DNA of 64,000 nt from Frigidibacter sp. SD6-1 (GTDB lineage: Bacteria; Pseudomonadota; Alphaproteobacteria; Rhodobacterales; Rhodobacteraceae): assembly GCF_030143255.1 (NCBI RefSeq), contig NZ_JARJNR010000004.1, positions 62,001-126,000 on the forward strand, given 5' to 3'. Positions 1-64,000 of the stretch are shown here, in pieces. The position numbers and the translations under genes were made by a program. Below the pieces are notes generated by a model. The model saw only the letters and a list, made by a program, of their open reading frames with translations. It was not told the origin of the DNA and did no database searches. The number at the start of each line of letters is the position of its first letter. Position 1 is the first letter of the stretch.

Positions 1-642
1 GTCGCCGTCACCTTCTGTCCGCTCTGCAATACCGGCATGATCTTCGACCGCCGCCTTGGTGGGCGGACCTACAGTTTTGGCGTCTCGGGCCTTTTGCGGC
101 ATTCCGACATGATCATGTACGACCGCGAGACCGAAAGCTGGTGGCAACAGGCGCTGGGCGAGGGGATCGCCGGGCAGATGGCGGGCAAGCGCCTCACGCA
201 ACTGCCCGCCCGCATGGAAAGCTGGGGCGATTTTCGCCGCGCCCATCCCGACGGGCTGGTGATGGATGAACCCGACTGGCCGCGTGCCTATGGCAGCAAC
301 CCTTACGTGGGCTATGACAGCGCAGCGCGGCCCTTCCTTTATACCGGCGACGACCCGCCGCACGGTATCGCGCCCCTTGCCCGCGTGGTGCGGGTGGGCA
401 ATCGCGCCTGGCCGATGGAACGGGTGGTGGCCGCCGGGACCCTGACCGAGGCCGGCGTGACCTTGTCCTGGACCGGCGGCCAGGCCTCGGCGCTTGACGA
501 GAAGGCAATCGGCAAGGGCCGCGACGTGGGCAGCGTGCGGGTCACCGATCCCGCGACCGGGCGCGACCTCGTCCACGACCTGCCCTTCGCCTTTGCCTTT
601 CACGCCTTCCACCCGCAGGGGGAATGGATGCTCGGGCGGTGA
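1..642 (+). CDS. DUF3179 domain-containing protein, 5' truncated by window edge
   Basis: The frame is open from the first base, so the true start lies outside the window; the visible part is 213 residues. It begins with a Cys-x-x-Cys segment (CPLCNTGM) and continues with the GRTYSFGVSG and LRHSDMIMYDRETESWW blocks that I associate with DUF3179 proteins, whose biochemical role is not established. A putative metal or redox role for the two cysteines is inference. The ATG at 37 is internal to the conserved block and is not the start. It converges on the next gene, with 9 bases between the stop codons. Confidence 0.8.
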   Translation, partial: VAVTFCPLCNTGMIFDRRLGGRTYSFGVSGLLRHSDMIMYDRETESWWQQALGEGIAGQMAGKRLTQLPARMESWGDFRRAHPDGLVMDEPDWPRAYGSNPYVGYDSAARPFLYTGDDPPHGIAPLARVVRVGNRAWPMERVVAAGTLTEAGVTLSWTGGQASALDEKAIGKGRDVGSVRVTDPATGRDLVHDLPFAFAFHAFHPQGEWMLGR

Positions 643-651
643 CGTCGGCGA

Positions 652-1011
652 TCAGCCGCCGGGACGGCATTCCAGGACGAAAGCAAGCGATTTTGCGGGA
701 ATGTAAGTGCTTTCCGCCAGCTTGCAGCCTGATCGCGCCTGAATGTTGCGAAGCGCAGCCTGCACCGCACTGTCGTCGCTCAGCGGGTTCCCTTCGGCAT
801 CAAAGGCCATACCGTGCTTGTAGCGTACCTTGCCCTTGAACTTCACGTCCTCGTCGATGACGAAAATGAAACTCCCGCCCGTGTAGACTTCGTTCGAGTT
901 GAAGGGCGCGCGGCTGATAGCAAGTTGCGTTTCCGGTGACAGCGGGAAATCCGCGAGACACGGGACAGGCACGGTCAGCGCAAGCAGAATCGCGAAAATC
1001 CGTCTCATCAT
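652..1011 (-). CDS. Small exported hypothetical protein
   Basis: A 119-residue protein of unknown function. Residues 1-20 are a clear Sec signal peptide: a positive start (MMRR), a hydrophobic core (IFAILLALTVPVP) and a likely cleavage after Cys-Leu-Ala. The mature part is about 100 residues with two cysteines (one in SGCKL, one in LECRP) that could form a periplasmic disulfide. It starts 1 base after the tyrS stop and probably shares its transcript. I recognise no family; the call rests on the signal peptide, the coupling to tyrS and normal composition. Confidence 0.6.
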   Translation of the reverse strand: MMRRIFAILLALTVPVPCLADFPLSPETQLAISRAPFNSNEVYTGGSFIFVIDEDVKFKGKVRYKHGMAFDAEGNPLSDDSAVQAALRNIQARSGCKLAESTYIPAKSLAFVLECRPGG

Positions 1012-1012
1012 C

Positions 1013-2263
1013 TCAGTCCATCACCACCAAAGCATGGCGTTTCTTGCCCGCCGTCAGCTTCAGGGGCCCGGCCAGATGGCTCGCGCCGAGCCTGAGCCCC
1101 GCATCCGTCACCGGCTCGTCGTTCAGCCGCGCGCCGCCTTCCTGGATCAGGCGTTTGGCATCCTTGCCCGAGGCGGCAAGGCCGGTCCGTACGAACAGCT
1201 GGACGATGCCCAGACCTTCCGCCGCCTCCTCGGCACTGACACGCAAGGTCGGCAGGTCATCGCCCACGCCGCCCTTCTCGAACACCTCGCGCGCGGTCGC
1301 TTCCGCCGCCGCCGCCGCTTCCGGCCCATGGGCAAGCGTCGTCACCTCATTGGCCAGCACGATCTTCGCCGCATTGATCTCCGACCCGCCAAGCGCTCCC
1401 AGCCGGTCGCACTCCTCGACGGGCAGCTCGGTGTACAGCTTCAGGAAACGGCCCACGTCCGCATCGGTCGTGTTCCGCCAGTACTGCCAGAACGCGTAGG
1501 GGCTGAACATGTCGGCGTTCAGCCAGACCGCGCCCGACTGTGACTTGCCCATCTTCTTGCCGTCCGAGGTGGTCAGAAGATGCGAGGTCAGGCCATAGAT
1601 TTCCCGGTCGAGCACCCGCCGCGTCAGGTCGATCCCGTTGACGATATTGCCCCACTGGTCGGACCCGCCCATCTGCAACAGGCAGCCATAGCGCCGGTTC
1701 AGCTCCAGAAAGTCATAGGCCTGCAGGATCATGTAGTTGAATTCGAGGAACGAGAGCGATTGTTCGCGATCCAGCCGCGATTTCACGCTTTCGAACGACA
1801 GCATCCGGTTGACCGAGAAATGCCGCCCGATATCGCGTAGGAAATCTAGGTAGTTCAGACTGTCCAGCCATTCGGCATTGTTCAGCATCAAGGCGTCGCC
1901 GGGCTTGTCGCCGAAGGTGACATAGGCCGAAAACACCCGCTTGATCCCGGCGATATTGTCGTCGATCTGCGCGGGCGTCAGCAGGGGCCGCTCCTCCGCA
2001 CGGAAGGACGGATCGCCCACCTTCGTCGTGCCGCCGCCCATCAGGACCAGCGGCTTGTGCCCGGTCTTCTGCAACCACCGCAGCATCATGATCTGGATGA
2101 GCGATCCGACATGCAGCGACTTCGCCGTCGCGTCAAAGCCGATATAGGCCGGCACGACCCCCTTCACCAAAGCCTCGTCCAGCCCCTGATAATCGGTGCA
2201 ATCGGCCAGGAAGCCGCGCTCGATCATCACGCGCATGAAATCCGATTTCGGGTGGTAGGTCAT
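1013..2263 (-). CDS. tyrS: Tyrosyl-tRNA synthetase
   Basis: Attaches tyrosine to tRNA-Tyr in the cytoplasm. The 416-residue product has class I signatures: the HIGH-equivalent KSLHVGSL at about residues 49-55 and the KMSKS-equivalent GKKMGKS at 235-241. The tyrosine-site block [10 protein letters not shown] lies at 198-207, and a C-terminal S4-like RNA-binding domain ([11 protein letters not shown]) follows from about 350. Length is normal for the bacterial enzyme. I chose the ATG at 2263 because AGGA lies just upstream; an in-frame ATG at 2278 would add five residues. Longer in-frame extensions overlap the divergent anmK and are not credible. Confidence 0.97.
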
Positions 2264-2325
2264 CGTCCTATCGTCCATTCTGTTGACAGTGGCGGTATAT
2301 CGGCGCCTTGGGCGCGAGGAAAGGG

Positions 2326-3432
2326 ATGATGAAGGGGCAGGCACTCTGGGCCTTGGGCACCATGTCCGGGACCTCGCTCGACGGGGTCGATGCGGCCATG
2401 ATCCGGACCGACGGGCACGAGATATTCGAGTTCGGCACGACCGCCTACCGTCCCTATACCGACGCCGAACGCGCGACCCTGCGCGCCGCCCTCGGCCGCT
2501 GGCCGGGCGAGCCGGGGGTGGCCGAGGCGGCGGAAGTGGTTGAAACCGCGCATGCGGAGCTTCTCGCACGTTTCACCGGTGCCGATCTCGTGGGATTCCA
2601 CGGCCAGACGCTCGCCCATGACCCGGCCCGGCGCGGCACCCATCAGGCAGGCGAAGGCGCGCTGCTGGCCGAGGCTTTGGGCTTGCCGGTCGTCTGGGAT
2701 TTCCGCTCGGCCGACGTGGGCCTGGGCGGGCAGGGCGCGCCGCTTGCGCCCTTCTTCCACCATGCGCTCGCCCGCCTCACCGGCGCTGAAAGGCCTGTGG
2801 TCTTTCTCAACCTCGGCGGCGTCGGCAACGTGACCTGGGTTGATCCGTCCATCCCCGACCCCGACAAGCCGGGCGCCTGCGTCGCCTTCGACACCGGCCC
2901 CGCCAATGCGCCGATCAACGACTACATGCGCCTGCGGCTCGGAAAGGAACGCGACGAGGCGGGCGCGCTTGCGGCGAAGGGCAGGGTCGATGCCCGCATC
3001 GTCCGCACCTTCCTAACCCATCCCTATTTCCTGAAAGTCCCGCCGAAATCGCTCGACCGGAACGATTTTCACACGCTCCTGAAATCGGTTCGCACCCGCA
3101 CCATCCCGAACGCCGTCGCCACCCTCACGGCCTGCGCCGCCGCCGCCGTGGCGGCAGGCTTCTCCCAATTTCCAAGCCCGCCCGAGGCGGTCCTCGTCTC
3201 AGGCGGCGGGCGGCATAACAGAACACTGATGAAGATGCTGGCCGACCGGCTTCCCTGTCCGGTCAAGCCGGTCGAGGCGGCGGGTCTCAATGGCGACATG
3301 CTGGAAGCGCAGGCCTTCGCCTATCTCGCGGTCCGGGTTCTGAACGGCCTGCCGACCTCCTGCCCGGAAACCACCGGCGCCCGCATGGCGGTTGGCGGCG
3401 GCCAGGTCAGCCGCCCGACCGTGCCCGCCTGA
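2326..3432 (+). CDS. anmK: Anhydro-N-acetylmuramic acid kinase
   Basis: Phosphorylates and hydrolyses 1,6-anhydro-N-acetylmuramic acid to MurNAc-6-phosphate during cell-wall recycling. The 368-residue product begins with the diagnostic nucleotide-binding loop [14 protein letters not shown]. It also carries the family blocks [35 protein letters not shown] and LVSGGGRHN. Start ATG 2326 (or the adjacent ATG 2329) is preceded by GAGGAAAGG. It is divergent from tyrS, an arrangement I recall from several Rhodobacterales, and its 3' end overlaps the convergent rarD by 26 bases. Confidence 0.95.
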
Positions 3433-4342
3433 CGCCCGCCTGCCGGATCAGTGCCATCGAATAGATCGCCAAGGCCGCCCAGATCATCGGGAAAGCGATG
3501 GCCTTGCCCCGCCCGAACGGCTCGCCGAAGAGGAAGACGGCGGTCAGGAAGATCATCGTCGGCGCGATATATTGCATGATGCCGATGGTCGAGAGCCTCA
3601 AGAGTTTCGCGCCGTTGGCATAGACCATCAGCGGCACGGCGGTGACGAGCCCGCAGCCCGCCAGAAGCGCCGTATCGGTCCAGGCGCCGCCGAAAGCCAC
3701 CGGCGCGCCGGTCGCCGCCCGCCAGGCCAAATAGCCAAGCGCCAAGGGCAGAAGCAGGATCACCTCAAGCGCGAAACCCTGGTTGGGGCCGATCGGCAGC
3801 GATTTCTTGAAATAGGCATAGATCCCCCAGGTCAGCGTCAGGCTGAGCGCCACCAGAGGCAGCCGCCCGGCTTCCCAGGTCAGGACGCCGACTGCCAGTG
3901 TGGCCAGAAGGATCGCGAGTTTCTGCATCCCGTCCAGCCGCTCGCCCAGAAGGACGGCACCCAGGAAGACGCTGAACAAGGGGTTGATGTAATAGCCAAG
4001 GGCGGCGTCCAGCGCATGCCCGCTTTGGACCGCCCAGACATAGATGCCCCAGTTGATCGAAATGAACCCCGCCGTTACCGCCGCCATGCCAAGCATCCTC
4101 GGGGTCTTTAGCGCCGCCGTCAGATCCGCCGTCCGGCCAAGCCAGAGAAGGATCAGGAGCGCCACCGGCACCGACCAGATCACCCGATGCGCCAGAACCT
4201 CCAGCGTCGGGATATGGGCCATCGCCTTCATGTACAGGGGCAGGAAGCCCCAGAGCACATAGGCGGCCAGCGCGAACAAGAAGCCGCGCAGCGAATCCTC
4301 GTTCTGAGCCATGGGCTGTCGGCTTGCATTCGTCTCGGTCAT
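3407..4342 (-). CDS. rarD: RarD-type EamA-family transporter
   Basis: A 311-residue inner-membrane protein of the drug/metabolite transporter superfamily with about ten predicted hydrophobic helices. RarD-like blocks are visible: [14 protein letters not shown] near the N terminus, [32 protein letters not shown], and [11 protein letters not shown] with FLFGEPF near the C terminus. The substrate is unknown for the family in general, although RarD was first linked to chloramphenicol sensitivity. It converges on anmK. The bases upstream of its start lead within 60 bp into the IS3 fragment, so it marks the conserved edge of the accessory island. Confidence 0.88.
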
Positions 4343-4401
4343 GTCGGCGTCCTACGCCCCGTCGCACCCGGGCGCCACCCGGAACTTTGAGGTGCCCCTA
4401 G

Positions 4402-4731
4402 ATTTGTAGACGCTTTGCCCCCTACGGCTACCGCAAGCTCGCCGACGATCTGCGTGACCAAGGCGAGCACGTTTCGGAGAACCGGGTGGCACGGCTGGCA
4501 TCAATGGCCGGGATAGCCGCGCAGGTTGGCTACAAGCGCCGTCCCGGCCGCTATGGCGGTAAGCCCGCCGTCCTCGTGAACAACACCCTGGACCGGCAGT
4601 TTGAGGTCGATGCGCCCGACAGGGGCTGGGTGACCGACATCACCTACATCAAGACCCAGGAGAGCTGGTTGTATCTTTCGGTCGTGATCGATCTGTTCTC
4701 GCGACGCGTGGTCGGCTGGTCCGCCCAGCCG
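4402..4731 (+). mobile_element. IS3-family transposase (OrfB) internal fragment
   Basis: The frame encodes [38 protein letters not shown], then [12 protein letters not shown] and [14 protein letters not shown]. These are the HTH-to-DDE part of an IS3-group OrfB. The first two catalytic aspartates are present, in WVTD and VVID. An in-frame TAG at 4399-4401 precedes the fragment, and homology stops after GWSAQP near 4731, where the sequence switches to a hydantoinase gene on the other strand. About 110 of some 280 residues remain, without the final Glu region, OrfA or recognisable terminal repeats, so it is inactive. Confidence 0.85.
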
Positions 4732-4867
4732 CTTCGGAAATACCGACCGAAAGGTCGTATCTCGTCGTCAGAGCTTTCGCCTTTGCCACAAGGCCATGGT
4801 CTTCGCACCAGAGAACGGCATCCGTATATCTCCCGCCGGTATCGGTGCCGAGATAGAGCTGATCCAT
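4732..4867 (-). pseudogene. Hydantoinase/oxoprolinase N-terminal fragment
   Basis: Minus-strand frame starting at ATG 4867, 30 bases after the stop of the MttB-like gene. It encodes [28 protein letters not shown] and DLSVGISEA. This matches the start of HyuA/oxoprolinase-family proteins, whose ATP-dependent N-terminal domain begins with a GTDTGGT-type phosphate loop; Arg replaces the usual Thr after the second Gly. After about 46 residues it runs into the antisense of the IS3 fragment, so roughly 90 percent or more of the gene is missing. It was the last gene of the island operon before truncation. Confidence 0.75.
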
Positions 4868-4897
4868 GATGGGTGAGCTGCCCCTCGATCCGCCCTC

Positions 4898-6145
4898 TCA
4901 TACCGCAACTCTCCGGCGCAGGGCGGCCGCCACGTCGACATCCAGAGGTTTGGGCGGTGCGACGGGTTCGGTCCCCCGTCCGCACATCTCGCGGAGAGCC
5001 CTCTCGTCACGCTCGAACTTGCCAAACGATACGCATCGGCCCTGTTCAAGCCATCCGGCAGCATGGAGGATGAAGTCAGCGCCGGCAGCTATTGCTATCG
5101 ATGTTGCGCGGCCACCCTCGTAGCCGGCTTGCGCGTCGTCGATGTTCGCTGATGTCACTCCACCGTCGCCACGCGCGGGGATGCCGAGCCGTCTTGCCAG
5201 TTGTACCGAATAGATCTGCACGAGATCCGACACCGGATCGCCGAAGACGGGCACCATGGTCCGCATGGAGAATGGGATAGCGAAGAGACCGAAAACGACC
5301 GGGGTTCCCGGGTGCCAGAGCTGCGACAAAGCCAGTCCTGCAAGCGTCTCCGCGTAGCCCTGGATCAGGGCCCCTGCAACCGTTGTCGGCGCTGTCGCCC
5401 CCATCATCATGTAGGATGTCACCATCAGCCCCTGACGGCGCTTGGCGATAGCTCTGAGGCATTTCAGCGGGTTCGCCTTGTATGTTAGGGGCGGCGTTGC
5501 ATTGATCAAGTGCAATAGATCGCATTCGCCCTCGCTACTCCCCCGATCGATCGCCAGGCTCGCCATGTCGATAACCGCTTCAGCCGCCTCGGACGATGCA
5601 ACGCTGCCCATGAAGGGCTTGTCAGAGCACTCCAGGTGCGCGAGGGCCATTTGTATCGGCCTCTCCGGTTCGGGCAGCTCGTTCAACACGCAGATCATGT
5701 GCCCGGTGTTCGACAAGGCAGGAGATTGGTGCGCAAGAGCAACCAGCTCCCTGTAGTCGCGCAGCGCGCCCATGCTGCGCCGGCCATCGGCATACTGAAG
5801 GTTCGGTGCCCCGTAGATCGGCGCGAAGACTTGCGGAGCATGCTCGCCGATGATCGTGTCATGAACCGGGTTTCTGGCGCGAAGCCTGAAGGATTTCGGC
5901 GCCGAGGCACGGATCACGGAACGCAGCCAGGCACCGTCGAGGAAAACGCGATCCTCTTTGACCGACATGCCCTGTGACCGCCACATGTCCAGCGTTTCAG
6001 GATCACCTTCAAACCGGAGGCCGACTTCCTCAAGAATCCGGTCGGTACCACGCTCGATCTGATCCAGTTGAAGTGAGTCAACTGGCGAGAGATTGCAAAG
6101 CCGGCGGTCCTTTTGTGGCAGAGGCTGCATTGTTTCTTCACGCAT
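4898..6145 (-). CDS. MttB-family (trimethylamine methyltransferase-like) protein, shortened C-terminal region
   Basis: Member of the MttB superfamily, TIM-barrel enzymes that move methyl groups from quaternary or tertiary amines to a corrinoid protein. Visible blocks: RILEEVGLRFEGDPET, FAPIYGAPNLQ, DKPFMGSV, LINATPPLTY, MMMGATAPTTVAGAL, GTPVVFGLFAI and DAQAGYEGG. No in-frame TAG, so it belongs to the non-pyrrolysine majority. At 415 residues it is shorter than the roughly 480-520 I expect. After HAAGWLEQG it passes quickly to a PPKPLD tail, without the GPGGHFLG-type segment. No corrinoid protein gene is visible. The start may instead be ATG 6130; 6145 overlaps the preceding gene by 8 bases. 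Confidence 0.78.
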   Translation of the reverse strand: MREETMQPLPQKDRRLCNLSPVDSLQLDQIERGTDRILEEVGLRFEGDPETLDMWRSQGMSVKEDRVFLDGAWLRSVIRASAPKSFRLRARNPVHDTIIGEHAPQVFAPIYGAPNLQYADGRRSMGALRDYRELVALAHQSPALSNTGHMICVLNELPEPERPIQMALAHLECSDKPFMGSVASSEAAEAVIDMASLAIDRGSSEGECDLLHLINATPPLTYKANPLKCLRAIAKRRQGLMVTSYMMMGATAPTTVAGALIQGYAETLAGLALSQLWHPGTPVVFGLFAIPFSMRTMVPVFGDPVSDLVQIYSVQLARRLGIPARGDGGVTSANIDDAQAGYEGGRATSIAIAAGADFILHAAGWLEQGRCVSFGKFERDERALREMCGRGTEPVAPPKPLDVDVAAALRRRVAV

Positions 6146-6941
6146 CGCGAGAAAAAGCCCACACGATCAAGGCATCGTAATACGGATCGCTCGCGATGCC
6201 GACAGTCTGGCACGAGAGCTTGGCAAGGCCCGCTCGTTGGGCGCACCTCTCGGACAGCTCGCATCCGAGATAGCGGTTGTCATGCTCTTCCTTCTCGATG
6301 AAGGCTGCGCTGCGGATCCAGTCGGCACCGACCAACCTGCCGCCTGGCTCAAGCCTTGCTGCTGCGGCCAAGAAGGCTTCTTCATATCTGTGGGAGTCCG
6401 CTGCCAGGCCGAAACAGCCAATGGCCGTAATCAGGTCGAAACCTGACCTTCCCTCTGGCAGAGCCCATGGTTTTAGGCAATCCATGACGTGGAAGTCCCA
6501 TTTCAGAGATCGGATCGCGCTTAAATCGTCTTCCGTCTTTCCCGTGATCTCCAGCCCATCCTTGTAGCATTGCGGCAATTCCGATCCATCCTTGAACAGA
6601 GACAGGACGTGCAATGCCTCCGGCACCAGATCGCAGGCAGCAACAGCTTGTGGCGCGTTGACACCTGTCGCCCAGAATAGAGTTGTGACACCAGCTCCTA
6701 GGTCAATCCAGTTCCTGGGCGTTCCTCCCAGTTCCTTGAGGGCTTGCAATATCTCCTCCACCCCCTGTCCGGGGATTAGGCATTCGTTGAAATATCGCTG
6801 CCGATAGTCCTCAAAATAGGCGATATGGTCTGCGCTGAAAGATGTCGTGGGAATATCGTCCAAGCGACGGTACGAACGGTCAAGGCTACCGTCTTTTTCC
6901 TTCAGCCACCCGCCGATTGCTTCAACCCGGCCCTCAGCCAT
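6138..6941 (-). CDS. Class I SAM-dependent methyltransferase, NNMT/PNMT/TEMT-like
   Basis: A 267-residue Rossmann-fold methyltransferase. The SAM-binding motif I is WIDLGAGVTT at residues 78-87. It is followed by an acidic motif II in ACDLVPEALHVL, then a long insertion with conserved aromatic and charged residues, and later FDLITAIGCFGLAA and GGRLVGADWI. The N-terminal SYRR and YFEDYRQRYF region and the spacing resemble the nicotinamide/phenylethanolamine/thioether N- and S-methyltransferase group, so an amine substrate is plausible but not proven. It overlaps the MFS gene upstream and the MttB gene downstream by 8 bases each, implying translational coupling. Confidence 0.75.
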   Translation of the reverse strand: MAEGRVEAIGGWLKEKDGSLDRSYRRLDDIPTTSFSADHIAYFEDYRQRYFNECLIPGQGVEEILQALKELGGTPRNWIDLGAGVTTLFWATGVNAPQAVAACDLVPEALHVLSLFKDGSELPQCYKDGLEITGKTEDDLSAIRSLKWDFHVMDCLKPWALPEGRSGFDLITAIGCFGLAADSHRYEEAFLAAAARLEPGGRLVGADWIRSAAFIEKEEHDNRYLGCELSERCAQRAGLAKLSCQTVGIASDPYYDALIVWAFSRDA

Positions 6942-8172
6942 TGGCGGGGACCGCTTCGCCGAAAGCGCGCTGCTCGCTCGGCATTAACATACTCAGCACG
7001 GCCGAGGCGACCGCCGCGCCCAGCATGACCATGTAGATCGGCTCGAACGATCCCGATGATACCTTGAGCGCGCCGCCCAGAATATTCCCTACGATCCCGC
7101 CCAGGCCGAGCGCAATATTCCCGAAAGCGAAAACCAAAGCCGCGCTGCCCTGCCCGAAGACATGGCTGATATAGGCCGGAACCAAGCCGAAGATTGCATA
7201 GAATGTGATCCCGAACGTCACCGCAGCGATGTAGAGAAATTCATAGCTGGCCCCTCCTGTCGCGTTGAGGAGAAGCGCACAGGAACCAGCGAGTACCGCA
7301 TAGGTGAGGATCATCGCGATCCGGACCGTGATCCGATCCGCGAGCCAGCCAACGGCAAAACCGCTCACCATCCCGACAACGCCGATGATGCGCCACATAT
7401 GGGCGGCTGTCTCGGCAGAATATCCCGCTTCGGCTTGAAGGAATGCAGAGAGATAGGTCTGGTAGGGCATGCAGGAAAGCCCGTTCAGGAACATCATGAA
7501 CAGGATCGCGGCGGTCAGCGCCTTGGGCAGCGCCTTCACGCGGGAGGCCACGGATACGCGTTCCGTCAAGGCGTCCTTGGCCGTTTCGCCCTTCGCACTC
7601 CGCAGACGCAACATTGCAACCAGGGCGAGCAATCCCACAAGAACGCCCGTCGCCAGCCAGAGAGACCGCCATCCCTGTTGCGGCAATAGGGTAGTCAGAA
7701 GGAAGCTGTTGATGAACACCCCATAGCTGGTCCCCGACGACATGAGACCAAGTGCCTTGCCCTGATGTTCCTTCGAGATGTGGTCTCTTGCGACTTCGAC
7801 CATCGGAACCCAGATCGCCGCGGCGGCACCGCCGAGGACCGTCAGGCAGATCGCCATCGCGATGATGTTGGGCGCAACAGCCAGCCCAAGAAGACCTATC
7901 GCACAAAGCGAGATCGAACCCAGGATCATCGGCATCGCACCGAACCGCACGGTCAGAAAGCCTGCGAGCAGGGCGCAGATCATGAAGCCTGCCTGAACGA
8001 AGCCGGAGATCGTCCCCATCGTTCCGTAGGAAAATGGAATGTCGAGGCGAACAGATTCGACCATCGCCGGGAACAGATACATCCCGAAGCCGTATGTAGC
8101 GGCGATGAAGGCGGTGAAAAGCAGCGTCGTCTCAACGCTTTTGCGGCTGCCTGATGACATGGTGTTTCCCAT
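6934..8172 (-). CDS. MFS transporter
   Basis: A 412-residue major facilitator superfamily membrane protein with about twelve hydrophobic segments. The loop after helix 2 (GFLTVRFGAM) and the equivalent loop in the second half (GWLADRITVRIAM) are the two half-repeats of the MFS signature. Substrate and direction cannot be read from the sequence. Its place inside a biosynthesis-like operon between two methyltransferase genes suggests export of the product (inference). The start ATG overlaps the TAA of the preceding methyltransferase by one base (TAATG), and its end overlaps the next gene by 8 bases. Confidence 0.85.
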   Translation of the reverse strand: MGNTMSSGSRKSVETTLLFTAFIAATYGFGMYLFPAMVESVRLDIPFSYGTMGTISGFVQAGFMICALLAGFLTVRFGAMPMILGSISLCAIGLLGLAVAPNIIAMAICLTVLGGAAAAIWVPMVEVARDHISKEHQGKALGLMSSGTSYGVFINSFLLTTLLPQQGWRSLWLATGVLVGLLALVAMLRLRSAKGETAKDALTERVSVASRVKALPKALTAAILFMMFLNGLSCMPYQTYLSAFLQAEAGYSAETAAHMWRIIGVVGMVSGFAVGWLADRITVRIAMILTYAVLAGSCALLLNATGGASYEFLYIAAVTFGITFYAIFGLVPAYISHVFGQGSAALVFAFGNIALGLGGIVGNILGGALKVSSGSFEPIYMVMLGAAVASAVLSMLMPSEQRAFGEAVPANG

Positions 8173-8957
8173 TACGAAAGCGAGTTTGATTTCCGATACA
8201 TTGCGAGCAGGCGTGGCGATAGATCTGAAACTGGCGAGCCATCATAGTCGCCACAGACAGATTCAAGCGTCATCCCATCGGGAGTGGCCGGGCCGAACCA
8301 GCCGGGGTCGTAGCGATAGAGGCGCATTTCCGAGCGCCAGCTCTCCACCCCATGAAGTTTGTCTTTAATTTCATAGGCGAGCCGCAGCAGGATTGATGCG
8401 TCATCCTGGCGCTGCGCCGACTGACGGGTCAACCTGGAGCCATCAGGCAGGTCTCGGGTCCAATCCACGCCCCAGGCATCATCTTCACGGGACGCATTGA
8501 AATAGTCGGGATCAGCCGCGGCTGGTCCTGGCCCGGCGCGAAATGTCGCGACATCAACGAACAGCAATCCACCCTCGACCAAATGCGCCGAAACTGCTGC
8601 AAGGGCCTCCATTCCTTCAGATGGTGGCAGAAGCTGGAGCGCTTCGCGCGGGATGATCGCCAGGTCGACACTTCTGCCAAGGTCGAGTGTCCGCATGTTC
8701 TGGACTTCGGTGTGGATGTGGATAGAGCCATTTGATGCTCTTGCCGCGACGGCCGCCTTTGCGACCATCGCAGGCTCCAGGTCCACCAAAGTCAGTTCCG
8801 CGGCTTTTCGCGCAATCCTTCCCGACAAGCGACCGGCCCCGCAAGGCACTTCAAGCACCCTGAGCCCGCCAGCGCCGAGGAGCGTGTCGACAAACGCGAA
8901 GTCCCGTTCCTCGACATACTCGACCTCATAGACTTTGGCGCGATCACTATACGGCAT
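8172..8957 (-). CDS. Class I SAM-dependent methyltransferase
   Basis: A 261-residue protein with a methyltransf_25-like core: motif I LEVPCGAGRLSG at about residues 35-46, acidic residue in TLVDLEPAM, and the late strand LVEGGLLFVDVATF. The C-terminal half (SWRSEMRLYRYDP, then MTLESVCGDYDGSPV) matches the tail of small-molecule methyltransferases of this type. The substrate is unknown. ATG 8957 (MPYSDRAKVYE) is preferred; an in-frame start at 8969 adds four residues. Either start overlaps the 3' end of the upstream dehydrogenase-like gene, indicating one operon. Confidence 0.8.
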   Translation of the reverse strand: MPYSDRAKVYEVEYVEERDFAFVDTLLGAGGLRVLEVPCGAGRLSGRIARKAAELTLVDLEPAMVAKAAVAARASNGSIHIHTEVQNMRTLDLGRSVDLAIIPREALQLLPPSEGMEALAAVSAHLVEGGLLFVDVATFRAGPGPAAADPDYFNASREDDAWGVDWTRDLPDGSRLTRQSAQRQDDASILLRLAYEIKDKLHGVESWRSEMRLYRYDPGWFGPATPDGMTLESVCGDYDGSPVSDLSPRLLAMYRKSNSLS

Positions 8958-10065
8958 CCGCCAGACCACCTTCCATCATGGCGACATGGCGCAGCACTTC
9001 CGGATGAACGATACTGCCCCCGGAAACGACACAGCCATTCTTCGATGTGGTGTCTTTTTGGCCCTCGCAGGCCGCGCGCGCCAACCCGAGAAGGTAGCGC
9101 CAGACATTCGCGCTGGTGGCTCTCGCCGCGGTCAGCGGGACCGACGCCGGCATGGCGTCGATCTTGCAGTGCAGGACACCGTGACGCTCATAGAACGGCG
9201 CGTCATAGGTGGTCAGATTGGTGAAGCTCGGCATGTAGCCTTTGCCATAGCCGCAGGTGACATCAACGATGACCGAACCGGGCTTCATCCTGGCAACCAG
9301 ATCGTCGCTCAGCATGACCGGAGTGTCGTAGGTCGAGATCAGAATAGCGCCGACGACCACATCCGCCTCGAGCACTGCTGCCTCAAGGGCGGCGGGCGTG
9401 TTGAGCAGGCATCGGACATTGGCGGGCATTCCTGCCATGAAACGGCGCAACCCTTCCCAACGCGTTCCGAAGACGGTCACGTCGGCGCCCATCGCAGCGG
9501 CAAGCCGTGCCGCACCGCCGCCCGCATTCCCGTATCCGATGACAACGACCTTCGGCCGCGCCGCCCCCGGCACATCTGCGAGCAAGGTGCCACTACCGCC
9601 CATGTGGCTCTGGAGATGATAGGCAGCCAGCAGGATCGCGAGCTTGCCGGAAATCTCGTTGTCGGAAACAGGCACCGGATACTCCCCGGCGTCGTTGCGG
9701 AAAAATTCCAGCGCATAGGCCGACATCCCGCTTGCCCGCATCGCCTCAACCAGTGAAAGGTTCCCTTCGGCGTGCATGAAGCTCGCAAGGTGCATACCGG
9801 GACGGAAGCGCCGATATTCGTCAGGCCCAGGTGCCTTGTATTTGAAGATCACATCGCTGCCGGTCCATGCACCGTCACAGTCGACGATTTCCGCGCCAGC
9901 ATCGGCGTAGGTAGCGTCGGGGAAGCCCGCCAGAAGACCGGCATCATGCTCGACAAGAACGCGATAGCCGTTGGCGGTAAACTGTCGAACAGCCTCGGGA
10001 AGCAGGATGACCCGCTTCTCCCCGCTCCGTCGTTCCTTCAGGATCGAAATACTTTTGCCGGCCAT
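8947..10065 (-). CDS. Alanine dehydrogenase / N5-(carboxyethyl)ornithine synthase-like NAD(P)-dependent enzyme
   Basis: A 372-residue AlaDh_PNT-fold protein. Arg18 (EKRVILLPE), Lys77 (KYKAP) and His98 (SFMHAE) line up with the substrate-binding Arg, Lys and His of alanine dehydrogenase. The Rossmann motif is VVVIGYGNAGGGAARLAA. Where alanine dehydrogenases have an IDQGG segment with a catalytic Asp, this protein has VDVTCGYGKGYMPSF. The following TTYDAPFYERHGVLHCKIDAMPAS block resembles carboxyethylornithine synthase, which reductively condenses pyruvate with ornithine. I therefore favour an opine-forming activity over plain alanine dehydrogenase; this comparison is from memory. It sits second in the operon, 116 bases after speD. 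Confidence 0.65.
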   Translation of the reverse strand: MAGKSISILKERRSGEKRVILLPEAVRQFTANGYRVLVEHDAGLLAGFPDATYADAGAEIVDCDGAWTGSDVIFKYKAPGPDEYRRFRPGMHLASFMHAEGNLSLVEAMRASGMSAYALEFFRNDAGEYPVPVSDNEISGKLAILLAAYHLQSHMGGSGTLLADVPGAARPKVVVIGYGNAGGGAARLAAAMGADVTVFGTRWEGLRRFMAGMPANVRCLLNTPAALEAAVLEADVVVGAILISTYDTPVMLSDDLVARMKPGSVIVDVTCGYGKGYMPSFTNLTTYDAPFYERHGVLHCKIDAMPASVPLTAARATSANVWRYLLGLARAACEGQKDTTSKNGCVVSGGSIVHPEVLRHVAMMEGGLADAV

Positions 10066-10181
10066 AGTGACGCCCCCCGGAAGTGTTCGGTTAAGTTTGT
10101 GTCAGTCGGTGCGAAGGCTCGCTTGAAAGAAGAAACAGCGAGGTGCAGTCCGGCATTTCGTTGATGCCGGAGATGCCCTCT

Positions 10182-10556
10182 CTAGGCATGCGCCATCTCG
10201 CCCCGAGCAATCTCCCTGACTTCGGCCCGGCTAGGCAGGAATGCCTTTCTAAGGTGGTCGATCGCCTTGTGCGGGTCTGCCTTGCCGCAGACGAACACAT
10301 CGATCGCCGCATAACCGATTTCCGGCCAGGAGTGGATGGACAGATGGGATTCTGCGAGCATGACCACCCCGGTCACGCCCATCCCTTCGCCAAAATGATG
10401 GACATTCACGCCCAAAACCGTGGCACCCGCCAAACGGGAAGCATCGACGATGGCGTCCTCGACTTTCTCGGGATTTTCGATATTCACGCAGCCCCAGAAC
10501 TCGGCCAAAATATGGCGGCCCAGTCCGGGCGCAGCGGCTAACAGCAAGTCTTCCAT
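10182..10556 (-). CDS. speD: SpeD-type S-adenosylmethionine decarboxylase proenzyme
   Basis: A 124-residue class 1b (Bacillus/Thermotoga size) pyruvoyl decarboxylase. The self-cleavage site is Glu69-Ser70 within LAESHLSIHSWPE, where Ser70 would become the pyruvoyl group. The processing and catalytic residues His75 and Cys90 (DVFVCG) are present at the family spacing. The canonical product, decarboxylated AdoMet, is the aminopropyl donor for spermidine synthase, but no speE lies nearby. Some SpeD relatives have become ornithine or arginine decarboxylases, so the substrate is uncertain. Start ATG 10556 is preceded by a GGGGG stretch; a TTG at 10589 would add 11 residues. First gene of the island operon. 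Confidence 0.85.
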   Translation of the reverse strand: MEDLLLAAAPGLGRHILAEFWGCVNIENPEKVEDAIVDASRLAGATVLGVNVHHFGEGMGVTGVVMLAESHLSIHSWPEIGYAAIDVFVCGKADPHKAIDHLRKAFLPSRAEVREIARGEMAHA

Positions 10557-10600
10557 GCAATGCCCCCGTCCATAAGAAGGTAGTACCAATCTCTCTTCTC

Positions 10601-10629
10601 GGTTGCATTTCTAACTATCTTCTGCAACC
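10601..10629. promoter_or_regulatory. Inverted repeat upstream of the speD-led operon
   Basis: GGTTGCA at 10601-10607 is repeated exactly as TGCAACC at 10623-10629 around a 15-base AT-rich centre, about 45 bases upstream of the speD start. A 29-bp dyad at this place is a candidate operator for the island operon, or a leader hairpin. No regulator gene is present within the island. I see no convincing -35/-10 pair next to it. Confidence 0.4.
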
Positions 10630-10748
10630 TAAGATGCAAAAATGCGCCCCGTGAAGTTCTGGATACGACACGCTGCTCCGCTGCTGTGTTCGCTCTTCTG
10701 TGTGGATTCTCGCAGAACCGCCTTTGCATACTGATGTCGTCAGGGCGG

Positions 10749-10960
10749 TCACATTGGCAACCAGCGACAGATCTTCGGTCGGGTCGCCGTCAACCAGCAG
10801 CAAGTCGGCGCAAGCCCCGGCCCGGACCAGACCCAAAGCACCGGCATAGGGCTTGCGTGGCCCGGACAGGTCGAGAACTGTCGCATTCATCGACGTCGCC
10901 TGGCGCAGGGCCTTGGCTGGCGTATACCATCGCCGCAGACCAGCCAGGTTCCTACCCTGC
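10749..10960 (-). pseudogene. Amidohydrolase C-terminal remnant
   Basis: Within a long minus-strand frame, only this part looks like protein-coding sequence. It encodes RWYTPAKALRQATSMN, then LDLSGPRKPYAGALGL and GACADLLLVDGDPTEDLSLVAN. This is the C-terminal signature of metal-dependent amidohydrolases, where the chain folds back into the beta-sandwich domain. The frame loses similarity before the expected MKDG end block and has no metal-binding N-terminal half, so it is a relic. Together with the next entry it marks a decayed region at the right edge of the island. Confidence 0.65.
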
Positions 10961-11106
10961 TGTTCGGCCATATCCTCGCCAGCCCCGATCAGGAGGTGCG
11001 GCAAGACGCTTTCGGCGCCATTCTCGCCCCTGCCTCGGCGAGCCATCAGTCCGACCGCACCGAACGTGCGACGGAAAGCCCGGGCGATCTCGCTCGTGCC
11101 ACGCTC

Positions 11107-11364
11107 GCTAGCCTTGCCCGTCTCTTGCCCGGTCAGAACTTCCGGCCCGCCGCCATCCTCCATGCCGACCGTCCGGTCTCCGGCGACGGCCTGCCCGCTG
11201 TGGGCCCGGCCACCGCGCGTCCCGGCCTCGCGCTTGCCGTCCTGCATTCCGGGGTCACGCTCGCGCCCCTCGTCGCCTCGGGCCTCGCGGATGAACTGAC
11301 AGGGCAGGGAAACCATGCGCTCCTCGCGCCCTTCCGGCCCGCAAGGCTCCTCAGCCCGCTCTGA
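11107..11364 (+). pseudogene. FAD-dependent amino acid oxidase (DAO family) C-terminal remnant
   Basis: The plus-strand frame encodes ARLLPG, then DGLPAVGPATARPGLALAV, LHSGVTLAPLVASGLADEL and ALLAPFRPARL. These are the C-terminal FAD-binding signature and end of DadA/glycine-oxidase-like flavoproteins (the HSGVTL motif contacts the flavin). About 300 upstream residues, including the GxGxxG dinucleotide site, are absent; the DNA upstream instead holds the antisense amidohydrolase remnant. The stop overlaps the end of the TSUP gene by 14 bases. Confidence 0.65.
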
Positions 11365-12082
11365 GGATCAGAAGGAACCCGCCCAGAAGCACCGCGCCAT
11401 CGAGAAGGCGCAAATGCCATGTCCCGGGCAGAAGATGGGCCAGCCGCCTGGCGAGGAAGGTAGCGGGCACCGCCGCCGCGCCGATCATCAGCGCGAGCCC
11501 TGCAAGGCGCAGATCAAGCGCGCCGCGCGCGGCGAACATCCCCGACTTGCTGATGCCCAGAAGGAAGGAAATCGCCGCATCCGTGGCAATGACCTGCGGC
11601 CCCGTCAGCCCCGCCGCCATGAGGAGCGTCAGAAGCATCACCCCCGACCCCGACGTGCCGCCATTCACCACGCCGTATCCGAACGAAGCCGCCGTCAGCC
11701 CGCGCCCGGTCAGAACCAGCCCCCGCCGCCGTGCGAGCGTTCTGAGCGGCACCAGAAGGATCAGCATCGCGCCGATCAGGATTGCCGCGCCCCGCCCGGA
11801 CAGAAGCGTGAAGCCATAGGCACCAAGAAGCGTCGCGGGCAGCGCGACCGGCGCGATCCGCCTCAGCCGGTCGATATCAAGGTCCGGCCGGTAGGCCGCG
11901 ACGCGGCTTGCGTTGGTGAAAAGGGCCGAGAGGCCGATGACCGGCACCACCGCCTCGGCCCCGATCAGCGGCACGAGGACCGGCGGCAGCAGAAGCCCGG
12001 TCCCATAGCCGGTCACCCCGCCGACAAGCGCCGCGAAAAACGCCGCCCCGCCGATCAGGAGGAGATCGGCGAAAGGCAGCAC
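11351..12082 (-). CDS. TauE/SafE (TSUP) family transporter
   Basis: A 243-residue membrane protein with about eight hydrophobic segments in two repeats. The TSUP half-repeat signatures are visible: GGAAFFAALVGGVTGYGTGLLLPPVL near the N terminus and FGYGVVNGGTSGSGVMLLTLLM in the middle. Family members move sulfite, sulfoacetate, taurine-derived anions or other organic acids; the substrate here cannot be read. The gene lies 5 bases downstream of eno on the same strand and may be cotranscribed with it. Confidence 0.85.
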   Translation of the reverse strand: MLPFADLLLIGGAAFFAALVGGVTGYGTGLLLPPVLVPLIGAEAVVPVIGLSALFTNASRVAAYRPDLDIDRLRRIAPVALPATLLGAYGFTLLSGRGAAILIGAMLILLVPLRTLARRRGLVLTGRGLTAASFGYGVVNGGTSGSGVMLLTLLMAAGLTGPQVIATDAAISFLLGISKSGMFAARGALDLRLAGLALMIGAAAVPATFLARRLAHLLPGTWHLRLLDGAVLLGGFLLILRAG

Positions 12083-12087
12083 CGGCC

Positions 12088-13404
<1,317 letters not shown>

Positions 13405-13435
13405 TTACGCCCTCATCCGCGCAAGGAAAAGGCCC

Positions 13436-14317
13436 TCAGGCCGCGGCGGCAACCTGTTTTCGCGCCCGCTCGCGCAGATAGGTGTAGAAGGCAGCGGCAA
13501 GGATCAGCGCCGCGCCGCAAAGCGTCAGCCCGTCGGGCCGCTCGGCGAAGAAAAGAACGCCGATCGCCAGCGAGAAGATCAGCCGCGCATAGCGGAAGGG
13601 CATCAGCGCCGAGGCTTCCGCCGCCCGCATCGAGGCGACGATGGCCAGATATCCGGTCGTCGCGCAGAAAAGCGTCAGGACCAGAAGCGCCATGCCCGAA
13701 CCGTCCGGCATCGCCGGGCGCTGGCCCGCCGCGATCAGGACCAGCCCGGCCACGACGACGCCGAGGAAGCCGTGAAACGACACGACCGCCGACGACAGGC
13801 TCGCCGGTATCGCGCGCGTCACCAGATCGCGCAGCGCGATCGAGAAGACCGTGATCAGCACCAGCCCGGCTTCCGGCCGGAAGCCTTCCAGCCCCGGACG
13901 GATGATCATCAGGACCCCCGCGAACCCGACCGCGACCGCCGTCCAGCGCCGCCAGCCAACGGTTTCGCCGAGGAAGAGCGCTGCCCCCGCCGTAACGGCC
14001 AGAGGCGTCGCCTGAAAGACCGCCGCGACGGTCGACAGAGGGATCAGCGACAGGGCGGTGACGAAGGTGATGGCCGACACCGCCTCTGCCGCCGTGCGCC
14101 AGAAGACCGGCCGGTTGCGAAGCGCGGCCCAGAGGCCCCGGCGCCCGTGCGGACCGGCCAGCGCCGCGAAGGCCGCCATGCCGCCAAGCCCGATGATGAT
14201 CAAAAGCTGCCCGACCGGCATCGCGGCGGACAGATGCTTCATCAGCGCATCCTCGACGGCGAAGATCGCCATCGAATAGAGCACAAGCAGGATGCCGCGA
14301 AGGTTGCCGTCCGACAT
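13436..14317 (-). CDS. EamA-family (DMT) transporter
   Basis: A 293-residue membrane protein with ten predicted helices in two EamA repeats. The ends of each half are recognisable: AVFQATPLAVTAGAALFLGETVGWRRW in the first and ALMPFRYARLIFSLAIGVLFFAERPDG in the second. Members export amino acids, nucleotides or other metabolites, but the substrate is not predictable. It sits between fur and eno on the same strand, 11 bases downstream of fur, so it may be read from the fur promoter. Confidence 0.85.
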   Translation of the reverse strand: MSDGNLRGILLVLYSMAIFAVEDALMKHLSAAMPVGQLLIIIGLGGMAAFAALAGPHGRRGLWAALRNRPVFWRTAAEAVSAITFVTALSLIPLSTVAAVFQATPLAVTAGAALFLGETVGWRRWTAVAVGFAGVLMIIRPGLEGFRPEAGLVLITVFSIALRDLVTRAIPASLSSAVVSFHGFLGVVVAGLVLIAAGQRPAMPDGSGMALLVLTLFCATTGYLAIVASMRAAEASALMPFRYARLIFSLAIGVLFFAERPDGLTLCGAALILAAAFYTYLRERARKQVAAAA

Positions 14318-14328
14318 GAATCCGCCTC

Positions 14329-14754
14329 TCAGTCCTTCTTCAGGCGCGTGCCGAACAGCTCCAGCCGGTGGCCGGTCAGCCGGTAGCCGAGCTTTGCCGC
14401 GATCCGCTCCTGCAGCGCCTCTATCTCGGGCTCGACGAATTCGATGACGCGGCCGGTTTCGGTATCGATCAGATGGTCATGGTGCTTGCGCTCGGCATCC
14501 TCGTAGCGCGCGCGCCCGTCGCCGAATTCGACCTTGTCGAGAATGCCCGCCTCGTCAAACAGCTTCACCGTCCGGTAGACGGTCGCAAGAGAGATACGGG
14601 GGTCTATGGCGGTGGCGCGGGCGTAAAGCACGTCCGCGTCCGGATGGTCGGGCGATTCCTCCAGGACGCGCGCGATCACCCGGCGCGGGCCGGTCATCCG
14701 CAGGCCCCGTGCCTCGCAGCGTTCGGTGATCGTCTTGGCGGCGGTCTGGCCCAT
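14329..14754 (-). CDS. fur: Fur-family metalloregulator (Fur/Mur type)
   Basis: A 141-residue DNA-binding repressor. The winged helix contains LRMTGPRRVIARVL and the recognition helix LATVYRTVKLFDEAGI. The dimerisation domain carries the metal-binding block RKHHDHLIDTETGRVIEF and ends with GHRLELFGTRL. No CxxC pair is present, as is usual for alphaproteobacterial Fur/Mur. In Rhodobacterales such proteins often sense manganese, so the iron or manganese role is open. ATG 14754 is placed six bases after AAGGGG and is preferred over the in-frame ATG at 14760. Confidence 0.88.
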   Translation of the reverse strand: MGQTAAKTITERCEARGLRMTGPRRVIARVLEESPDHPDADVLYARATAIDPRISLATVYRTVKLFDEAGILDKVEFGDGRARYEDAERKHHDHLIDTETGRVIEFVEPEIEALQERIAAKLGYRLTGHRLELFGTRLKKD

Positions 14755-14925
14755 GCGCATCCCCTTCGCCCCCGCCTTAGTCGATTTGCACCGGCGATGA
14801 AAGCAGCCGCCCGGCGGGCCTTGCCAAATTTCCTCTCACCGGCCGCCAGAGCCCGCTTGACGCGGCCCGCCCATGGCCCTATGTCACCCCCCACGCTTCG
14901 GGCCGATGCCCGGATCGCCAGACGC

Positions 14926-15002
14926 GCGGTGGTAGCTCAGTCGGTTAGAGTACCGGCCTGTCACGCCGGGGGTCGCGGGTTCGAGCCCCGTCCACCGCGC
15001 CA
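14926..15002 (+). tRNA. tRNA-Asp (GTC)
   Basis: A 77-nt cloverleaf: acceptor arms GCGGTGG (14926-14932) and CCACCGC (14992-14998), and D arm starting GCTCAG. The anticodon stem CCGGC/GCCGG encloses loop CTGTCAC with anticodon GTC at 14960-14962. The T arm carries GGTTCGAGCCC, and the discriminator G is followed by an encoded CCA. Every arm pairs, with one G-T in the T stem. Confidence 0.96.
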
Positions 15003-15010
15003 CTTTTCCA

Positions 15011-15041
15011 AAGCCCCCGGCAACGGGGGCTTTTGGTTTTT
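15011..15041 (+). terminator. Rho-independent terminator after tRNA-Asp
   Basis: Stem GCCCCCG (15013-15019) and CGGGGGC (15024-15030) with a short GCAA loop, followed by TTTTGGTTTTT. It starts 9 bases after the tRNA CCA and is a textbook intrinsic terminator. Confidence 0.85.
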
Positions 15042-15211
15042 CGGGGCGCGTTCAGGGCCAAGGATCCGCCTTGCCTTCGGGCCGCACCTGTTTTGGCCAG
15101 CCATTGATGACCGGCCCCAGCCGCCCCATAGTGTGCGTGCCCGGGTGCACGCGTCTGTGTGTGCCTACGGGGCCGCCTACGCCAACCGCCGGGCCAGATC
15201 GGGGTGACTGG

Positions 15212-15892
15212 ATGACATTCTCGCTGGTGATCTTCGATTGCGACGGCGTGCTGATTGACAGCGAGATCATCAGCGCGCGCATGCTGATCGCCGAACTGGC
15301 GAAGCTCGGGCTGATGATCGACATGGACTATGTCAGCCGCCATTTCCTCGGCCGCAGCTATCCGACGGTGATCCGTCAGGTTCGGGCGGAGTTCGGGGTG
15401 GACCTGCCCGACAGTTTCGAGGCGAGCTACCGCGAAAACCTGCTCGACGCCTTCCGGGGCGGGCTGAGGATCGTGCCGCATGTGCGCGGGGTTCTGGAAC
15501 GGATCGGCGTTCCCTTCTGTGTCGCCACCTCGTCCAGCCCGCGCCGGGCCGACATGTCGCTTGACCTCGTCGGGCTCCGCAGTCTGGTGGGCGAGCGGCT
15601 CTTCACCTCCTCGCAGGTCGCACGCGGCAAGCCGGAACCCGATCTCTTCCTTCACGCCGCCGCCGCGATGGGGGCCGATCCGGCCCGCACTCTGGTCATC
15701 GAAGACAGCCTGACCGGCATCCGCGCCGGGCTTGCGGCGGGGATGACGGTCTGGCGGTTCGTCGGCGCCAGCCACCTCGGCCCCGGCACGGACGACGAGC
15801 CCGAAGGCGCCCGCCCGCACCGCAGACTTGTTTCATTCGAGAACTTCTTCCAGATTGCACCGGATCTGGCGAAAGGCGAACCGGCGGCATGA
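15212..15892 (+). CDS. HAD-family phosphatase of the polyol locus
   Basis: A 226-residue haloacid dehalogenase-like phosphohydrolase. Motif I is the nucleophile FDCDGVLIDSE at residues 7-17 and motif II is VATSSSPRR. Motifs III/IV are KPEPDLFLHAAAAMG and VIEDSLTGIRAGLAAGM. A cap domain of about 70 residues follows motif I, as in beta-phosphoglucomutase-like phosphatases. Its stop overlaps the ATG of the SorC-type regulator (ATGA), so it belongs to the polyol locus and may dephosphorylate a sugar or polyol phosphate (inference). ATG 15212 begins right at the conserved MTFSLVIFDCDG; longer in-frame extensions run into tRNA-Asp downstream DNA. Confidence 0.85.
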   Translation: MTFSLVIFDCDGVLIDSEIISARMLIAELAKLGLMIDMDYVSRHFLGRSYPTVIRQVRAEFGVDLPDSFEASYRENLLDAFRGGLRIVPHVRGVLERIGVPFCVATSSSPRRADMSLDLVGLRSLVGERLFTSSQVARGKPEPDLFLHAAAAMGADPARTLVIEDSLTGIRAGLAAGMTVWRFVGASHLGPGTDDEPEGARPHRRLVSFENFFQIAPDLAKGEPAA

Positions 15893-16836
15893 CAGGCGAA
15901 CCGACATTGCTCGACGAGGCGGCCCGCGCGGGCTGGCTCTCCTACGTCGCGGGCATGACGCAGGACCAGATCGCGACGGAACTCGGCGTGTCGCGCCAGC
16001 GCGCGCAGCGGCTTGTGAGCAAGGCGATGGCCGAGGGTTTGGTGAAAGTGCGGCTCGATCACAAGATCGGACGCTGTCTGGAGCTTGAGGCGGGTCTTGT
16101 CCGCACCTACGGCCTGCAGCAGGCGCGCGTCGCGCCCGATCTCGGGCAAGGCGCCGACCCCGCGCGGGCGACGGCGGGGGCGGGGGCGTCGCTTCTGGAA
16201 AGCTATCTGGCGCGCCCCGAAAGCCTGACGATCGCCTTCGGCACCGGCCGGGCGCTGAGTGCGATGGTGAACGAGATCGCGACCCAGCCGAACGAACGCC
16301 ACAAGATCGTCTCGCTTATCGGCAATATCGCGCCCGATGGCTCCGCCTCGTTCTACGACGTCATCATGCGGCTCGCCGACAAGCTGCACGCGCCGCATTA
16401 TCCGATGCCCGTGCCGCTGATTTCCGAAACGCCCGAGGAACGTGCCCTGTTCCATGCCCTCAGGCCCGTGCAGACGGTCGCGACGCTTGCAGCCGAGGCC
16501 GACGTGGTCTTCGTCGGGGTCGGCCAGATGGGCGAGGATGCGCCCCTCTACAAGGACGGGTTCGTCACCCGCGCGCAGCTTCGGGACATGCAGGCCAAGG
16601 GCGCGGCGGGCGAGATCGTGGGCGGGGTATTCGACCGCGACGGCAGTTATATCGAGACGCCCATTTCGGCGCTCGTCGGCGGGGTGAGGGTGGAGCCCGG
16701 CCGCGCAGGGCCGGTGATCGCCGTGGCGGCGGGGCCGACGAAAGTCTCGGCGATCCGCGCCGCGCTCACGGGCCGAATCGTCAACTGCCTCGTCACTGAC
16801 GAACCGACCGCAAGCGCGCTTCTGTCCCGGACCTGA
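15889..16836 (+). CDS. smoC: SorC/DeoR-type sugar-binding transcriptional regulator
   Basis: A 315-residue protein with an N-terminal helix-turn-helix (MTQDQIATELGVSRQRAQRLVSKAMAEGLVKV). The C-terminal sugar-isomerase-like effector domain is typical of the SorC family: TIAFGTGRALSAM, IVSLIGNIAPDG, ADVVFVGVGQMG, GEIVGGVFDRDG and VIAVAAGPTKVSAIRAAL. It is coupled to the HAD gene by ATGA and lies directly upstream of the polyol ABC operon. It therefore probably controls smoE through the tandem operators at 16893-16927, with a polyol or its phosphate as effector (inference). The symbol is by position in smo loci. Confidence 0.82.
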   Translation: MTGEPTLLDEAARAGWLSYVAGMTQDQIATELGVSRQRAQRLVSKAMAEGLVKVRLDHKIGRCLELEAGLVRTYGLQQARVAPDLGQGADPARATAGAGASLLESYLARPESLTIAFGTGRALSAMVNEIATQPNERHKIVSLIGNIAPDGSASFYDVIMRLADKLHAPHYPMPVPLISETPEERALFHALRPVQTVATLAAEADVVFVGVGQMGEDAPLYKDGFVTRAQLRDMQAKGAAGEIVGGVFDRDGSYIETPISALVGGVRVEPGRAGPVIAVAAGPTKVSAIRAALTGRIVNCLVTDEPTASALLSRT

Positions 16837-16872
16837 CCACCGGCTCCCCTGAGTTTGCTCACATTTTCCCGA

Positions 16873-16901
16873 TTGACCTGACCTGCGCTAACATGAATAA
16901 T
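16873..16901 (+). promoter_or_regulatory. Predicted smoE promoter
   Basis: TTGACC at 16873-16878 and AATAAT at 16896-16901 are separated by exactly 17 bases; each matches the sigma-70 consensus at five of six positions. The promoter lies about 45 bases upstream of the smoE start. Its -10 element is covered by the first palindromic operator. Confidence 0.65.
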
Positions 16902-16927
16902 TACTCATGCAATGGGCAAATGCTCAT
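16893..16927. promoter_or_regulatory. Tandem 16-bp palindromic operators in front of smoE
   Basis: Two related 16-bp dyads start 19 bp apart: ATGAATAATTACTCAT at 16893-16908 (one mismatched pair) and ATGGGCAAATGCTCAT at 16912-16927 (one mismatched pair plus a non-palindromic centre). They agree with each other at 11 of 16 positions. The first covers the -10 box and the second the transcript start region, which suits repression. A further TGAG-N4-CTCA dyad lies at 16850-16861. The likely ligand is the SorC-type protein encoded next door. Confidence 0.6.
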
Positions 16928-16943
16928 TCTTAGGGAGGATATC

Positions 16944-18257
16944 ATGACTTTCACGATCCGGGCGCTTCTGGGCGCCTGCGCCGTTGGCGCCATCTGCTCG
17001 GCAGCCGCGGCGGAAACCACGATCACCGTCGCCACCGTCAACAACGGCGACATGGTCCGCATGCAGGGGCTTATGGACGATTTCTACGCCAAGCACCCCG
17101 ACATCAAGGTCGAGTGGGTGACGCTTGAGGAAAACGTCCTGCGCCAGAACGTCACGACCGACATCGCCACGGGGGGCGGTCAGTATGACGTCATCACCAT
17201 CGGCACCTACGAGGTTCCGATCTGGGGCAAGCAGGGCTGGCTGGAGAGCCTCAACGACCTGCCCGCCGATTACGATGTGGACGATCTTCTGCCGCCGATC
17301 CGTGGCGGCCTGACCGTCGACGGCAACCTCTTTGCCTCGCCCTTCTACGGTGAATCGTCCTTCCTGAACTACCGCAAGGACCTGGCCGAGAAAGCCGGCA
17401 TCACCATCCCGGACGCCCCCACCTGGGACGATATCAAGGCCGCCGCGGCCGCGATGACCGATCAGGCCAACGGCATCTACGGCATCTGCCTGCGCGGCAA
17501 GGCCGGCTGGGGCGAGAACATGGCCTTCCTGACCACCATGGCCAACAGCTATGGCGCGCGCTGGTTCGACGAAAACTGGGTTCCCCAGTTCGACCAGCCC
17601 GAATGGAAAGCCGTGATGACCGACTATGTCGAGATGCTGACCAAGTACGGCCCGCCCGGCGCATCGAACAACGGCTATAACGAAAACCTGACGCTGTCGC
17701 TGCAGGGCAAGTGCGCGATGCGCATGGACGCCACCGTGTCGGCGGGTGCGCTGACCGATCCCAAGCAGTCCGAGTTTGCCGACAAGGTCGGCTTCGCTCT
17801 GGCCCCTGACGCAGGCTTGGGCAAGCGGGCGAACTGGCTCTGGGCCTGGTCGCTGGCCATCCCGGCTTCGTCGGATGCCAAGGATGCGGCCAAGACCTTC
17901 ATCAACTGGGCGACCAACAAGGACTACATCGCCCTTGTCGCCTCGAAGGAAGGCTGGGGCGCAGCCCCTCCCGGCACTCGCACGTCGCTCTATTCCAACC
18001 CGGACTATGCGGCCCTGCCGTTCGCGAAGATGACGATCGACTCGATCAACGCGGCTGACCCGACCAATCCGACGGTGAAGCCGGTTCCCTACACGGGCGT
18101 CCAGTTCGTCGCGATCCCCGAGTTTGCAGGCCTCGCCACCAGTGTGGGTGAAATCTTCTCGGCGGCACTGGCCGGGCAGAAGTCCGTCGATGACGCGCTG
18201 GCCGAAGCTCAGGCGCTGGCGCTCGATGAAATGACCGCGTCCGGTTACATCAAGTAA
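16944..18257 (+). CDS. smoE: Polyol (sorbitol/mannitol) ABC transporter substrate-binding protein
   Basis: A 437-residue periplasmic binding protein, the first gene of the import operon. Residues 1-21 form a signal peptide (MTFTIRALLGACAVGAICSA, cleavage near AAA-ET). The mature protein is a cluster-1 sugar-binding fold: FYAKHPDIKVEWVTLEENVLRQNV, YDVITIGTYEVPIWGKQGWL, PFYGESSFLNYRKDL and GAGRANWLWAWSL-like C-terminal aromatic blocks (here GKRANWLWAW). AGGGAGGAT stands 5-12 bases before ATG 16944, which settles this start over an upstream ATG at 16893. Assignment to polyols rests on the downstream smoS and mtlK. Confidence 0.9.
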   Translation: MTFTIRALLGACAVGAICSAAAAETTITVATVNNGDMVRMQGLMDDFYAKHPDIKVEWVTLEENVLRQNVTTDIATGGGQYDVITIGTYEVPIWGKQGWLESLNDLPADYDVDDLLPPIRGGLTVDGNLFASPFYGESSFLNYRKDLAEKAGITIPDAPTWDDIKAAAAAMTDQANGIYGICLRGKAGWGENMAFLTTMANSYGARWFDENWVPQFDQPEWKAVMTDYVEMLTKYGPPGASNNGYNENLTLSLQGKCAMRMDATVSAGALTDPKQSEFADKVGFALAPDAGLGKRANWLWAWSLAIPASSDAKDAAKTFINWATNKDYIALVASKEGWGAAPPGTRTSLYSNPDYAALPFAKMTIDSINAADPTNPTVKPVPYTGVQFVAIPEFAGLATSVGEIFSAALAGQKSVDDALAEAQALALDEMTASGYIK

Positions 18258-18266
18258 GTTCAGGAC

Positions 18267-18323
18267 CCGGCCCTTCCGCGGGCCGGTGCCCTCTCTCCCC
18301 CGCGAAATCAACGTTTGCGGGGG
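18267..18323 (+). terminator. Two hairpins between smoE and smoF
   Basis: First hairpin: CCGGCCC (18267-18273) with GGGCCGG (18280-18286). Second: CCCCCGC (18297-18303) with GCGGGGG (18317-18323), extended by AAA/TTT pairing. Neither has a strong T tract. At this place they probably stabilise or attenuate the message so that binding protein is made in excess over the permeases. Confidence 0.55.
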
Positions 18324-18384
18324 GGCTTGCCCGGCAAGTACCCTGCGGCCGGACCGGCGCAATTCCTGACATCGGAGGCATCCC

Positions 18385-19257
18385 ATGGCTACGCAATCCT
18401 CACGTTTTGCGGCACGTCTTATGGTCGCGCCCTCGGTGTTCGTCCTCTTCATCTGGATGATCATCCCTCTCGCGATGGCCATCTATTATTCGTTCCGGCT
18501 CTACCGGCTGATCTCGCCGGACCGGACCGGCTGGGTCGGGTTCCGGAATTACACCTGGTTCGTCAACTCCCCCGAATTCTGGCTGGCGATTTCAAACACG
18601 CTCCTGCTGGTCGGCGGCGTTCTGGCCATCACCATCGTGCTCGGGACCCTCATCGCGCTTCTGATCGACCAGCCGGTCTGGGGGCAGGGCCCGCTGCGCA
18701 TCCTTGTCATCGCGCCCTTCTTCGTGATGCCGCCGGTCGCGGCCTCGATCTGGGAAAACCTCTTCATGCACCCCCAGAACGGGATGCTGGCGTCGCTTGC
18801 CCTCGGGCTTGGCATGAAGCCGATCCTGTTCATGGAAAACTATCCGATGGCCTCGGTCATCTTCATCGTGTCGTGGGAATGGTTGCCCTTCGCGACGTTG
18901 ATCCTTCTGACCGCGCTGCAATCCTTGTCTTCCGAGCAGCTTGAGGCAGCCGAGATGGACGGCGCAGGCGCCCTCAGCCGCTTCCGCTATATCATCCTGC
19001 CGCACATGACGCGCGCGATCACTGTCGTGATCCTCATCCAGACTATCTTCCTTCTGGGCATCTTCGGCGAGATCTTCACTACCACGCAAGGCGGCCCCGG
19101 TTCGGCCTCTACCACGCTGCCCTACATGATCTTCAAGCAGGCGATCGCGGCCAAGGACATCGGGCGCGCGGCGGCAGGCGGGATCATCGCGGTGATCCTC
19201 GCCAATGTCGTGGCCTACTTCCTGATGCGCGGCCTGGGGAGGAACCTCGATGCGTAA
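18385..19257 (+). CDS. smoF: Polyol ABC transporter permease
   Basis: A 290-residue inner-membrane permease of the MalF-like type with about six transmembrane helices. The EAA loop that docks the ATPase is visible as EQLEAAEMDGAGALSRFRYIILP. Other family features are AIYYSFRLYRL near the first helix and FTTTQGGPGSASTTLPYMIFKQA near the end. A Shine-Dalgarno CGGAGG precedes ATG 18385. It would form the membrane channel with SmoG. Confidence 0.92.
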   Translation: MATQSSRFAARLMVAPSVFVLFIWMIIPLAMAIYYSFRLYRLISPDRTGWVGFRNYTWFVNSPEFWLAISNTLLLVGGVLAITIVLGTLIALLIDQPVWGQGPLRILVIAPFFVMPPVAASIWENLFMHPQNGMLASLALGLGMKPILFMENYPMASVIFIVSWEWLPFATLILLTALQSLSSEQLEAAEMDGAGALSRFRYIILPHMTRAITVVILIQTIFLLGIFGEIFTTTQGGPGSASTTLPYMIFKQAIAAKDIGRAAAGGIIAVILANVVAYFLMRGLGRNLDA

Positions 19258-19273
19258 GCAGCAGAAACATCGC

Positions 19274-19351
19274 GCCCCGGACCTGATCCGGGGCCTCTTC
19301 GCCCACCCGTTCCGCCCCGTGTCGTGCGAGGTCCCGGGTCAGGCCCGGGAC
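19274..19351. repeat. Pair of inverted copies of a dispersed palindromic repeat between smoF and smoG
   Basis: Two perfect 8-bp-stem hairpins face each other. The first is GCCCCGGA (19274-19281) with TCCGGGGC (19287-19294), loop CCTGA. The second is GTCCCGGG (19331-19338) with CCCGGGAC (19344-19351), loop TCAGG. The loops are reverse complements, so the two are inverted copies of one element. It looks like the small intergenic palindromes scattered through Rhodobacterales genomes. Confidence 0.6.
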
Positions 19352-19371
19352 GGGGTTGAAAGGACCTGACC

Positions 19372-20202
19372 ATGGCCCGTGCCGTTTCCCCCCGCCGCAA
19401 GCTCCTGACGACCCTCGCCGCCTGGGCTGTCGCGCTGATCATCTTCTTTCCGGTGCTCTGGATGATCCTCACCTCGTTCAAGACCGAGGTCTCCGCCGTC
19501 GCCAGCCCGCCGCAGCTCTTCACCGCCGACTGGACGCTGGAGAACTATGCCGAAGTCTGGGCGCGGTCCGATTATCCCCGCTTCTTTTGGAACTCCGTCG
19601 TCCTTTCGGTCGGCTCCACCCTCCTTGGCCTCGCCATCGCCATCCCATCGGCCTGGGCCATGGCCTTCGTACCCGGCAAGCGGACCAAGGACCTTCTTAT
19701 GTGGATGCTCTCCACCAAGATGATGCCGGCCGTGGCCGTCATGATCCCGCTCTACCTGATCTTCCTCTGGACGGGTCTCATCGACACCAGGATCGGCCTT
19801 GTCATCGCGCTGATGCTGATGAACCTGCCGATCATCATCTGGATGCTTTACACCTATTTCAAGGAAATCCCCGGCGAGATCCTCGAAGCCGCGCGCATGG
19901 ACGGCGCGAGCCTCTGGGGCGAGATCCTCTATGTGCTCACGCCGATGGCGATCCCGGGCATCGCATCGACCATGCTCCTGAACATCATCCTGGCCTGGAA
20001 CGAGGCCTTCTGGACCATCGTCCTGACGACGACCAAGGCCGCACCGCTTTCGGCCTTCATCGCCTCTTTCTCGGCACCGCAAGGCCTTTTCTACGCAAAA
20101 CTCTCGGCGGCCTCTGCCATGGCCATCATGCCGATCCTGATCCTTGGCTGGTTCAGCCAGAAGCAACTCGTGCGCGGCCTGACCTTCGGCGCGGTGAAGT
20201 GA
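19372..20202 (+). CDS. smoG: Polyol ABC transporter permease
   Basis: A 276-residue MalG-like permease with six hydrophobic segments. The N-terminal helix ends in [14 protein letters not shown]. The EAA loop is [28 protein letters not shown]. The protein ends with [18 protein letters not shown], a MalG-family end that reaches into the ATPase. ATG 19372 follows GAAAGGACC. It lies between smoF and smoK in the same transcript, 114 bases after smoF because of the repeat pair. Confidence 0.92.
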
Positions 20203-20209
20203 GGAAGAC

Positions 20210-21199
20210 ATGGGCAAGATAGAACTGACAAAGGTCCGCAAGAGCTTCGGCGACGTGCATGTCATTCCCGGCATCGACCTGACGATCCATGACGGAGAAT
20301 TCGTTGTCTTCGTGGGTCCCTCGGGCTGCGGCAAGTCCACGCTCCTGCGCCTGATCGCGGGGCTCGAGGATACGACCTCCGGCACGATCGAGATCGACGG
20401 CAAGGATGCAACCACGCTGCCGCCCGCCAAGCGCGGCCTCGCGATGGTCTTCCAGTCCTATGCGCTTTATCCGCACATGACCGTCCGCAAGAACATCGCC
20501 TTCCCGCTGAAGATGGCGGGGATGGACCTGGCCGAGCAGGACAGGCGCGTCGAACGCGCCGCCAAGGTCCTGAACCTCGCCTCCTACCTCGACCGTCGGC
20601 CCGGCCAGTTGTCCGGCGGCCAGCGCCAGCGTGTGGCCATCGGCCGCGCCATCGTGCGCGAACCGGCGGCCTTCCTCTTCGACGAACCCCTCTCGAACCT
20701 CGACGCAGCCCTGCGCGTCGGCATGCGGCAGGAAATCAGCGAACTGCACCAGTCGCTGAAGACCACGATGATCTACGTAACCCACGATCAGGTCGAGGCG
20801 ATGACCATGGCCGACAAGATCGTCGTCCTGAACGCCGGCCGGATCGAACAGGTCGGCGCGCCGCTGGAACTCTACCACAATCCCCGCAACCTCTTCGTCG
20901 CGGGCTTCATCGGCAGCCCGAAGATGAATCTCATCGAGGGCGCCGAGGCGGCCAGGCACAAGGCCCACACGATCGGCGTGCGGCCCGAACATGTCACGGT
21001 GGGCGAGGGCCCGTGGGAAGGGGTGGTCGGCCTTTCGGAACATCTGGGGTCGGACAGCTTCCTGAAAGTGGCGGTCGAAGGGATCGGCACCCTGACCGTC
21101 CGCGCCGCGGGCGAGGTCGGCGTGCATCACGGCGACCGCATTCGCCTGGCTCCTGCCGGAAAGATCCATCGCTTCGACGAAAGCGGCAACGCCCTATGA
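20210..21199 (+). CDS. smoK: Polyol ABC transporter ATP-binding protein
   Basis: A 329-residue UgpC/MalK-type ATPase. Walker A is GPSGCGKST (about residues 37-45), the Q loop is [14 protein letters not shown], the ABC signature is [14 protein letters not shown] and Walker B is [14 protein letters not shown], with switch His in [10 protein letters not shown]. The C-terminal half is the regulatory OB-fold ([13 protein letters not shown]). It energises SmoEFG; such ATPases sometimes serve several importers. Its TGA overlaps the ATG of smoS. Confidence 0.93.
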
Positions 21200-21963
21200 G
21201 ACTGAAGAACAAGACCGCGCTGATCACCGGCGCCGCCCGCGGCATCGGCAAGGCCTTCGCCGCCGCCTATGTCACCGAAGGCGCGCGCGTCTGGATCGCA
21301 GACATCAACCTGCCCGCAGCCCAGGCCGCCGCCGCAGAAATCGGCGCTGGCGCCTCGGCGATCGAACTTGACGTCAGCAGGCAGGACAGCATCGACGGCG
21401 CGATGGCGAAGGTCGCCGCCGACGGCGGCATCGACATCCTGGTGAACAATGCCGCGCTTTTCGACATGGCGCCGATTGCCCGGATCGAAAGGGCCAGCTA
21501 CGACCGGCTCTTTTCCATCAATGTCGCGGGCACGCTCTTCATGATGCAGGCAGCGGCGAAGGCGATGATCGCCCAAGGACGCGGCGGCAAGATCATCAAC
21601 ATGGCGAGCCAGGCCGGACGCCGCGGCGAGGCCCTGGTCGGCGTCTATTGCGCGACAAAGGCCGCCGTCATTTCGCTGACCCAGTCGGCGGGGCTCGACC
21701 TCATCAGGCACCGGATCAACGTGAACGCGATCGCGCCCGGCGTGGTGGAGGGCGAACACTGGGACCATGTCGACAGCCTCTTCGCCCGCTACGAGGGCCG
21801 CGCGCCGGGCGAGAAGAAAAGGCTGGTGGGCGAGGCCGTGCCCTTCGGCCGCATGGGCACGGCGGCCGACCTGACCGGCATGGCCATCTTCCTCGCCTCG
21901 CCCGAGGCCGATTATGTCGTCGCGCAATGCTATGGCGTCGACGGCGGCAACTGGATGGCCTGA
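21196..21963 (+). CDS. smoS: Short-chain polyol (sorbitol/galactitol) dehydrogenase
   Basis: A 255-residue classical SDR that would oxidise D-sorbitol to D-fructose with NAD. The cofactor site is [11 protein letters not shown] (about residues 12-22) with the NAD-selecting Asp in WIADIN, and NNAALFDM follows. The catalytic Ser is in [12 protein letters not shown], and Tyr and Lys form YCATKAA. The length and the C-terminal end GVDGGNWMA match the Rhodobacter sorbitol dehydrogenase. It is coupled to smoK by ATGA and followed after one base by mtlK. Confidence 0.92.
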
Positions 21964-21964
21964 G

Positions 21965-23413
21965 ATGACCGGCGCCCCGAAACTCTGCCTGCCTGCCTAC
22001 GACCGGTCCCGGCTGACCCCCGGCATCGTCCATATCGGGCTTGGAAACTTCCACCGCGCCCATATGGCGGTCTATCTCGACGACCTGTTCAATCTGGGCG
22101 AGGGCCATGACTGGGCGATCATCGGCGCGGGCGTCCGCGCGGGCGACGCCCGGATGCGCGAGGCGATGCTGGCGCAGGACTGCCTCTCGACAGTGATCGA
22201 GCTTGACCCGTCAGGCCGCCGGGCGCGCCGGGTTGGCGCGATGGTCGATTTCCTGCCCGTGGAACCCGACAACCGCAGCCTCATCGCCGCAATGTCCCGC
22301 CCCGAAATCCGCATCGTCAGCCTGACGGTGACCGAGGGCGGCTATTTCATCGACGCCGCCACCGGCCGGTTCGATCCGGACGCGCCGGAGATCAGGCAAG
22401 ATGCCGCACGGCCCGGCCATCCCGCCACCGCCTTCGGCGCCATCATCGCCGCGCTGAAGGCTCGTCGTGCGGCAGGAATTCAGCCTTTCACCGTCCTGTC
22501 CTGCGACAACCTTCCCGGCAACGGCACGGTCACGCGCGCGGCGGTCACGGGCCTCGCTCGCCTGTCCGACCCCGCCTTCGCCGACTGGATCGGGGCCCAT
22601 GTCGCCTTCCCGAACGGCATGGTCGACCGGATCACCCCGGCAACCGGCCCGCGCGAACGCGGCATGGCGCGGGATTTCGGCCTCGATGATCCCGTGCCGG
22701 TGACCTGCGAGCCTTTCCGCCAGTGGGTCGTCGAAGACACGTTCCCCGCGGGACGCCCGGCGCTGGAAAAGGTGGGCGTCACCTTCACCCCCCATGTCCA
22801 TGCGTTCGAGGCGATGAAGATCCGCATCCTGAACGGCGGCCATGCGACCATCGCCTATCCGGCCGCGCTGATGGATATCGAATTCGTGCATGAGGCGATG
22901 GCCGATCCCTTGGTTTCGGCCTTTCTGGACCGGGTCGAGACCGACGAGGTCATCCCCTATGTCCCACCCGTGCCGAATACCGACATCGGCACCTACTACC
23001 GGACCGTCCGTGGCCGCTTCTCGAACCCCGAGGTGGCCGACACGACCCGCAGGCTCTGCCTAGACGGCTCGAACCGCCAGCCGAAATTCATCCTGCCCTC
23101 GCTGCGCGATGCGCTGGCCGCGGGGGGCTCCATCGAGGGGCTCGCGCTCGTCTCCGCGCTCTGGTGCCGCTACTGCCATGGCCAAACCGACAGCGGCGCG
23201 CCCATCGCGCCGAACGACCCGTCCTGGGCCAGGCTGACCGACCTTGCCAAGGCGGCGCGTGTCCGGCCCGAGGCCTGGCTCGGCATCGCAGAGATTTATG
23301 GCGATCTGGGCCACAACACACCCTTTGCGACTGCCTTCGCCCGGGCGCTCGATCACATCTGGAAAGCCGGTGTCCGCAGCACGCTGGAACGCTATCTGGG
23401 CCGGGCCCGTTAG
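21965..23413 (+). CDS. mtlK: Mannitol 2-dehydrogenase
   Basis: A 482-residue long-chain polyol dehydrogenase that oxidises D-mannitol to D-fructose with NAD. Visible are the N-terminal nucleotide-binding segment IVHIGLGNFHRAHMAVY and VSLTVTEGGYF. The VLSCDNLPGNG signature, CEPFRQWVVEDTF and the catalytic Lys block MKIRILNGGHATIAYPA follow. Length is normal for the family. Last recognisable gene of the polyol operon. The kinase (xylB/mtlZ-type) that I remember from the R. sphaeroides locus is not here, so fructose must be phosphorylated by an enzyme encoded elsewhere. Confidence 0.95.
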   Translation: MTGAPKLCLPAYDRSRLTPGIVHIGLGNFHRAHMAVYLDDLFNLGEGHDWAIIGAGVRAGDARMREAMLAQDCLSTVIELDPSGRRARRVGAMVDFLPVEPDNRSLIAAMSRPEIRIVSLTVTEGGYFIDAATGRFDPDAPEIRQDAARPGHPATAFGAIIAALKARRAAGIQPFTVLSCDNLPGNGTVTRAAVTGLARLSDPAFADWIGAHVAFPNGMVDRITPATGPRERGMARDFGLDDPVPVTCEPFRQWVVEDTFPAGRPALEKVGVTFTPHVHAFEAMKIRILNGGHATIAYPAALMDIEFVHEAMADPLVSAFLDRVETDEVIPYVPPVPNTDIGTYYRTVRGRFSNPEVADTTRRLCLDGSNRQPKFILPSLRDALAAGGSIEGLALVSALWCRYCHGQTDSGAPIAPNDPSWARLTDLAKAARVRPEAWLGIAEIYGDLGHNTPFATAFARALDHIWKAGVRSTLERYLGRAR

Positions 23414-23599
23414 CACGCGCGCCGCGTTGCCCGTCCGGTCACAGACAGGCCCGCTCACGCGCGCCCCTCCAGGCCCTCGCCCGCTTGCTGCGCCATTGCA
23501 TCGATGAGAGTGACGACCGGCGCTTTGACGGGATAGACAGGCGAACCAGCGCGAAAAGCTTTCCCGATCCGGTGTCGCATGCTGCTTTACAGAAAGAAA

Positions 23600-23674
23600 T
23601 GGCAGCCCGTAGGGGAGTCGAACCCCTCTTCCCAGGTTGAAAACCTGGTGTCCTAACCGATAGACGAACGGGCC
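23600..23674 (-). tRNA. tRNA-Glu (TTC)
   Basis: A 75-nt cloverleaf on the minus strand. Acceptor GGCCCGT pairs with ACGGGCT (one G-T), the anticodon loop TTTTCAA holds TTC (plus-strand 23639-23641), and the T arm is GGGGTTCGACTCCCC. The discriminator G is followed by an encoded CCA whose complement TGG starts at 23600. Confidence 0.96.
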
Positions 23675-23809
23675 GCGCTTGGGACAAGCGAGTTGCTCTC
23701 GCGTGGCGTGGGCGGTGTTTATGGCAGGCGGCGAAGCTGCGCAAGGGGCTTTTGCGGCCAGTTTGCAGATTTTTTGGGTGGTGTCCGGCGCGCTCCCGGG
23801 CGCGCGCGC

Positions 23810-25561
23810 TCAGGCTTTTGCCGCGTCCTCCAGCCGCAGTTGCACCCGGCTCCGGCCGCCCCAGACATTCAGTTCCAGCCGCCCCGCCAGATGCATCGGC
23901 AGGCGGCCATGCGCCTCGATCGCCGGGCCGAGCGGGCCGTCGAAGGCGCCGAAGGCGATCGCTTCGATTGCCGGGCCGGTGCCGTCGGAAAAGCCGAACC
24001 TCAGGTGGCTTTCGCCCACCCGTTTCTGATAGGTCACGATCACCGAACCGAAGGCGAAACGCGGGGCAGGGGCGCCCTGTCCGAAGGGCCCTGCCTTCTC
24101 GATCTCCTCGATCAGCGCGGGCGTGGCCGCGCCGGGCATCAGAAGACCGTCGAGCCTCAGGTCGCGCGGCCCGCCCGCGCCCGCGCCCTGACGGGCGAGA
24201 AGTTCGCCCAGCCGTTCCATCGCGGCTTCGATCCGCCCGGCCTCGACCGTCAGACCCGCCGCCATCCGGTGCCCGCCGCCCTTCAGGAGAAGGCCCTCGG
24301 CCGCCACACGTTGCACGGCTGCGCCGAGGTCGACACCGTTCACCGAGCGGGCGGAGCCCTTGCCGATCCCACCCTCGAGGCCGATCACCACGGCAGGCCG
24401 GTTCGTCGCCTCCTTCAGCCGCGCCGCGACGATACCGACGACGCCGGGATGCCAGCCTTCCCCCGCCGCCCAGACCAGCGGGCCCTCCACCCCACGCGCC
24501 TCGGCCTGCGCCAGCGCCTCCTCCCGCACCCGGTTCTCGATCTCGCGCCTTTCGCTGTTCAGATGGTCCAGACGTTCGGCCAAAGCTGCGGCCTCGCGCG
24601 GATCGTCAGTGGCGAGAAGCCGCGCGCCGAGGTCAGCCGCGCCGATCCGGCCGCCCGCGTTCACGCGCGGGCCAAGAATGAAGCCCAGATGATAGGCGCT
24701 CGGCGCCTCGTTCACCCGCGCCACGTCGGCAAGCGCCCTCAGCCCCGCGCGTTCGCGCCGCGCCAGCACCTTCAGCCCCTGCCGCACCAGCGCCCGGTTG
24801 ACCCCGGTCAGGGGCGCGACATCGGCGACCGTCGCCAGCGCCACAAGATCGAGCATCGCCATCAGGTCCGGCCCCTGCAACCCATCCTCTCGCAAAAGCC
24901 GGTTCGCCTCCACCAGCATCAGAAAGACGACCGAGGCGGCGCAGAGATGGGCCAGCGCCCCGTCCTCATCCTGCCGGTTGGGGTTCACCACGGCCAGCGC
25001 CTCAGGCAGCGTCTCGGCGCCCAGGTGATGGTCGAGGATCACCACATCGGCCGCCTTCGCCGCCGCCACAGGCTCGTGGCTCAGCGTCCCGCAATCGACG
25101 CACAGGATCAGGTCATGGGCCTCGGCCAGGGCCTCCATCGCCGGGACGTTCGGGCCATAGCCCTCGTCGATCCGGTCGGGGATATAAAGCGTGGCCCTTT
25201 GGCCGAAATGCCTGAGCCAGCTGATCAGAAGCGCCGCCGACGATCCGCCATCCACATCGTAATCGGCGAAGATCGCGATCCGCTCGCGCCCCTTCACCGC
25301 CTTGAGGAACCGGGCAGCGGCAGCCCCCATATCCTTCAGCCCGCGCGGATCGGGCAGCAGGTCGCGCAACTGCGGCTCCAGAAAGCGAGCGGCCTCCTCC
25401 GGTGCCACGCCGCGCGCGACGAGGATGCGGGCCAGGGCCAAGGGCAGCCGCGTCTCCTGCACCATCGCCTCGGCCAGCCGGTCGGCGGCGGCATCCGGCC
25501 CGACCCAGCGGCGGCCGGTCAGGGATTGCTCGACATTCAGGAAGGCAGCGGAAGAACTCAT
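23810..25561 (-). CDS. recJ: Single-stranded-DNA-specific exonuclease RecJ
   Basis: Degrades single-stranded DNA 5' to 3' in recombination and mismatch repair. The 583-residue product has the DHH-family motifs: IFADYDVDGGSSAALL, ILCVDCGT, VILDHHLG and the glycine-rich GFILGPRVNAGGRIG block. The C-terminal part carries the DHHA1 segment GGIGKGSARSVNG with LLKGGGHRMAAGLTV, then an OB fold. ATG 25561 (MSSSAAFLNVE) is preferred over the in-frame ATG at 25579. Note that the canonical DVDGIT sequence here reads DVDGGSS. Confidence 0.95.
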   Translation of the reverse strand: MSSSAAFLNVEQSLTGRRWVGPDAAADRLAEAMVQETRLPLALARILVARGVAPEEAARFLEPQLRDLLPDPRGLKDMGAAAARFLKAVKGRERIAIFADYDVDGGSSAALLISWLRHFGQRATLYIPDRIDEGYGPNVPAMEALAEAHDLILCVDCGTLSHEPVAAAKAADVVILDHHLGAETLPEALAVVNPNRQDEDGALAHLCAASVVFLMLVEANRLLREDGLQGPDLMAMLDLVALATVADVAPLTGVNRALVRQGLKVLARRERAGLRALADVARVNEAPSAYHLGFILGPRVNAGGRIGAADLGARLLATDDPREAAALAERLDHLNSERREIENRVREEALAQAEARGVEGPLVWAAGEGWHPGVVGIVAARLKEATNRPAVVIGLEGGIGKGSARSVNGVDLGAAVQRVAAEGLLLKGGGHRMAAGLTVEAGRIEAAMERLGELLARQGAGAGGPRDLRLDGLLMPGAATPALIEEIEKAGPFGQGAPAPRFAFGSVIVTYQKRVGESHLRFGFSDGTGPAIEAIAFGAFDGPLGPAIEAHGRLPMHLAGRLELNVWGGRSRVQLRLEDAAKA

Positions 25562-25625
25562 GGGGCAGGGGTGCCGCAAAGGGCCGGTTCATGCAAGGCC
25601 GAACCTCTCGGGCAGACGCCCGCCA

Positions 25626-26387
25626 TCAGCCGCCGCGCAGCCAGCCGTCAAGCGCAGGCAGGCTGGCGATCGTCGCGATGAAGATCATGCCAAGGCAGAT
25701 GCGGCGGAAGGTCCGCTCGCTCGCCAGCCCGAACATCCGGCTGCCCGCCCAGGCGCCGACCCCGTAGACCGGCGCGATGATCGCGGCGAGCGTGAGGGTC
25801 TGCCAGTTGACCAGCCCGTTCCAGACATAGCCCGCCGCCGAAAAGACGGTGGTGACCGCGAAGAAGAAGATGATGTTGGCGCGCACCGCCGCCGCCGGGG
25901 AGGGGCCGCCAAGCCAGTAGGCCACGACCGGCGGCCCGCCGATCTGCGCCGCGCCCGAGAAGAGGCCCGAAAGCGCGCCTACCAGCACGGTCAGCAGCTG
26001 CTTCGGGCGGCCGTGATAGCGCCAGCCCGAGAGCAGAAGCGCCAGCATCAGGGCAGCGAGGCCCGCAATCCCCCAGCGCAGCGTGAGGGGCGGCAGGCTG
26101 CCCAGAAGCCAGACCCCGGCAGGCACCCCCACAACGGCGCCTGCCGCCATGGTCATCACCGCGCGCCGGTCGGCGGTTCTGACCGCGCCCGGGATCATGC
26201 CCGCCGTCATCACCCCGTCTGCCACCAGCAGGAGCGGCACAGCGACGCGCGGGCCGAGGATCGCGCTTGCAAGCGGCACGAAGATCAGCGCGGCCCCGAA
26301 GCCCGAAAATCCCCGCGCCAGTGCGGCGGCAAAGGTGATGGCGACCAGAAGGCCAAAGGACAGCGGGTCTGTTGCGATGTCAGGCAA
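25626..26387 (-). CDS. TauE/SafE (TSUP) family transporter, TTG start
   Basis: A 253-residue membrane protein with about eight hydrophobic helices and TSUP half-repeats: AAALARGFSGFGAALIFVPLAS and GALSGLFSGAAQIGGPPVVAYWL. No ATG or GTG lies near the first helix. The TTG at 26387 overlaps the end of the isochorismatase-like gene and stands 9 bases after GGAGG, so I take it as the start. Upstream in-frame residues are arginine-rich shadow of the neighbouring gene. The substrate is unknown; organic or sulfur anions are typical for the family. Confidence 0.82.
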   Translation of the reverse strand: MPDIATDPLSFGLLVAITFAAALARGFSGFGAALIFVPLASAILGPRVAVPLLLVADGVMTAGMIPGAVRTADRRAVMTMAAGAVVGVPAGVWLLGSLPPLTLRWGIAGLAALMLALLLSGWRYHGRPKQLLTVLVGALSGLFSGAAQIGGPPVVAYWLGGPSPAAAVRANIIFFFAVTTVFSAAGYVWNGLVNWQTLTLAAIIAPVYGVGAWAGSRMFGLASERTFRRICLGMIFIATIASLPALDGWLRGG

Positions 26388-26961
26388 CAGGCGCCGCCTC
26401 CGCCCCGATGATGTCACGGCTCGCCTGCGCCGTGACGAACTCGCCATGCAGATGGGCGACCGCGTGAATGTGGGCAGTTTCGGCATCCGCTTGCGGCAGG
26501 CCCGCCGCCCAGCCCATGTTCGCGGTGGCGGCGAAGGCGGCGCAGGCGTCATGGGCAAGCGTGACGCCGAACCCGAGGTTCGCCGCCATCCGCGCGCTGG
26601 TCGAGACGCAATGCGGCGTGGTCAGGCCACACAGCACCAGATCACGGATGCCTTTGGCACGCAGATGGGCCTCAAGGCCGGTGCCGATGAAGGCCGAATT
26701 GACCGACTTGGTGAAGGTCATCTCGCCGGGCAGGGGCTCCAGCCCCGGCAGGAAGGAAACCGCTTCCGAGCCCGGCCGGAACAGGCTTTCGGGCGACGCG
26801 CCTTCGTGCCGCACATGGATCACCGGCCAGCCCCGCGCCCGCCAATGGGCCAGCAGGTCCACCGCCCGCGCCTCGGCATCGGGATTGTTCCGCGCGCCCC
26901 AGAACGGATCGAGGAAAGCGCGCTGGAAATCGACGAGGAGGAGAGCGTGTGGCCCGCTCAT
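26380..26961 (-). CDS. Isochorismatase-family cysteine hydrolase
   Basis: A 193-residue hydrolase with the catalytic triad of the family in place: Asp11 (LLLVDFQRAF), Lys85 (FTKSVNSAF) and Cys118 (LTTPHCVSTSARMAA). Such enzymes act on amides such as nicotinamide, biuret or N-carbamoyl compounds, as well as on isochorismate. Nothing here chooses between them. The ATG overlaps the glpX stop by 4 bases (ATGA) and the end overlaps the TTG of the TSUP gene, so glpX, this gene and the transporter form an operon. Confidence 0.85.
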   Translation of the reverse strand: MSGPHALLLVDFQRAFLDPFWGARNNPDAEARAVDLLAHWRARGWPVIHVRHEGASPESLFRPGSEAVSFLPGLEPLPGEMTFTKSVNSAFIGTGLEAHLRAKGIRDLVLCGLTTPHCVSTSARMAANLGFGVTLAHDACAAFAATANMGWAAGLPQADAETAHIHAVAHLHGEFVTAQASRDIIGAEAAPVA

Positions 26962-27923
26962 TTCGCCGGATTGCGGTAGATCATCCGCCGGACCGAACCG
27001 GTCTTCGACCGCATCAGGATCGTCTCGGTGGTGATATATCCCGGCTCGCGCTTCACGCCCTGCACGATCGATCCGTTGGTGACCCCGGTCGCGGCAAAGA
27101 TCACGTCGGCACGCACCATCTCGTCGCGCGAATAGATGCGGTTGAGGTCGGTGATCCCGGCCTTGGCCGCCCGGCCACGCTCGTCGTCATTGCGGAAGAG
27201 AAGCTTGCCCCAGATCTGCCCGCCCATGCATTTCAGCGCCGAAGCCGCCAGCACGCCCTCGGGCGCACCACCCGAACCCATGTACATGTCGATCCCGGTG
27301 ATCTCTGCCTCGGCGCAATGGATGACGCCCGCCACATCGCCATCGGTGATGAGGCGGATCGCGGCGCCGGTCGAGCGCACTTCGGCAATCAGGTCCTGAT
27401 GACGGGGCCGTTCGAGGATGCAGCAGGTGATATGGCTCGTGTCGCAGCCCTTGGCCTTGGCCAGCGCCCGCACCCGCTCGGCGGGCGGCATGTCGAGGCT
27501 GACCACATCCTTGGCATATCCCGGCCCGATCGCGAGCTTTTCCATATAGACGTCGGGCGCGTGCAGAAGCGTGCCGCGCGGCGCCATGGCGATCACGGTC
27601 AGGGCGTTCGGCATGTCCTTGGCCGTCAGCGTAGTGCCTTCCAGCGGATCGAGCGCAATATCGACCTCCGGTCCGTTCCCCGTGCCGACCTCTTCGCCGA
27701 TGTACAGCATCGGCGCCTCGTCACGCTCGCCCTCGCCAATGACGACCACGCCCTTGATGTCGAGCATGTTCAGCTGGTCGCGCATCGCATTGACCGCGGC
27801 CTGGTCGGCCGCCTTCTCGTCGCCCCGCCCGATGAGCCGGGCCGAGGCATGGGCCGCCGCCTCGCTGACCCGGGCGAGGCCGAGCGACAGCATGCGGTCC
27901 TGAAAGTCCTGGGCGTTGGTCAT
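26958..27923 (-). CDS. glpX: Class II fructose-1,6-bisphosphatase
   Basis: Hydrolyses fructose 1,6-bisphosphate in gluconeogenesis (and possibly sedoheptulose bisphosphate). The 321-residue GlpX-type protein shows the class II features: IGEGERDEAPMLYIGE, the metal-site DPLEGTT, ITDGDVAGVI and GSGGAPEGVLAA. ATG 27923 starts the conserved protein directly. Longer in-frame extensions encode arginine- and proline-rich sequence of no family resemblance. It is the first gene of a three-gene operon with the isochorismatase-like hydrolase and the TSUP transporter. Confidence 0.95.
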   Translation of the reverse strand: MTNAQDFQDRMLSLGLARVSEAAAHASARLIGRGDEKAADQAAVNAMRDQLNMLDIKGVVVIGEGERDEAPMLYIGEEVGTGNGPEVDIALDPLEGTTLTAKDMPNALTVIAMAPRGTLLHAPDVYMEKLAIGPGYAKDVVSLDMPPAERVRALAKAKGCDTSHITCCILERPRHQDLIAEVRSTGAAIRLITDGDVAGVIHCAEAEITGIDMYMGSGGAPEGVLAASALKCMGGQIWGKLLFRNDDERGRAAKAGITDLNRIYSRDEMVRADVIFAATGVTNGSIVQGVKREPGYITTETILMRSKTGSVRRMIYRNPAK

Positions 27924-28124
27924 GGCGGTCCTTCCGGCGTCAAAGATGTCTTCGCCGCATCTAGCCCGCCCCCCGCCCGCCGGGCAAGGGGGCGGCCGCC
28001 CCGTTACCGCTCGCATTCCGCGAAAGGGTCCCGATTTCTCGTCTGAAAATTCGTGCCCCTCGCGCCATCCTCATCCCGGCGCGCGGCCCGCCCGCCTTCG
28101 AGTCAAATCAATCGCCCCCCGGCC

Positions 28125-28793
28125 TCACTGCAACTCCGGGAACACCGCCACGACCTCGCCGCCGCCCCCGGCCTCGCGCCAGCGCACGCCGTAGACGAAG
28201 CCAGACCGCCCGTAGATCATCTGAATGACACGGATGAACCGCTCATCACCGCGGGCGAGGACCAGCTCAAAGCCCACGGACTGCTCGGGAGGCTTCTTCC
28301 CGTCGGGCCTCTCCAGGCGGCAGCGCTCTTTGTCCCGGCAGGCTATTTCTCCGTCTGAAAAGTCGAGCAAGGTCTTCGCCCAGTCCTCGTTTGCGGCGGA
28401 CAGGTTTCGGGCGTTTGCCATGATGCCGCGGATCATCGCTGGCGTAATCAGGTCGGTCGCTTCCGTTGGCGTCGTAAGCACTCCGGGATCGACATGCGAC
28501 ATCACCCAGCACTCGACCTTGATCGATTGAATGACCGCATAGGTTTCGCGGAGCGTATCGTAGCCATGTTCCTTGCCCTGAGGAATTGCCAGCAGGTCTC
28601 GGCAGTCGCGAGCCTCTCTGACAAAGGCTTCAACCCCCAAACTCTGCCGTTCGAGCACGGTGGCGACATTGCCGAAACCGTGCATCTGATAGCCCGCGAC
28701 GTCACGAAAGTGCTGTCCCAGGCGGACGCTTTGGGGACCGGCGAACGTCGCGGATGCCGAGATACAGCCCGCGACCATGGCGGCTGCCAGCAC
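28125..28793 (-). CDS. Exported hypothetical protein, GTG start
   Basis: A 222-residue protein of unknown function. GTG 28793 lies just after the TAA of the lysozyme-domain gene and begins a signal-peptide-like segment (MLAAAMVAGCISASATFAG). VAGC could be read as a lipobox, but the stretch before it is very short. The mature part has five cysteines (for example RDCRDL, VECWVM, IACRDKERCR), suggesting periplasmic disulfides, and no motif I recognise. Its coupling to a phage-type lysozyme gene might suggest an accessory or immunity role, but that is speculation. The region is less GC-rich by eye than its flanks. Confidence 0.6.
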   Translation of the reverse strand: MLAAAMVAGCISASATFAGPQSVRLGQHFRDVAGYQMHGFGNVATVLERQSLGVEAFVREARDCRDLLAIPQGKEHGYDTLRETYAVIQSIKVECWVMSHVDPGVLTTPTEATDLITPAMIRGIMANARNLSAANEDWAKTLLDFSDGEIACRDKERCRLERPDGKKPPEQSVGFELVLARGDERFIRVIQMIYGRSGFVYGVRWREAGGGGEVVAVFPELQ

Positions 28794-28794
28794 A

Positions 28795-29658
28795 TTAAGG
28801 CTCTCCGGCCGCGTCCATGAAAAGATCGAAGACAAACTGATTCCGCTCCTCCGCTGGCCCGATCCGATGCGATTGCCGCGCCGCTTCTGCCCAGTCGCCA
28901 TCCTCTATGGCTTGCCGCAGTAAACGAAACGCCGCCAATCCGTCTGCGCCGAGATTATAAATCATGTCCCAGAGGGCAACCTGAACCGATACTGGCAGGT
29001 TTCCAAACTCCGGATACTGCCGTAGCAGTGCCTTGAAATCCTTTCGCATATGCTCAGTTACCATGCGATCGATGTCGGACTGCGGCAAATAAAGGTGCGT
29101 GAACGGCTCGTAGTAGCTTGCCCGACGACTTTGCGACCCCTCCATTGCGCTAATCAAATCAAAGTCAATGGTGATCTCATCAGCAAATGCGAGTTCGTTG
29201 GTCGCTCGATCTCGAAACGGAAGTGCCGCTGCGCTTTCAGCGTCCGGCAGCAGCTTGCCCTTTCCGACAGTCACATTGCTGTCTGTATCGAGATACATGT
29301 GATCGACGTTTCCCTCCCATCGGCCCAGGTCCGCAGCAAAAGTTTCGACGCCCTCGCTCACCCGCTCCCAGTATCCCTCCACACCCAGCGGCCGCGCATA
29401 GCACCTGCAACCGTAGTCCTGCGAGGGATGCCCGCCTTCTGGCGGATTGTCCCAGCGGAAGATCTTGTCGTCGCGCTCGGCATGGCTGTCGCGGACGCGG
29501 CCGTCGTGCTGCGTGATCCAGACATAGAATTCGATGCCCATGGCCTTCTGCTGGGCCTGATTGAGCAAGCCGAACAGCACGGCGATGGCCCGCTGTTCGC
29601 CCTCGTCGCTCGTCAGATCGAACCCCTCCCGCTCCATTGCAGCCAGAAGTTCGCTCAC
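28795..29658 (-). CDS. Phage Mu F-type head morphogenesis domain fused to a T4-type lysozyme domain (likely 3' part of a split gene)
   Basis: From GTG 29658 the product is 287 residues. Residues about 44-92 (FYVWITQHDGRVRDSHAERD, then DNPPEGGHPSQDYGCRCYARP) form the C-terminal signature of Mu gpF-like minor head proteins. Residues about 113-285 resemble a T4-type lysozyme: RWEGNVDHMYLDTDSNVTVG keeps Glu115, Asp124 and Thr130 at T4 lysozyme E11/D20/T26 spacing, followed by LLPDAESAAALPF. The frame stays open upstream to a TGA at 29767-29769, and the sequence before that stop fits as its N terminus. GTG 29658 may therefore be only a restart site. Confidence 0.7.
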   Translation of the reverse strand: MSELLAAMEREGFDLTSDEGEQRAIAVLFGLLNQAQQKAMGIEFYVWITQHDGRVRDSHAERDDKIFRWDNPPEGGHPSQDYGCRCYARPLGVEGYWERVSEGVETFAADLGRWEGNVDHMYLDTDSNVTVGKGKLLPDAESAAALPFRDRATNELAFADEITIDFDLISAMEGSQSRRASYYEPFTHLYLPQSDIDRMVTEHMRKDFKALLRQYPEFGNLPVSVQVALWDMIYNLGADGLAAFRLLRQAIEDGDWAEAARQSHRIGPAEERNQFVFDLFMDAAGEP

Positions 29659-29766
29659 CGCGTCGGCACGAAGCGCCTCCTGATCCAGATCGGACAGGCC
29701 CGCCGCGGAAAATTCGAATGGCTCGGTCTTGAGAATGGCCTGCGCCGTTGCTCCGAAGCGCCGGCT

Positions 29767-29913
29767 TCAGACCTGGTCGACCCATTGGCGCACGGCACTT
29801 TCGGTCGTTGCGCGATCCTGTTTCATGGCGAGGGGCGGATGGCCGATCGTATTCAGCGTGAAGGTTCCACCCCCGCCAGACCGGATGAACGTTTCAAAAC
29901 TTGTTCGATACAT
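29767..29913 (-). pseudogene. 5' part of the split Mu F/lysozyme gene, ending at an in-frame TGA
   Basis: ATG 29913 is preceded by a good Shine-Dalgarno (CAGGGAGCGAGCG). It opens a 48-residue frame, MYRTSFETFIRSGGGG to AVRQWVDQV, that ends at TGA 29767-29769. The following gene is in the same frame and stays open directly after the stop (SRRFGATAQAILKTEPFEFS), reading like a continuation of one domain. The simplest reading is a nonsense mutation in one gene of about 381 codons. The alternative is a small separate protein followed by reinitiation at 29658. Confidence 0.55.
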
Positions 29914-30086
29914 CGCTCGCTCCCTGCACGCCGCAAGAGCGAACCACCAAATGGTTAACGTGGCCGTAACCAAGAGTGCAGAGCGCCGGTGGCGCCGGGC
30001 ACCTCTGCCACTCGCCCGTCCGTCGAATCACGAGCCTCTCGCCGCAGGATTAACGCTGCGCCACAGGGTCGGACGTATGCCTCTCC

Positions 30087-30116
30087 GGAATACGTTTGGA
30101 ATACGTCGGGAATACC
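30087..30116. repeat. Three iterated GGAATAC repeats, 11-bp period
   Basis: GGAATACG starts at 30087 and 30098, and GGAATAC at 30109, an exact 11-bp period that puts the copies on one face of the helix. They lie 170-200 bases upstream of the ATG at 29913 and about 55 bases beyond the hom stop. Regular phased iterons of this kind are usually protein-binding sites. Confidence 0.55.
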
Positions 30117-30170
30117 CTGTTCCCGCCGCAGGACGGCACCGTTAACCCAGCGTCCTCAACGGTTTGGGCC

Positions 30171-31457
30171 TCAGACGTTCTCGATCCGGATCGCCACTGG
30201 CTCGCCCAGGATCACCCCCGTTGCCGGAAGTCTCGACAAAGCGTGTGCAATCGCCTCGCGGGTGCATTTGTGGGTGACGATCAGAACCGGGGCCGACGTG
30301 TCGGCATGGCCATATTGCCGCATCCGGTCGATCGAGATGCCCTCGTCGCCGAGGACGGTCGCCACCTTGGCCAACGCGCCCGGCTTGTCGGCCAGTTCCA
30401 TCCTGAGGTAATGCGGCGCGGGCGAGGTGGCCCTGGCCGCGACCGGCTCGGAAAGCGTCGCGGCGGCCTGTCCGAAGGTCGAAAGCCGCGTGCCGCGCGC
30501 GATGTCGATCACATCGCCCATGATCGCCGAGGCAGTCGGCCCTTCGCCCGCGCCCGCGCCGCGCAGCACGATCTGGCCCACAGAATCGCCCTCCAGCACC
30601 ACCATATTGGTGCCGCCCTGCAGCTGGCCAAGCGGGCTGTCGGCGGGAACGAGGCAGGGCGACATGCTCTGCTCCAGCCCCCGGCCCGTCATCTGGGCGA
30701 CGCCCAACAGCTTGATCTTGTAGCCCATATCGGCGGCGCGGCGGATATCGTCGATGGAAATCCGGCCGATCCCCTCCAGCTCCACCGCGTCGAACGACAC
30801 TTTGGTGCCAAAGGCGATGGCCGCCAGAAGCGACAGCTTGTGGCCCGCGTCGATGCCGCCCACGTCGAGGGTCGGGTCGGCCTCCAGATAGCCAAGCTGG
30901 CGGGCCTCCTCGAACACCGTGTCATAGGGAAGCCCGGCGCTTTCCATGCGCGTCAGGATATAGTTGCAGGTGCCGTTCATCACGCCCATGACCCGGCGGA
31001 TCTGATTGCCCGCAAGCCCCTCGGTCAGCGCCTTGATCACCGGAATGCCGCCCGCGACGGCCGCCTCGAACCGGATCACATGGCCCTTGGCCTCGGCGGC
31101 CTCGGCCAGGGCCTGGCCGTGATGGGCCAGCAGCGCCTTGTTCGCCGTGACCACATCTTTCCCGGCCGCGATGGCGGCCTCGGTCGAGGCCTTCGCCGGG
31201 CCTTCGGAGCCGCCCATCACCTCGACGAAGACATCGACATCGGCGCGGCGGGCGAGCGCCACCGGATCGTCCTCCCAGGCATAGTCCGACAGGTCGACCG
31301 GCCGGTTCTTCGTGCGCGACCGCGCGGCAACCGCAGTGATCACGATCGGCCGCCCGGCCCGCTTTTCAAGAAGCGCCGCATGGGTCTGCACGATGCGGAC
31401 GATGCCGGTGCCGACAGTGCCCAGCCCTGCGATGCCAAGTCTCAACGGGTCGGCCAT
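30171..31457 (-). CDS. hom: Homoserine dehydrogenase
   Basis: Reduces aspartate semialdehyde to homoserine on the threonine/methionine/isoleucine branch. The 428-residue protein has the N-terminal Rossmann motif GIAGLGTVGTGIV, then VVTANKALLAHHG. The catalytic domain shows AAVAGGIPVIKAL, NGTCNYILTRM, LGYLEADPTLDVGGIDAGHKLSLLA and KLLGVAQ. A C-terminal ACT domain (YLRMELADKPGALAKVATVLGDEGISI) probably gives feedback control by threonine. ATG 31457 begins the conserved part; the in-frame extension upstream is not protein-like. Confidence 0.96.
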   Translation of the reverse strand: MADPLRLGIAGLGTVGTGIVRIVQTHAALLEKRAGRPIVITAVAARSRTKNRPVDLSDYAWEDDPVALARRADVDVFVEVMGGSEGPAKASTEAAIAAGKDVVTANKALLAHHGQALAEAAEAKGHVIRFEAAVAGGIPVIKALTEGLAGNQIRRVMGVMNGTCNYILTRMESAGLPYDTVFEEARQLGYLEADPTLDVGGIDAGHKLSLLAAIAFGTKVSFDAVELEGIGRISIDDIRRAADMGYKIKLLGVAQMTGRGLEQSMSPCLVPADSPLGQLQGGTNMVVLEGDSVGQIVLRGAGAGEGPTASAIMGDVIDIARGTRLSTFGQAAATLSEPVAARATSPAPHYLRMELADKPGALAKVATVLGDEGISIDRMRQYGHADTSAPVLIVTHKCTREAIAHALSRLPATGVILGEPVAIRIENV

Positions 31458-31536
31458 GCTGCGTCCTCTTTGTCTTATCGGGCGGGTGTTAGCCCAAGGC
31501 AGGCGACCATGCAACGCATGTGCGCCGCGCATTGGG

Positions 31537-31770
31537 TTAGGGTTGCGACTGCTGCCCGGTCGCGGCCGCCCTGAGGGCCGCACCCTCCGCCAGAAGCCCC
31601 TCCACAAGGCCGGGCGGGGGTGCGGGCGGCGGGGTGAGCGTTTCGAACGGCAGAAGCATCGGGTAGGGAGCCTGGGCGACGGCCGCGCTCTCGGCGGCTT
31701 TGACGACGGGGCGCGGCGCGCAGGCCGTCAGGCAGACGCAAGTCGCGGCCATAAGGACGATCCGGATCAT
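31537..31770 (-). CDS. Small putative lipoprotein
   Basis: A 77-residue product from ATG 31770. The signal peptide MIRIVLMAATCVCLTAC ends in a lipobox (Leu-Thr-Ala-Cys), so the mature protein would be a lipid-anchored peptide of about 60 residues with a proline-rich stretch (LTPPPAPPPG). No family recognised. It lies 79 bases upstream of hom on the same strand and divergent from the TetR gene. A longer in-frame start at 31902 would hide the signal peptide and overlap the TetR gene, and I reject it. Confidence 0.55.
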   Translation of the reverse strand: MIRIVLMAATCVCLTACAPRPVVKAAESAAVAQAPYPMLLPFETLTPPPAPPPGLVEGLLAEGAALRAAATGQQSQP

Positions 31771-31866
31771 TTGCGGTCTGTCGCGCACTTCGGTTCCTTC
31801 GCTGCGGTCGTCTTGCACAATAGCCCCGCGCCGGTTCGCCGCAAGGGTGGAAGGCGACCCTTGTAT

Positions 31867-31880
31867 TGAACGGGCGTTCA
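31867..31880. promoter_or_regulatory. Perfect 14-bp palindrome in front of the TetR gene
   Basis: TGAACGGGCGTTCA: six-base arms around a central GG, directly followed by TATAAC (31881-31886), a -10-like hexamer, and 15 bases before the TetR start. Position and form suit an autoregulatory TetR operator in the spacer of the promoter. Confidence 0.5.
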
Positions 31881-31895
31881 TATAACCATACGCCA

Positions 31896-32480
31896 ATGGC
31901 ACGCCGCACCGGTTCCTCCGCCGAAGTCACAGGCCCCCGCATCCGAGCGGCGGCGCTGAGGCTCTTCGCCCGCCACGGCTATGCCGCCGTTTCCATGCGT
32001 CAGATCGCGACCGAAGTCGGGCTTCAGGCGGGCGCGCTCTACCTCTACACGCCCGACAAGCAGACACTGCTCTTCGACCTTCTGCGCGGCCATATGGAGG
32101 ATCTTCTGGCCGCCTATCGCGTGCCGGAGGGGCCGCCCGAGGCGCGGCTGCGACAGTTCGTGCGGTTCCATATCGGCTACAACCTCGACCATGCCGATGA
32201 AGTGTTCCTGTCCTACATGGAGCTGCGCAACCTCGAGCCGGCGAATTTCGCCGCCATCGAAAGCCTGCGCCGCCGCTACGAGGACCGCTTGTCTGCCATT
32301 CTCGGCGACGGGGTGGGGCAGGGGGCGTTCCAGATCACCGATGTGCGGCTCGCGACCATGGCGGTCATCGCGATGCTGAACGGGGTGAACACCTGGTACC
32401 GCCAGAGCGGTCGGCTCAGCCGGGACGAGGTGCTTGCCATTCACGAAACCATGGCCAAAGGTATGATCGGCGCCCGGTGA
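31896..32480 (+). CDS. TetR/AcrR-family transcriptional regulator
   Basis: A 194-residue regulator. The N-terminal TetR HTH spans IRAAALRLFARHGYAAVSMRQIATEVGLQAGALYLYTPDKQTLL (about residues 13-56) and is close to consensus. The ligand-binding half (GHMEDLLAAYR to the end, with FHIGYNLDHADEVFLSYMELRNL) resembles regulators of acyl-CoA or fatty acid metabolism, but the effector is not predictable. ATG 31896 is preferred; an in-frame ATG at 31866 would place the start before the promoter palindrome. No enzyme gene lies next to it, so only autoregulation is suggested by the sequence. Confidence 0.85.
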   Translation: MARRTGSSAEVTGPRIRAAALRLFARHGYAAVSMRQIATEVGLQAGALYLYTPDKQTLLFDLLRGHMEDLLAAYRVPEGPPEARLRQFVRFHIGYNLDHADEVFLSYMELRNLEPANFAAIESLRRRYEDRLSAILGDGVGQGAFQITDVRLATMAVIAMLNGVNTWYRQSGRLSRDEVLAIHETMAKGMIGAR

Positions 32481-32520
32481 GGAGCGCCGATCCAGAAGTC
32501 AACGTGGCAGACCCGACACG

Positions 32521-33192
32521 TCAGATCGAGTCAGGGTCAGCCTCAGGGTCCGGCAGGTCCGGAATGTCGGGATTGGTCCAGTTGCCCGCCGCATCGATGC
32601 CGCAGCCATAGGTCTGCCATGGCAGGCAGGAGGCAAAGCGCGGAGCAGTCGTGATGAAGGTCGAGAAGGTCTGTTCATCGAGGCCGATCGCGAACATGGG
32701 CTCGTATTCCATGAAGGTCTCGACCAGGATCACGCTGCCCCCGCGCGGCAGGACCGGAATGCTGTTCTTGTAGTTCTGGATGGCGGCGGTCGTCATGATC
32801 GGATGGCCGCTGCCGGACGTTGCCGACCAGTCGACGTGATACTTGTCGTCATTCTCGTCGAAATAGACCGAGGAGACGCGGATCCAGGTCGGCTCCCGCG
32901 CGTTCGACAGATAGTCGAACATCTGGTTCAGGCCGTTCACATAGGTCTGGTTGACCTCCGCCGCATCAGGATCGTCGCTGGTGGGTCCGGTCTCGCGCGA
33001 CAGCATGTCTGCGATCGTGTAGGCCGCCTTCAGGTTGGTATTCTTCTGCCGGTAGGCGTCGAAATACTGGAACGAGGCGACATACCACCAGGTCAGGAAA
33101 CTGGTGACGAGAATTCCCTCGATGACAACAGATCCCTCCTCATCGCGGTGAAATTCCGACAGACGGTTCTTGAGGGCACGGAAGATGCGCAT
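32521..33192 (-). CDS. TadE-like pilus/secretion-associated protein
   Basis: A 223-residue protein whose N terminus has the TadE/TadG pattern: a charged lead ending in FHRDEEGSVVIEG, followed by one hydrophobic helix (ILVTSFLTWWYVASFQYF, about residues 27-45) and a periplasmic remainder. The last 30 residues are rich in Pro, Asp and Glu (NPDIPDLPDPEADPDS). TadE/F/G proteins are minor pilin-like components of Flp pili. Third gene of a set with 33195-33800 and 33802-35538, two bases after its neighbour. No other tad genes are visible in the window. Confidence 0.7.
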   Translation of the reverse strand: MRIFRALKNRLSEFHRDEEGSVVIEGILVTSFLTWWYVASFQYFDAYRQKNTNLKAAYTIADMLSRETGPTSDDPDAAEVNQTYVNGLNQMFDYLSNAREPTWIRVSSVYFDENDDKYHVDWSATSGSGHPIMTTAAIQNYKNSIPVLPRGGSVILVETFMEYEPMFAIGLDEQTFSTFITTAPRFASCLPWQTYGCGIDAAGNWTNPDIPDLPDPEADPDSI

Positions 33193-33194
33193 GA

Positions 33195-33800
33195 TCAGGT
33201 CCCCGGACGTGGTTCGTTGACGAAGGCGGTGGTCGAGACGAGCGCATAGGCCCAGTCGTCCTTATCGTTCGGATCGGCGACGCGCAGGCTGGCGCCGAGA
33301 CCCGCGGTCGGGAAGACGGGTGTGAAGATCGCGCAGGCGCGGATCAGCATGATGTCGTTCGATGTGCCGACCTTGAATTCGGTCACCGGCAGCGCGTCGG
33401 CCGAGCGGTCTACACAGGTCGCGCCACCCGCAAGCGGCGCCCAGGTGTCCTTCGAAACCGGCCGAAGTTCGACCGACAGCACCTTGTCGCAATCGGGGAT
33501 CATCGCCGCGTTCTTGCAGATGCGCTCGCGCAGCGTCTGATGCAGGATGGCGCGCTGTTCGTCGGTCATGCCATCGTCGCTTGCGGGGATCCACAGGCCC
33601 AGCCGCAGTTCGCGCACCGACATGTCAAGGCCGCGTTCGAGCATCACATGACGCATCATCAGCATGCCAAGCTCGATCGAAGAGAGCGTGAGGATGATGA
33701 AGAACGGCGCCATGATGATGAAGGGGATGGTCGACGCCCCGTCCTCGTCCGTCCGGTAGCGGCGCGCGCGCGCCGTCAGGAACCTGAATATCTGTCCCAT
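33195..33800 (-). CDS. TadE-family protein
   Basis: A 201-residue protein with the TadE N-terminal form: RTDEDGASTIPFIIMAPFFIILTLSSIELGMLMMRHVMLERG, in which the acidic-Gly-Ala-Ser stretch precedes a single transmembrane helix (about residues 22-45). The periplasmic part holds four cysteines. It lies between the other two Tad-like genes with gaps of only 1-2 bases, so the three are one operon. The role is presumably in Flp/Tad pilus assembly or a related surface system (inference). Confidence 0.75.
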   Translation of the reverse strand: MGQIFRFLTARARRYRTDEDGASTIPFIIMAPFFIILTLSSIELGMLMMRHVMLERGLDMSVRELRLGLWIPASDDGMTDEQRAILHQTLRERICKNAAMIPDCDKVLSVELRPVSKDTWAPLAGGATCVDRSADALPVTEFKVGTSNDIMLIRACAIFTPVFPTAGLGASLRVADPNDKDDWAYALVSTTAFVNEPRPGT

Positions 33801-33801
33801 A

Positions 33802-35538
33802 TCAGTGCGTCAGCCTCAGCTTGTTGATCGAATTGGCGATGGACGAGAACACATGCGAAATGTTCGAGCCGGACGTGTAGTAGTAATGCGCGGGCGAGGA
33901 GGCGCACTGCTTGAGCAGGTTCTGCCCGTTGGTCGGCGCCTCGAAGGCGATGGCATAGACCTTCACGCCCTTGTCCTTGGCAGCGCTGCACACGGACAGC
34001 ACGTTGCTGTCCTTCGTGCCGTAGACATAGCTCGTGGTAAGCGAATTGTTGTAGCCAGGGCGCCACTGATTGCGGATCCACGTCGACCCGTACACTTTGT
34101 AGACGATCTCATCCGATAAATATAGAACCGTCATCATTGCCCAGACCTCGTCCCAATTGAGCTGAGTGGTCACGTCTTCGTCCTTGACGCCGTCTTTGTC
34201 GTCGTCACCGTTATAGTTGTTCGGAATGTCCAACGGGTTCGCACCCCAGGGCTGGGAACGCCACGCTTGCTGAGAAAGGCTATAGTACTTGTTTCCCGAA
34301 CGGCTTGGATCGTACCAAGAAAAGCGTTTGTAGAAACCGGAAAACCCATCATAGCCAGGGTATTTGGTGTTGGTCATGAACAGATTGCTTGCGCCGTTTT
34401 CATAACCGTCCCTCAGTTTATATTCTACTGTGTTTTGGCCGTCGGTCATGACAACGATAACCTTCAGCACGTCGTTGTTCCTGGTGCCGTCGGCTTTGGT
34501 GAAGCTGTATGGGCGGCCGCTCAAAGCGCCCGCAACTTTTCCTTCGCCAATCATCTTCGTGACAACCGGCTGCATCGACGGGTCGAGCAGCGCTGCGCCC
34601 CACTTCATCCCTAGGTCGATTGAAGTGTTGCCGTCGATAGACAGCCCTTTGATTCGTGCTTTCAGGGCGTCCGCGCTGGCCGAAAAGGGCAGGATCGCTT
34701 GGGACGTCTTGGTATCGGGAGGGCAGTTGGGGAGCGACAACCGGTTGTTAGAGTAGAAAGGGTCAAAGTGACCGTTCAGCCGATAGGGCACATCTGCCGA
34801 GGTCGGCACCGTCGGTTTCAGCCTGACTGCGGTGGCGGAAAAGTCGGTCGTGGCGAATTCGAGGCACGATGATTGCCCATGGTCGTAGTTGGTGTAGTAG
34901 AAATACTTCAGCAAGTCTTGCCCAAGCGACACCTGCGTCGAATAGGGGACGATCGATATCGACAGCTTGCCGGTCTCGACCGATGCGAACATCTGGTCAA
35001 CGAACGAACTCGCGGCGGCCTTCAGGTTCGTGAGGCGGCTGCCCCACATCGAACCCGACACGTCGAGCACGAGCGAGATTTCAACGCTGCCGATCTTTTC
35101 CTCGGCGGTGCTGGCCGTCGGCGTCTGCAGCGTCGGAACGCCGACCATCTTCATGAACCAGGTGGGCATCGTGGTGCTGGCGGTGACCTTCACCTCGCTG
35201 CCGAAATCGTTCTTGGTGCAGGTGATCTGATCATCGCTCGGTGCGCCAGCGCCGGCCTTCACGAACCAGTCCTTCACGACGGACTTGCAATCAAGCGTCT
35301 GGTCCATGTCGGCGGCGGCCAGAACCGCGCGGTCGATCGTGGCCTGAAGTTTCGTGCGCCGCTCCTCGAAGCGCATGAGGTCAAGCGCCATGCCCGCGAT
35401 CAACAGCATCGAGACGAAAAGGAACATGCCGAAGATCAGCATCGATCCTTCATCCGCGCGGTGGTAAGTGATGAGCGACTGTCTGGCACGGCGCACCAGA
35501 CCTGTCGCGGACGTTGCAGGCATCCCCTGAACCGGCAT
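33802..35538 (-). CDS. TadG-like protein with von Willebrand factor A domain
   Basis: A 578-residue membrane-anchored protein. Residues 26-55 (HRADEGSMLIFGMFLFVSMLLIAGMALDL) are the TadG-type anchor. From about 152 it has a vWA domain with a complete MIDAS: D159-x-S161-x-S163 (DVSGSM), Thr305 (DGNTSID) and Asp366 (VMTDGQ). A long insertion within the domain (about 380-460), rich in aromatics and Asn, contains DDDKDGVKDED at 445-455, a thrombospondin/EF-hand-like calcium loop. The insertion is less GC-rich by eye. ATG 35538 has AAGGA 5 to 9 bases before it. Confidence 0.82.
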   Translation of the reverse strand: MPVQGMPATSATGLVRRARQSLITYHRADEGSMLIFGMFLFVSMLLIAGMALDLMRFEERRTKLQATIDRAVLAAADMDQTLDCKSVVKDWFVKAGAGAPSDDQITCTKNDFGSEVKVTASTTMPTWFMKMVGVPTLQTPTASTAEEKIGSVEISLVLDVSGSMWGSRLTNLKAAASSFVDQMFASVETGKLSISIVPYSTQVSLGQDLLKYFYYTNYDHGQSSCLEFATTDFSATAVRLKPTVPTSADVPYRLNGHFDPFYSNNRLSLPNCPPDTKTSQAILPFSASADALKARIKGLSIDGNTSIDLGMKWGAALLDPSMQPVVTKMIGEGKVAGALSGRPYSFTKADGTRNNDVLKVIVVMTDGQNTVEYKLRDGYENGASNLFMTNTKYPGYDGFSGFYKRFSWYDPSRSGNKYYSLSQQAWRSQPWGANPLDIPNNYNGDDDKDGVKDEDVTTQLNWDEVWAMMTVLYLSDEIVYKVYGSTWIRNQWRPGYNNSLTTSYVYGTKDSNVLSVCSAAKDKGVKVYAIAFEAPTNGQNLLKQCASSPAHYYYTSGSNISHVFSSIANSINKLRLTH

Positions 35539-35973
35539 GTTCGTTCCTTCTCCGTAGCAGCACCCTGCCCGCGAAAATGGCGCAGGCAGCCCGAGAAATA
35601 TTTGGGACCGAACAAGGCGCGTCGAGTGTGGCGAAAGTTGGGCGGGCTGCGGGCGGTGGCGCGGAAAGTTCGGGGCCCGTGGACAATCGCGGTCGATTGC
35701 GGGGATTTGGGCCTTGCCAGGCGTATCGCGCCCCCGCGATGTACCAGCCGATAGGCTGGGCCGTTAGCGCAAAAGCGTGCAAGGCGCCGCTACGATGCCG
35801 GTCAAACTGTAGGATTCGGTCGGGCAAACCGGCGCGATTGACCCGGCCCGGGGTTGTGAAAGCGACATTTCTTGTTAACCAAGCGACTATAGAGTGCGCG
35901 CTCGAAGCGCCGATGCGCTCTGTCCTCGCGCCCCGGGGAGGCGGGCGCCGGTTCCGACAGTCTGGAGGATCTC
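35539..35973. other. Intergenic region between divergent TadG-like and gdh genes
   Basis: 435 bases without a convincing gene on either strand; the open frames here have no recognisable family features. It must hold the two divergent promoters. I see CTTGTTAACCAAG at 35871-35883 and TATAGA at 35888-35893, but no well-spaced -35/-10 pair that I would call. Confidence 0.5.
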
Positions 35974-37410
<1,437 letters not shown>

Positions 37411-37730
37411 CGCAGCGCCGCGGTGCGGATTGCAAGGCGGTCGAATCAGTTTCACCGCCCGGATGGCCCTTGGTTTCTGCATCCATCCGGACGGCGGCAA
37501 CTCGATCAACCGCAACAATCATTCGAGGTCGATCATTTGCGCCTCGCGCTCTGACCAGTCACCATCGCGCAACCGGCCCGGGCTTCGTCCGGGCCGGTGC
37601 CATTTGTAGCCCCGATGTGAGCGAAGCGACAGATTTCCGTCGCAAAAACGCTTGGCCTTTCGCGCCCGTCGTCGCAAGATCGGTCAAAGGCGGGGCGATG
37701 CGATCCCGCAGCGGGCGGGGACGGGCGGTG
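37411..37730. other. Intergenic region with hairpin upstream of soxB
   Basis: 320 bases without a supported gene. A strong 10-bp stem, ACCGGCCCGG (37572-37581) with CCGGGCCGGT (37589-37598) and loop GCTTCGT, is followed only by CATTTGTAG. It is therefore a poor intrinsic terminator and may be a dispersed repeat or the gdhA message end. The soxB promoter must also lie here; I cannot place it. Confidence 0.45.
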
Positions 37731-38981
37731 ATGCGCTATTCGGGCTTGAAGATCCTGACCGAGGGTCTCTTCGGCAATAGGGGCTGGAAACCGGTCTGGC
37801 GAGAGCCCGATCCGAAGGCTGACTATGACGTCGTCATCATCGGCGGCGGCGGGCACGGGCTTTCGACCGCCTATTACCTCGCGAAGAACCACGGGATCAC
37901 CAATGTCGCGGTTGTGGAGAAGGGCTATCTCGGCGGCGGCAATGTCGGGCGCAATACCACGATCGTGCGGGCGAACTATTTCCTGCCCGGTAATCAGGAA
38001 TTCTACAGCCATTCGCTGAAGCTGTGGGAAAGGCTCGAGGGCGAGCTCAATTACAACGTCATGCATTCCCAGCGCGGCCTCATCAACCTCTTCCATTCCG
38101 ACGGCCAGCGTGACGCCTTTGCCCGGCGCGGCAATGCGATGATCAACCAGGGCGACGATGCGGTGCTGCTTGACCGCGAAGGAGTGCGCCGCCTGTTGCC
38201 CTATCTCGATTTCGACCAGACGCGCTTTCCGATCTACGGTGGCCTGCACCATCCGCGCGGCGGATCGGCCCGCCATGACGCGGTCGCCTGGGGCTATGCG
38301 CGGGGCGCCGACCAGCGCGGCGTCGACCTCATTCAGAACTGCGAAGTGACCGGGATCGATATCGAGAACGGCAAGGTCAGGGGCGTGCAGACCACACGCG
38401 GCGCGATCCGGGCCAAGAAGGTGGCGATCGTGGTCGCGGGCCGCTCAAGCCAGGTCGCTGCGATGGCGGGCATGCGCCTGCCCATCGAAAGCCATGTGCT
38501 GCAGGCCTTCGTGACCGAGGGGCTGAAGCCGGTGATCGACCATGTGATCTCGTTCGGGATGGGGCATTTCTACATCTCGCAGTCCGACAAGGGCGGGCTC
38601 GTGTTCGGCGGCGATCTGGATTTCTACGCCTCCTATGCGGCGCGGGGGAACCTGCCGATGGTCGAACATGTGATGGAGGCGGGCATGACGCTGATGCCGA
38701 TGATCGGCAAGGCGAAGGTGCTGAGGTCCTGGGGCGGCATCATGGACATGTCGCCCGACGGATCGCCCATCATCGACAAGACGCAGACCGAAGGGTTGTT
38801 CCTCAATTGCGGCTGGAACTATGGGGGTTTCAAGGCGGTGCCCGCTTCGGGCTGGTGCCTTGCCCACCTGATCGCCACCGGCGAAAGCCACGAGGTCGCC
38901 CGCCGCTTCCGCCTTGACCGTTTCGCCACCGGCCACCTCCTCGACGAGGAAGGGACCGGCAGCCAGCATAACCTGCACTGA
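37731..38981 (+). CDS. soxB: Sarcosine oxidase subunit beta
   Basis: The flavin-carrying subunit of heterotetrameric sarcosine oxidase, which demethylates sarcosine to glycine. The 416-residue protein has the FAD motif VVIIGGGGHGLSTAYYLAKNHG (about residues 33-54) and the family stretch GGGNVGRNTTIVRANYF. The histidine-rich turn YGGLHHPRGGSARHDA and the C-terminal MSPDGSPIIDKT and NCGWNYGGFKA blocks follow. ATG 37731 (MRYSG) starts the conserved sequence. First of four sox genes in the usual beta, delta, alpha, gamma order. Confidence 0.95.
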   Translation: MRYSGLKILTEGLFGNRGWKPVWREPDPKADYDVVIIGGGGHGLSTAYYLAKNHGITNVAVVEKGYLGGGNVGRNTTIVRANYFLPGNQEFYSHSLKLWERLEGELNYNVMHSQRGLINLFHSDGQRDAFARRGNAMINQGDDAVLLDREGVRRLLPYLDFDQTRFPIYGGLHHPRGGSARHDAVAWGYARGADQRGVDLIQNCEVTGIDIENGKVRGVQTTRGAIRAKKVAIVVAGRSSQVAAMAGMRLPIESHVLQAFVTEGLKPVIDHVISFGMGHFYISQSDKGGLVFGGDLDFYASYAARGNLPMVEHVMEAGMTLMPMIGKAKVLRSWGGIMDMSPDGSPIIDKTQTEGLFLNCGWNYGGFKAVPASGWCLAHLIATGESHEVARRFRLDRFATGHLLDEEGTGSQHNLH

Positions 38982-38994
38982 GGGAGGCAGAGAG

Positions 38995-39330
38995 ATGCGC
39001 ATCACCTGCCCCCTCTGCGGCACCCGCGACCGGCGCGAATTCACCTATTACGGCGCGCGCGATTACCTCGACCGCCCGGGCGAGGGCGCGGCACCCGAGG
39101 CCTGGGACAGCTACCTGCATCTGCGCGACAATCCGGCGGGCCGGACCGAGGACCTCTGGTATCACGAACAGGGCTGCGCCGCCTGGCTCGCCGTCGAGCG
39201 CGATACGGTGACGCACGAGATTTTCGCGGTGCGGCTCGTGGCGGGCGGGGAAGCCTCCGGCGGGAGTATTGGGCCAAAGAAGAAACCGCGACGGAAACCG
39301 GCCGGAAAGGCGGCGGAGGGGCAGGCATGA
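38995..39330 (+). CDS. soxD: Sarcosine oxidase subunit delta
   Basis: A 111-residue zinc-binding subunit. The first ligand pair is MRITCPLCGTRDRREF (Cys5, Cys8) and the second is WYHEQGCAAWL, matching the His and Cys that complete the zinc site in the heterotetramer. DLWYHEQGCAAW and NPAGRTEDLW are strongly conserved in the family. The C-terminal 25 residues are basic (PKKKPRRKPAGKAA). GGGAGG precedes ATG 38995, and its stop overlaps the start of soxA (ATGA). Confidence 0.94.
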   Translation: MRITCPLCGTRDRREFTYYGARDYLDRPGEGAAPEAWDSYLHLRDNPAGRTEDLWYHEQGCAAWLAVERDTVTHEIFAVRLVAGGEASGGSIGPKKKPRRKPAGKAAEGQA

Positions 39331-42266
39331 GGATCGCGGGCAAGGGCATCATCGACCGCGGCCAGACCGTCGGCTTCCGCTTCGACGGGCGGGACTATAC
39401 CGGGTTCGAGGGCGATACGCTCGCCTCGGCCCTCTTGGCCGCGGGCGTGCGGCTCTTTGGCCGATCCTTCAAGTACCACCGCCCGCGCGGCATCCTGTCG
39501 GCGGGGTCGGAGGAGCCGAATGCGCTGGTGACCGTGGGGCACGGGGCGGCGCAGGTGCCGAACCTGCGCGCCACGCAGGTCGAGATCCATGGCGGGCTCG
39601 AGGCGCGCAGCCAGAACCGCTGGCCCTCGCTCTCGCTCGACGTGATGGCGGTGAATGACCTCATGGCGCCCTTCTTCGGCGCGGGCTTCTATTACAAGAC
39701 CTTCATGTGGCCGCGTAGCTTCTGGGAGAAGCTCTATGAACCGGCGATCCGCCGCGCGGCGGGGCTTGGCGCCCTGTCGCGCAGGCACAACGAGGATCAT
39801 TACGAGAAGGCTTATGCCTTCTGCGATCTCTTGGTGATCGGCGCGGGGCCTGCCGGGCTGATGGCGGCGCTGGCCGCCGGACGGGCCGGGGCGCGGGTGA
39901 TCCTGGCGGATGAGGATTTCCTGCCGGGCGGGCGGCTCAATGCCGAGGTCGAGGAGGTGGGCGGCCAGCCCGGGGCCCTCTGGGCAAAGGGCGTGGCAGA
40001 TGAACTGGGAAGCCTGCCGAACGTCCGCCTGATGACCCGCACCACGGTGACCGGCGCCTATGACGACGGTACCTATGGCGCCTTGGAGCGGGTGGGCCTG
40101 CATGTGGCGCGGGCGCCGAAGGACCTGCCGCGCGAATGTTTCTGGCGGATCGTCGCCCGCCGCGCGATCCTCGCCTCCGGCGCGCAGGAACGCATGATCG
40201 CCTTCCCGATGAACGACCGGCCCGGCGTGATGCAGGCGGGCGCGGTGCGCGCCTATCTGAACCGCTATGGCGTCGCTGCGGGCCAGAAGGTCGCGGTCTT
40301 CGCAGCGAACGATCAGGCCCACCGCACGGCGCGCGACCTCGCCGCCGCCGGGATCGAGGTCGCTGCCGTCATCGACCCGCGCGCCGATGCGCCCCAGTCC
40401 GCCGACTGGCGGGTGATCGCGGGCGGCGCGGTCGTGGGCACGAAGGGGCGGCTGGGGCTCGGCGAGATCAGCGTGCGGACGGACGGCGGCACGGTCGAGA
40501 AGATCGTGGCCGATTGCCTCGCCGTCTCGGGCGGCTGGAACCCGGCCCTGCATCTTGCCTGCCACATGAACGGCCGCCCCGACTGGCGCGAGGAGATTGC
40601 GGCCTTCGTGCCGCGTCCCGGCATGGTGCCCGGGATGGTGGTCGCGGGTGCTGCGAACGGCGTCTTTTCGACCGCCGCCGCTTTGGCGGAAGGCCTGGCC
40701 GCCGCAGACGAGGCGCTTGCAGCGCTTGGACGCAAGTCCGCAAGGCTCGATGCGCCCCGGGCCGAGAATGGCACCCCGAGCCTGAAGGCCTACTGGCAGG
40801 TGCCGGATACCACGGGCCGCGCCTGGCTGGACTTCGCAAACGACGTGACGGTGAAGGATGTGAAACTGTCCGCGCAGGAGGGTTTCCGGTCTGTCGAGCA
40901 TATGAAGCGCTATACGACGCAGGGCATGGCGCCGGATCAGGGCAAGAATTCCAATGTCGCGGCGCTGGCGATCCTTGCCGATGCGACCGGCCGCGCAATC
41001 CCCGAAACCGGCACCACCACTTTCCGCCCGCCTTACACGCCCGTCTCGATCGCGTCGATGGGCGCGGGCGGGCAGGGCAAGGGTTTCGCGCCCCAGCGCT
41101 TCACCACCTCGCACAAGGCCGCCCAGGAACGCGGCGCGCCGATGATCGAGGCGGGGCTCTGGTACCGGCCCTCCTATTTTCCTAGGCCCGGCGAGACCAA
41201 CTGGCGCCAGTCCTGCGACCGCGAGGTGATCGCAGTCAGGAACCGCGTCGGCATCTGCGATGTCTCGACCTTGGGCAAGATCGACATCCAGGGGCCGGAT
41301 GCGGGCCGCTTCCTCGATTTCCTCTATACCAACAGTTTCTCGACGCTGAAGCCGGGGCGCGTGCGCTATGGCCTGATGCTGCGCGAGGACGGGATGGTGA
41401 TGGACGATGGCACCACCGCCTGCCTTGCCCGCGACCATTACCTGATGACGACCACAACCGCCGCCGCCGGACAGGTCATGCGCCATATCGATTTCGTGAG
41501 CCAGGCCTTCTGCGCCGGCTGGCAGGTGCGCGCCATTTCCGTCACCGAGCAATGGGCGCAATTCGCCGTGGCGGGGCCGCTTGCGCGCGAGCTTCTGAAC
41601 TCGATGCTCGACGCGCCGATCGATGCGGCGAGTTTTCCCTTCCTGTCCTGCGGCACGGTGAAGCTCGGCGGGGTCGCGGCGCGGCTTTACCGTATCTCCT
41701 TCTCGGGCGAGCTCGGTTACGAGATCGCCGTGCCCGCGCGATACGGCGAGGCGCTTTACCGCGATCTGGTGGCCCGGGCGGAAAGCTTCGGCGGATGCGC
41801 CTACGGGATGGAGGCGCTGAATGTGCTGAGGATCGAGAAAGGCTTCATCACCCACGCCGAGATACACGGCCGGGTCACCGCCTTCGACATCGGCCTCCAG
41901 GGGATGATGAGCGACAAGAAGGAGTTCATCGGCAAGGCGGCGAGCGGGCGGCCCGGCCTTTCGGGGCCGGAACGCGAGCAGCTTGTCGGGCTGAAGCCGC
42001 TCGGCGCCGAAAAGCCGATCACGGCGGGCGCGCATCTCTTCGATCCGGGCGCGGCGCCGGTTCGCGAGAACGATCAGGGATATGTGACCTCGGTCTGCTG
42101 GTCGCCCACGCTGCAATCCCATCTGGGGATCGGCTTCCTGAAGAACGGCCGCGCCCGGCACGGCCAGTCGGTGCGGCTGGTCGATCACCTGCGCGGCCTC
42201 GACCTTTTGTGCGAAGTCACCCACCCGGTCTTCTTCGACCCCGACGGAGGACGTGCCCGTGGCTAA
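39327..42266 (+). CDS. soxA: Sarcosine oxidase subunit alpha
   Basis: The 979-residue large subunit. The N-terminal ferredoxin-like domain (YTGFEGDTLASALLAAGVRLFGRSFKYHRPRG, residues 21-56) is of the cysteine-free kind. The NAD-binding domain has DLLVIGAGPAGLMAALAAGRAG. The C-terminal half is a folate-binding GcvT-like module (YRPSYFPRPGETNW, VRNRVGICDVSTLGKIDIQGPDAG, ISFSGELGYEIAVPARYG), where the methylene group is passed to tetrahydrofolate. Length and order are as expected. It overlaps soxD and soxG. Confidence 0.96.
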   Translation: MRIAGKGIIDRGQTVGFRFDGRDYTGFEGDTLASALLAAGVRLFGRSFKYHRPRGILSAGSEEPNALVTVGHGAAQVPNLRATQVEIHGGLEARSQNRWPSLSLDVMAVNDLMAPFFGAGFYYKTFMWPRSFWEKLYEPAIRRAAGLGALSRRHNEDHYEKAYAFCDLLVIGAGPAGLMAALAAGRAGARVILADEDFLPGGRLNAEVEEVGGQPGALWAKGVADELGSLPNVRLMTRTTVTGAYDDGTYGALERVGLHVARAPKDLPRECFWRIVARRAILASGAQERMIAFPMNDRPGVMQAGAVRAYLNRYGVAAGQKVAVFAANDQAHRTARDLAAAGIEVAAVIDPRADAPQSADWRVIAGGAVVGTKGRLGLGEISVRTDGGTVEKIVADCLAVSGGWNPALHLACHMNGRPDWREEIAAFVPRPGMVPGMVVAGAANGVFSTAAALAEGLAAADEALAALGRKSARLDAPRAENGTPSLKAYWQVPDTTGRAWLDFANDVTVKDVKLSAQEGFRSVEHMKRYTTQGMAPDQGKNSNVAALAILADATGRAIPETGTTTFRPPYTPVSIASMGAGGQGKGFAPQRFTTSHKAAQERGAPMIEAGLWYRPSYFPRPGETNWRQSCDREVIAVRNRVGICDVSTLGKIDIQGPDAGRFLDFLYTNSFSTLKPGRVRYGLMLREDGMVMDDGTTACLARDHYLMTTTTAAAGQVMRHIDFVSQAFCAGWQVRAISVTEQWAQFAVAGPLARELLNSMLDAPIDAASFPFLSCGTVKLGGVAARLYRISFSGELGYEIAVPARYGEALYRDLVARAESFGGCAYGMEALNVLRIEKGFITHAEIHGRVTAFDIGLQGMMSDKKEFIGKAASGRPGLSGPEREQLVGLKPLGAEKPITAGAHLFDPGAAPVRENDQGYVTSVCWSPTLQSHLGIGFLKNGRARHGQSVRLVDHLRGLDLLCEVTHPVFFDPDGGRARG

Positions 42267-42807
42267 GCTCATCGCCAAACCCGCCGCGGGCGAGCTTTTG
42301 CCCCTCACCATCGGGCCGCTGACCCTGTCGGACCTGCCGCAGGAGAGAATCACGGCGATTGCCCCCTATCCGGGCAAGACAGACGAGGTTTCGGCGGCGC
42401 TCGACAAGCTCGGGCTGGCTTTTCCGGCGCCCGGCACCTCGCGGCAGGCCGCCAGGGCGCGCATCCTCTGGGCCGGGCGCGACCTTGCCTTCCTGATCGG
42501 CGCGGCCGCACCCGCGGGGCTTGGCCCGCTGGCGGCGCAGACCGATCAGAGCGACGGCTGGGTGGGCCTTGCCCTGTCGGGGCCGGGGGGCGAGGCGGTG
42601 CTTGCGCGGCTCGTGCCGCTCGACCTGTCGCTTGCCGCCTTTCCCGAAGGCGCGACGGCGCGCACGGGCCTGGGGCATGTCACGATCCTTCTCCACCGCA
42701 CGGGCGCGGAGAGCTTTGCCCTTTATCTCTTCCGTTCAATGATCGCGACGGCGGTCCATGAACTGGAGGCGGTCATGCGCGCCCTTCTGGCGCGCGCCAG
42801 TCTCTGA
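42253..42807 (+). CDS. soxG: Sarcosine oxidase subunit gamma
   Basis: A 184-residue GcvT-related small subunit with family blocks ARILWAGRDLAFLIG, TDQSDGWVGLALSGPGGEAVLARLVPLDL, GLGHVTILLHRTGAESFALYLFRSMI and a helical end HELEAVMRALL. Start GTG 42253 overlaps the soxA end by 14 bases; a second GTG at 42259 is possible. It is the last sox gene; the repeat pair at 42816-42926 separates it from dnaG. Confidence 0.9.
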   Translation: MPVAKLIAKPAAGELLPLTIGPLTLSDLPQERITAIAPYPGKTDEVSAALDKLGLAFPAPGTSRQAARARILWAGRDLAFLIGAAAPAGLGPLAAQTDQSDGWVGLALSGPGGEAVLARLVPLDLSLAAFPEGATARTGLGHVTILLHRTGAESFALYLFRSMIATAVHELEAVMRALLARASL

Positions 42808-42815
42808 GCGCGGAA

Positions 42816-42926
42816 GCGGGGGTTTCACACCCCCGCACCCCCGTGAGGTATTTGCGCCAAGATGAAAGGCTGCAATTCAGTCTGGCAAAAATATCCTGCG
42901 GGGGTGCGGGGGCGCAAAGCCCCCGC
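42816..42926. repeat. Head-to-head inverted pair of a C/G-rich intergenic repeat between soxG and dnaG
   Basis: Plus-strand copy from 42816: GCGGGGG, short spacer, CCCCCGCACCCCCG, then GAGGTATTTGCGCCAAGATGAA. The minus-strand copy ends at 42926 and reads outward the same way: GCGGGGG, spacer, CCCCCGCACCCCCG, then GGATATTTTTGCCAGACTGAA. Both share the stem, the CACCCCCG extension and the TATTT-GCCA-TGAA tail. I remember this form as a frequent dispersed element in Rhodobacterales. It probably insulates sox from dnaG transcription. Confidence 0.75.
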
Positions 42927-42938
42927 TATATAGGGGAC

Positions 42939-44909
42939 ATGAGTCTGCCACCCGGATTTCTCGATGAACTGCGCACGCGCGTGACGCTGTCCCGTGTCGT
43001 CGGGCGCAAGGTAACGTGGGATCAGCGGAAATCCAATCAGGCCAAGGGCGATCTCTGGGCGCCGTGCCCCTTCCACCAGGAAAAGACCGCCTCATTCCAT
43101 GTCGATGACCGGAAGGGGTATTATTACTGCTTCGGCTGCCATCAGAAGGGCGATGCGGTTTCCTTCCTGCGCGAGACCGAGAATCTGTCCTTCATGGAAG
43201 CGATCGAGGTGCTTGCCCGCGAGGCGGGGATGCAGATGCCCGCGGCCGATCCGAAGGCAGCGGAGCGGGCCGACCGGCGGACAGAGCTTGCGAAGGTGAT
43301 GGAAGAGGCGGTGAAATTCTACCGCCTGCAGCTGAAGACGGCGGCGGGGGCGGCGGCGCGCGCCTATCTTGATGGTCGGAAACTGACCGAGGCGGGGCGC
43401 GAGCGGTTCGAGATCGGCTTTGCGCCCGATGGCTGGCAGGGGCTTTGGGATCATCTGAAGGCCAGGGGGATCGCCGACGATCTGATCCTGGATGCGGGTC
43501 TCGCCAAGCCATCGACCAAGGGCAAGGCACCTTATGACACGTTCCGTAACCGCATTATCTTTCCGATCCGCGACCCGCGTGGCCGCTGCATCGCCTTCGG
43601 CGGACGCGCAATGGACCCGGGCGAAAGCGCCAAATATCTCAATTCGCCCGAGACCGAACTATTCGACAAGGGCCGCAGCCTGTACAATCACGGGCCTGCG
43701 CGCGAGGCCTGCGCCAAGGGCCAGCCGCTGATTGTCGCCGAAGGCTATATGGATGTGATCGCGCTCGTCGAGGCGGGCTTCGGCGGCGCCGTTGCCCCCC
43801 TTGGCACGGCGGTCACCGAGGATCAGCTCCGGCTTCTCTGGCGTCTGTCGCCCGAGCCGCTGGTGATGCTCGACGGCGATGCGGCGGGTGTCCGGGCGGC
43901 GCTGAGACTCATCGACCTTGCGCTGCCGGTGATGGAGGCGGGGCAGGGGCTGCGCTTCGTCACCCTGCCCGAGGGGATGGACCCCGACGATCTGATCCGC
44001 GCGCGCGGGGCAGGGGCGATGAAGGAGGCGCTGGGCGCCGCCGAGCCGATGGTCAGCCTGCTCTGGCGGCGCGAGACCGAAGGCAAGGTCCTGGACAGCC
44101 CCGAACGGCGGGCAGCGCTCGACAAGGACCTGCGCGCGATCCTGAAGCGCATCGGCGATCCGTCGATCCGAGCCCATTACGGCGAGGAGGTCAAGCGCCT
44201 GCGCCAGGCGCTCTTCGGTAAGGGAGTGCCCGCGCCGCGCGGCTTCACGCCGCGCCAGCGCACGGGCCGCGGCGGGCGCGGCGGCTTTGCGCCGCCGGCA
44301 GCGCCCCTGGCCGGCACCCGCGCCTCGCTTCTGGCACGCATGGCGGACGAGCGGGCCGAGGAGGACTTGCGCGAGGCGATCATCCTCGCGATCTGCGCCA
44401 TCCACCCCAATCTGGTGGTGGAGTTCGAAAGCCAGCTTGAACGCGCCGCGATGTTGGGGCCTGGCCATGCCGCCCTGCGCGACGCGATGATCCATGCCGC
44501 GCATGAAGGTCTGCTTGCCCATTGCCCGCCCGACATTTTCCGCCGCAAGCTTCCCGCCGATGCGGTCGGGCACCTTGAAAAGCTCCTCGCCCTTCCCCAC
44601 GTCCTCATCGCGCCGCCAGTGCGCAATGCCAGGGATCATACGCTTGCCCGCATGTGCCTGGCCGAGGAATTCGCCAAGCTCGAGGCGCGGCGCGGCGTGA
44701 GGGCCGAGATCGAGGAGGCGATGGAGGATCTGACAGGCCTGGCCGACGAGGGCGTCACCTGGCGTCTCAGCCAGGCGACCGAGGCGCGCCATCGCGCCGA
44801 ACGCTCGCGCCTGGATGACGACAGCGACATGGGCGAGGACCGCGCCGCCTTGTCGGCCGGATTGCAGCGGCTGATCGACGATCAGGTCTGGCATAAGAAA
44901 CGACAGTGA
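42939..44909 (+). CDS. dnaG: DNA primase
   Basis: Makes RNA primers for DNA replication. The 656-residue protein carries the CHC2 zinc finger near the N terminus (CPFHQEKTASFHV, then YYYCFGCHQKGD) and the DnaG core block FPIRDPRGRCIAFGGRAM. The TOPRIM domain has IVAEGYMDVIAL with the catalytic Glu, and LDGDAAGVRAALR. The C-terminal helicase-interaction part is present from about residue 460. ATG 42939 (MSLPPGFLDELR) is chosen; earlier in-frame codons are inside the repeat element. It precedes rpoD as in the classic macromolecular synthesis operon. Confidence 0.96.
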   Translation: MSLPPGFLDELRTRVTLSRVVGRKVTWDQRKSNQAKGDLWAPCPFHQEKTASFHVDDRKGYYYCFGCHQKGDAVSFLRETENLSFMEAIEVLAREAGMQMPAADPKAAERADRRTELAKVMEEAVKFYRLQLKTAAGAAARAYLDGRKLTEAGRERFEIGFAPDGWQGLWDHLKARGIADDLILDAGLAKPSTKGKAPYDTFRNRIIFPIRDPRGRCIAFGGRAMDPGESAKYLNSPETELFDKGRSLYNHGPAREACAKGQPLIVAEGYMDVIALVEAGFGGAVAPLGTAVTEDQLRLLWRLSPEPLVMLDGDAAGVRAALRLIDLALPVMEAGQGLRFVTLPEGMDPDDLIRARGAGAMKEALGAAEPMVSLLWRRETEGKVLDSPERRAALDKDLRAILKRIGDPSIRAHYGEEVKRLRQALFGKGVPAPRGFTPRQRTGRGGRGGFAPPAAPLAGTRASLLARMADERAEEDLREAIILAICAIHPNLVVEFESQLERAAMLGPGHAALRDAMIHAAHEGLLAHCPPDIFRRKLPADAVGHLEKLLALPHVLIAPPVRNARDHTLARMCLAEEFAKLEARRGVRAEIEEAMEDLTGLADEGVTWRLSQATEARHRAERSRLDDDSDMGEDRAALSAGLQRLIDDQVWHKKRQ

Positions 44910-44971
44910 AACCCCGGGCGTACGCGCGCCCCTTCGAATCAGCCGCGCGATTCGGTACAAACCGGACAAGC

Positions 44972-44993
44972 GATTCGGGCCGCCGCCCGAATC
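44972..44993 (+). promoter_or_regulatory. Hairpin between dnaG and rpoD
   Basis: GATTCGGGC (44972-44980) pairs perfectly with GCCCGAATC (44985-44993) over a CGCC loop, 27 bases before the rpoD start and without a T tract. It may be an mRNA processing or stability element that separates dnaG from rpoD expression, as occurs at this junction in other bacteria, or part of the rpoD leader. Confidence 0.45.
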
Positions 44994-45020
44994 ACCACCC
45001 ATTGGAAGACGGGAGCGCCC

Positions 45021-47009
<1,989 letters not shown>

Positions 47010-47018
47010 TCTGGTTCA

Positions 47019-47048
47019 CGGGCGGCGCCATGCGCCGCCCGCTTGTTT
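47019..47048 (+). terminator. Intrinsic terminator after rpoD
   Basis: CGGGCGGCGC (47019-47028) pairs perfectly with GCGCCGCCCG (47032-47041) over a CAT loop and is followed by CTTGTTT. It starts 10 bases after the rpoD stop. Confidence 0.75.
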
Positions 47049-47662
47049 CATGGCCGGGTCTCCGGGCCCTTTGGCGTCGGCGGCTGAATCCGTTCTATGG
47101 CGCCATCCGCAAGCCGGAAAAGAATACCCTGTCCGCCCTCCATCTCGGTCGCCGCGAACAGATGATCACGTCCGAGATAGGCAGCGCGCAGCATGCGCGA
47201 AGTCATCCCGTGGGTCACGATGACGGCCGGGCGGTCGATCTCGTGCACGGCGGCGATTGCACGGGCCTGAAGGGCGGCGAGCCCCTCGCCGCCGGGGATC
47301 GTGTCGTACCACAGGCAGGGGTGCTGTTCTTCGAAAGCGCCGGGAAAGCGGGCGGCGATTTCGTCGTGGGTCAGTCCGGCGAAAGGCCCCATATCGATCT
47401 CGCGCAGGCGCGGGTCGAGAGTGAAGCGGGCATCCAGACGGCGGGCGATGGCGGCAGCGGTTTCCAGCGTGCGGCCCTGGGGGCTCGCGAGAAAGAGGTG
47501 GCTTTCGGCGGTCACGCCGCGCGCAGCGAGGCAGTCGGCCATCGCCACGACCTGGGCGCGACCACGCGCGGTGAGCGGGCTGTCGGCGGTGCCGCCCTGC
47601 ATCCGGCCCGCCGCGTTCCATTCGGTCTGGCCGTGGCGGATGATGTAGATCTCGTGCTTCAT
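47048..47662 (-). CDS. Histidine phosphatase-family protein (phosphoglycerate mutase-like)
   Basis: A 204-residue phosphohydrolase. The phospho-acceptor motif IIRHGQTEWN (His about residue 9) opens the protein. The second catalytic His is in AVIVTHGMTSRML, with Arg in TLETAAAIARR and Glu in LREIDMGPFAGLT. The sequence fits cobalamin/alpha-ribazole-phosphatase-like and GpmB-like members; the substrate cannot be assigned, and no cobalamin genes are nearby. ATG 47662 (MKHEIYIIRHG) is preferred over the in-frame 47713. It converges on rpoD and probably shares the terminator region. Confidence 0.88.
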   Translation of the reverse strand: MKHEIYIIRHGQTEWNAAGRMQGGTADSPLTARGRAQVVAMADCLAARGVTAESHLFLASPQGRTLETAAAIARRLDARFTLDPRLREIDMGPFAGLTHDEIAARFPGAFEEQHPCLWYDTIPGGEGLAALQARAIAAVHEIDRPAVIVTHGMTSRMLRAAYLGRDHLFAATEMEGGQGILFRLADGAIERIQPPTPKGPETRP

Positions 47663-47804
47663 GTCCGTTCCGCCGTCAGCGGGTGGCTCTTCGTCGCGCT
47701 CATGCGCGCTCATCGCCAGCGAAGAGAAGCCGCGAGGCGCACGATGAGCGGCCCGGGGCGTTAAAAGGAAAAGCGCGCCGGTCGGGCCGCGCCTTCGGGA
47801 AGAA

Positions 47805-47879
47805 TGGTGGGCGATAACGGATTTGAACCGCTGACATCTTCGATGTGAACGAAGCGCTCTACCGCTGAGCTAATCGCCC
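47805..47879 (-). tRNA. tRNA-Val (CAC)
   Basis: A 75-nt minus-strand cloverleaf: acceptor GGGCGAT with ATCGCCC, anticodon stem CTTCG/CGAAG around loop TTCACAT, anticodon CAC (plus-strand 47845-47847), T arm with GGTTCAAATCC, discriminator A and encoded CCA. Confidence 0.95.
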
Positions 47880-47892
47880 CTTGCCGGGGCTC

Positions 47893-48285
47893 TTAGCCCG
47901 CTTCGCCGCCCTCTGCAAGAGGGGCGTCGTCCTTTCGCGCCGGGCCGCCGCGCTTCAGCTTCAGGGTCAGCATCGCGCCCTGGGCGCCCTCCTTCACCTT
48001 GCCGACCCGGACGCGGCCGAGCGGCGGCAGGTTCAGGCTCTGGCCCGCATCGAGCGCCTCGGCGATCACGGCAAGGGCTGCCTCGATCACCGGCTTCGCC
48101 GCCGGTTTCTTGGCGCCCGAGCGGCTCGCGGCACGCTCCACCAGATCACGCAGTTTCAGGACCGTTCCCTCCGCCGCATCCGCCATGTCGGCCTCTGGCT
48201 TCGCGGGCGTCTCTGACGCCTTGGCGGGGCGCTTGCGGGCGGGCTTCGCGGCATCGGCGGGGGTCTTGGTCTTCATGGCTGGCAT
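47893..48285 (-). CDS. HU-family-like DNA-binding protein with basic tail
   Basis: A 130-residue protein. The N-terminal 40 residues are Lys/Ala/Pro-rich, like histone H1-type tails (ADAAKPARKRPAKASETPAKPE). The rest resembles an HU/IHF half: LKLRDLVERAASRSGAKKPAAKPVIEAALAVIAEALDAGQSLNLPPLGRVRVGKV. It lacks the typical RNPRTG arm sequence; the corresponding end is GAMLTLKLKRGG. It probably compacts or bends DNA, but this is a family inference. ATG 48276 is a possible later start. Located between tRNA-Val and lon. Confidence 0.7.
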   Translation of the reverse strand: MPAMKTKTPADAAKPARKRPAKASETPAKPEADMADAAEGTVLKLRDLVERAASRSGAKKPAAKPVIEAALAVIAEALDAGQSLNLPPLGRVRVGKVKEGAQGAMLTLKLKRGGPARKDDAPLAEGGEAG

Positions 48286-48333
48286 GGGTCACTCCTTCGC
48301 ACCGTCATGAGCGCCCGACCAGAGGTGTGGCGC

Positions 48334-48362
48334 AAGAAAAATGGCGGCCCCGAAGGGCCGCC
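48334..48362 (-). terminator. Intrinsic terminator after lon
   Basis: On the minus strand GGCGGCCC pairs with GGGCCGCC over a TTCG tetraloop (48343-48362) and is followed by ATTTTTCTTGC. It begins 9 bases beyond the lon stop. A textbook terminator. Confidence 0.88.
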
Positions 48363-48370
48363 CTATGGTG

Positions 48371-50776
48371 TCAATGGGCGGTGGCGCCCGATCCCTCGGG
48401 CCGCTCGGCCGCCGCCTTGGCGGCCAGCTCCTCCGCCTCTTCGTCCCAGACCACCGGTTCAGGCTGACGCAGCAGCGCGCGGGCCAGAACCTCGCGCACA
48501 TGCGACACCGGCACGATCTCCAGCCCCGCCTTCACATTCTCCGGAATCTCCGGCAGGTCGCGGGCATTCTCTTCCGGGATGAAGACCGTCTTGATCCCGC
48601 CCCTCAGCGCCGCAAGCAGTTTCTCCTTCAATCCGCCGATCGCCAGCGCATTGCCGCGCAGCGTGACCTCGCCGGTCATGGCGATGTCCTTGCGGACCGG
48701 GATGCCGGTGATGACCGAAACGATCGAGGTCACCATCGCAAGGCCCGCCGAGGGCCCGTCCTTGGGTGTCGCGCCTTCGGGCACATGGACATGGATATCC
48801 ATCTTCTCGAACTTCGGCGGCTTCACGCCGAGTTCGGGGCTGACCGAACGGACATAGCTTGCCGCCGCCTCGATCGATTCCTTCATCACGTCGCCCAGTT
48901 TGCCGGTGGTCTTCATCCGGCCCTTGCCGGGCAGTTTCAGCGCCTCGATCTGCAACAGATCGCCGCCAACGGACGTCCAGGCAAGGCCGGTGACCACGCC
49001 CACCTGATCTTCCTTCTCGGCCAGACCATAGCGGAACCGCTTCACGCCCAGATAGTCCTCAAGCACCTCTGGCGTGATCTCGACCTTCGTCACCTCTTTC
49101 TTGAGGATCTTGGTCAGCCCCTTGCGCGCCAGTTTCGATATCTCGCGCTCAAGGTTCCGCACGCCCGCCTCGCGGGTATAGGTGCGCACAATCTCGGTCA
49201 GCGCCTCGTCACTGACCTTGAACTCGCCCTTCTTCAGACCGTGGTTCTTGATCTGCTTGGGCAGCAGATGTTGCCTGGCGATCTCGCGCTTTTCATCCTC
49301 GGTGTAGCCCGCCAGCGGAATGATCTCCATCCGGTCGAGCAGTGGCCCCGGCATGTTGTAGCTGTTGGCCGTGGTGATGAACATCACGTTCGAGAGATCA
49401 TATTCGACCTCAAGATAGTGATCGACGAAGGTCGCATTCTGTTCGGGGTCCAGCACCTCCAGCATCGCGGACGCCGGATCGCCGCGGAAATCCTGCCCCA
49501 TCTTGTCGATTTCATCGAGCAGGATCAGCGGATTGGTGGTCTTGGCCTTCTTCAGTGCCTGGATGATCTTGCCGGGCATCGAGCCGATATAGGTCCGCCG
49601 GTGGCCACGGATCTCGCTTTCGTCGCGCACCCCGCCCAGCGAAATGCGGATGAACTCGCGCCCCGTCGCCTTCGCGACCGACTTGCCGAGCGAGGTCTTG
49701 CCAACGCCGGGCGGGCCAACGAGGCAGAGGATCGGGCCCTTGAGCGAGGATTGCCGCGCCTGAACGGCGAGATATTCGACGATCCGCTCCTTGACCTTCT
49801 CCAGCCCGTAATGGTCGGCGTCCAGCACGCTTTGCGCCGCGCGCAGGTCTTTCTTGACCCGGCTCTTCACGCCCCAGGGCAGCGACAGAAGCCAGTCGAG
49901 GTAGTTGCGCACCACAGTCGCCTCGGCCGACATCGGCGACATCGACTTCAGCTTCTTCAGCTCCGCTTCGGCCTTTTCCCGGGCCTCCTTCGAGAACTTG
50001 GTCCTGGCGATCTTTTCGGCCAGCTCGTTCAGTTCGTTCTGGCCATCCTCGCCGTCGCCCAGCTCCTTCTGAATGGCCTTCATCTGCTCATTCAGATAAT
50101 ACTCGCGCTGGGTCTTCTCCATCTGGGTCTTGACGCGGGACTTGATCTTCTTCTCGACCTGCAGGACCGACATTTCGCCCTGCATCAGGCCATAGACCTT
50201 CTCAAGCCTCTCGCCCACGTCGAGCGTTTCCAGAAGCTCCTGCTTCTGGCTGACATTCACGCCCAGATGACCGGAAACGAGGTCGGCGAGCTTCGCGGGC
50301 TCCCGCGCCTCGGCCACGGCAGACAGGGCCTCTTCAGGCACGTTCTTCTTGATCTTGGCATATTTCTCGAACTCGTCGCCGACCGAGCGCAGAAGCGCCT
50401 CGACGACCGACCGTTCGCCCGGCGTCTCGTCCAGCGCCTCGGCCTCGGCCTCGAAGAAATCGGGGTTCTCGATGAAGGTGGTGATGCGCACGCGGGCGCG
50501 GCCCTCGACCAGCACCTTCACGGTGCCGTCGGGCAGCTTCAGAAGCTGCAGCACATTGGCCAGCACGCCGGTACGGTAGATGCCGTCGCTGGTCGGGTCA
50601 TCGACCGTCGGGTCGATCTGCGACGACAGAAGGATCTGCCGGTCGTCCTTCATCACCTCCTCGAGCGCCCGCACCGATCTTTCTCGCCCGACGAAGAGCG
50701 GCACGATCATATGCGGGAACACCACGATATCGCGCAGCGGCAATACCGGGTAGCTCTGGGTCGCATGGTTTGTCAT
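48371..50776 (-). CDS. lon: ATP-dependent protease Lon
   Basis: An 801-residue cytoplasmic AAA+ protease that removes damaged and regulatory proteins. The LON substrate domain opens with YPVLPLRDIVVFPHMIVPLFVGRERS. Then come the Walker A motif GPPGVGKTSLGKSVA, Walker B LILLDEIDKM, sensor block VMFITTANSYNMPGPLLDRME and the serine-lysine protease domain with PKDGPSAGLAM and IGGLKEKLLAALR. Length is standard. A possible stress promoter lies at 50853-50881. Its end is followed by a strong terminator. Confidence 0.98.
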   Translation of the reverse strand: MTNHATQSYPVLPLRDIVVFPHMIVPLFVGRERSVRALEEVMKDDRQILLSSQIDPTVDDPTSDGIYRTGVLANVLQLLKLPDGTVKVLVEGRARVRITTFIENPDFFEAEAEALDETPGERSVVEALLRSVGDEFEKYAKIKKNVPEEALSAVAEAREPAKLADLVSGHLGVNVSQKQELLETLDVGERLEKVYGLMQGEMSVLQVEKKIKSRVKTQMEKTQREYYLNEQMKAIQKELGDGEDGQNELNELAEKIARTKFSKEAREKAEAELKKLKSMSPMSAEATVVRNYLDWLLSLPWGVKSRVKKDLRAAQSVLDADHYGLEKVKERIVEYLAVQARQSSLKGPILCLVGPPGVGKTSLGKSVAKATGREFIRISLGGVRDESEIRGHRRTYIGSMPGKIIQALKKAKTTNPLILLDEIDKMGQDFRGDPASAMLEVLDPEQNATFVDHYLEVEYDLSNVMFITTANSYNMPGPLLDRMEIIPLAGYTEDEKREIARQHLLPKQIKNHGLKKGEFKVSDEALTEIVRTYTREAGVRNLEREISKLARKGLTKILKKEVTKVEITPEVLEDYLGVKRFRYGLAEKEDQVGVVTGLAWTSVGGDLLQIEALKLPGKGRMKTTGKLGDVMKESIEAAASYVRSVSPELGVKPPKFEKMDIHVHVPEGATPKDGPSAGLAMVTSIVSVITGIPVRKDIAMTGEVTLRGNALAIGGLKEKLLAALRGGIKTVFIPEENARDLPEIPENVKAGLEIVPVSHVREVLARALLRQPEPVVWDEEAEELAAKAAAERPEGSGATAH

Positions 50777-50852
50777 TCGCGTTTCCTTAGGTCTTGCAGG
50801 AAAGCACCGGCCCCGGTGATCGGCAGCCCCGGCTTTCCCCGTTCAGGCATCG

Positions 50853-50881
50853 TATCTAAGCGCAGCGCCGGTTCACTTCAA
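50853..50881 (-). promoter_or_regulatory. Candidate lon promoter
   Basis: On the minus strand TTGAAG (plus 50876-50881) and TAGATA (plus 50853-50858) are separated by exactly 17 bases, about 76 bases upstream of the lon ATG. TTGAA at -35 would suit a heat-shock (RpoH-type) or a weak sigma-70 promoter; the -10 match is modest. Confidence 0.35.
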
Positions 50882-50956
50882 CCGGCGCCGGGTTGGCTAG
50901 AAGAATAGCTGCCCGTTCGGGTAGCACAAGCGCGAACCCGGCATTGATGACAGGTT

Positions 50957-50982
50957 CCGCCGACGGCCTGCGTCGTCGGCGG
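50957..50982 (-). terminator. Hairpin downstream of the AHL synthase gene
   Basis: CCGCCGACG (50957-50965) pairs perfectly with CGTCGGCGG (50974-50982) 16 bases after the luxI-type stop on the minus strand. There is no T tract, so termination is only probable. Confidence 0.4.
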
Positions 50983-50997
50983 ACTGGCGGGGGCCGC

Positions 50998-51600
50998 TTA
51001 TTCCGCCGCGATCCGCATATCCTCGACCGGCATCTGCAGGACGGCGTAGCACCGCCCGTCCTCCTTGCCGTAGTAGGGCTCGGATATCCGATTGACCGGC
51101 CAGCCAAGCTGACGCATCGCCCGGACCAGAAGGACCGGGGCAATGGCGATCAGCTCGCTGGCGCCATGGCGGCGGGCGATGTCGGACACGCCCTGCATGA
51201 CCAGCGACAGAACGCGCCCGCGATCTGCGTGATTGTCGACGGAATCCGCCGTAATCAGCCGCGTGCATTCCCAGACCTGCGGCGTCACCATGCCGTTTTG
51301 CAGCAAACCGGTCGGGATGCCCGGCAATTTCCCGGCCACCGCATCCCGGATCATGTAGGTATGCTCTCCCCAACGCGAGGTTGTGGGCATGGCCCGCGCA
51401 CCGCCGACCACCTTTCCATCCTTCATGACCAGCGAATAGTGGGCCAGAGGATTGTCATACTGGTCCATCTCGACCGCGTCGTTGTGCGGAATGTCCCAAT
51501 GAAGCGTGTCGACGAAATACTGTTTCCTCAACTTGAGATAATCGTAAAAAGCGGACCCATACTGATACATGTCGGACAGATCGAACGTGATGTTGTACAT
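50998..51600 (-). CDS. Acyl-homoserine-lactone synthase (LuxI family)
   Basis: A 200-residue autoinducer synthase that joins an acyl group from acyl-ACP or acyl-CoA to AdoMet, releasing an N-acyl-homoserine lactone. The invariant LuxI residues are in place: Arg25, Phe29 and Trp35 (LRKQYFVDTLHW), Asp46 and Asp49 (EMDQYD), Arg69 (GGARAMPT), and the Glu and Arg of VWECTRL. A strong AAGGAGG stands 7 bases before the ATG. The upstream DNA is unusually AT-rich for this window. No luxR-type gene lies next to it in the window, so it looks like an orphan synthase. Confidence 0.93.
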   Translation of the reverse strand: MYNITFDLSDMYQYGSAFYDYLKLRKQYFVDTLHWDIPHNDAVEMDQYDNPLAHYSLVMKDGKVVGGARAMPTTSRWGEHTYMIRDAVAGKLPGIPTGLLQNGMVTPQVWECTRLITADSVDNHADRGRVLSLVMQGVSDIARRHGASELIAIAPVLLVRAMRQLGWPVNRISEPYYGKEDGRCYAVLQMPVEDMRIAAE

Positions 51601-51973
51601 GGTTGCCCCTCCTTTTCAGGCACGGTGATTAGACAACCAATCAGAAACTATTGATAACCTAAAAAGAGACTAAAATTTTAAGATACCACCTGTGGATGCG
51701 AAAATTCTCCTCGTCCCGACGGATCGCTTGCACCTGCGCCAGGCGGGGCAAGACCAGGCCGCTCCGTCCGATAGGCTGGGCGCTGCCGGCAGCCTGACCG
51801 GCGCCGCCATGCGGCGACGGGACGCGCACCCGTCTGGCCCTCAGGCCTTGCCTTATGGGCACATCCGGCATAGTCCAGCCGCGTCCTCTTCCGCCTGCTG
51901 CCGCTCAAGGACAGCGCGACAGGTGCGGCGCCTCTGCCGGAGGGGGGCGGCCCGAACCTCTGGAAGCCCGCAG
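51601..51973. other. AT-rich intergenic region upstream of the AHL synthase
   Basis: 373 bases without a supported gene; the open frames are Arg/Gly-rich shadows. 51630-51690 is strikingly AT-rich and contains the palindrome TAAAATTTTA (51671-51680). The luxI-type promoter and its regulator site should lie here, but I cannot identify a classical 20-bp lux box by eye. Confidence 0.5.
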
Positions 51974-52276
51974 ATGACCGAAGAGCCCCGAGATCCCAGC
52001 GCCTGCCGCTCGATGGAGGATGTCCGCACCGGCATCGATCATGTCGATGAACAGCTTGTGGCGCTCTTCATGCGCCGGGTGGGCTATATCGACCGCGCGG
52101 CCGAGATCAAACGGCCGCTGAACCTTCCCGCCCGCATCGACTGGCGCGTCGAGGAGGTGGTGGCGAAGGTCCGCGCGCGGGCCCTGGCCGAGGGGCTCGA
52201 TCCCGACCTGGCCGAAACCATCTGGCGGCATCTGATCGACTGGTCGATCGCGCGCGAGGAACGTGCGCTCGGCTGA
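51974..52276 (+). CDS. Chorismate mutase (AroQ class)
   Basis: A 100-residue all-helical enzyme that turns chorismate into prephenate for phenylalanine and tyrosine. The AroQ pattern is clear: VRTGIDHVDEQLVALFMRRVGYIDRAAEIKRP (helix 1 with active-site Arg and Lys), ARIDWRVEEVVAKVRARA, and LAETIWRHLIDWSIAREE at the end. Isochorismate pyruvate lyase (PchB) has the same fold and cannot be fully excluded. ATG 51974 begins the conserved protein; a long in-frame extension upstream is not protein-like. The 3' end meets the convergent DeoR gene. Confidence 0.88.
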   Translation: MTEEPRDPSACRSMEDVRTGIDHVDEQLVALFMRRVGYIDRAAEIKRPLNLPARIDWRVEEVVAKVRARALAEGLDPDLAETIWRHLIDWSIAREERALG

Positions 52277-52283
52277 GCCTTGC

Positions 52284-53036
52284 TCAGGCGACCGACAATG
52301 TCGCCCCGGCCGCGGCAAGCGCCTCGGCTATGTCGGCAGGCGGGGCGGCATCGGTCACAAGGTCGGTGACCGCGGTGAAAGGACAGACCGCGATCAGGCC
52401 GCGCCGTCCGAATTTCGTATGGTCGGTCACCACCACCCGCCGCTCGCCGCGTTCCAGGATCGTGCGGGCAAAGACCGCCTCTTCCAGATCGAAATCCATC
52501 ACGCCGGACGTGTCCACCGCGCCCGCCGAGATGACCGCATGCGCGACCGAGAATTGCTGCACGAACTCAAGCGCCGACGTGCCGAAGGCCGCGCCGGAAT
52601 CGGGGCGCAACTCGCCCCCTGCCATATAGACGCGATTGCCGTTCTGGGTGGCGAGCGTGCGGGCAATGTCGGAGGAATTGGTGATGACCGTCAGCTTGCG
52701 GTGATGCACCAGCTCGCGCGCAAGGAAACTCGTCGTCGTGCCGGTATCAAGCATCACCGCCTCGCCATCGCGGATCGTCGCCGCCACCGCCCGCGCGATC
52801 CGGCGCTTGGCCTGCGCATTCTCGCGCATCCGCTTCTGGAACGGCGCCTCGCCCACTTGACCGGCCAGCCCCACCGCGCCATGGATGCGCAGGACCTGAC
52901 CCGCCTCTTCCAGCGGGCGCACGTCACGCCGCACGGTTTCATGCGAGACGTCGAGCGCGCGGGCGAGTGCCGAAAGCGGCATCATGCCGTTCGCTTCAAG
53001 AAGCTTCAGAATCGCCGCATGGCGTTTCGACAGCAT
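52284..53036 (-). CDS. DeoR/GlpR-family transcriptional repressor
   Basis: A 250-residue regulator. The N-terminal HTH reads RHAAILKLLEANGMMPLSALARALDVSHETVRRDVRPLEEAGQVLRIHGA (about residues 4-53), a near-consensus DeoR domain. The sensor domain follows with ENAQAKRRIARAVAATIRDGEAVMLDTGTTTSFLARE, VITNSSDIARTL and VVTDHTKFGRRGLI. DeoR proteins usually sense a sugar phosphate. ATG 53036 has a run of nine G immediately upstream in its ribosome-binding region. It is divergent from the kinase-like gene at 53198 and probably represses it and itself through the inverted sites at 53056-53139. Confidence 0.88.
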   Translation of the reverse strand: MLSKRHAAILKLLEANGMMPLSALARALDVSHETVRRDVRPLEEAGQVLRIHGAVGLAGQVGEAPFQKRMRENAQAKRRIARAVAATIRDGEAVMLDTGTTTSFLARELVHHRKLTVITNSSDIARTLATQNGNRVYMAGGELRPDSGAAFGTSALEFVQQFSVAHAVISAGAVDTSGVMDFDLEEAVFARTILERGERRVVVTDHTKFGRRGLIAVCPFTAVTDLVTDAAPPADIAEALAAAGATLSVA

Positions 53037-53040
53037 CGGG

Positions 53041-53049
53041 CCCCCCCCC
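53041..53049 (-). promoter_or_regulatory. Homopolymeric G tract in the ribosome-binding region of the DeoR gene
   Basis: On the minus strand the DeoR ATG is preceded by GAGGGGGGGGGCCCG. The nine-base G run serves as, or replaces, the Shine-Dalgarno. Such tracts can change length by slippage and so alter translation; this is a possibility, not evidence of phase variation. Confidence 0.5.
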
Positions 53050-53055
53050 TCGGGA

Positions 53056-53139
53056 TTTCGTGGGAACTTTAGGGTTTTGCCGGGCTTTTGGCAAGAAACG
53101 GGCGTTCTGCGGGCGGCAAAGCCAAATATTCCCACGAAA
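53056..53139. promoter_or_regulatory. Inverted 11-bp operator pair between DeoR gene and kinase-like gene
   Basis: TTTCGTGGGAA at 53056-53066 is repeated exactly inverted as TTCCCACGAAA at 53129-53139, centre to centre 73 bp, close to seven helical turns. One copy is next to the DeoR start, the other just upstream of the TTGACA box at 53145-53150. This fits a repressor that binds both and loops the DNA. Confidence 0.65.
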
Positions 53140-53144
53140 GCCGA

Positions 53145-53150
53145 TTGACA
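53145..53150 (+). promoter_or_regulatory. -35 box of the kinase-like gene
   Basis: A perfect TTGACA stands five bases after the right-hand operator and about 48 bases before ATG 53198. At 17 bases distance the -10 position reads AAAGCT, a weak match, so an activator or a different spacing may be needed. Confidence 0.4.
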
Positions 53151-53197
53151 GGGCAGGGGCGGGCCGGAAAGCTCCTTTCCAGATGAAGGAAAGAACC

Positions 53198-54076
53198 ATG
53201 AGCCTGGACAGACTTCGCGCGCTGCCCTGCTGGCAGGGCGAGATCAGGGCCGAGCCGCTAAAGGGCGGCCTCTCGAACGAGAGCTGGAAAGTGACCGACG
53301 GACGCGGCGCGCATGTGGTGCGCTTCGGTGTCGATTTCCCCTTCCATCATGTCTTCCGCGACCGCGAGCTGGCAGCCGCCCGCGCCGCCCATGCCGCCGG
53401 CTTCGCGCCAGCGGTCGAATGGGCGGGCGACGGCGCGATGGTGTCGGCCTTCCTCGACGCCCGCACCTGGACAGAGGCCGACATGCGCGCCAGTCCCGAC
53501 CGGATCGGGCGGCTTCTCGCCGCCTTCCACGGCCGGATGCCCGCGCATCTGGAAGGGCCGGGCGCGGTCTTCTGGGTGTTTCACGTCATCCGCGACTACG
53601 GCCGTACGCTGTCGGCCCATGGCAGCCGCTTTGCAGCCGAATTGCCAAGGCTTTTCGCCGTGAATGCGGCGCTCGAGGCGGCACAGATACCGCTGCCCAT
53701 CATCGTTGGCCATCACGACCTTCTGCCGGGAAATTTCCTCGAACAGGACGGGCGGCTCTGGCTGATCGATTTCGAATATGCGGGCTTCGGGACGGCGATG
53801 TTCGACCTTGCCGGGGCGGCGGGCAACGGCGGCATGTCTGCCGACGAGGAAATGGCACTGATCACGGCCTATCTCGGCGGCGCGCCGGATGAGGCCTTCG
53901 TGAAGAGCTTCGCGGCGATGAAATGCGCGGCGCTGATGCGCGAGGCGATGTGGGCGATGGTGTCAGAGATATTCCTCGCCGCACCCGGCGCCGACTACGA
54001 GGCGCATGCGCGGGACTATCTGGGACGGTTCGACGCGGCGCTCGGGCAGTATCAATCAGCCTACGGCCCGGTCTGA
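53198..54076 (+). CDS. Choline/ethanolamine kinase-like phosphotransferase (APH family)
   Basis: A 292-residue small-molecule kinase. LKGGLSNESWKV is the nucleotide loop, and VRFGVDFPFHHVFRDRELAAARAAH contains the ATP-anchoring Arg and Glu. The catalytic loop is IIVGHHDLLPGNFL (Asp and Asn present) and the metal-binding motif is LIDFEYAGFGTAMFDLA. It resembles choline/ethanolamine and thiamine kinases; the substrate is not fixed by sequence. AAGGAAAG precedes ATG 53198. Divergent from, and probably controlled by, the DeoR-type repressor. Confidence 0.85.
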   Translation: MSLDRLRALPCWQGEIRAEPLKGGLSNESWKVTDGRGAHVVRFGVDFPFHHVFRDRELAAARAAHAAGFAPAVEWAGDGAMVSAFLDARTWTEADMRASPDRIGRLLAAFHGRMPAHLEGPGAVFWVFHVIRDYGRTLSAHGSRFAAELPRLFAVNAALEAAQIPLPIIVGHHDLLPGNFLEQDGRLWLIDFEYAGFGTAMFDLAGAAGNGGMSADEEMALITAYLGGAPDEAFVKSFAAMKCAALMREAMWAMVSEIFLAAPGADYEAHARDYLGRFDAALGQYQSAYGPV

Positions 54077-54087
54077 GGGCCGCTCGT

Positions 54088-54139
54088 CGAGCATTTCATG
54101 CACTCCTCGCGGGCGCCCGACGAGTGCACGCAGTGCTCG
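54088..54139. repeat. Large interrupted hairpin between convergent genes
   Basis: CGAGCA (54088-54093) pairs with TGCTCG (54134-54139) and TGCACTC (54099-54105) with GAGTGCA (54122-54128), separated by a symmetric five-base internal loop. The tip contains GGGCGCCC. It lies 11 bases after one stop and 42 bases before the opposite one, so it may act as a bidirectional transcript end. Confidence 0.5.
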
Positions 54140-54181
54140 AGGAGGCGGCTGTCCGGAGGAGGCGCATGTCCGACCCGCCGC

Positions 54182-55183
54182 TCAGCGCAGCCACAATCCC
54201 ATGTCACGGATGCGCTTGCGGATCGCCTGTTCACGCCGGGGCAGGGCGGCGCGGTCGAAGGCCTTGCGGATTTTCGCGCCATGTCCCTGATAGATCAGCC
54301 TCTTGGCGGGCTCATAGTCCTTCAGCACCTTCTTGATCCGGTTGGGCGCCACCGCCGCCTCCAGCGCCGCCACAGCCGCATCGCTTTCACGCGCATAAAG
54401 CAGCGGCAGCGCCCGGTAATGGCAGCTCACCCCGCCGTCGAGACCGGAAAGGCCCGGACCGGGGCGCCCGCCGCCGAAGGAATGTATGACCAGCGGCAGC
54501 GCGATCTGATCGAGCCAGGGAAACAGCACCTGCGAGGCCAGCGCCTCGATCTCCTCGTCGCGGATGGTGCGGGCAAAATCGGCGAAGCGTTGCCCGAAGG
54601 CCCGCGGGTCCCGATGGAAGAACCAGCCCGCGTTGAAATAGAGATAGCGTTCCCAATGTTCGGCCGGTTGATCAAGGTCGAGCGTCGGCTCGAACGACAG
54701 CCCGAACCGGTCGTATAGCGCCTTCCAGATCGCGCCATAGCCCGGCCCGTAAAGCGGCGGGTCGGGCCAGGTGCCCTCGCGCCGCATCGAGGCGGCGGGC
54801 CGGTCGAAGTCGAAGGGAACCTCCGACAGGGGGCCGGTGAAGAGCGTGTCTGTGTCGAAGAAGATGAAGGGGGCATCCTCGGGCAGGGCGGTCAGCACCT
54901 CGATCTTGTTGCCCTCGGGATAGGCGTCCCCGAAGACCCGGTTCTCGAACGGCAGGATTTCCGCGCCGAGGTCTGCAAGCGCCGTCTTGACCGGCGCGCC
55001 CATGCGGGGATCGCGGCGCCAGAGCGGCCCGGGCTGCGGTTCGGCGACGATCAGACGGCCGCGAAAGCCGGGATCGGCGGCGCGCAGGGTGGCTGCAAGG
55101 ATGATGGCCTCATAGCCCAGCCGCCCGTCCTGCCCGATGCAGACAAGCGTGAAACGCCCTGTTTCTTCGGTCTTTTCCGTCAT
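54182..55183 (-). CDS. Putative glycosyltransferase-like (nucleotide-diphospho-sugar transferase fold) protein
   Basis: A 333-residue protein. TLVCIGQDGRLGYEAIILAATLRA at the N terminus and the DxD-type motif IFFDTDTLFTGPL (about residues 108-120) point to a GT-A fold glycosyltransferase. YLYFNAGWFFHRDPRAF is a typical acceptor-side block (FNAG) of GT8-like families. The C-terminal 60 residues are basic and helical. Donor and acceptor are unknown. It is the last gene of the minus-strand run that starts with the M20 hydrolase; 23 bases separate it from the DDAH gene. Confidence 0.68.
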   Translation of the reverse strand: MTEKTEETGRFTLVCIGQDGRLGYEAIILAATLRAADPGFRGRLIVAEPQPGPLWRRDPRMGAPVKTALADLGAEILPFENRVFGDAYPEGNKIEVLTALPEDAPFIFFDTDTLFTGPLSEVPFDFDRPAASMRREGTWPDPPLYGPGYGAIWKALYDRFGLSFEPTLDLDQPAEHWERYLYFNAGWFFHRDPRAFGQRFADFARTIRDEEIEALASQVLFPWLDQIALPLVIHSFGGGRPGPGLSGLDGGVSCHYRALPLLYARESDAAVAALEAAVAPNRIKKVLKDYEPAKRLIYQGHGAKIRKAFDRAALPRREQAIRKRIRDMGLWLR

Positions 55184-55206
55184 TGCACCTCGGCCTCACA
55201 GGCCGA

Positions 55207-56037
55207 CTATAGGGGCGCCCGGAGGCCAGGCAAGCCCTCTCCCGCCTTCGGTGGCGAGAAGCGCAGCGACAGGCAGGACATGCCGCCGTCGAGTTTCGCG
55301 CATTCGCTGTTGCCGACCGGAACAACGCGGTAGCCCGCCTGCGCCAGCCGCTCGGTCGTGCGCGGGAATCCGTCGGGCACGATCACCGCTCCGTTGAAGC
55401 GGATCGCATTGGCCGCCGCCTCCTCTCCCTCTGCGGTCAGGATCACCCGGTAGCCGGTGAAGCCGCCCGCAGCGGCAAGGCGCTCGGTCGAGAGGATGGT
55501 TTCGGCGTCGAGAAGCGAACAGTCGGTCTTGAAATGCAGGACCCCGGGAGGTGTCTCCAGTTCCCGGACCCGGTAGCCCCAGCGGGCGACGAGCCGCGCC
55601 ATTTCCGCGATCCCGGCCGCATCGGTCCGGGCAGACCGGCCCACAAGAATTTCCGTCTCCATGGTCAGCACATCGCCCGCCTCGATCGTCCCCGGCCCCT
55701 CGATGGTCAGCACCTCGTCATAGAACCGCGCCAGCGTGGGCGCCATTTCCGCCGCCTCGCCCAGCCGTGACGGCGCGCCGGGCCGCATCACCACCGCGCC
55801 CTCCTGCAGGCAGAGCGCGGTATCCTCGACGAACTGCGCATCGGGATAGGCCGGAAGCGGCGGCAGGTCCACCACCACGGCCCCCTCGGCCCGCAGCGCC
55901 GCGACATAATCGGCATGATGGCGCCGCATGAGCGCGATGTCGGGCGCGCCGCTATCGACGGCGCGCAGGCCCTCCGTCGCGCTGTCGGCGGGCGCGCGCA
56001 CGATGGCATGGGTGAAACGATAGGATCTGTCAGACAT
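55207..56037 (-). CDS. Dimethylarginine dimethylaminohydrolase-like amidinohydrolase (DDAH)
   Basis: A 276-residue guanidino-modifying enzyme that would hydrolyse N-omega-methylated arginines to citrulline and methylamine or dimethylamine. Catalytic residues are in place: the acidic FVEDTAL (Glu71, Asp72), GTIEAGD (Glu119, Asp122), His168 in GVLHFKTDCS and the nucleophile Cys255 in LDGGMSCLSLRF, at spacing like bacterial DDAH. GGAGG precedes ATG 56037; an upstream ATG at 56049 is less likely. It lies downstream of a second guanidino enzyme and in one gene run with an M20 hydrolase. Confidence 0.87.
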   Translation of the reverse strand: MSDRSYRFTHAIVRAPADSATEGLRAVDSGAPDIALMRRHHADYVAALRAEGAVVVDLPPLPAYPDAQFVEDTALCLQEGAVVMRPGAPSRLGEAAEMAPTLARFYDEVLTIEGPGTIEAGDVLTMETEILVGRSARTDAAGIAEMARLVARWGYRVRELETPPGVLHFKTDCSLLDAETILSTERLAAAGGFTGYRVILTAEGEEAAANAIRFNGAVIVPDGFPRTTERLAQAGYRVVPVGNSECAKLDGGMSCLSLRFSPPKAGEGLPGLRAPL

Positions 56038-56081
56038 GTCTGCCTCCATTTTCGCCCCGTCCTAGCCGATCCGCGCCACCG

Positions 56082-56128
56082 CCGGAACCTTCAAAGGTTC
56101 CGGTCCGAAATCTTCCAAAGATTTCGGA
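56082..56128. terminator. Two adjoining perfect hairpins
   Basis: CCGGAACCTT (56082-56091) pairs with AAGGTTCCGG (56094-56103), and immediately next to it TCCGAAATCTT (56104-56114) pairs with AAGATTTCGGA (56118-56128). They stand between the stop of the arginine-deiminase-like gene and the DDAH start. They could be attenuators or a dispersed repeat; no T tract follows. Confidence 0.55.
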
Positions 56129-56131
56129 TCG

Positions 56132-56179
56132 CCCTACCTTGCCCGCCCCCTACCTTGCCCGCCCCCTACCTTGCCCGCC
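56132..56179. repeat. Three perfect tandem copies of a 16-bp unit including a stop codon
   Basis: CCCTACCTTGCCCGCC occurs at 56132-56147, 56148-56163 and 56164-56179. The last copy contains the TAG (complement CTA, 56166-56168) and final codons of the arginine-deiminase-like gene; the other two lie behind the stop. Replication slippage has thus tripled the gene end without changing the protein. Confidence 0.8.
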
Positions 56180-57095
56180 GCAGCGCCTGCGCCATGCAAT
56201 GGATGCCGCCGCCGGTCTTGGAAATCTCGGCGGTCTCGACCTCGGCCACCTCGAACCCGCGCGCCCTGAGTTGCCCGACCAGCGCCTTCGACGCGGCCGG
56301 CGCAATGACCTTGCCGTTGCCGAGGCTCATGAAATTGCACCCCAGCGCCATCGTGTCCTGGAAAGGCACGTCAAGGATCTCGTGCCCCTTGCCCTTCAGC
56401 CAGTCGACGATCCAGGGGTCGGTGCAGGCCAGGCACACCGCCGTCAGCTTCTCGGCCACCGGCACCACCATCAGGTCGATGTGGACGTAATATTCGTCGA
56501 TGAAGGCCAGCCGCACCTCCCAGCCTTCCTTCTCGAACCAGCCCGCCACCTGGCGCGCGCCTTCCTCCTGCGTGCGCGCCCCGCCGCAGCCAATGAGCAC
56601 GCAGCCTTCCTCGATCACGTTGAAATCGCCGCCCTCGAAGGTCCCCGCCGTCACCATGTCGTAGATCGGGATGCCCATCGCCTCATAAGCGCGGATCGCC
56701 GCATAATTCTCGCCCCGCCGCCACCAGTTGGCCATCGCGGTGATCACCGCGCCATAGGGCGTCATCACACTGGAATCGCGCGCATAGACCTGCATGGTCA
56801 GTTCCGGTTCGGCCGGAAACATATGCACCTTCACGCCGAAATGCTCGTAGGCCGCGACAAGCTCGGCATGCTGGGCCTGCGCCATCTGGATATTGCACGG
56901 CGCCTCGCGGAGATGCTTGCGCGACAGGCTCGACGTAGCCCGGTGGTAGAGATAGGCGGGCGAGCCCAGCAGCACGTCGGTCAGGGGATCGGTCTCGTTC
57001 TGGAACCCCCAGTAGGACAGGGGCTTGGTGCCGCCCTTCGGATTGCGGCGCTGCAGGGTGAAGCCTTCGGCATGGGGCAGGCGGTCCAGAGCCAT
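56166..57095 (-). CDS. Arginine deiminase / amidinotransferase-family protein
   Basis: A 309-residue member of the pentein (guanidino-modifying) superfamily. Active-site positions are visible: Asp107 in YARDSSVMTP, GTFEGGDFNV (Glu154, Asp157), His205 in YYVHIDLMV and the nucleophile Cys300 in TGGGIHCMAQAL. Several annotated relatives are called dimethylargininase-like, amidinotransferase or arginine deiminase; I cannot decide the substrate. It starts 15 bases after the M20 hydrolase stop, so the two are cotranscribed, and the DDAH gene follows. Confidence 0.8.
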   Translation of the reverse strand: MALDRLPHAEGFTLQRRNPKGGTKPLSYWGFQNETDPLTDVLLGSPAYLYHRATSSLSRKHLREAPCNIQMAQAQHAELVAAYEHFGVKVHMFPAEPELTMQVYARDSSVMTPYGAVITAMANWWRRGENYAAIRAYEAMGIPIYDMVTAGTFEGGDFNVIEEGCVLIGCGGARTQEEGARQVAGWFEKEGWEVRLAFIDEYYVHIDLMVVPVAEKLTAVCLACTDPWIVDWLKGKGHEILDVPFQDTMALGCNFMSLGNGKVIAPAASKALVGQLRARGFEVAEVETAEISKTGGGIHCMAQALRRAR

Positions 57096-57110
57096 TTCTC
57101 ACATCCTCAT

Positions 57111-58703
57111 TCAGGCGCCGGGCATGGCGGAGGGAATCCACCAGTCGCGGCCGCGCGTGGTTTCGACATATTCGGGCCAGCGGAAATGGATCGGCGGCGG
57201 GTAGTCGCACAGGGGCGCCACCCAGGCCCGGCCGCCGATCCCCCCGCCGGTGCGGGACTTGAATTCCTCCATCGCCGCGTCGCGCGCGGCGCGGTCCTCC
57301 AGAAGCCGGAGCGCCGAGAGTGCAAGCACCTTGGCGGCCGTCGTCACCATCGGATCGATGGTCGCCGGAATGCCGCCAAGCGCATTCATCACCCAGTTCG
57401 GATAGGCGAAGCCATCGGGCGCCTTCAGCGCGGGCCGGGCGATGTAGAAGCGCGCGGTCGGCGCGTGCCAGCACATGTCGGTGTAATCGTCCGAGGTGGA
57501 ATTGATCTGCGACGGCGGCAGGTCGCGCCGCAGGATCGCTTCCGCTTCCACGGGATCGACCAGCCTTTCCATTTCATCGATGAACGGGCGGACCATGGGC
57601 GACAGCCCCAGTTCCCGCTGTATCTCACGCGCAATCTCGCGCGCCGCCTCGCCCCATTGCGGGGCGCCGACGGCCTGCAGCGCGTCCCAGACGACCCGCG
57701 CCATCGCATGGTTCGCAAGACCGGGGCGCGACTTGCAGACCCAATGCCTTTCCCAGCGGCAGCCCGACATCATGGCGGCGGCTCCCGCATTGCGGTCGAG
57801 GACGGCGGTGATCTGCTCGGCCATCGCCACCGTCGGCGTGCGCATCATGTACTGGATCTCGGCCAACCCCGCAGGCAGGTTGTCCGCCGTCGCCTGGCCC
57901 GCGGTCAGGATCGCCTCGCTGACCGACCAGCCGCCCTGATGCGGCAACATCGCCTCGCGCAAGGCTTTCGAGGACTGGTACATGATCATCAGCGCGTCAT
58001 TGGCGCCCGGCGCCCGCACGGCGGAATGCGATTGCGGAATGGGGGCACCATCGGCCCGGCCCCAGGCCTCGGGCGCATCGCAGATGAATCGGTAGATCAT
58101 CGCATAGGCCGCGCCGCAATGCGTGTCCCATCGCACCGTGTTGCACATCGGCAGCATGTAGAACGGATGGAAGGACAGGATCGCGGCGAGGCCATCGTAA
58201 TAGCCCTTGGCGGCATGGATGGGCTTCGACCCGCGCACCTTCTCCGCCGGTTCGCCGGTGAACCGCAGCCCGCCCTTGATCCCGTGCTTCTCCATCGCCT
58301 CCTTGGTGGCCAGAAGCCCGCCAAGCGCCCCGATCCCAAGCCCCGAATGCGGGTCGGTATGGCCGCCCGCCTGAAACCCCAGCCCCGCGCGCGGTTCGCG
58401 GCGGGTGGTGGCCGCCTGGCAATTCCCCGGCACCGCATCATATTCGCCATACAGGCCGATGACCGGGCCTTCTCCGTTCGACCAGTCGGCGCAAAAGGCG
58501 GTGGGCATGCCGCCCGAGCCTTCCTCGACCCTAAAGCCCTCGGCCCTCAGCCGCGCCACATACCAGTCGGCCGAGCGATATTCCCGCCAGGCTGTCTCGC
58601 CGAAACCGAAGATCGTCGCGCACCAGTCCGAAAGCTCGCCCGCCCGCGCCGCCACTGTGGCGAGAGCGTCCTTCTGGGCGGCGGTCAGCGCGGCGGCGGT
58701 CAC
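57111..58703 (-). CDS. M20-family amidohydrolase, AbgB-like
   Basis: A 530-residue zinc-dependent amidohydrolase. Metal-site blocks include VIGLYGEYDAVPG, GHTDPHSGLGIGALGG, ILSFHPFYMLP and STSDDYTDMCWHAPTARFY. The long lid domain and overall length resemble aminobenzoyl-glutamate utilisation protein B rather than the shorter 390-residue M20D enzymes. A cytoplasmic amidase acting on an acylated amino acid or amide is likely. GTG 58703 is taken as start, with AAAGGGG upstream; the in-frame region above it is non-conserved and reaches the LysR gene. First gene of the guanidino gene run. Confidence 0.82.
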   Translation of the reverse strand: MTAAALTAAQKDALATVAARAGELSDWCATIFGFGETAWREYRSADWYVARLRAEGFRVEEGSGGMPTAFCADWSNGEGPVIGLYGEYDAVPGNCQAATTRREPRAGLGFQAGGHTDPHSGLGIGALGGLLATKEAMEKHGIKGGLRFTGEPAEKVRGSKPIHAAKGYYDGLAAILSFHPFYMLPMCNTVRWDTHCGAAYAMIYRFICDAPEAWGRADGAPIPQSHSAVRAPGANDALMIMYQSSKALREAMLPHQGGWSVSEAILTAGQATADNLPAGLAEIQYMMRTPTVAMAEQITAVLDRNAGAAAMMSGCRWERHWVCKSRPGLANHAMARVVWDALQAVGAPQWGEAAREIAREIQRELGLSPMVRPFIDEMERLVDPVEAEAILRRDLPPSQINSTSDDYTDMCWHAPTARFYIARPALKAPDGFAYPNWVMNALGGIPATIDPMVTTAAKVLALSALRLLEDRAARDAAMEEFKSRTGGGIGGRAWVAPLCDYPPPIHFRWPEYVETTRGRDWWIPSAMPGA

Positions 58704-58827
58704 GGGTTTCCCCTTTCGGACGGCAACAGAATGTCGGGACGCTGTCGGGACGGATGCGGGACGGAAGGCCGACGCAGGCGGGACAGGTCCTGCCCCATCG
58801 CTACACGCCCCGTCGCCGCGCGCGGAA

Positions 58828-58864
58828 GTGAAACCTTTTCCCGCTCTCGGCAAATGATTTTCAC
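58828..58864. promoter_or_regulatory. Dyad in the M20/LysR divergent intergenic region
   Basis: GTGAAA (58828-58833) and TTTCAC (58859-58864) form a spaced inverted repeat in the 218-base region between the divergent genes, within its only AT-richer part. It is a candidate site for the LysR protein or the paired promoters. Confidence 0.3.
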
Positions 58865-58921
58865 CAAGGGGCTGGCGGGGGCGCCGCCATGCGCTAAGCT
58901 GACGGGCGAAGGAGACGACCG

Positions 58922-59806
58922 ATGGCCCGTATCCCCTCAATGCAGGCGCTTCGCGCGCTCGACAGTTTCGCCCGCCATGGCACGGTCTGGCAGGCGGCGG
59001 ACGAATTGCACCTGACCCGCAGCGCCGTCAGCCACCAGCTCAGGCTCCTCGAACGCGATCTGGGCTTTCGGCTGATGGACCGGATCGGAACGCGGGTCGA
59101 GCTGACGCCGCAGGGCCTGGCCTATGCCGAGGATGTGCGCCGCGCGCTCTCCGCACTTGCTGGCTCCGCGCAGCGGCAGGCGGGTAGAGGCCTGACCGGG
59201 ACGCTTACCGTCAGTTGCCCACCCGGTTTTGCCTCATCTTGGCTTTGCAACAAATTGGGCCGTTTCACCGACCGCGCGCCGGATATCGCGCTGTCGATCG
59301 TCACGCCGCGCAGGCTGGACGATGTGACCAATCCCGATGTGGATGTCTTTGTTTCCTTCGGTCTTGGCGCGCATCAGGGGATGGAAATAGAGCTTCTGAA
59401 AGAGGTCGAGTTCACCCCCCTCTGCAGCCCCGCCTATCTCAATCGCCTCGGTGGCCTCGACGGGCCGGAAGATTTGCGCGACGCGACGCTCCTGCATCTG
59501 TTCTCGCACGAGGACTGGATGCGCTGGTGCGATCTGGCCGGGCTGGGAGAGGAGGCGGGCCGTGCGGGCATCCTCTTTCAGGACATGAACCTCGTCTATG
59601 CGGCGGTGTTGGCGAGCCAGGGCATCTGCATGGGCGACGAGTTCATCTGTCACGCGGCCATGGCCTCGGGCGCGCTGATCCGGCCTTTCGACCTCGCGAT
59701 CCGCTCGCCGCGCGCCTATTACATGGTGGTGCCCGAGACCAAGGCCGGCACGCCCCCGGTCATGGCCTTTCGCGACTGGCTGCGCGAGGAGTTGACGGTG
59801 ATCTGA
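58922..59806 (+). CDS. LysR-family transcriptional regulator (GcvA-like)
   Basis: A 294-residue regulator. It opens with MARIPSMQALRALDSFARHGTVWQAADELHLTRSAVSHQLRLLERDLGFRLMDR, the HTH form typical of the GcvA subgroup. The effector domain follows (TLTVSCPPGFASSWLCNKLGRF, FTPLCSPAYLNRLGG, VLASQGICMGDEFI). It is divergent from the M20 hydrolase and upstream of the ABC importer, so it could control either or both. AAGGAGA stands just before ATG 58922. Confidence 0.9.
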   Translation: MARIPSMQALRALDSFARHGTVWQAADELHLTRSAVSHQLRLLERDLGFRLMDRIGTRVELTPQGLAYAEDVRRALSALAGSAQRQAGRGLTGTLTVSCPPGFASSWLCNKLGRFTDRAPDIALSIVTPRRLDDVTNPDVDVFVSFGLGAHQGMEIELLKEVEFTPLCSPAYLNRLGGLDGPEDLRDATLLHLFSHEDWMRWCDLAGLGEEAGRAGILFQDMNLVYAAVLASQGICMGDEFICHAAMASGALIRPFDLAIRSPRAYYMVVPETKAGTPPVMAFRDWLREELTVI

Positions 59807-59816
59807 CGGGTGCCTG

Positions 59817-59840
59817 GGCGAATGAGAAATTTCATTCGCC
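59817..59840. promoter_or_regulatory. 24-bp palindrome upstream of the polyamine-type ABC operon
   Basis: GGCGAATGA (59817-59825) is followed after six bases (GAAATT) by its exact complement TCATTCGCC (59832-59840). It lies 10 bases after the LysR stop and 69 bases before the first ABC gene. It is either an operator for that operon or a transcript-end hairpin; the short AT centre favours an operator. Confidence 0.5.
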
Positions 59841-59909
59841 GATCAGGGCAAAACAATTCGATTGCCTTGGCGCAAACCCCGGCCCTTAATCACAGTCAGG
59901 GGGATGTGA

Positions 59910-60965
59910 ATGGCATCGGACAGAAAAGCTTCGGAAATCGAAGCAAAATCAATAACTAAGACCTTCGGCGCCTTCACGGCGCTTGATCGGGTGAGCCTGA
60001 CGGTCGGCCGCGGCGAGTTCCTGACACTGCTCGGCCCTTCCGGCTCCGGCAAGACGACATTTCTTATGGTTTTGTCAGGCTTTGAAGCCGCAAGTTCAGG
60101 TTCGCTCTGGGTAGACGGGCAGGATGTGACCCGCCTTCCGGCCGAGGCGCGGGGCTTCGGCATGGTCTTTCAGGGCTATGCACTCTTTCCCCACATGACC
60201 GTCGCCGACAATATCGCCTTCCCCCTCCGCGTCCAGAAACGCGCCGCCGCCGATGTCGCCCGCCGGGTTGAGGAAATGGTCGCAATGGTCGGGCTCGAAG
60301 GCCATGCCCACAAGCGCCCCTCGGCGCTGTCTGGCGGCCAGCAGCAGCGCGTTGCATTGGCGCGCGCGCTGGTCTACGGGCCGCCGGTGCTGCTGCTGGA
60401 CGAGCCGTTCTCGGCGCTGGACAAGAACCTGCGCGGCCAGATGCAGGAGGAGATGAAGCGTCTGCACCGCGAGACCGGCACGACCTTCGTCTTCGTCACT
60501 CACGATCAGTCCGAGGCGCTGGCGCTGTCCACCCGCGTCGCGATCTTCGACAAGGGGCGGCTGCAGCAGATCGCGGCGCCTGAGGAGGTCTATGAACGCC
60601 CCGCGAACCGGTTCGTTGCGGAGTTTCTTGGCGATATCAACATATTGCCGGTAAGTGGCGACGGCGGGCGCCTGAGTTTCGAGGGCCAGCCCCTGGCCTG
60701 CGACGGCGTCGGCACGACCGCGAGCCATATCGCGGTCCGGCCGGAATATATGGGGCTGCATCTGAAGCAGCCCGCTGCGGGCAATGCCATCGCCGCCCGC
60801 CTGACCGACCTGACCTATCAGGGCGCCGAAACCCGCATGGGCTTGACGACGCCGGGTGGCACCTTGCTGATCCTGCGCCAGCCGACCGGCGCCTTGCCTC
60901 AGGGCCTCGTGCCGGGAACGCCGGTCTGGCTCAGCTGGCCCGAGACCCGGGCCTTCGCACTTTGA
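59910..60965 (+). CDS. ABC transporter ATP-binding protein, PotA type
   Basis: A 351-residue importer ATPase. Walker A is GPSGSGKTTFLMVLSGFE, the Q loop is MVFQGYALFPHMTV, the signature is LSGGQQQRVALARALVYGP and Walker B is LLLDEPFSALDKNL, with switch His in FVTHDQSEALAL. The C-terminal TOBE-like domain (IAVRPEYMGLHLK) is of the PotA/FbpC kind. With the following three genes it forms a complete spermidine/putrescine-type importer. ATG 59910 follows AGGGGGATG; ligand identity is unproven. Confidence 0.9.
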   Translation: MASDRKASEIEAKSITKTFGAFTALDRVSLTVGRGEFLTLLGPSGSGKTTFLMVLSGFEAASSGSLWVDGQDVTRLPAEARGFGMVFQGYALFPHMTVADNIAFPLRVQKRAAADVARRVEEMVAMVGLEGHAHKRPSALSGGQQQRVALARALVYGPPVLLLDEPFSALDKNLRGQMQEEMKRLHRETGTTFVFVTHDQSEALALSTRVAIFDKGRLQQIAAPEEVYERPANRFVAEFLGDINILPVSGDGGRLSFEGQPLACDGVGTTASHIAVRPEYMGLHLKQPAAGNAIAARLTDLTYQGAETRMGLTTPGGTLLILRQPTGALPQGLVPGTPVWLSWPETRAFAL

Positions 60966-61015
60966 ACGACCCGCCGGGGCATTCCGGCGGCCAAGGAAGC
61001 AACAGGGAGAGAGAC

Positions 61016-62131
61016 ATGCATGGACCTTTTGTGAAGGACGGGCTCGAGATCCTGTCCGAGAAACTGAAATCGGGCGCTATCGGGCGCCGCAGCTTCGTGC
61101 AGGGCGCGGCGCTGCTTCTGGGCACCAGCGCGCTTGGCCTCAGGGGCACGATGGCGCAGGCGGCAGAGGGCGAACTCGTGTTCGTCAATTGGGGCGGCGA
61201 TGCGGGCGCGGCCTATGACGCGGCCTATGGCGCCCCCTTCCAGGCGGAAACCGGGATCGTGGTGAAACAGGACGGATCGGGGCCGCTGGAAGGCGCGATC
61301 CAGGCGCAGTTCGAAAGCGGCAATCCCGCCTGGGATATCGTCGATGCCGACCCGTTCTCGGCCGAGGCCCTGGGCAAGAAGGGGATGATGGAGCCCATTG
61401 ATTACGCCGTGGTCGACCGGGCGAAGATGCGCGAGGGCTTCGGCTGGGACTATGCGGCCTCGAGCTATTTCTACAGCTATATCATCGCCTACGACAAAAA
61501 CGCCTATGGCGACAACCCGCCGCAAAGCATGGCGGATTTCTTCGATGTCGAGAAATTCCCCGGCAAAAGGTCGATGTACAAATGGGGTGCGGGCATGTGG
61601 GAGGCGGCATTGCTCGCCGATGGCGTGGCGCCCGACCAGCTCTATCCGATCGACCTGGAGCGCGCACATGCCAAGATCGCCGCGATCAAGGACCATGTCG
61701 TCACTTTCTGGGGCGGCGGGTCGGAAAGCCAGTCGGTGCTTCTGAACGGCGAGGCCTCGATGGCGCTGGTCTGGTCGACGCGTGCGCGGCTGATCGAGCA
61801 GGACAGTGGCGGCGACATCACCTTCACCTGGAACCAGGGGCTGATCGCGCCGGGCGCCATGGCGGTGGTCAAGGGCAACCCGGGCGGTGCGGCCAACGCG
61901 ATGAAGTTCATCGCCTCGGCCCAGGACCCCGAACGCCAGCTTGTCATGTTCAAGATGCTGGGGCAGGGGCCGGCGAACCCCGCCGCCGACGCGCTCCTGC
62001 CGCCAGAGGAGGCCCGCTTCAACCCGGTCGATCCGGCCAATGCCGCCGTGCAGGTCGCGCTTGACATGGGTTGGTATGAAACCAACTACGGCCCGGCGCT
62101 CGACGCCTATCTGGCGCTGGTGTCGGCCTGA
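61016..62131 (+). CDS. ABC transporter substrate-binding protein, PotD type, Tat-exported
   Basis: A 371-residue periplasmic binding protein. The N terminus has a twin-arginine signal (GRRSFVQGAALLLGTSALGLRG, about residues 21-42), implying export in folded form. The mature part has the PotD-like opening LVFVNWGGDAGAAYDAAYGAPF, SYFYSYIIAYDKNAYGDNPP, the domain-hinge block FPGKRSMYKWGAGMWEAALLADG and WSTRARLIEQDSGG. The ligand may be a polyamine, an amino-acid derivative or a guanidino compound given the neighbouring enzymes. ATG 61016 follows CAGGGAGAGAG. Confidence 0.88.
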   Translation: MHGPFVKDGLEILSEKLKSGAIGRRSFVQGAALLLGTSALGLRGTMAQAAEGELVFVNWGGDAGAAYDAAYGAPFQAETGIVVKQDGSGPLEGAIQAQFESGNPAWDIVDADPFSAEALGKKGMMEPIDYAVVDRAKMREGFGWDYAASSYFYSYIIAYDKNAYGDNPPQSMADFFDVEKFPGKRSMYKWGAGMWEAALLADGVAPDQLYPIDLERAHAKIAAIKDHVVTFWGGGSESQSVLLNGEASMALVWSTRARLIEQDSGGDITFTWNQGLIAPGAMAVVKGNPGGAANAMKFIASAQDPERQLVMFKMLGQGPANPAADALLPPEEARFNPVDPANAAVQVALDMGWYETNYGPALDAYLALVSA

Positions 62132-62139
62132 TCGCTAAC

Positions 62140-62167
62140 GCCGCCGCCGGGCACCACCGGCGGCGGC
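62140..62167 (+). terminator. Strong hairpin between binding-protein and permease genes
   Basis: GCCGCCGCCGG (62140-62150) pairs perfectly with CCGGCGGCGGC (62157-62167) over a GCACCA loop, eight bases after the binding-protein stop, with no T tract. It probably protects the upstream message so that binding protein is made in excess. Confidence 0.55.
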
Positions 62168-62182
62168 CCTTTGGAAAGGCAC

Positions 62183-62995
62183 ATGACCCGCACCGCCGCC
62201 CTTCTCGGCCCGCTGATGCTCCTTCTGGGGCTTGCATACCTGTTGCCGTTCCTGGGCGTGGTGCGATGGAGCGTGACCCTGCCAGAGCCCGGCCTTGGCC
62301 AGTATCACGCGGCGCTGACCGACCCGCTGGTCCTGTCGGTCTTCTGGCGGACCTTGCGCATCTGCGCGGTGGTGACTGTCGTTTCGGTCGCGGCGGCCTA
62401 TGTTGTCACGCTTCTGTGGGTGCGGGGCAGCCCCGTGCAGCGGCTTCTGGTCGAACTTTGCATCCTCATCCCCTTCTGGATCTCGGTCCTGACGCGGGCA
62501 TTCGGCTGGCTGGCCCTTCTGTCGAACAAGGGGCTTCTGAACAGCTGGCTGATGAGCCTTGGCGTCTTAAGCCAGCCGCTGACGCTGGTCCGCAACGAAT
62601 TCGGCGTGATCGTCGGCATGGTGCATTTCCTCATCCCTTTCGCGGCCTTCCCGCTGGCCACCACCTTCCGGGGTCTTGATGAACGCGTGCTGATGGCTGC
62701 GCGGGGGATGGGCGCGTCGCGGGCGCGCATCTTCTGGCAGGTCATGGTGCCGATGACGCGCGCGGGCGTCCTTGGTGCAGCGCTGCTGGTCTTCGTCTTC
62801 GCGCTCGGCTTCTTCGTGACCCCCGCGATCCTTGGCGGCGGCCGCAGCGTCATGGCGGCGGAACTGGTCTATCTGCGCATCTTCCAGAGCCCGGACTGGG
62901 GCCTTGGCGCGGCGGTCAGCGTGATCCTGATGGTCTGTGTCGGCGCGCTTCTGGCGCTGATGATGCGGCAGGGCCGGGCGGGAGGCGCGCGATGA
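62183..62995 (+). CDS. ABC transporter permease, PotB type
   Basis: A 270-residue inner-membrane permease with six hydrophobic segments. The EAA loop is LDERVLMAARGMGASRARIFWQVMVPMTRAG. Other blocks are YLLPFLGVVRWSVTLP at the first helix and ELCILIPFWISVLTRAFGWLALLSNKG, which match PotB-like proteins. ATG 62183 follows GGAAAGG; a TTG at 62171 is less likely. Its stop overlaps the start of the second permease (ATGA). Confidence 0.9.
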   Translation: MTRTAALLGPLMLLLGLAYLLPFLGVVRWSVTLPEPGLGQYHAALTDPLVLSVFWRTLRICAVVTVVSVAAAYVVTLLWVRGSPVQRLLVELCILIPFWISVLTRAFGWLALLSNKGLLNSWLMSLGVLSQPLTLVRNEFGVIVGMVHFLIPFAAFPLATTFRGLDERVLMAARGMGASRARIFWQVMVPMTRAGVLGAALLVFVFALGFFVTPAILGGGRSVMAAELVYLRIFQSPDWGLGAAVSVILMVCVGALLALMMRQGRAGGAR

Positions 62996-63801
62996 AACCG
63001 CTTGCCCCCGGCCCGGTCGTCACGGCGCTTGCGGCGCTTGTGGCGGTCTTTCTCATGATGCCGCTCATCGCGGTGATCCCGGTGTCCTTCACGCCGAACC
63101 GCTATCTCTCCGTCCCGACCGAGGAATGGTCGCTGCGCCATTACCGGGCGCTCATAGACAATCCCGCATGGGCGGCGGGCACCTGGCTGTCGATCCGGAT
63201 CGGTCTGGTGTCGGCCCTGGTCTCGACCTTTCTTGCGACGCTCTTCGCCACGGGCCTGTGGATGATAGAGCCGCGCTTCAAGGCGCTTTACATGGGCCTT
63301 GCCCTTCTGCCGATGGTGGCGCCGCCGGTCGTGTCGGCGCTGACGCTCTATTTCTTTCTGATTTCGCTTTCCAAGGTGAACAGTTTCCTCGCCTTCGATA
63401 CGTTCGCGGGCGTGGTGCTGGCCCATTCGGTGATGATCGCGCCCTTTGCGGTCGTGCTGATCTCGGTCGCGCTTTCGCAGATCGACCGGCGCATCGACCT
63501 TGCCGCGCGGTCGATGGGCGCCTCGACCGTCACGCGGCTGGTCAGGGTGATCCTGCCCAATATCCGTTTCGGCCTTCTCAGCGCGCTGTTTCTCACTTTC
63601 GTCCTGTCGTGGGAGGAGATCGGCGTGACGCTTTTCATCACCTCGGTCAATGCGGTGACGCTGCCGCGGCTGATGTGGATGGGGCTGCGCGACAATATCG
63701 ATCCGGCGATCGCCGCGATTTCCGTGGTGCTGCTGGCGATTGTCGTCGCGGTGGTCCTGACCAAGACCCTGGTCCAGCATCTGCGCCGCGCCCGCGATTG
63801 A
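62992..63801 (+). CDS. ABC transporter permease, PotC type
   Basis: A 269-residue permease with six helices. The EAA loop is RRIDLAARSMGASTVTRLVRVILPNIRFG. The PotC-like blocks are VIPVSFTPNRYLSVPTEEWSLRHYRAL near the N terminus and FVLSWEEIGVTLFITSVNAVTLPRLMWMGLRDNIDP near the end. It is translationally coupled to the preceding permease and completes the importer. It converges on the partial TetR gene, with 3 bases between the stops. Confidence 0.9.
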   Translation: MKPLAPGPVVTALAALVAVFLMMPLIAVIPVSFTPNRYLSVPTEEWSLRHYRALIDNPAWAAGTWLSIRIGLVSALVSTFLATLFATGLWMIEPRFKALYMGLALLPMVAPPVVSALTLYFFLISLSKVNSFLAFDTFAGVVLAHSVMIAPFAVVLISVALSQIDRRIDLAARSMGASTVTRLVRVILPNIRFGLLSALFLTFVLSWEEIGVTLFITSVNAVTLPRLMWMGLRDNIDPAIAAISVVLLAIVVAVVLTKTLVQHLRRARD

Positions 63802-63804
63802 CGG

Positions 63805-64000
63805 TCAGAGCGGACCGAGATGCGGCTCTATGAGCGCGTGGCAGAGCATTCGGGCACGATGTGCGCTCATGCTTGGCGGGTCGATGCAATGCTGAAGGCC
63901 CAGACCATCCACGAGACAGATGAGCGCCCGCGCCAGGCCGTCGGCATCCACGGACCGGCCGCGGGCAGCCGCCATTTCGGCGATGGCAGAGGCGACATCG
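63805..64000 (-). CDS. TetR-family regulator, C-terminal part (runs off window)
   Basis: The last 65 residues of a minus-strand protein whose start lies beyond the window: ASAIAEMAAARGRSVDADGLARALICLVDGL, then CIDPPSMSAHRARMLCHALIEPHLG. The LVDGL helix and the following DPP turn are typical of the C-terminal ligand domain of TetR proteins of the BetI type. Its place next to the PotABCD-type operon makes it a candidate regulator of that operon, possibly through the palindrome at 59817-59840 (inference). Confidence 0.6.
   Translation of the reverse strand, partial: DVASAIAEMAAARGRSVDADGLARALICLVDGLGLQHCIDPPSMSAHRARMLCHALIEPHLGPL

Follow-up and report, generated by a model that had tools for sequence, protein, structure and literature searches.

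A transferred SpeD operon with relatives in Streptomyces that may build a secreted small molecule from decarboxylated AdoMet

The window (the whole 64,000-nucleotide stretch of Frigidibacter sp. SD6-1 that was analysed) carries a six-gene set that is rare, has moved horizontally and has relatives as distant as Streptomyces. Its genes encode a SpeD enzyme, a dehydrogenase (DH), two methyltransferase-fold proteins (MT1 and MT2), an MFS transporter and an MttB-like protein. On balance, the set is read here as a transferred operon for a secreted small molecule built with decarboxylated AdoMet. A more tentative proposal, which we put forward with less than even confidence, is that it represents an undescribed family of secreted metabolites derived from decarboxylated AdoMet, combining a methyltransferase-fold aminopropyltransferase, an AlaDH-relative as opine-type N-carboxyalkylating enzyme and interchangeable late steps (MttB-like in Proteobacteria, GbcA-like Rieske in Streptomyces). 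Decarboxylated AdoMet is usually regarded as a polyamine precursor; microcin C is an exception, and its Bacillus version reportedly uses this donor, according to a title cited in PMC13381572. If the proposal is true, bacteria also incorporate decarboxylated AdoMet into secreted compounds of other kinds. No description of the cluster was found among the papers listed for the open-licence PMC literature, and gene-cluster searches built around polyketide, peptide or terpene cores would probably overlook it.

Operon layout and the foreign island

The earlier note had described a seven-gene minus-strand operon. The named genes are present, but six are intact (Table 1) and the seventh is a fragment, a cut hydantoinase-A start that lies 3' of the MttB-like gene and runs into an IS3 remnant. 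Its proposed membership of the operon is not upheld: it lies outside the conserved cluster, and a 46-residue query from it had no match in loci L004-L013. DH and MT1 overlap by 23 bases from the first GTG and by 11 from an inner ATG, which is the start used in relatives; the overlaps are 1 base for MT1/MFS and 8 each for MFS/MT2 and MT2/MttB, and a 116-base gap separates SpeD from DH.

Table 1. Features of the island and its edges (window positions)
Feature	Position	Strand	Basis
Foreign island between rarD and tauE-like gene	4388..10967		Alignment to same-genus genome G211
SpeD, AdoMet-decarboxylase type, pyruvoyl enzyme	10182..10589	-	PF02675 4.3e-35; TIGR03330
DH, diverged alanine-dehydrogenase/PNT-family dehydrogenase	8947..10065	-	PF01262, PF05222 (AlaDh_PNT C + N domains)
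MT1, class I methyltransferase fold	8172..8969	-	PF13649 2e-12
MFS transporter	6934..8172	-	PF07690 4.3e-41
MT2, NNMT-like class I methyltransferase fold	6138..6941	-	Predicted structure + Foldseek
Short MttB-like protein	4898..6145	-	PF06253 4.6e-100
Hydantoinase-A/oxoprolinase gene, 5' fragment	4718..4867	-	PF05378 1.2e-7
IS3-family transposase remnant	4486..4869	+	NF033516 3.2e-23, PF00665 3.1e-10
DAO-type FAD oxidoreductase C-terminal remnant, outside island, cut by island	10996..11364	+	PF01266 0.00035, below gathering score

At the site of the island G211 carries a different 1.29 kb of DNA, a comparison that rests on this one genome, which alone among four other same-genus genomes has the tauE-like neighbour. 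Specifically, window positions 3001-14000 align by blastn with L034 in two collinear pieces of 86.7% and 87.6% identity, the first ending at 4387 and the second starting at 10968. Since the alignment gives the edges in Table 1, the right edge lies inside the interval of 4402-11364 first proposed. In G211, the counterpart of the FAD oxidoreductase remnant is a longer plus-strand ORF ending at L034:11536. An ORF at 10615-11316 is probably no gene, its first 133 residues matching the antisense of the G211 FAD oxidoreductase gene. The less GC-rich look reported earlier is borne out by a GC content of 0.600 in the island against 0.651 in the window, and GC3 is likewise lower, at 0.63-0.74 across the six operon genes against 0.82-0.86 in six flanking genes. 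The alignment, GC and GC3 support the horizontal transfer that had been suspected.

Recurrence of the cluster and its Streptomyces form

The earlier note had made its reading depend on the joint recurrence of these genes, which was found: SpeD, DH and MT1 occur in this order in ten clusters (the window, L004-L011 and G1251), three of them in Streptomyces, and an order that recurs in other genomes is more than chance. MT1 is present in all ten, also where MT2 is missing (in L011 both it and DH are broken), and MT2 is present in eight and missing at L008. An adjacent MFS homologue was found in six of the eight related loci and MttB-like homologues in four of the eight. The identity matrices of SpeD, DH, MT1 and MT2 correlate pairwise (r 0.79-0.99, with 0-3 of 2000 permutations as high), a correlation of which host relatedness can explain part.

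Across genome samples that overlap one another, DH was found in one of 244 genomes of the order and one of 385 of the class, its own genome each time, in three of 343 of the genus of L009 (two already known and G1251 new), and in one of 246 of the phylum of L009 (L009's own genome). Among 179 genomes from the order to which G962 belongs, G962 itself was the single one with DH; MT2 was found in one of 398 phylum genomes, again its own. The contig scan for relatives used short exact peptides, which more distant relatives can escape. L012 and L013 were dropped as members, as they offer 28-29% matches without other genes of the cluster. A protein search of a plasmid collection found no cluster: the 316 records matched by DH were all below 60% identity (36.6% in the top row, at most 37.7% among the matches listed), MT2 had no match, and a 66% match of the MFS protein in Roseateles sp. 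XES5 adjoins a LysR gene without other operon genes.

In each of the three Streptomyces clusters (L009/L028, L010/L027 and G1251) the core is joined by a SAM synthetase and by genes for methionine salvage, comprising MtnP, A, B, C, D and an aminotransferase. The core is followed by MT2, a GbcA-like Rieske oxygenase, MtnB, acireductone dioxygenase, MtnC, the aminotransferase, MTA phosphorylase and MetK, and MtnA is fused to an adenine phosphoribosyltransferase in all three clusters. In the order L009, L010, G1251, NCBIfam bit scores are 162, 162 and 164 for MtnB (cut-off 137), 388, 377 and 377 for MTA phosphorylase (306), 559, 539 and 550 for MetK (309), 374, 375 and 376 for MtnA (279) and 185, 178 and 183 for its fused phosphoribosyltransferase (125); MtnC scores 216 in L009 and 214 in L010 (128) and was assigned by sequence only in G1251. 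The dioxygenase matches PF03079 in all three, and the aminotransferase, which passes no specific model, was assigned by Pfam or sequence. A BTAD/SARP-type regulator adjoins these genes (recognised by model match in L027 and by eye in L009 and G1251), as does another MFS gene.

MetK and the salvage set point to a pathway that releases much MTA, whose needs they would fit. The cluster-encoded enzymes would recycle MTA to AdoMet, so that a cluster which spans phyla and brings its own SpeD would, in Streptomyces, also regenerate its own AdoMet. No salvage genes were recognised by eye among the neighbours of the proteobacterial loci. In the window's genome an MTAP-like match stays below the cut-off (49.8 of 274.85 bits), which says little because the model passes its cut-off in just 4 of 14 control genomes. 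A GbcA-like Rieske gene near L007, only 30% identical to the Streptomyces one, was not counted as a cluster member.

A proposed pathway and its candidate enzymes

The first step, decarboxylation of AdoMet by SpeD, appears well supported by sequence, in line with the earlier suggestion that SpeD supplies decarboxylated AdoMet. The window protein scores 122.9 bits against TIGR03330 (cut-off 75.65) and has T. maritima AdoMetDC as its best PDB match (2.4e-26); the signature ESHxSxHxWPE...C is found in SpeD of nine of nine clusters checked, and all nine sequences keep the pyruvoyl Ser, His and Cys of the T. maritima class 1b enzyme. The spermidine-synthase family PF01564 has no match in four of eight genomes. 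Of these, a completeness figure (100%) is given for the window's genome alone, and two or more are metagenome bins; the other four have PF01564 (SpeE-family) matches, and SpeD might there also feed polyamines.

Li et al. 2023 (PMC10407285) were led to SpeD-derived ornithine/arginine decarboxylases by SpeD genes that occur without SpeE, and the four PF01564-negative genomes would likewise suit a repurposed pyruvoyl ornithine/arginine decarboxylase whose diamine DH N-carboxyalkylates and MT1 and MT2 methylate. This is unlikely, given the AdoMetDC-like signature in all nine sequences and the TIGR03330 score, and it would make MTA salvage and MetK in Streptomyces pointless. As a hint only, genomes with decarboxylase-type SpeD in that study had no canonical decarboxylase for ornithine or arginine, whereas two PF02784 decarboxylases are encoded in the window's genome; the PF02784 protein L045:521-1687, at 107 of 297.9 bits, is well below the LysA cut-off and named by no model. 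Taken together, the SpeD signature, the Streptomyces salvage set and the PF01564 absence in four of eight genomes point instead to a dedicated supply of decarboxylated AdoMet, with aminopropyl transfer by an enzyme of the cluster.

In the second step, a methyltransferase-fold protein, most likely MT1, would pass the aminopropyl group to an amine and release MTA. The transfer is supported by the Streptomyces salvage genes, and we infer MT1 as the candidate aminopropyltransferase; its predicted structure (pLDDT 87.9) points, by Foldseek, to small-molecule methyltransferases. Since the window's MT1 and MT2 have no match to the aminopropyltransferase family PF01564 at E 0.001 and an ordinary methyltransferase fold, MTA could also arise otherwise. 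MT1 or MT2 might close decarboxylated AdoMet, or its DH-modified form, on itself into an azetidine ring with release of MTA, much as AzeJ/VioH act on AdoMet. AZE synthases share the methyltransferase fold and MTA release (PMC11794875), and a secondary amine from DH would serve well as the nucleophile within the molecule, but neither of the AZE-synthase motifs, PFNxxGN and RxxYYxxC, occurs in any of the nine MT1 and seven MT2 sequences checked, and AzeJ is absent among the PDB profile matches listed (25 of 25 for MT2, the best 60 of 182 for MT1). Cyclisation is thus rather improbable.

In the third step, DH would, judging from its family and kept residues, reductively join an amine of this product or of its precursor to an alpha-keto acid in opine fashion. 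That DH is no ordinary alanine dehydrogenase, as the earlier reading needed, is supported by a score of 261.2 bits against the equivalog model TIGR00518, below the cut-off of 391.85, and by Gly272 in place of the AlaDH catalytic Asp in nine of nine sequences, at a position which we take to be AlaDH Asp270. R18, K77 and H98 are invariant; opine chemistry is plausible in that the fold family and these residues allow it. N5-carboxyethylornithine synthase, which belongs to the AlaDH/saccharopine-dehydrogenase superfamily and carries out reductive N-carboxyalkylation, may resemble DH in both respects, and no record of that name is among the best 30 and 60 of the 316 plasmid DH matches listed.

The fourth step would comprise N-methylation by MT2 and the trimming of N-methyl groups, or action on a quaternary amine, by the MttB-like protein or, in Streptomyces, the Rieske enzyme. 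The best PDB profile match of MT2 is NNMT (E 0.0089), and its best predicted model (pLDDT 87.8, five models spanning 64.1-87.8) gave 50 listed Foldseek matches, all NNMT chains or 3rod (titled Methyltransferase). The PF06253 match of the MttB-like protein covers model positions 17-395 of 500, about 100 C-terminal positions being missing. Its best plasmid match, on Sinorhizobium meliloti pSymB (67% identical), adjoins an FAD oxidoreductase and a LysR gene, and its neighbours are not cluster genes. This setting and the GbcA-like Rieske would suit a catabolic quaternary-amine operon with MttB as demethylase, unrelated neighbours and a plain alanine dehydrogenase. Such an operon is highly improbable here: the SpeD-DH-MT1 core occurs without MttB in L008 and Streptomyces, DH falls below the AlaDH cut-off and has lost the catalytic Asp, and MttB is short, with no corrinoid gene in the cluster. 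Outside the cluster, the window's genome has one B12-binding_2 protein. Returning to the secreted-product pathway, the MFS protein would export the product as a fifth step; it is probably an exporter, a direction that we infer. DH, MT1 and MT2 offer three enzymes whose chemistry is directly testable in vitro.

Likeness to microcin C, spermidine synthesis and opine-like zincophores

In microcin C, according to PMC10491745, a methyltransferase-fold enzyme (MccD/MccE system) hands a SAM-derived propyl group to the metabolite and releases MTA, and a nucleosidase enhances the process. The pathway proposed here would share methyltransferase-fold propyl transfer to a specialised metabolite with MTA release. 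It differs in having its own dedicated SpeD rather than a PLP decarboxylase and, in addition, an AlaDH-type DH, MT2 and MttB; no microcin-type gene was recognised by eye in the cluster. Spermidine synthesis (SpeD/SpeE) shares SpeD and, presumably, MTA release, but the cluster is without a SpeE-family protein and adds a dehydrogenase, methyltransferase-fold enzymes and a transporter.

The opine-like zincophores staphylopine and pseudopaline resemble the proposal in three respects: a propyl unit is transferred from SAM or a SAM derivative, a dehydrogenase carries out the condensation with a keto acid, and the product is exported (PMC7438024). They differ in using other enzyme families at both steps; the donor here would be decarboxylated, and no common importer was seen. 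A true opine metallophore, in which decarboxylated AdoMet replaces AdoMet and an AlaDH-type DH replaces CntM, would also accord with the ABC importer genes that lie close to three clusters (L005, L008 and L011). The metallophore comparison of the earlier note nevertheless fares poorly, and this product is quite improbable: the window's cluster proteins have no nicotianamine-synthase (NAS) or staphylopine-dehydrogenase family Pfam match, no TonB receptor was recognised by eye among cluster neighbours, and a crude exact scan upstream of SpeD revealed no palindrome common to the nine loci, five having none and L007-L010 differing ones. The ABC importers, furthermore, are not alike: that of L005 lies ~1.1 kb past MttB and is of branched-chain/sugar type, that of L011 is on the other strand, and that of L008 is ~7 kb away.

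The operon and its island

The evidence supports a biosynthetic cluster that uses decarboxylated AdoMet (dcAdoMet), with aminopropyl transfer as a probable step. On the minus strand of the window, the gene order runs from SpeD through an AlaDH/PNT-family dehydrogenase (DH), a methyltransferase-fold protein (MT1), an MFS transporter, a second protein with an NNMT-like fold (MT2) and a short MttB-like gene to a hydantoinase-A fragment and an IS3 remnant, with six genes intact. A gap of 116 bases separates SpeD from DH, and the four junctions from DH to the MttB-like gene overlap by 1 to 11 bases, given an inner ATG as the start of MT1.

The operon sits on an island. Its GC content is 0.600 against 0.651 for the window, and the GC3 of its genes falls between 0.63 and 0.74, compared with 0.82-0.86 for six genes that flank it. 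In a same-genus genome used as island-free comparison (G211), the site is flanked by anmK-like and rarD genes on one side and tauE-like and enolase genes on the other (88-97% protein identity to the window), and a different stretch of 1.29 kb lies between them. DNA similarity between the two genomes ends at 4387 and restarts at 10968; the replaced stretch of G211 comprises a small gene (141 aa) and the front part of a DAO-type FAD oxidoreductase, which was cut by the island and whose tail was left behind in the window. This comparison rests on G211, three further same-genus genomes having no tauE-like match. Gene and domain calls thus bear out the minus-strand operon of these gene types described in the earlier note, as six intact genes and a fragment, and base composition and the broken similarity to G211 agree with its proposal of a transferred, less GC-rich island.

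Coordinates of the genes and features discussed (window positions unless a locus or contig is named)
Feature	Location	Strand	Remark
SpeD	10182-10589	-	
DH	8947-10065	-	
MT1	8172-8969	-	
MFS transporter	6934-8172	-	
MT2	6138-6941	-	
MttB-like	4898-6145	-	
DAO-type FAD oxidoreductase tail	10996-11364	+	longer ORF in G211, up to L034:11536
DH and MT1 of a metagenome bin	L011:1812-2730		broken or misassembled
MtnA-adenine phosphoribosyltransferase fusion	L027:3927-5441		both parts above cut-off
MtnA-adenine phosphoribosyltransferase fusion	L028:13143-14669		both parts above cut-off
MtnA-adenine phosphoribosyltransferase fusion	L026:4204-5718		both parts above cut-off
PF02784-family PLP decarboxylase	L045:521-1687 (G000:C32)		window's own genome
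B12-binding_2 match	G000:C33:144202-144414 (L016)		window's own genome
Histidine-specific methyltransferase	L008:16708-17637		PF10017, 287 bits
Second, longer MttB-like gene	L004:15067-17724		516 aa
Short MttB relative	L015:8702-11185		S. meliloti pSymB, 67% identity

Conservation of the cluster

A single scan of genome contigs for DH with single-sequence peptides, in which 84,980 species were represented by one genome each, yielded ten loci, two of which (L012 and L013) were dropped as remote DH matches only. In the other eight, SpeD stands immediately ahead of DH and MT1 behind it. An adjacent MFS gene occurs in six (L004-L008 and L011), MT2 in six (L004, L005, L007, L009, L010 and L011) and MttB in four (L004, L005, L007 and L011). 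The L006 contig reaches its edge just after the MFS gene, no MT2 was found at L008 (Ferruginivarius), and in the metagenome bin L011 SpeD, MFS, MT2 and MttB read open. Among 343 genomes from the genus to which L009 belongs, a further relative turned up (G1251), giving ten clusters with the window counted: three from Streptomyces and, outside the window, six from Proteobacteria. DH of the relatives is 56-80% identical to that of the window (L011 left out). The identity matrices of SpeD, DH, MT1 and MT2 correlate at r 0.79 to 0.99, with 0 to 3 of 2000 permutations equally high, a correlation to which kinship of the hosts contributes.

The cluster is thereby conserved as a unit, and it is rare: among 244 genomes of the order and 385 of the class it was found only in the window's own genome. 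The conserved co-occurrence that the earlier note had proposed as a test is present, with SpeD, DH and MT1 in that order at eight loci and in G1251. The metallophore function that it had suggested found no support, although ABC importers near three loci (L005, L008 and L011) leave it some probability. Searches of the open-licence PMC literature listed no description of the cluster.

Proposed supply of aminopropyl units

The AdoMet-decarboxylase signature ESHxSxHxWPE...C is kept in SpeD of all nine clusters checked, and SpeD of L011, outside that set, aligns like the others. Window SpeD scores above the TIGR03330 cut-off, and its nearest solved structure is the T. maritima enzyme. Li et al. 2023 (PMC10407285) caution that SpeD without SpeE may instead be an ornithine or arginine decarboxylase, and describe genomes with such repurposed SpeD as being without the ordinary ornithine and arginine decarboxylases. 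Across eight cluster genomes, several of them draft or metagenome assemblies and the L008 genome left out, the spermidine-synthase family PF01564 had no match in four, the window's own among them, and matched in the other four, once weakly. The window genome carries a second PLP decarboxylase besides its strongest PF02784 match; the gene on C32 scores 107 bits against a LysA cut-off of 297.9 bits, was given a specific name by no model and is possibly the genome's ornithine decarboxylase.

The main clue comes from Streptomyces, where in each of the three clusters the same strand goes on to encode a GbcA-like Rieske oxygenase, MtnB, acireductone dioxygenase, MtnC, an aminotransferase, MTA phosphorylase and SAM synthetase. 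Beyond these come a TetR-like gene (assigned by eye), an MFS gene, a regulator of the BTAD/SARP type (matched by a model for L027 and recognised by eye in the other two) and MtnA, the last two on the opposite strand in L009/L028. MtnB, MTA phosphorylase and MetK exceed NCBIfam cut-offs in all three clusters, as does MtnC in both clusters scanned; acireductone dioxygenase passes Pfam in all three, and no specific model passed for the aminotransferase. Each cluster encodes MtnA and adenine phosphoribosyltransferase as a single fused protein, which unites both arms of MTA salvage. The Streptomyces clusters thus encode a complete loop from MTA, the by-product of aminopropyl transfer, back to AdoMet, as fits a pathway that spends AdoMet-derived propyl units in quantity. 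Taking the SpeD evidence together with this loop, we read SpeD as a dedicated dcAdoMet supply.

Proposed condensation, transfer and late steps

Window DH falls below the alanine-dehydrogenase cut-off, and its 316 plasmid-borne matches all lie below 60% identity (at most 37.7% among the matches listed). All nine sequences compared retain the catalytic Arg, Lys and His and carry Gly in place of the AlaDH Asp, with the positions taken by AlaDH numbering. Judged by sequence, DH is a distinct branch of its family, and an opine-type condensation would fit.

MT1 (AlphaFold mean pLDDT 87.9) resembles small-molecule methyltransferases, namely the amine and sugar N-methyltransferases CalS10, CypM and TylM1, and likewise C-methyltransferases and the bacillithiol methyltransferase NmbA. 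MT2 (87.8, its five models spanning 64.1 to 87.8) resembles nicotinamide N-methyltransferase at TM about 0.57-0.69 (50 structure matches listed). Neither window protein matches PF01564 or contains azetidine-synthase motifs. MT1 is the candidate for the propyl-unit transfer step because it is present at every cluster, including L008 without MT2. About 3 kb past that Ferruginivarius cluster lies a histidine-specific methyltransferase.

The window MttB-like protein stops about 100 positions short of the C-terminal end of its domain model, and no corrinoid gene adjoins it. The genome's sole B12-binding_2 match lies away from the cluster, adjoins a DUF1638-like gene (by eye) and is possibly part of a split methionine synthase. 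In Streptomyces, the GbcA-like Rieske protein (214 of 670 bits) occupies the position of MttB after MT2. Members of both families are known from other systems to act on quaternary amines, and the two variants hint at a possible common late demethylation.

Just past the L004 cluster, the second MttB-like gene adjoins a GcvT-like gene near a LysR-like one (by eye). On S. meliloti pSymB, the short MttB relative lies beside an FAD oxidoreductase and a LysR gene, and 46 of 195 records of MttB plasmid matches show 60-80% identity, with S. meliloti accounting for all 15 among the matches listed.
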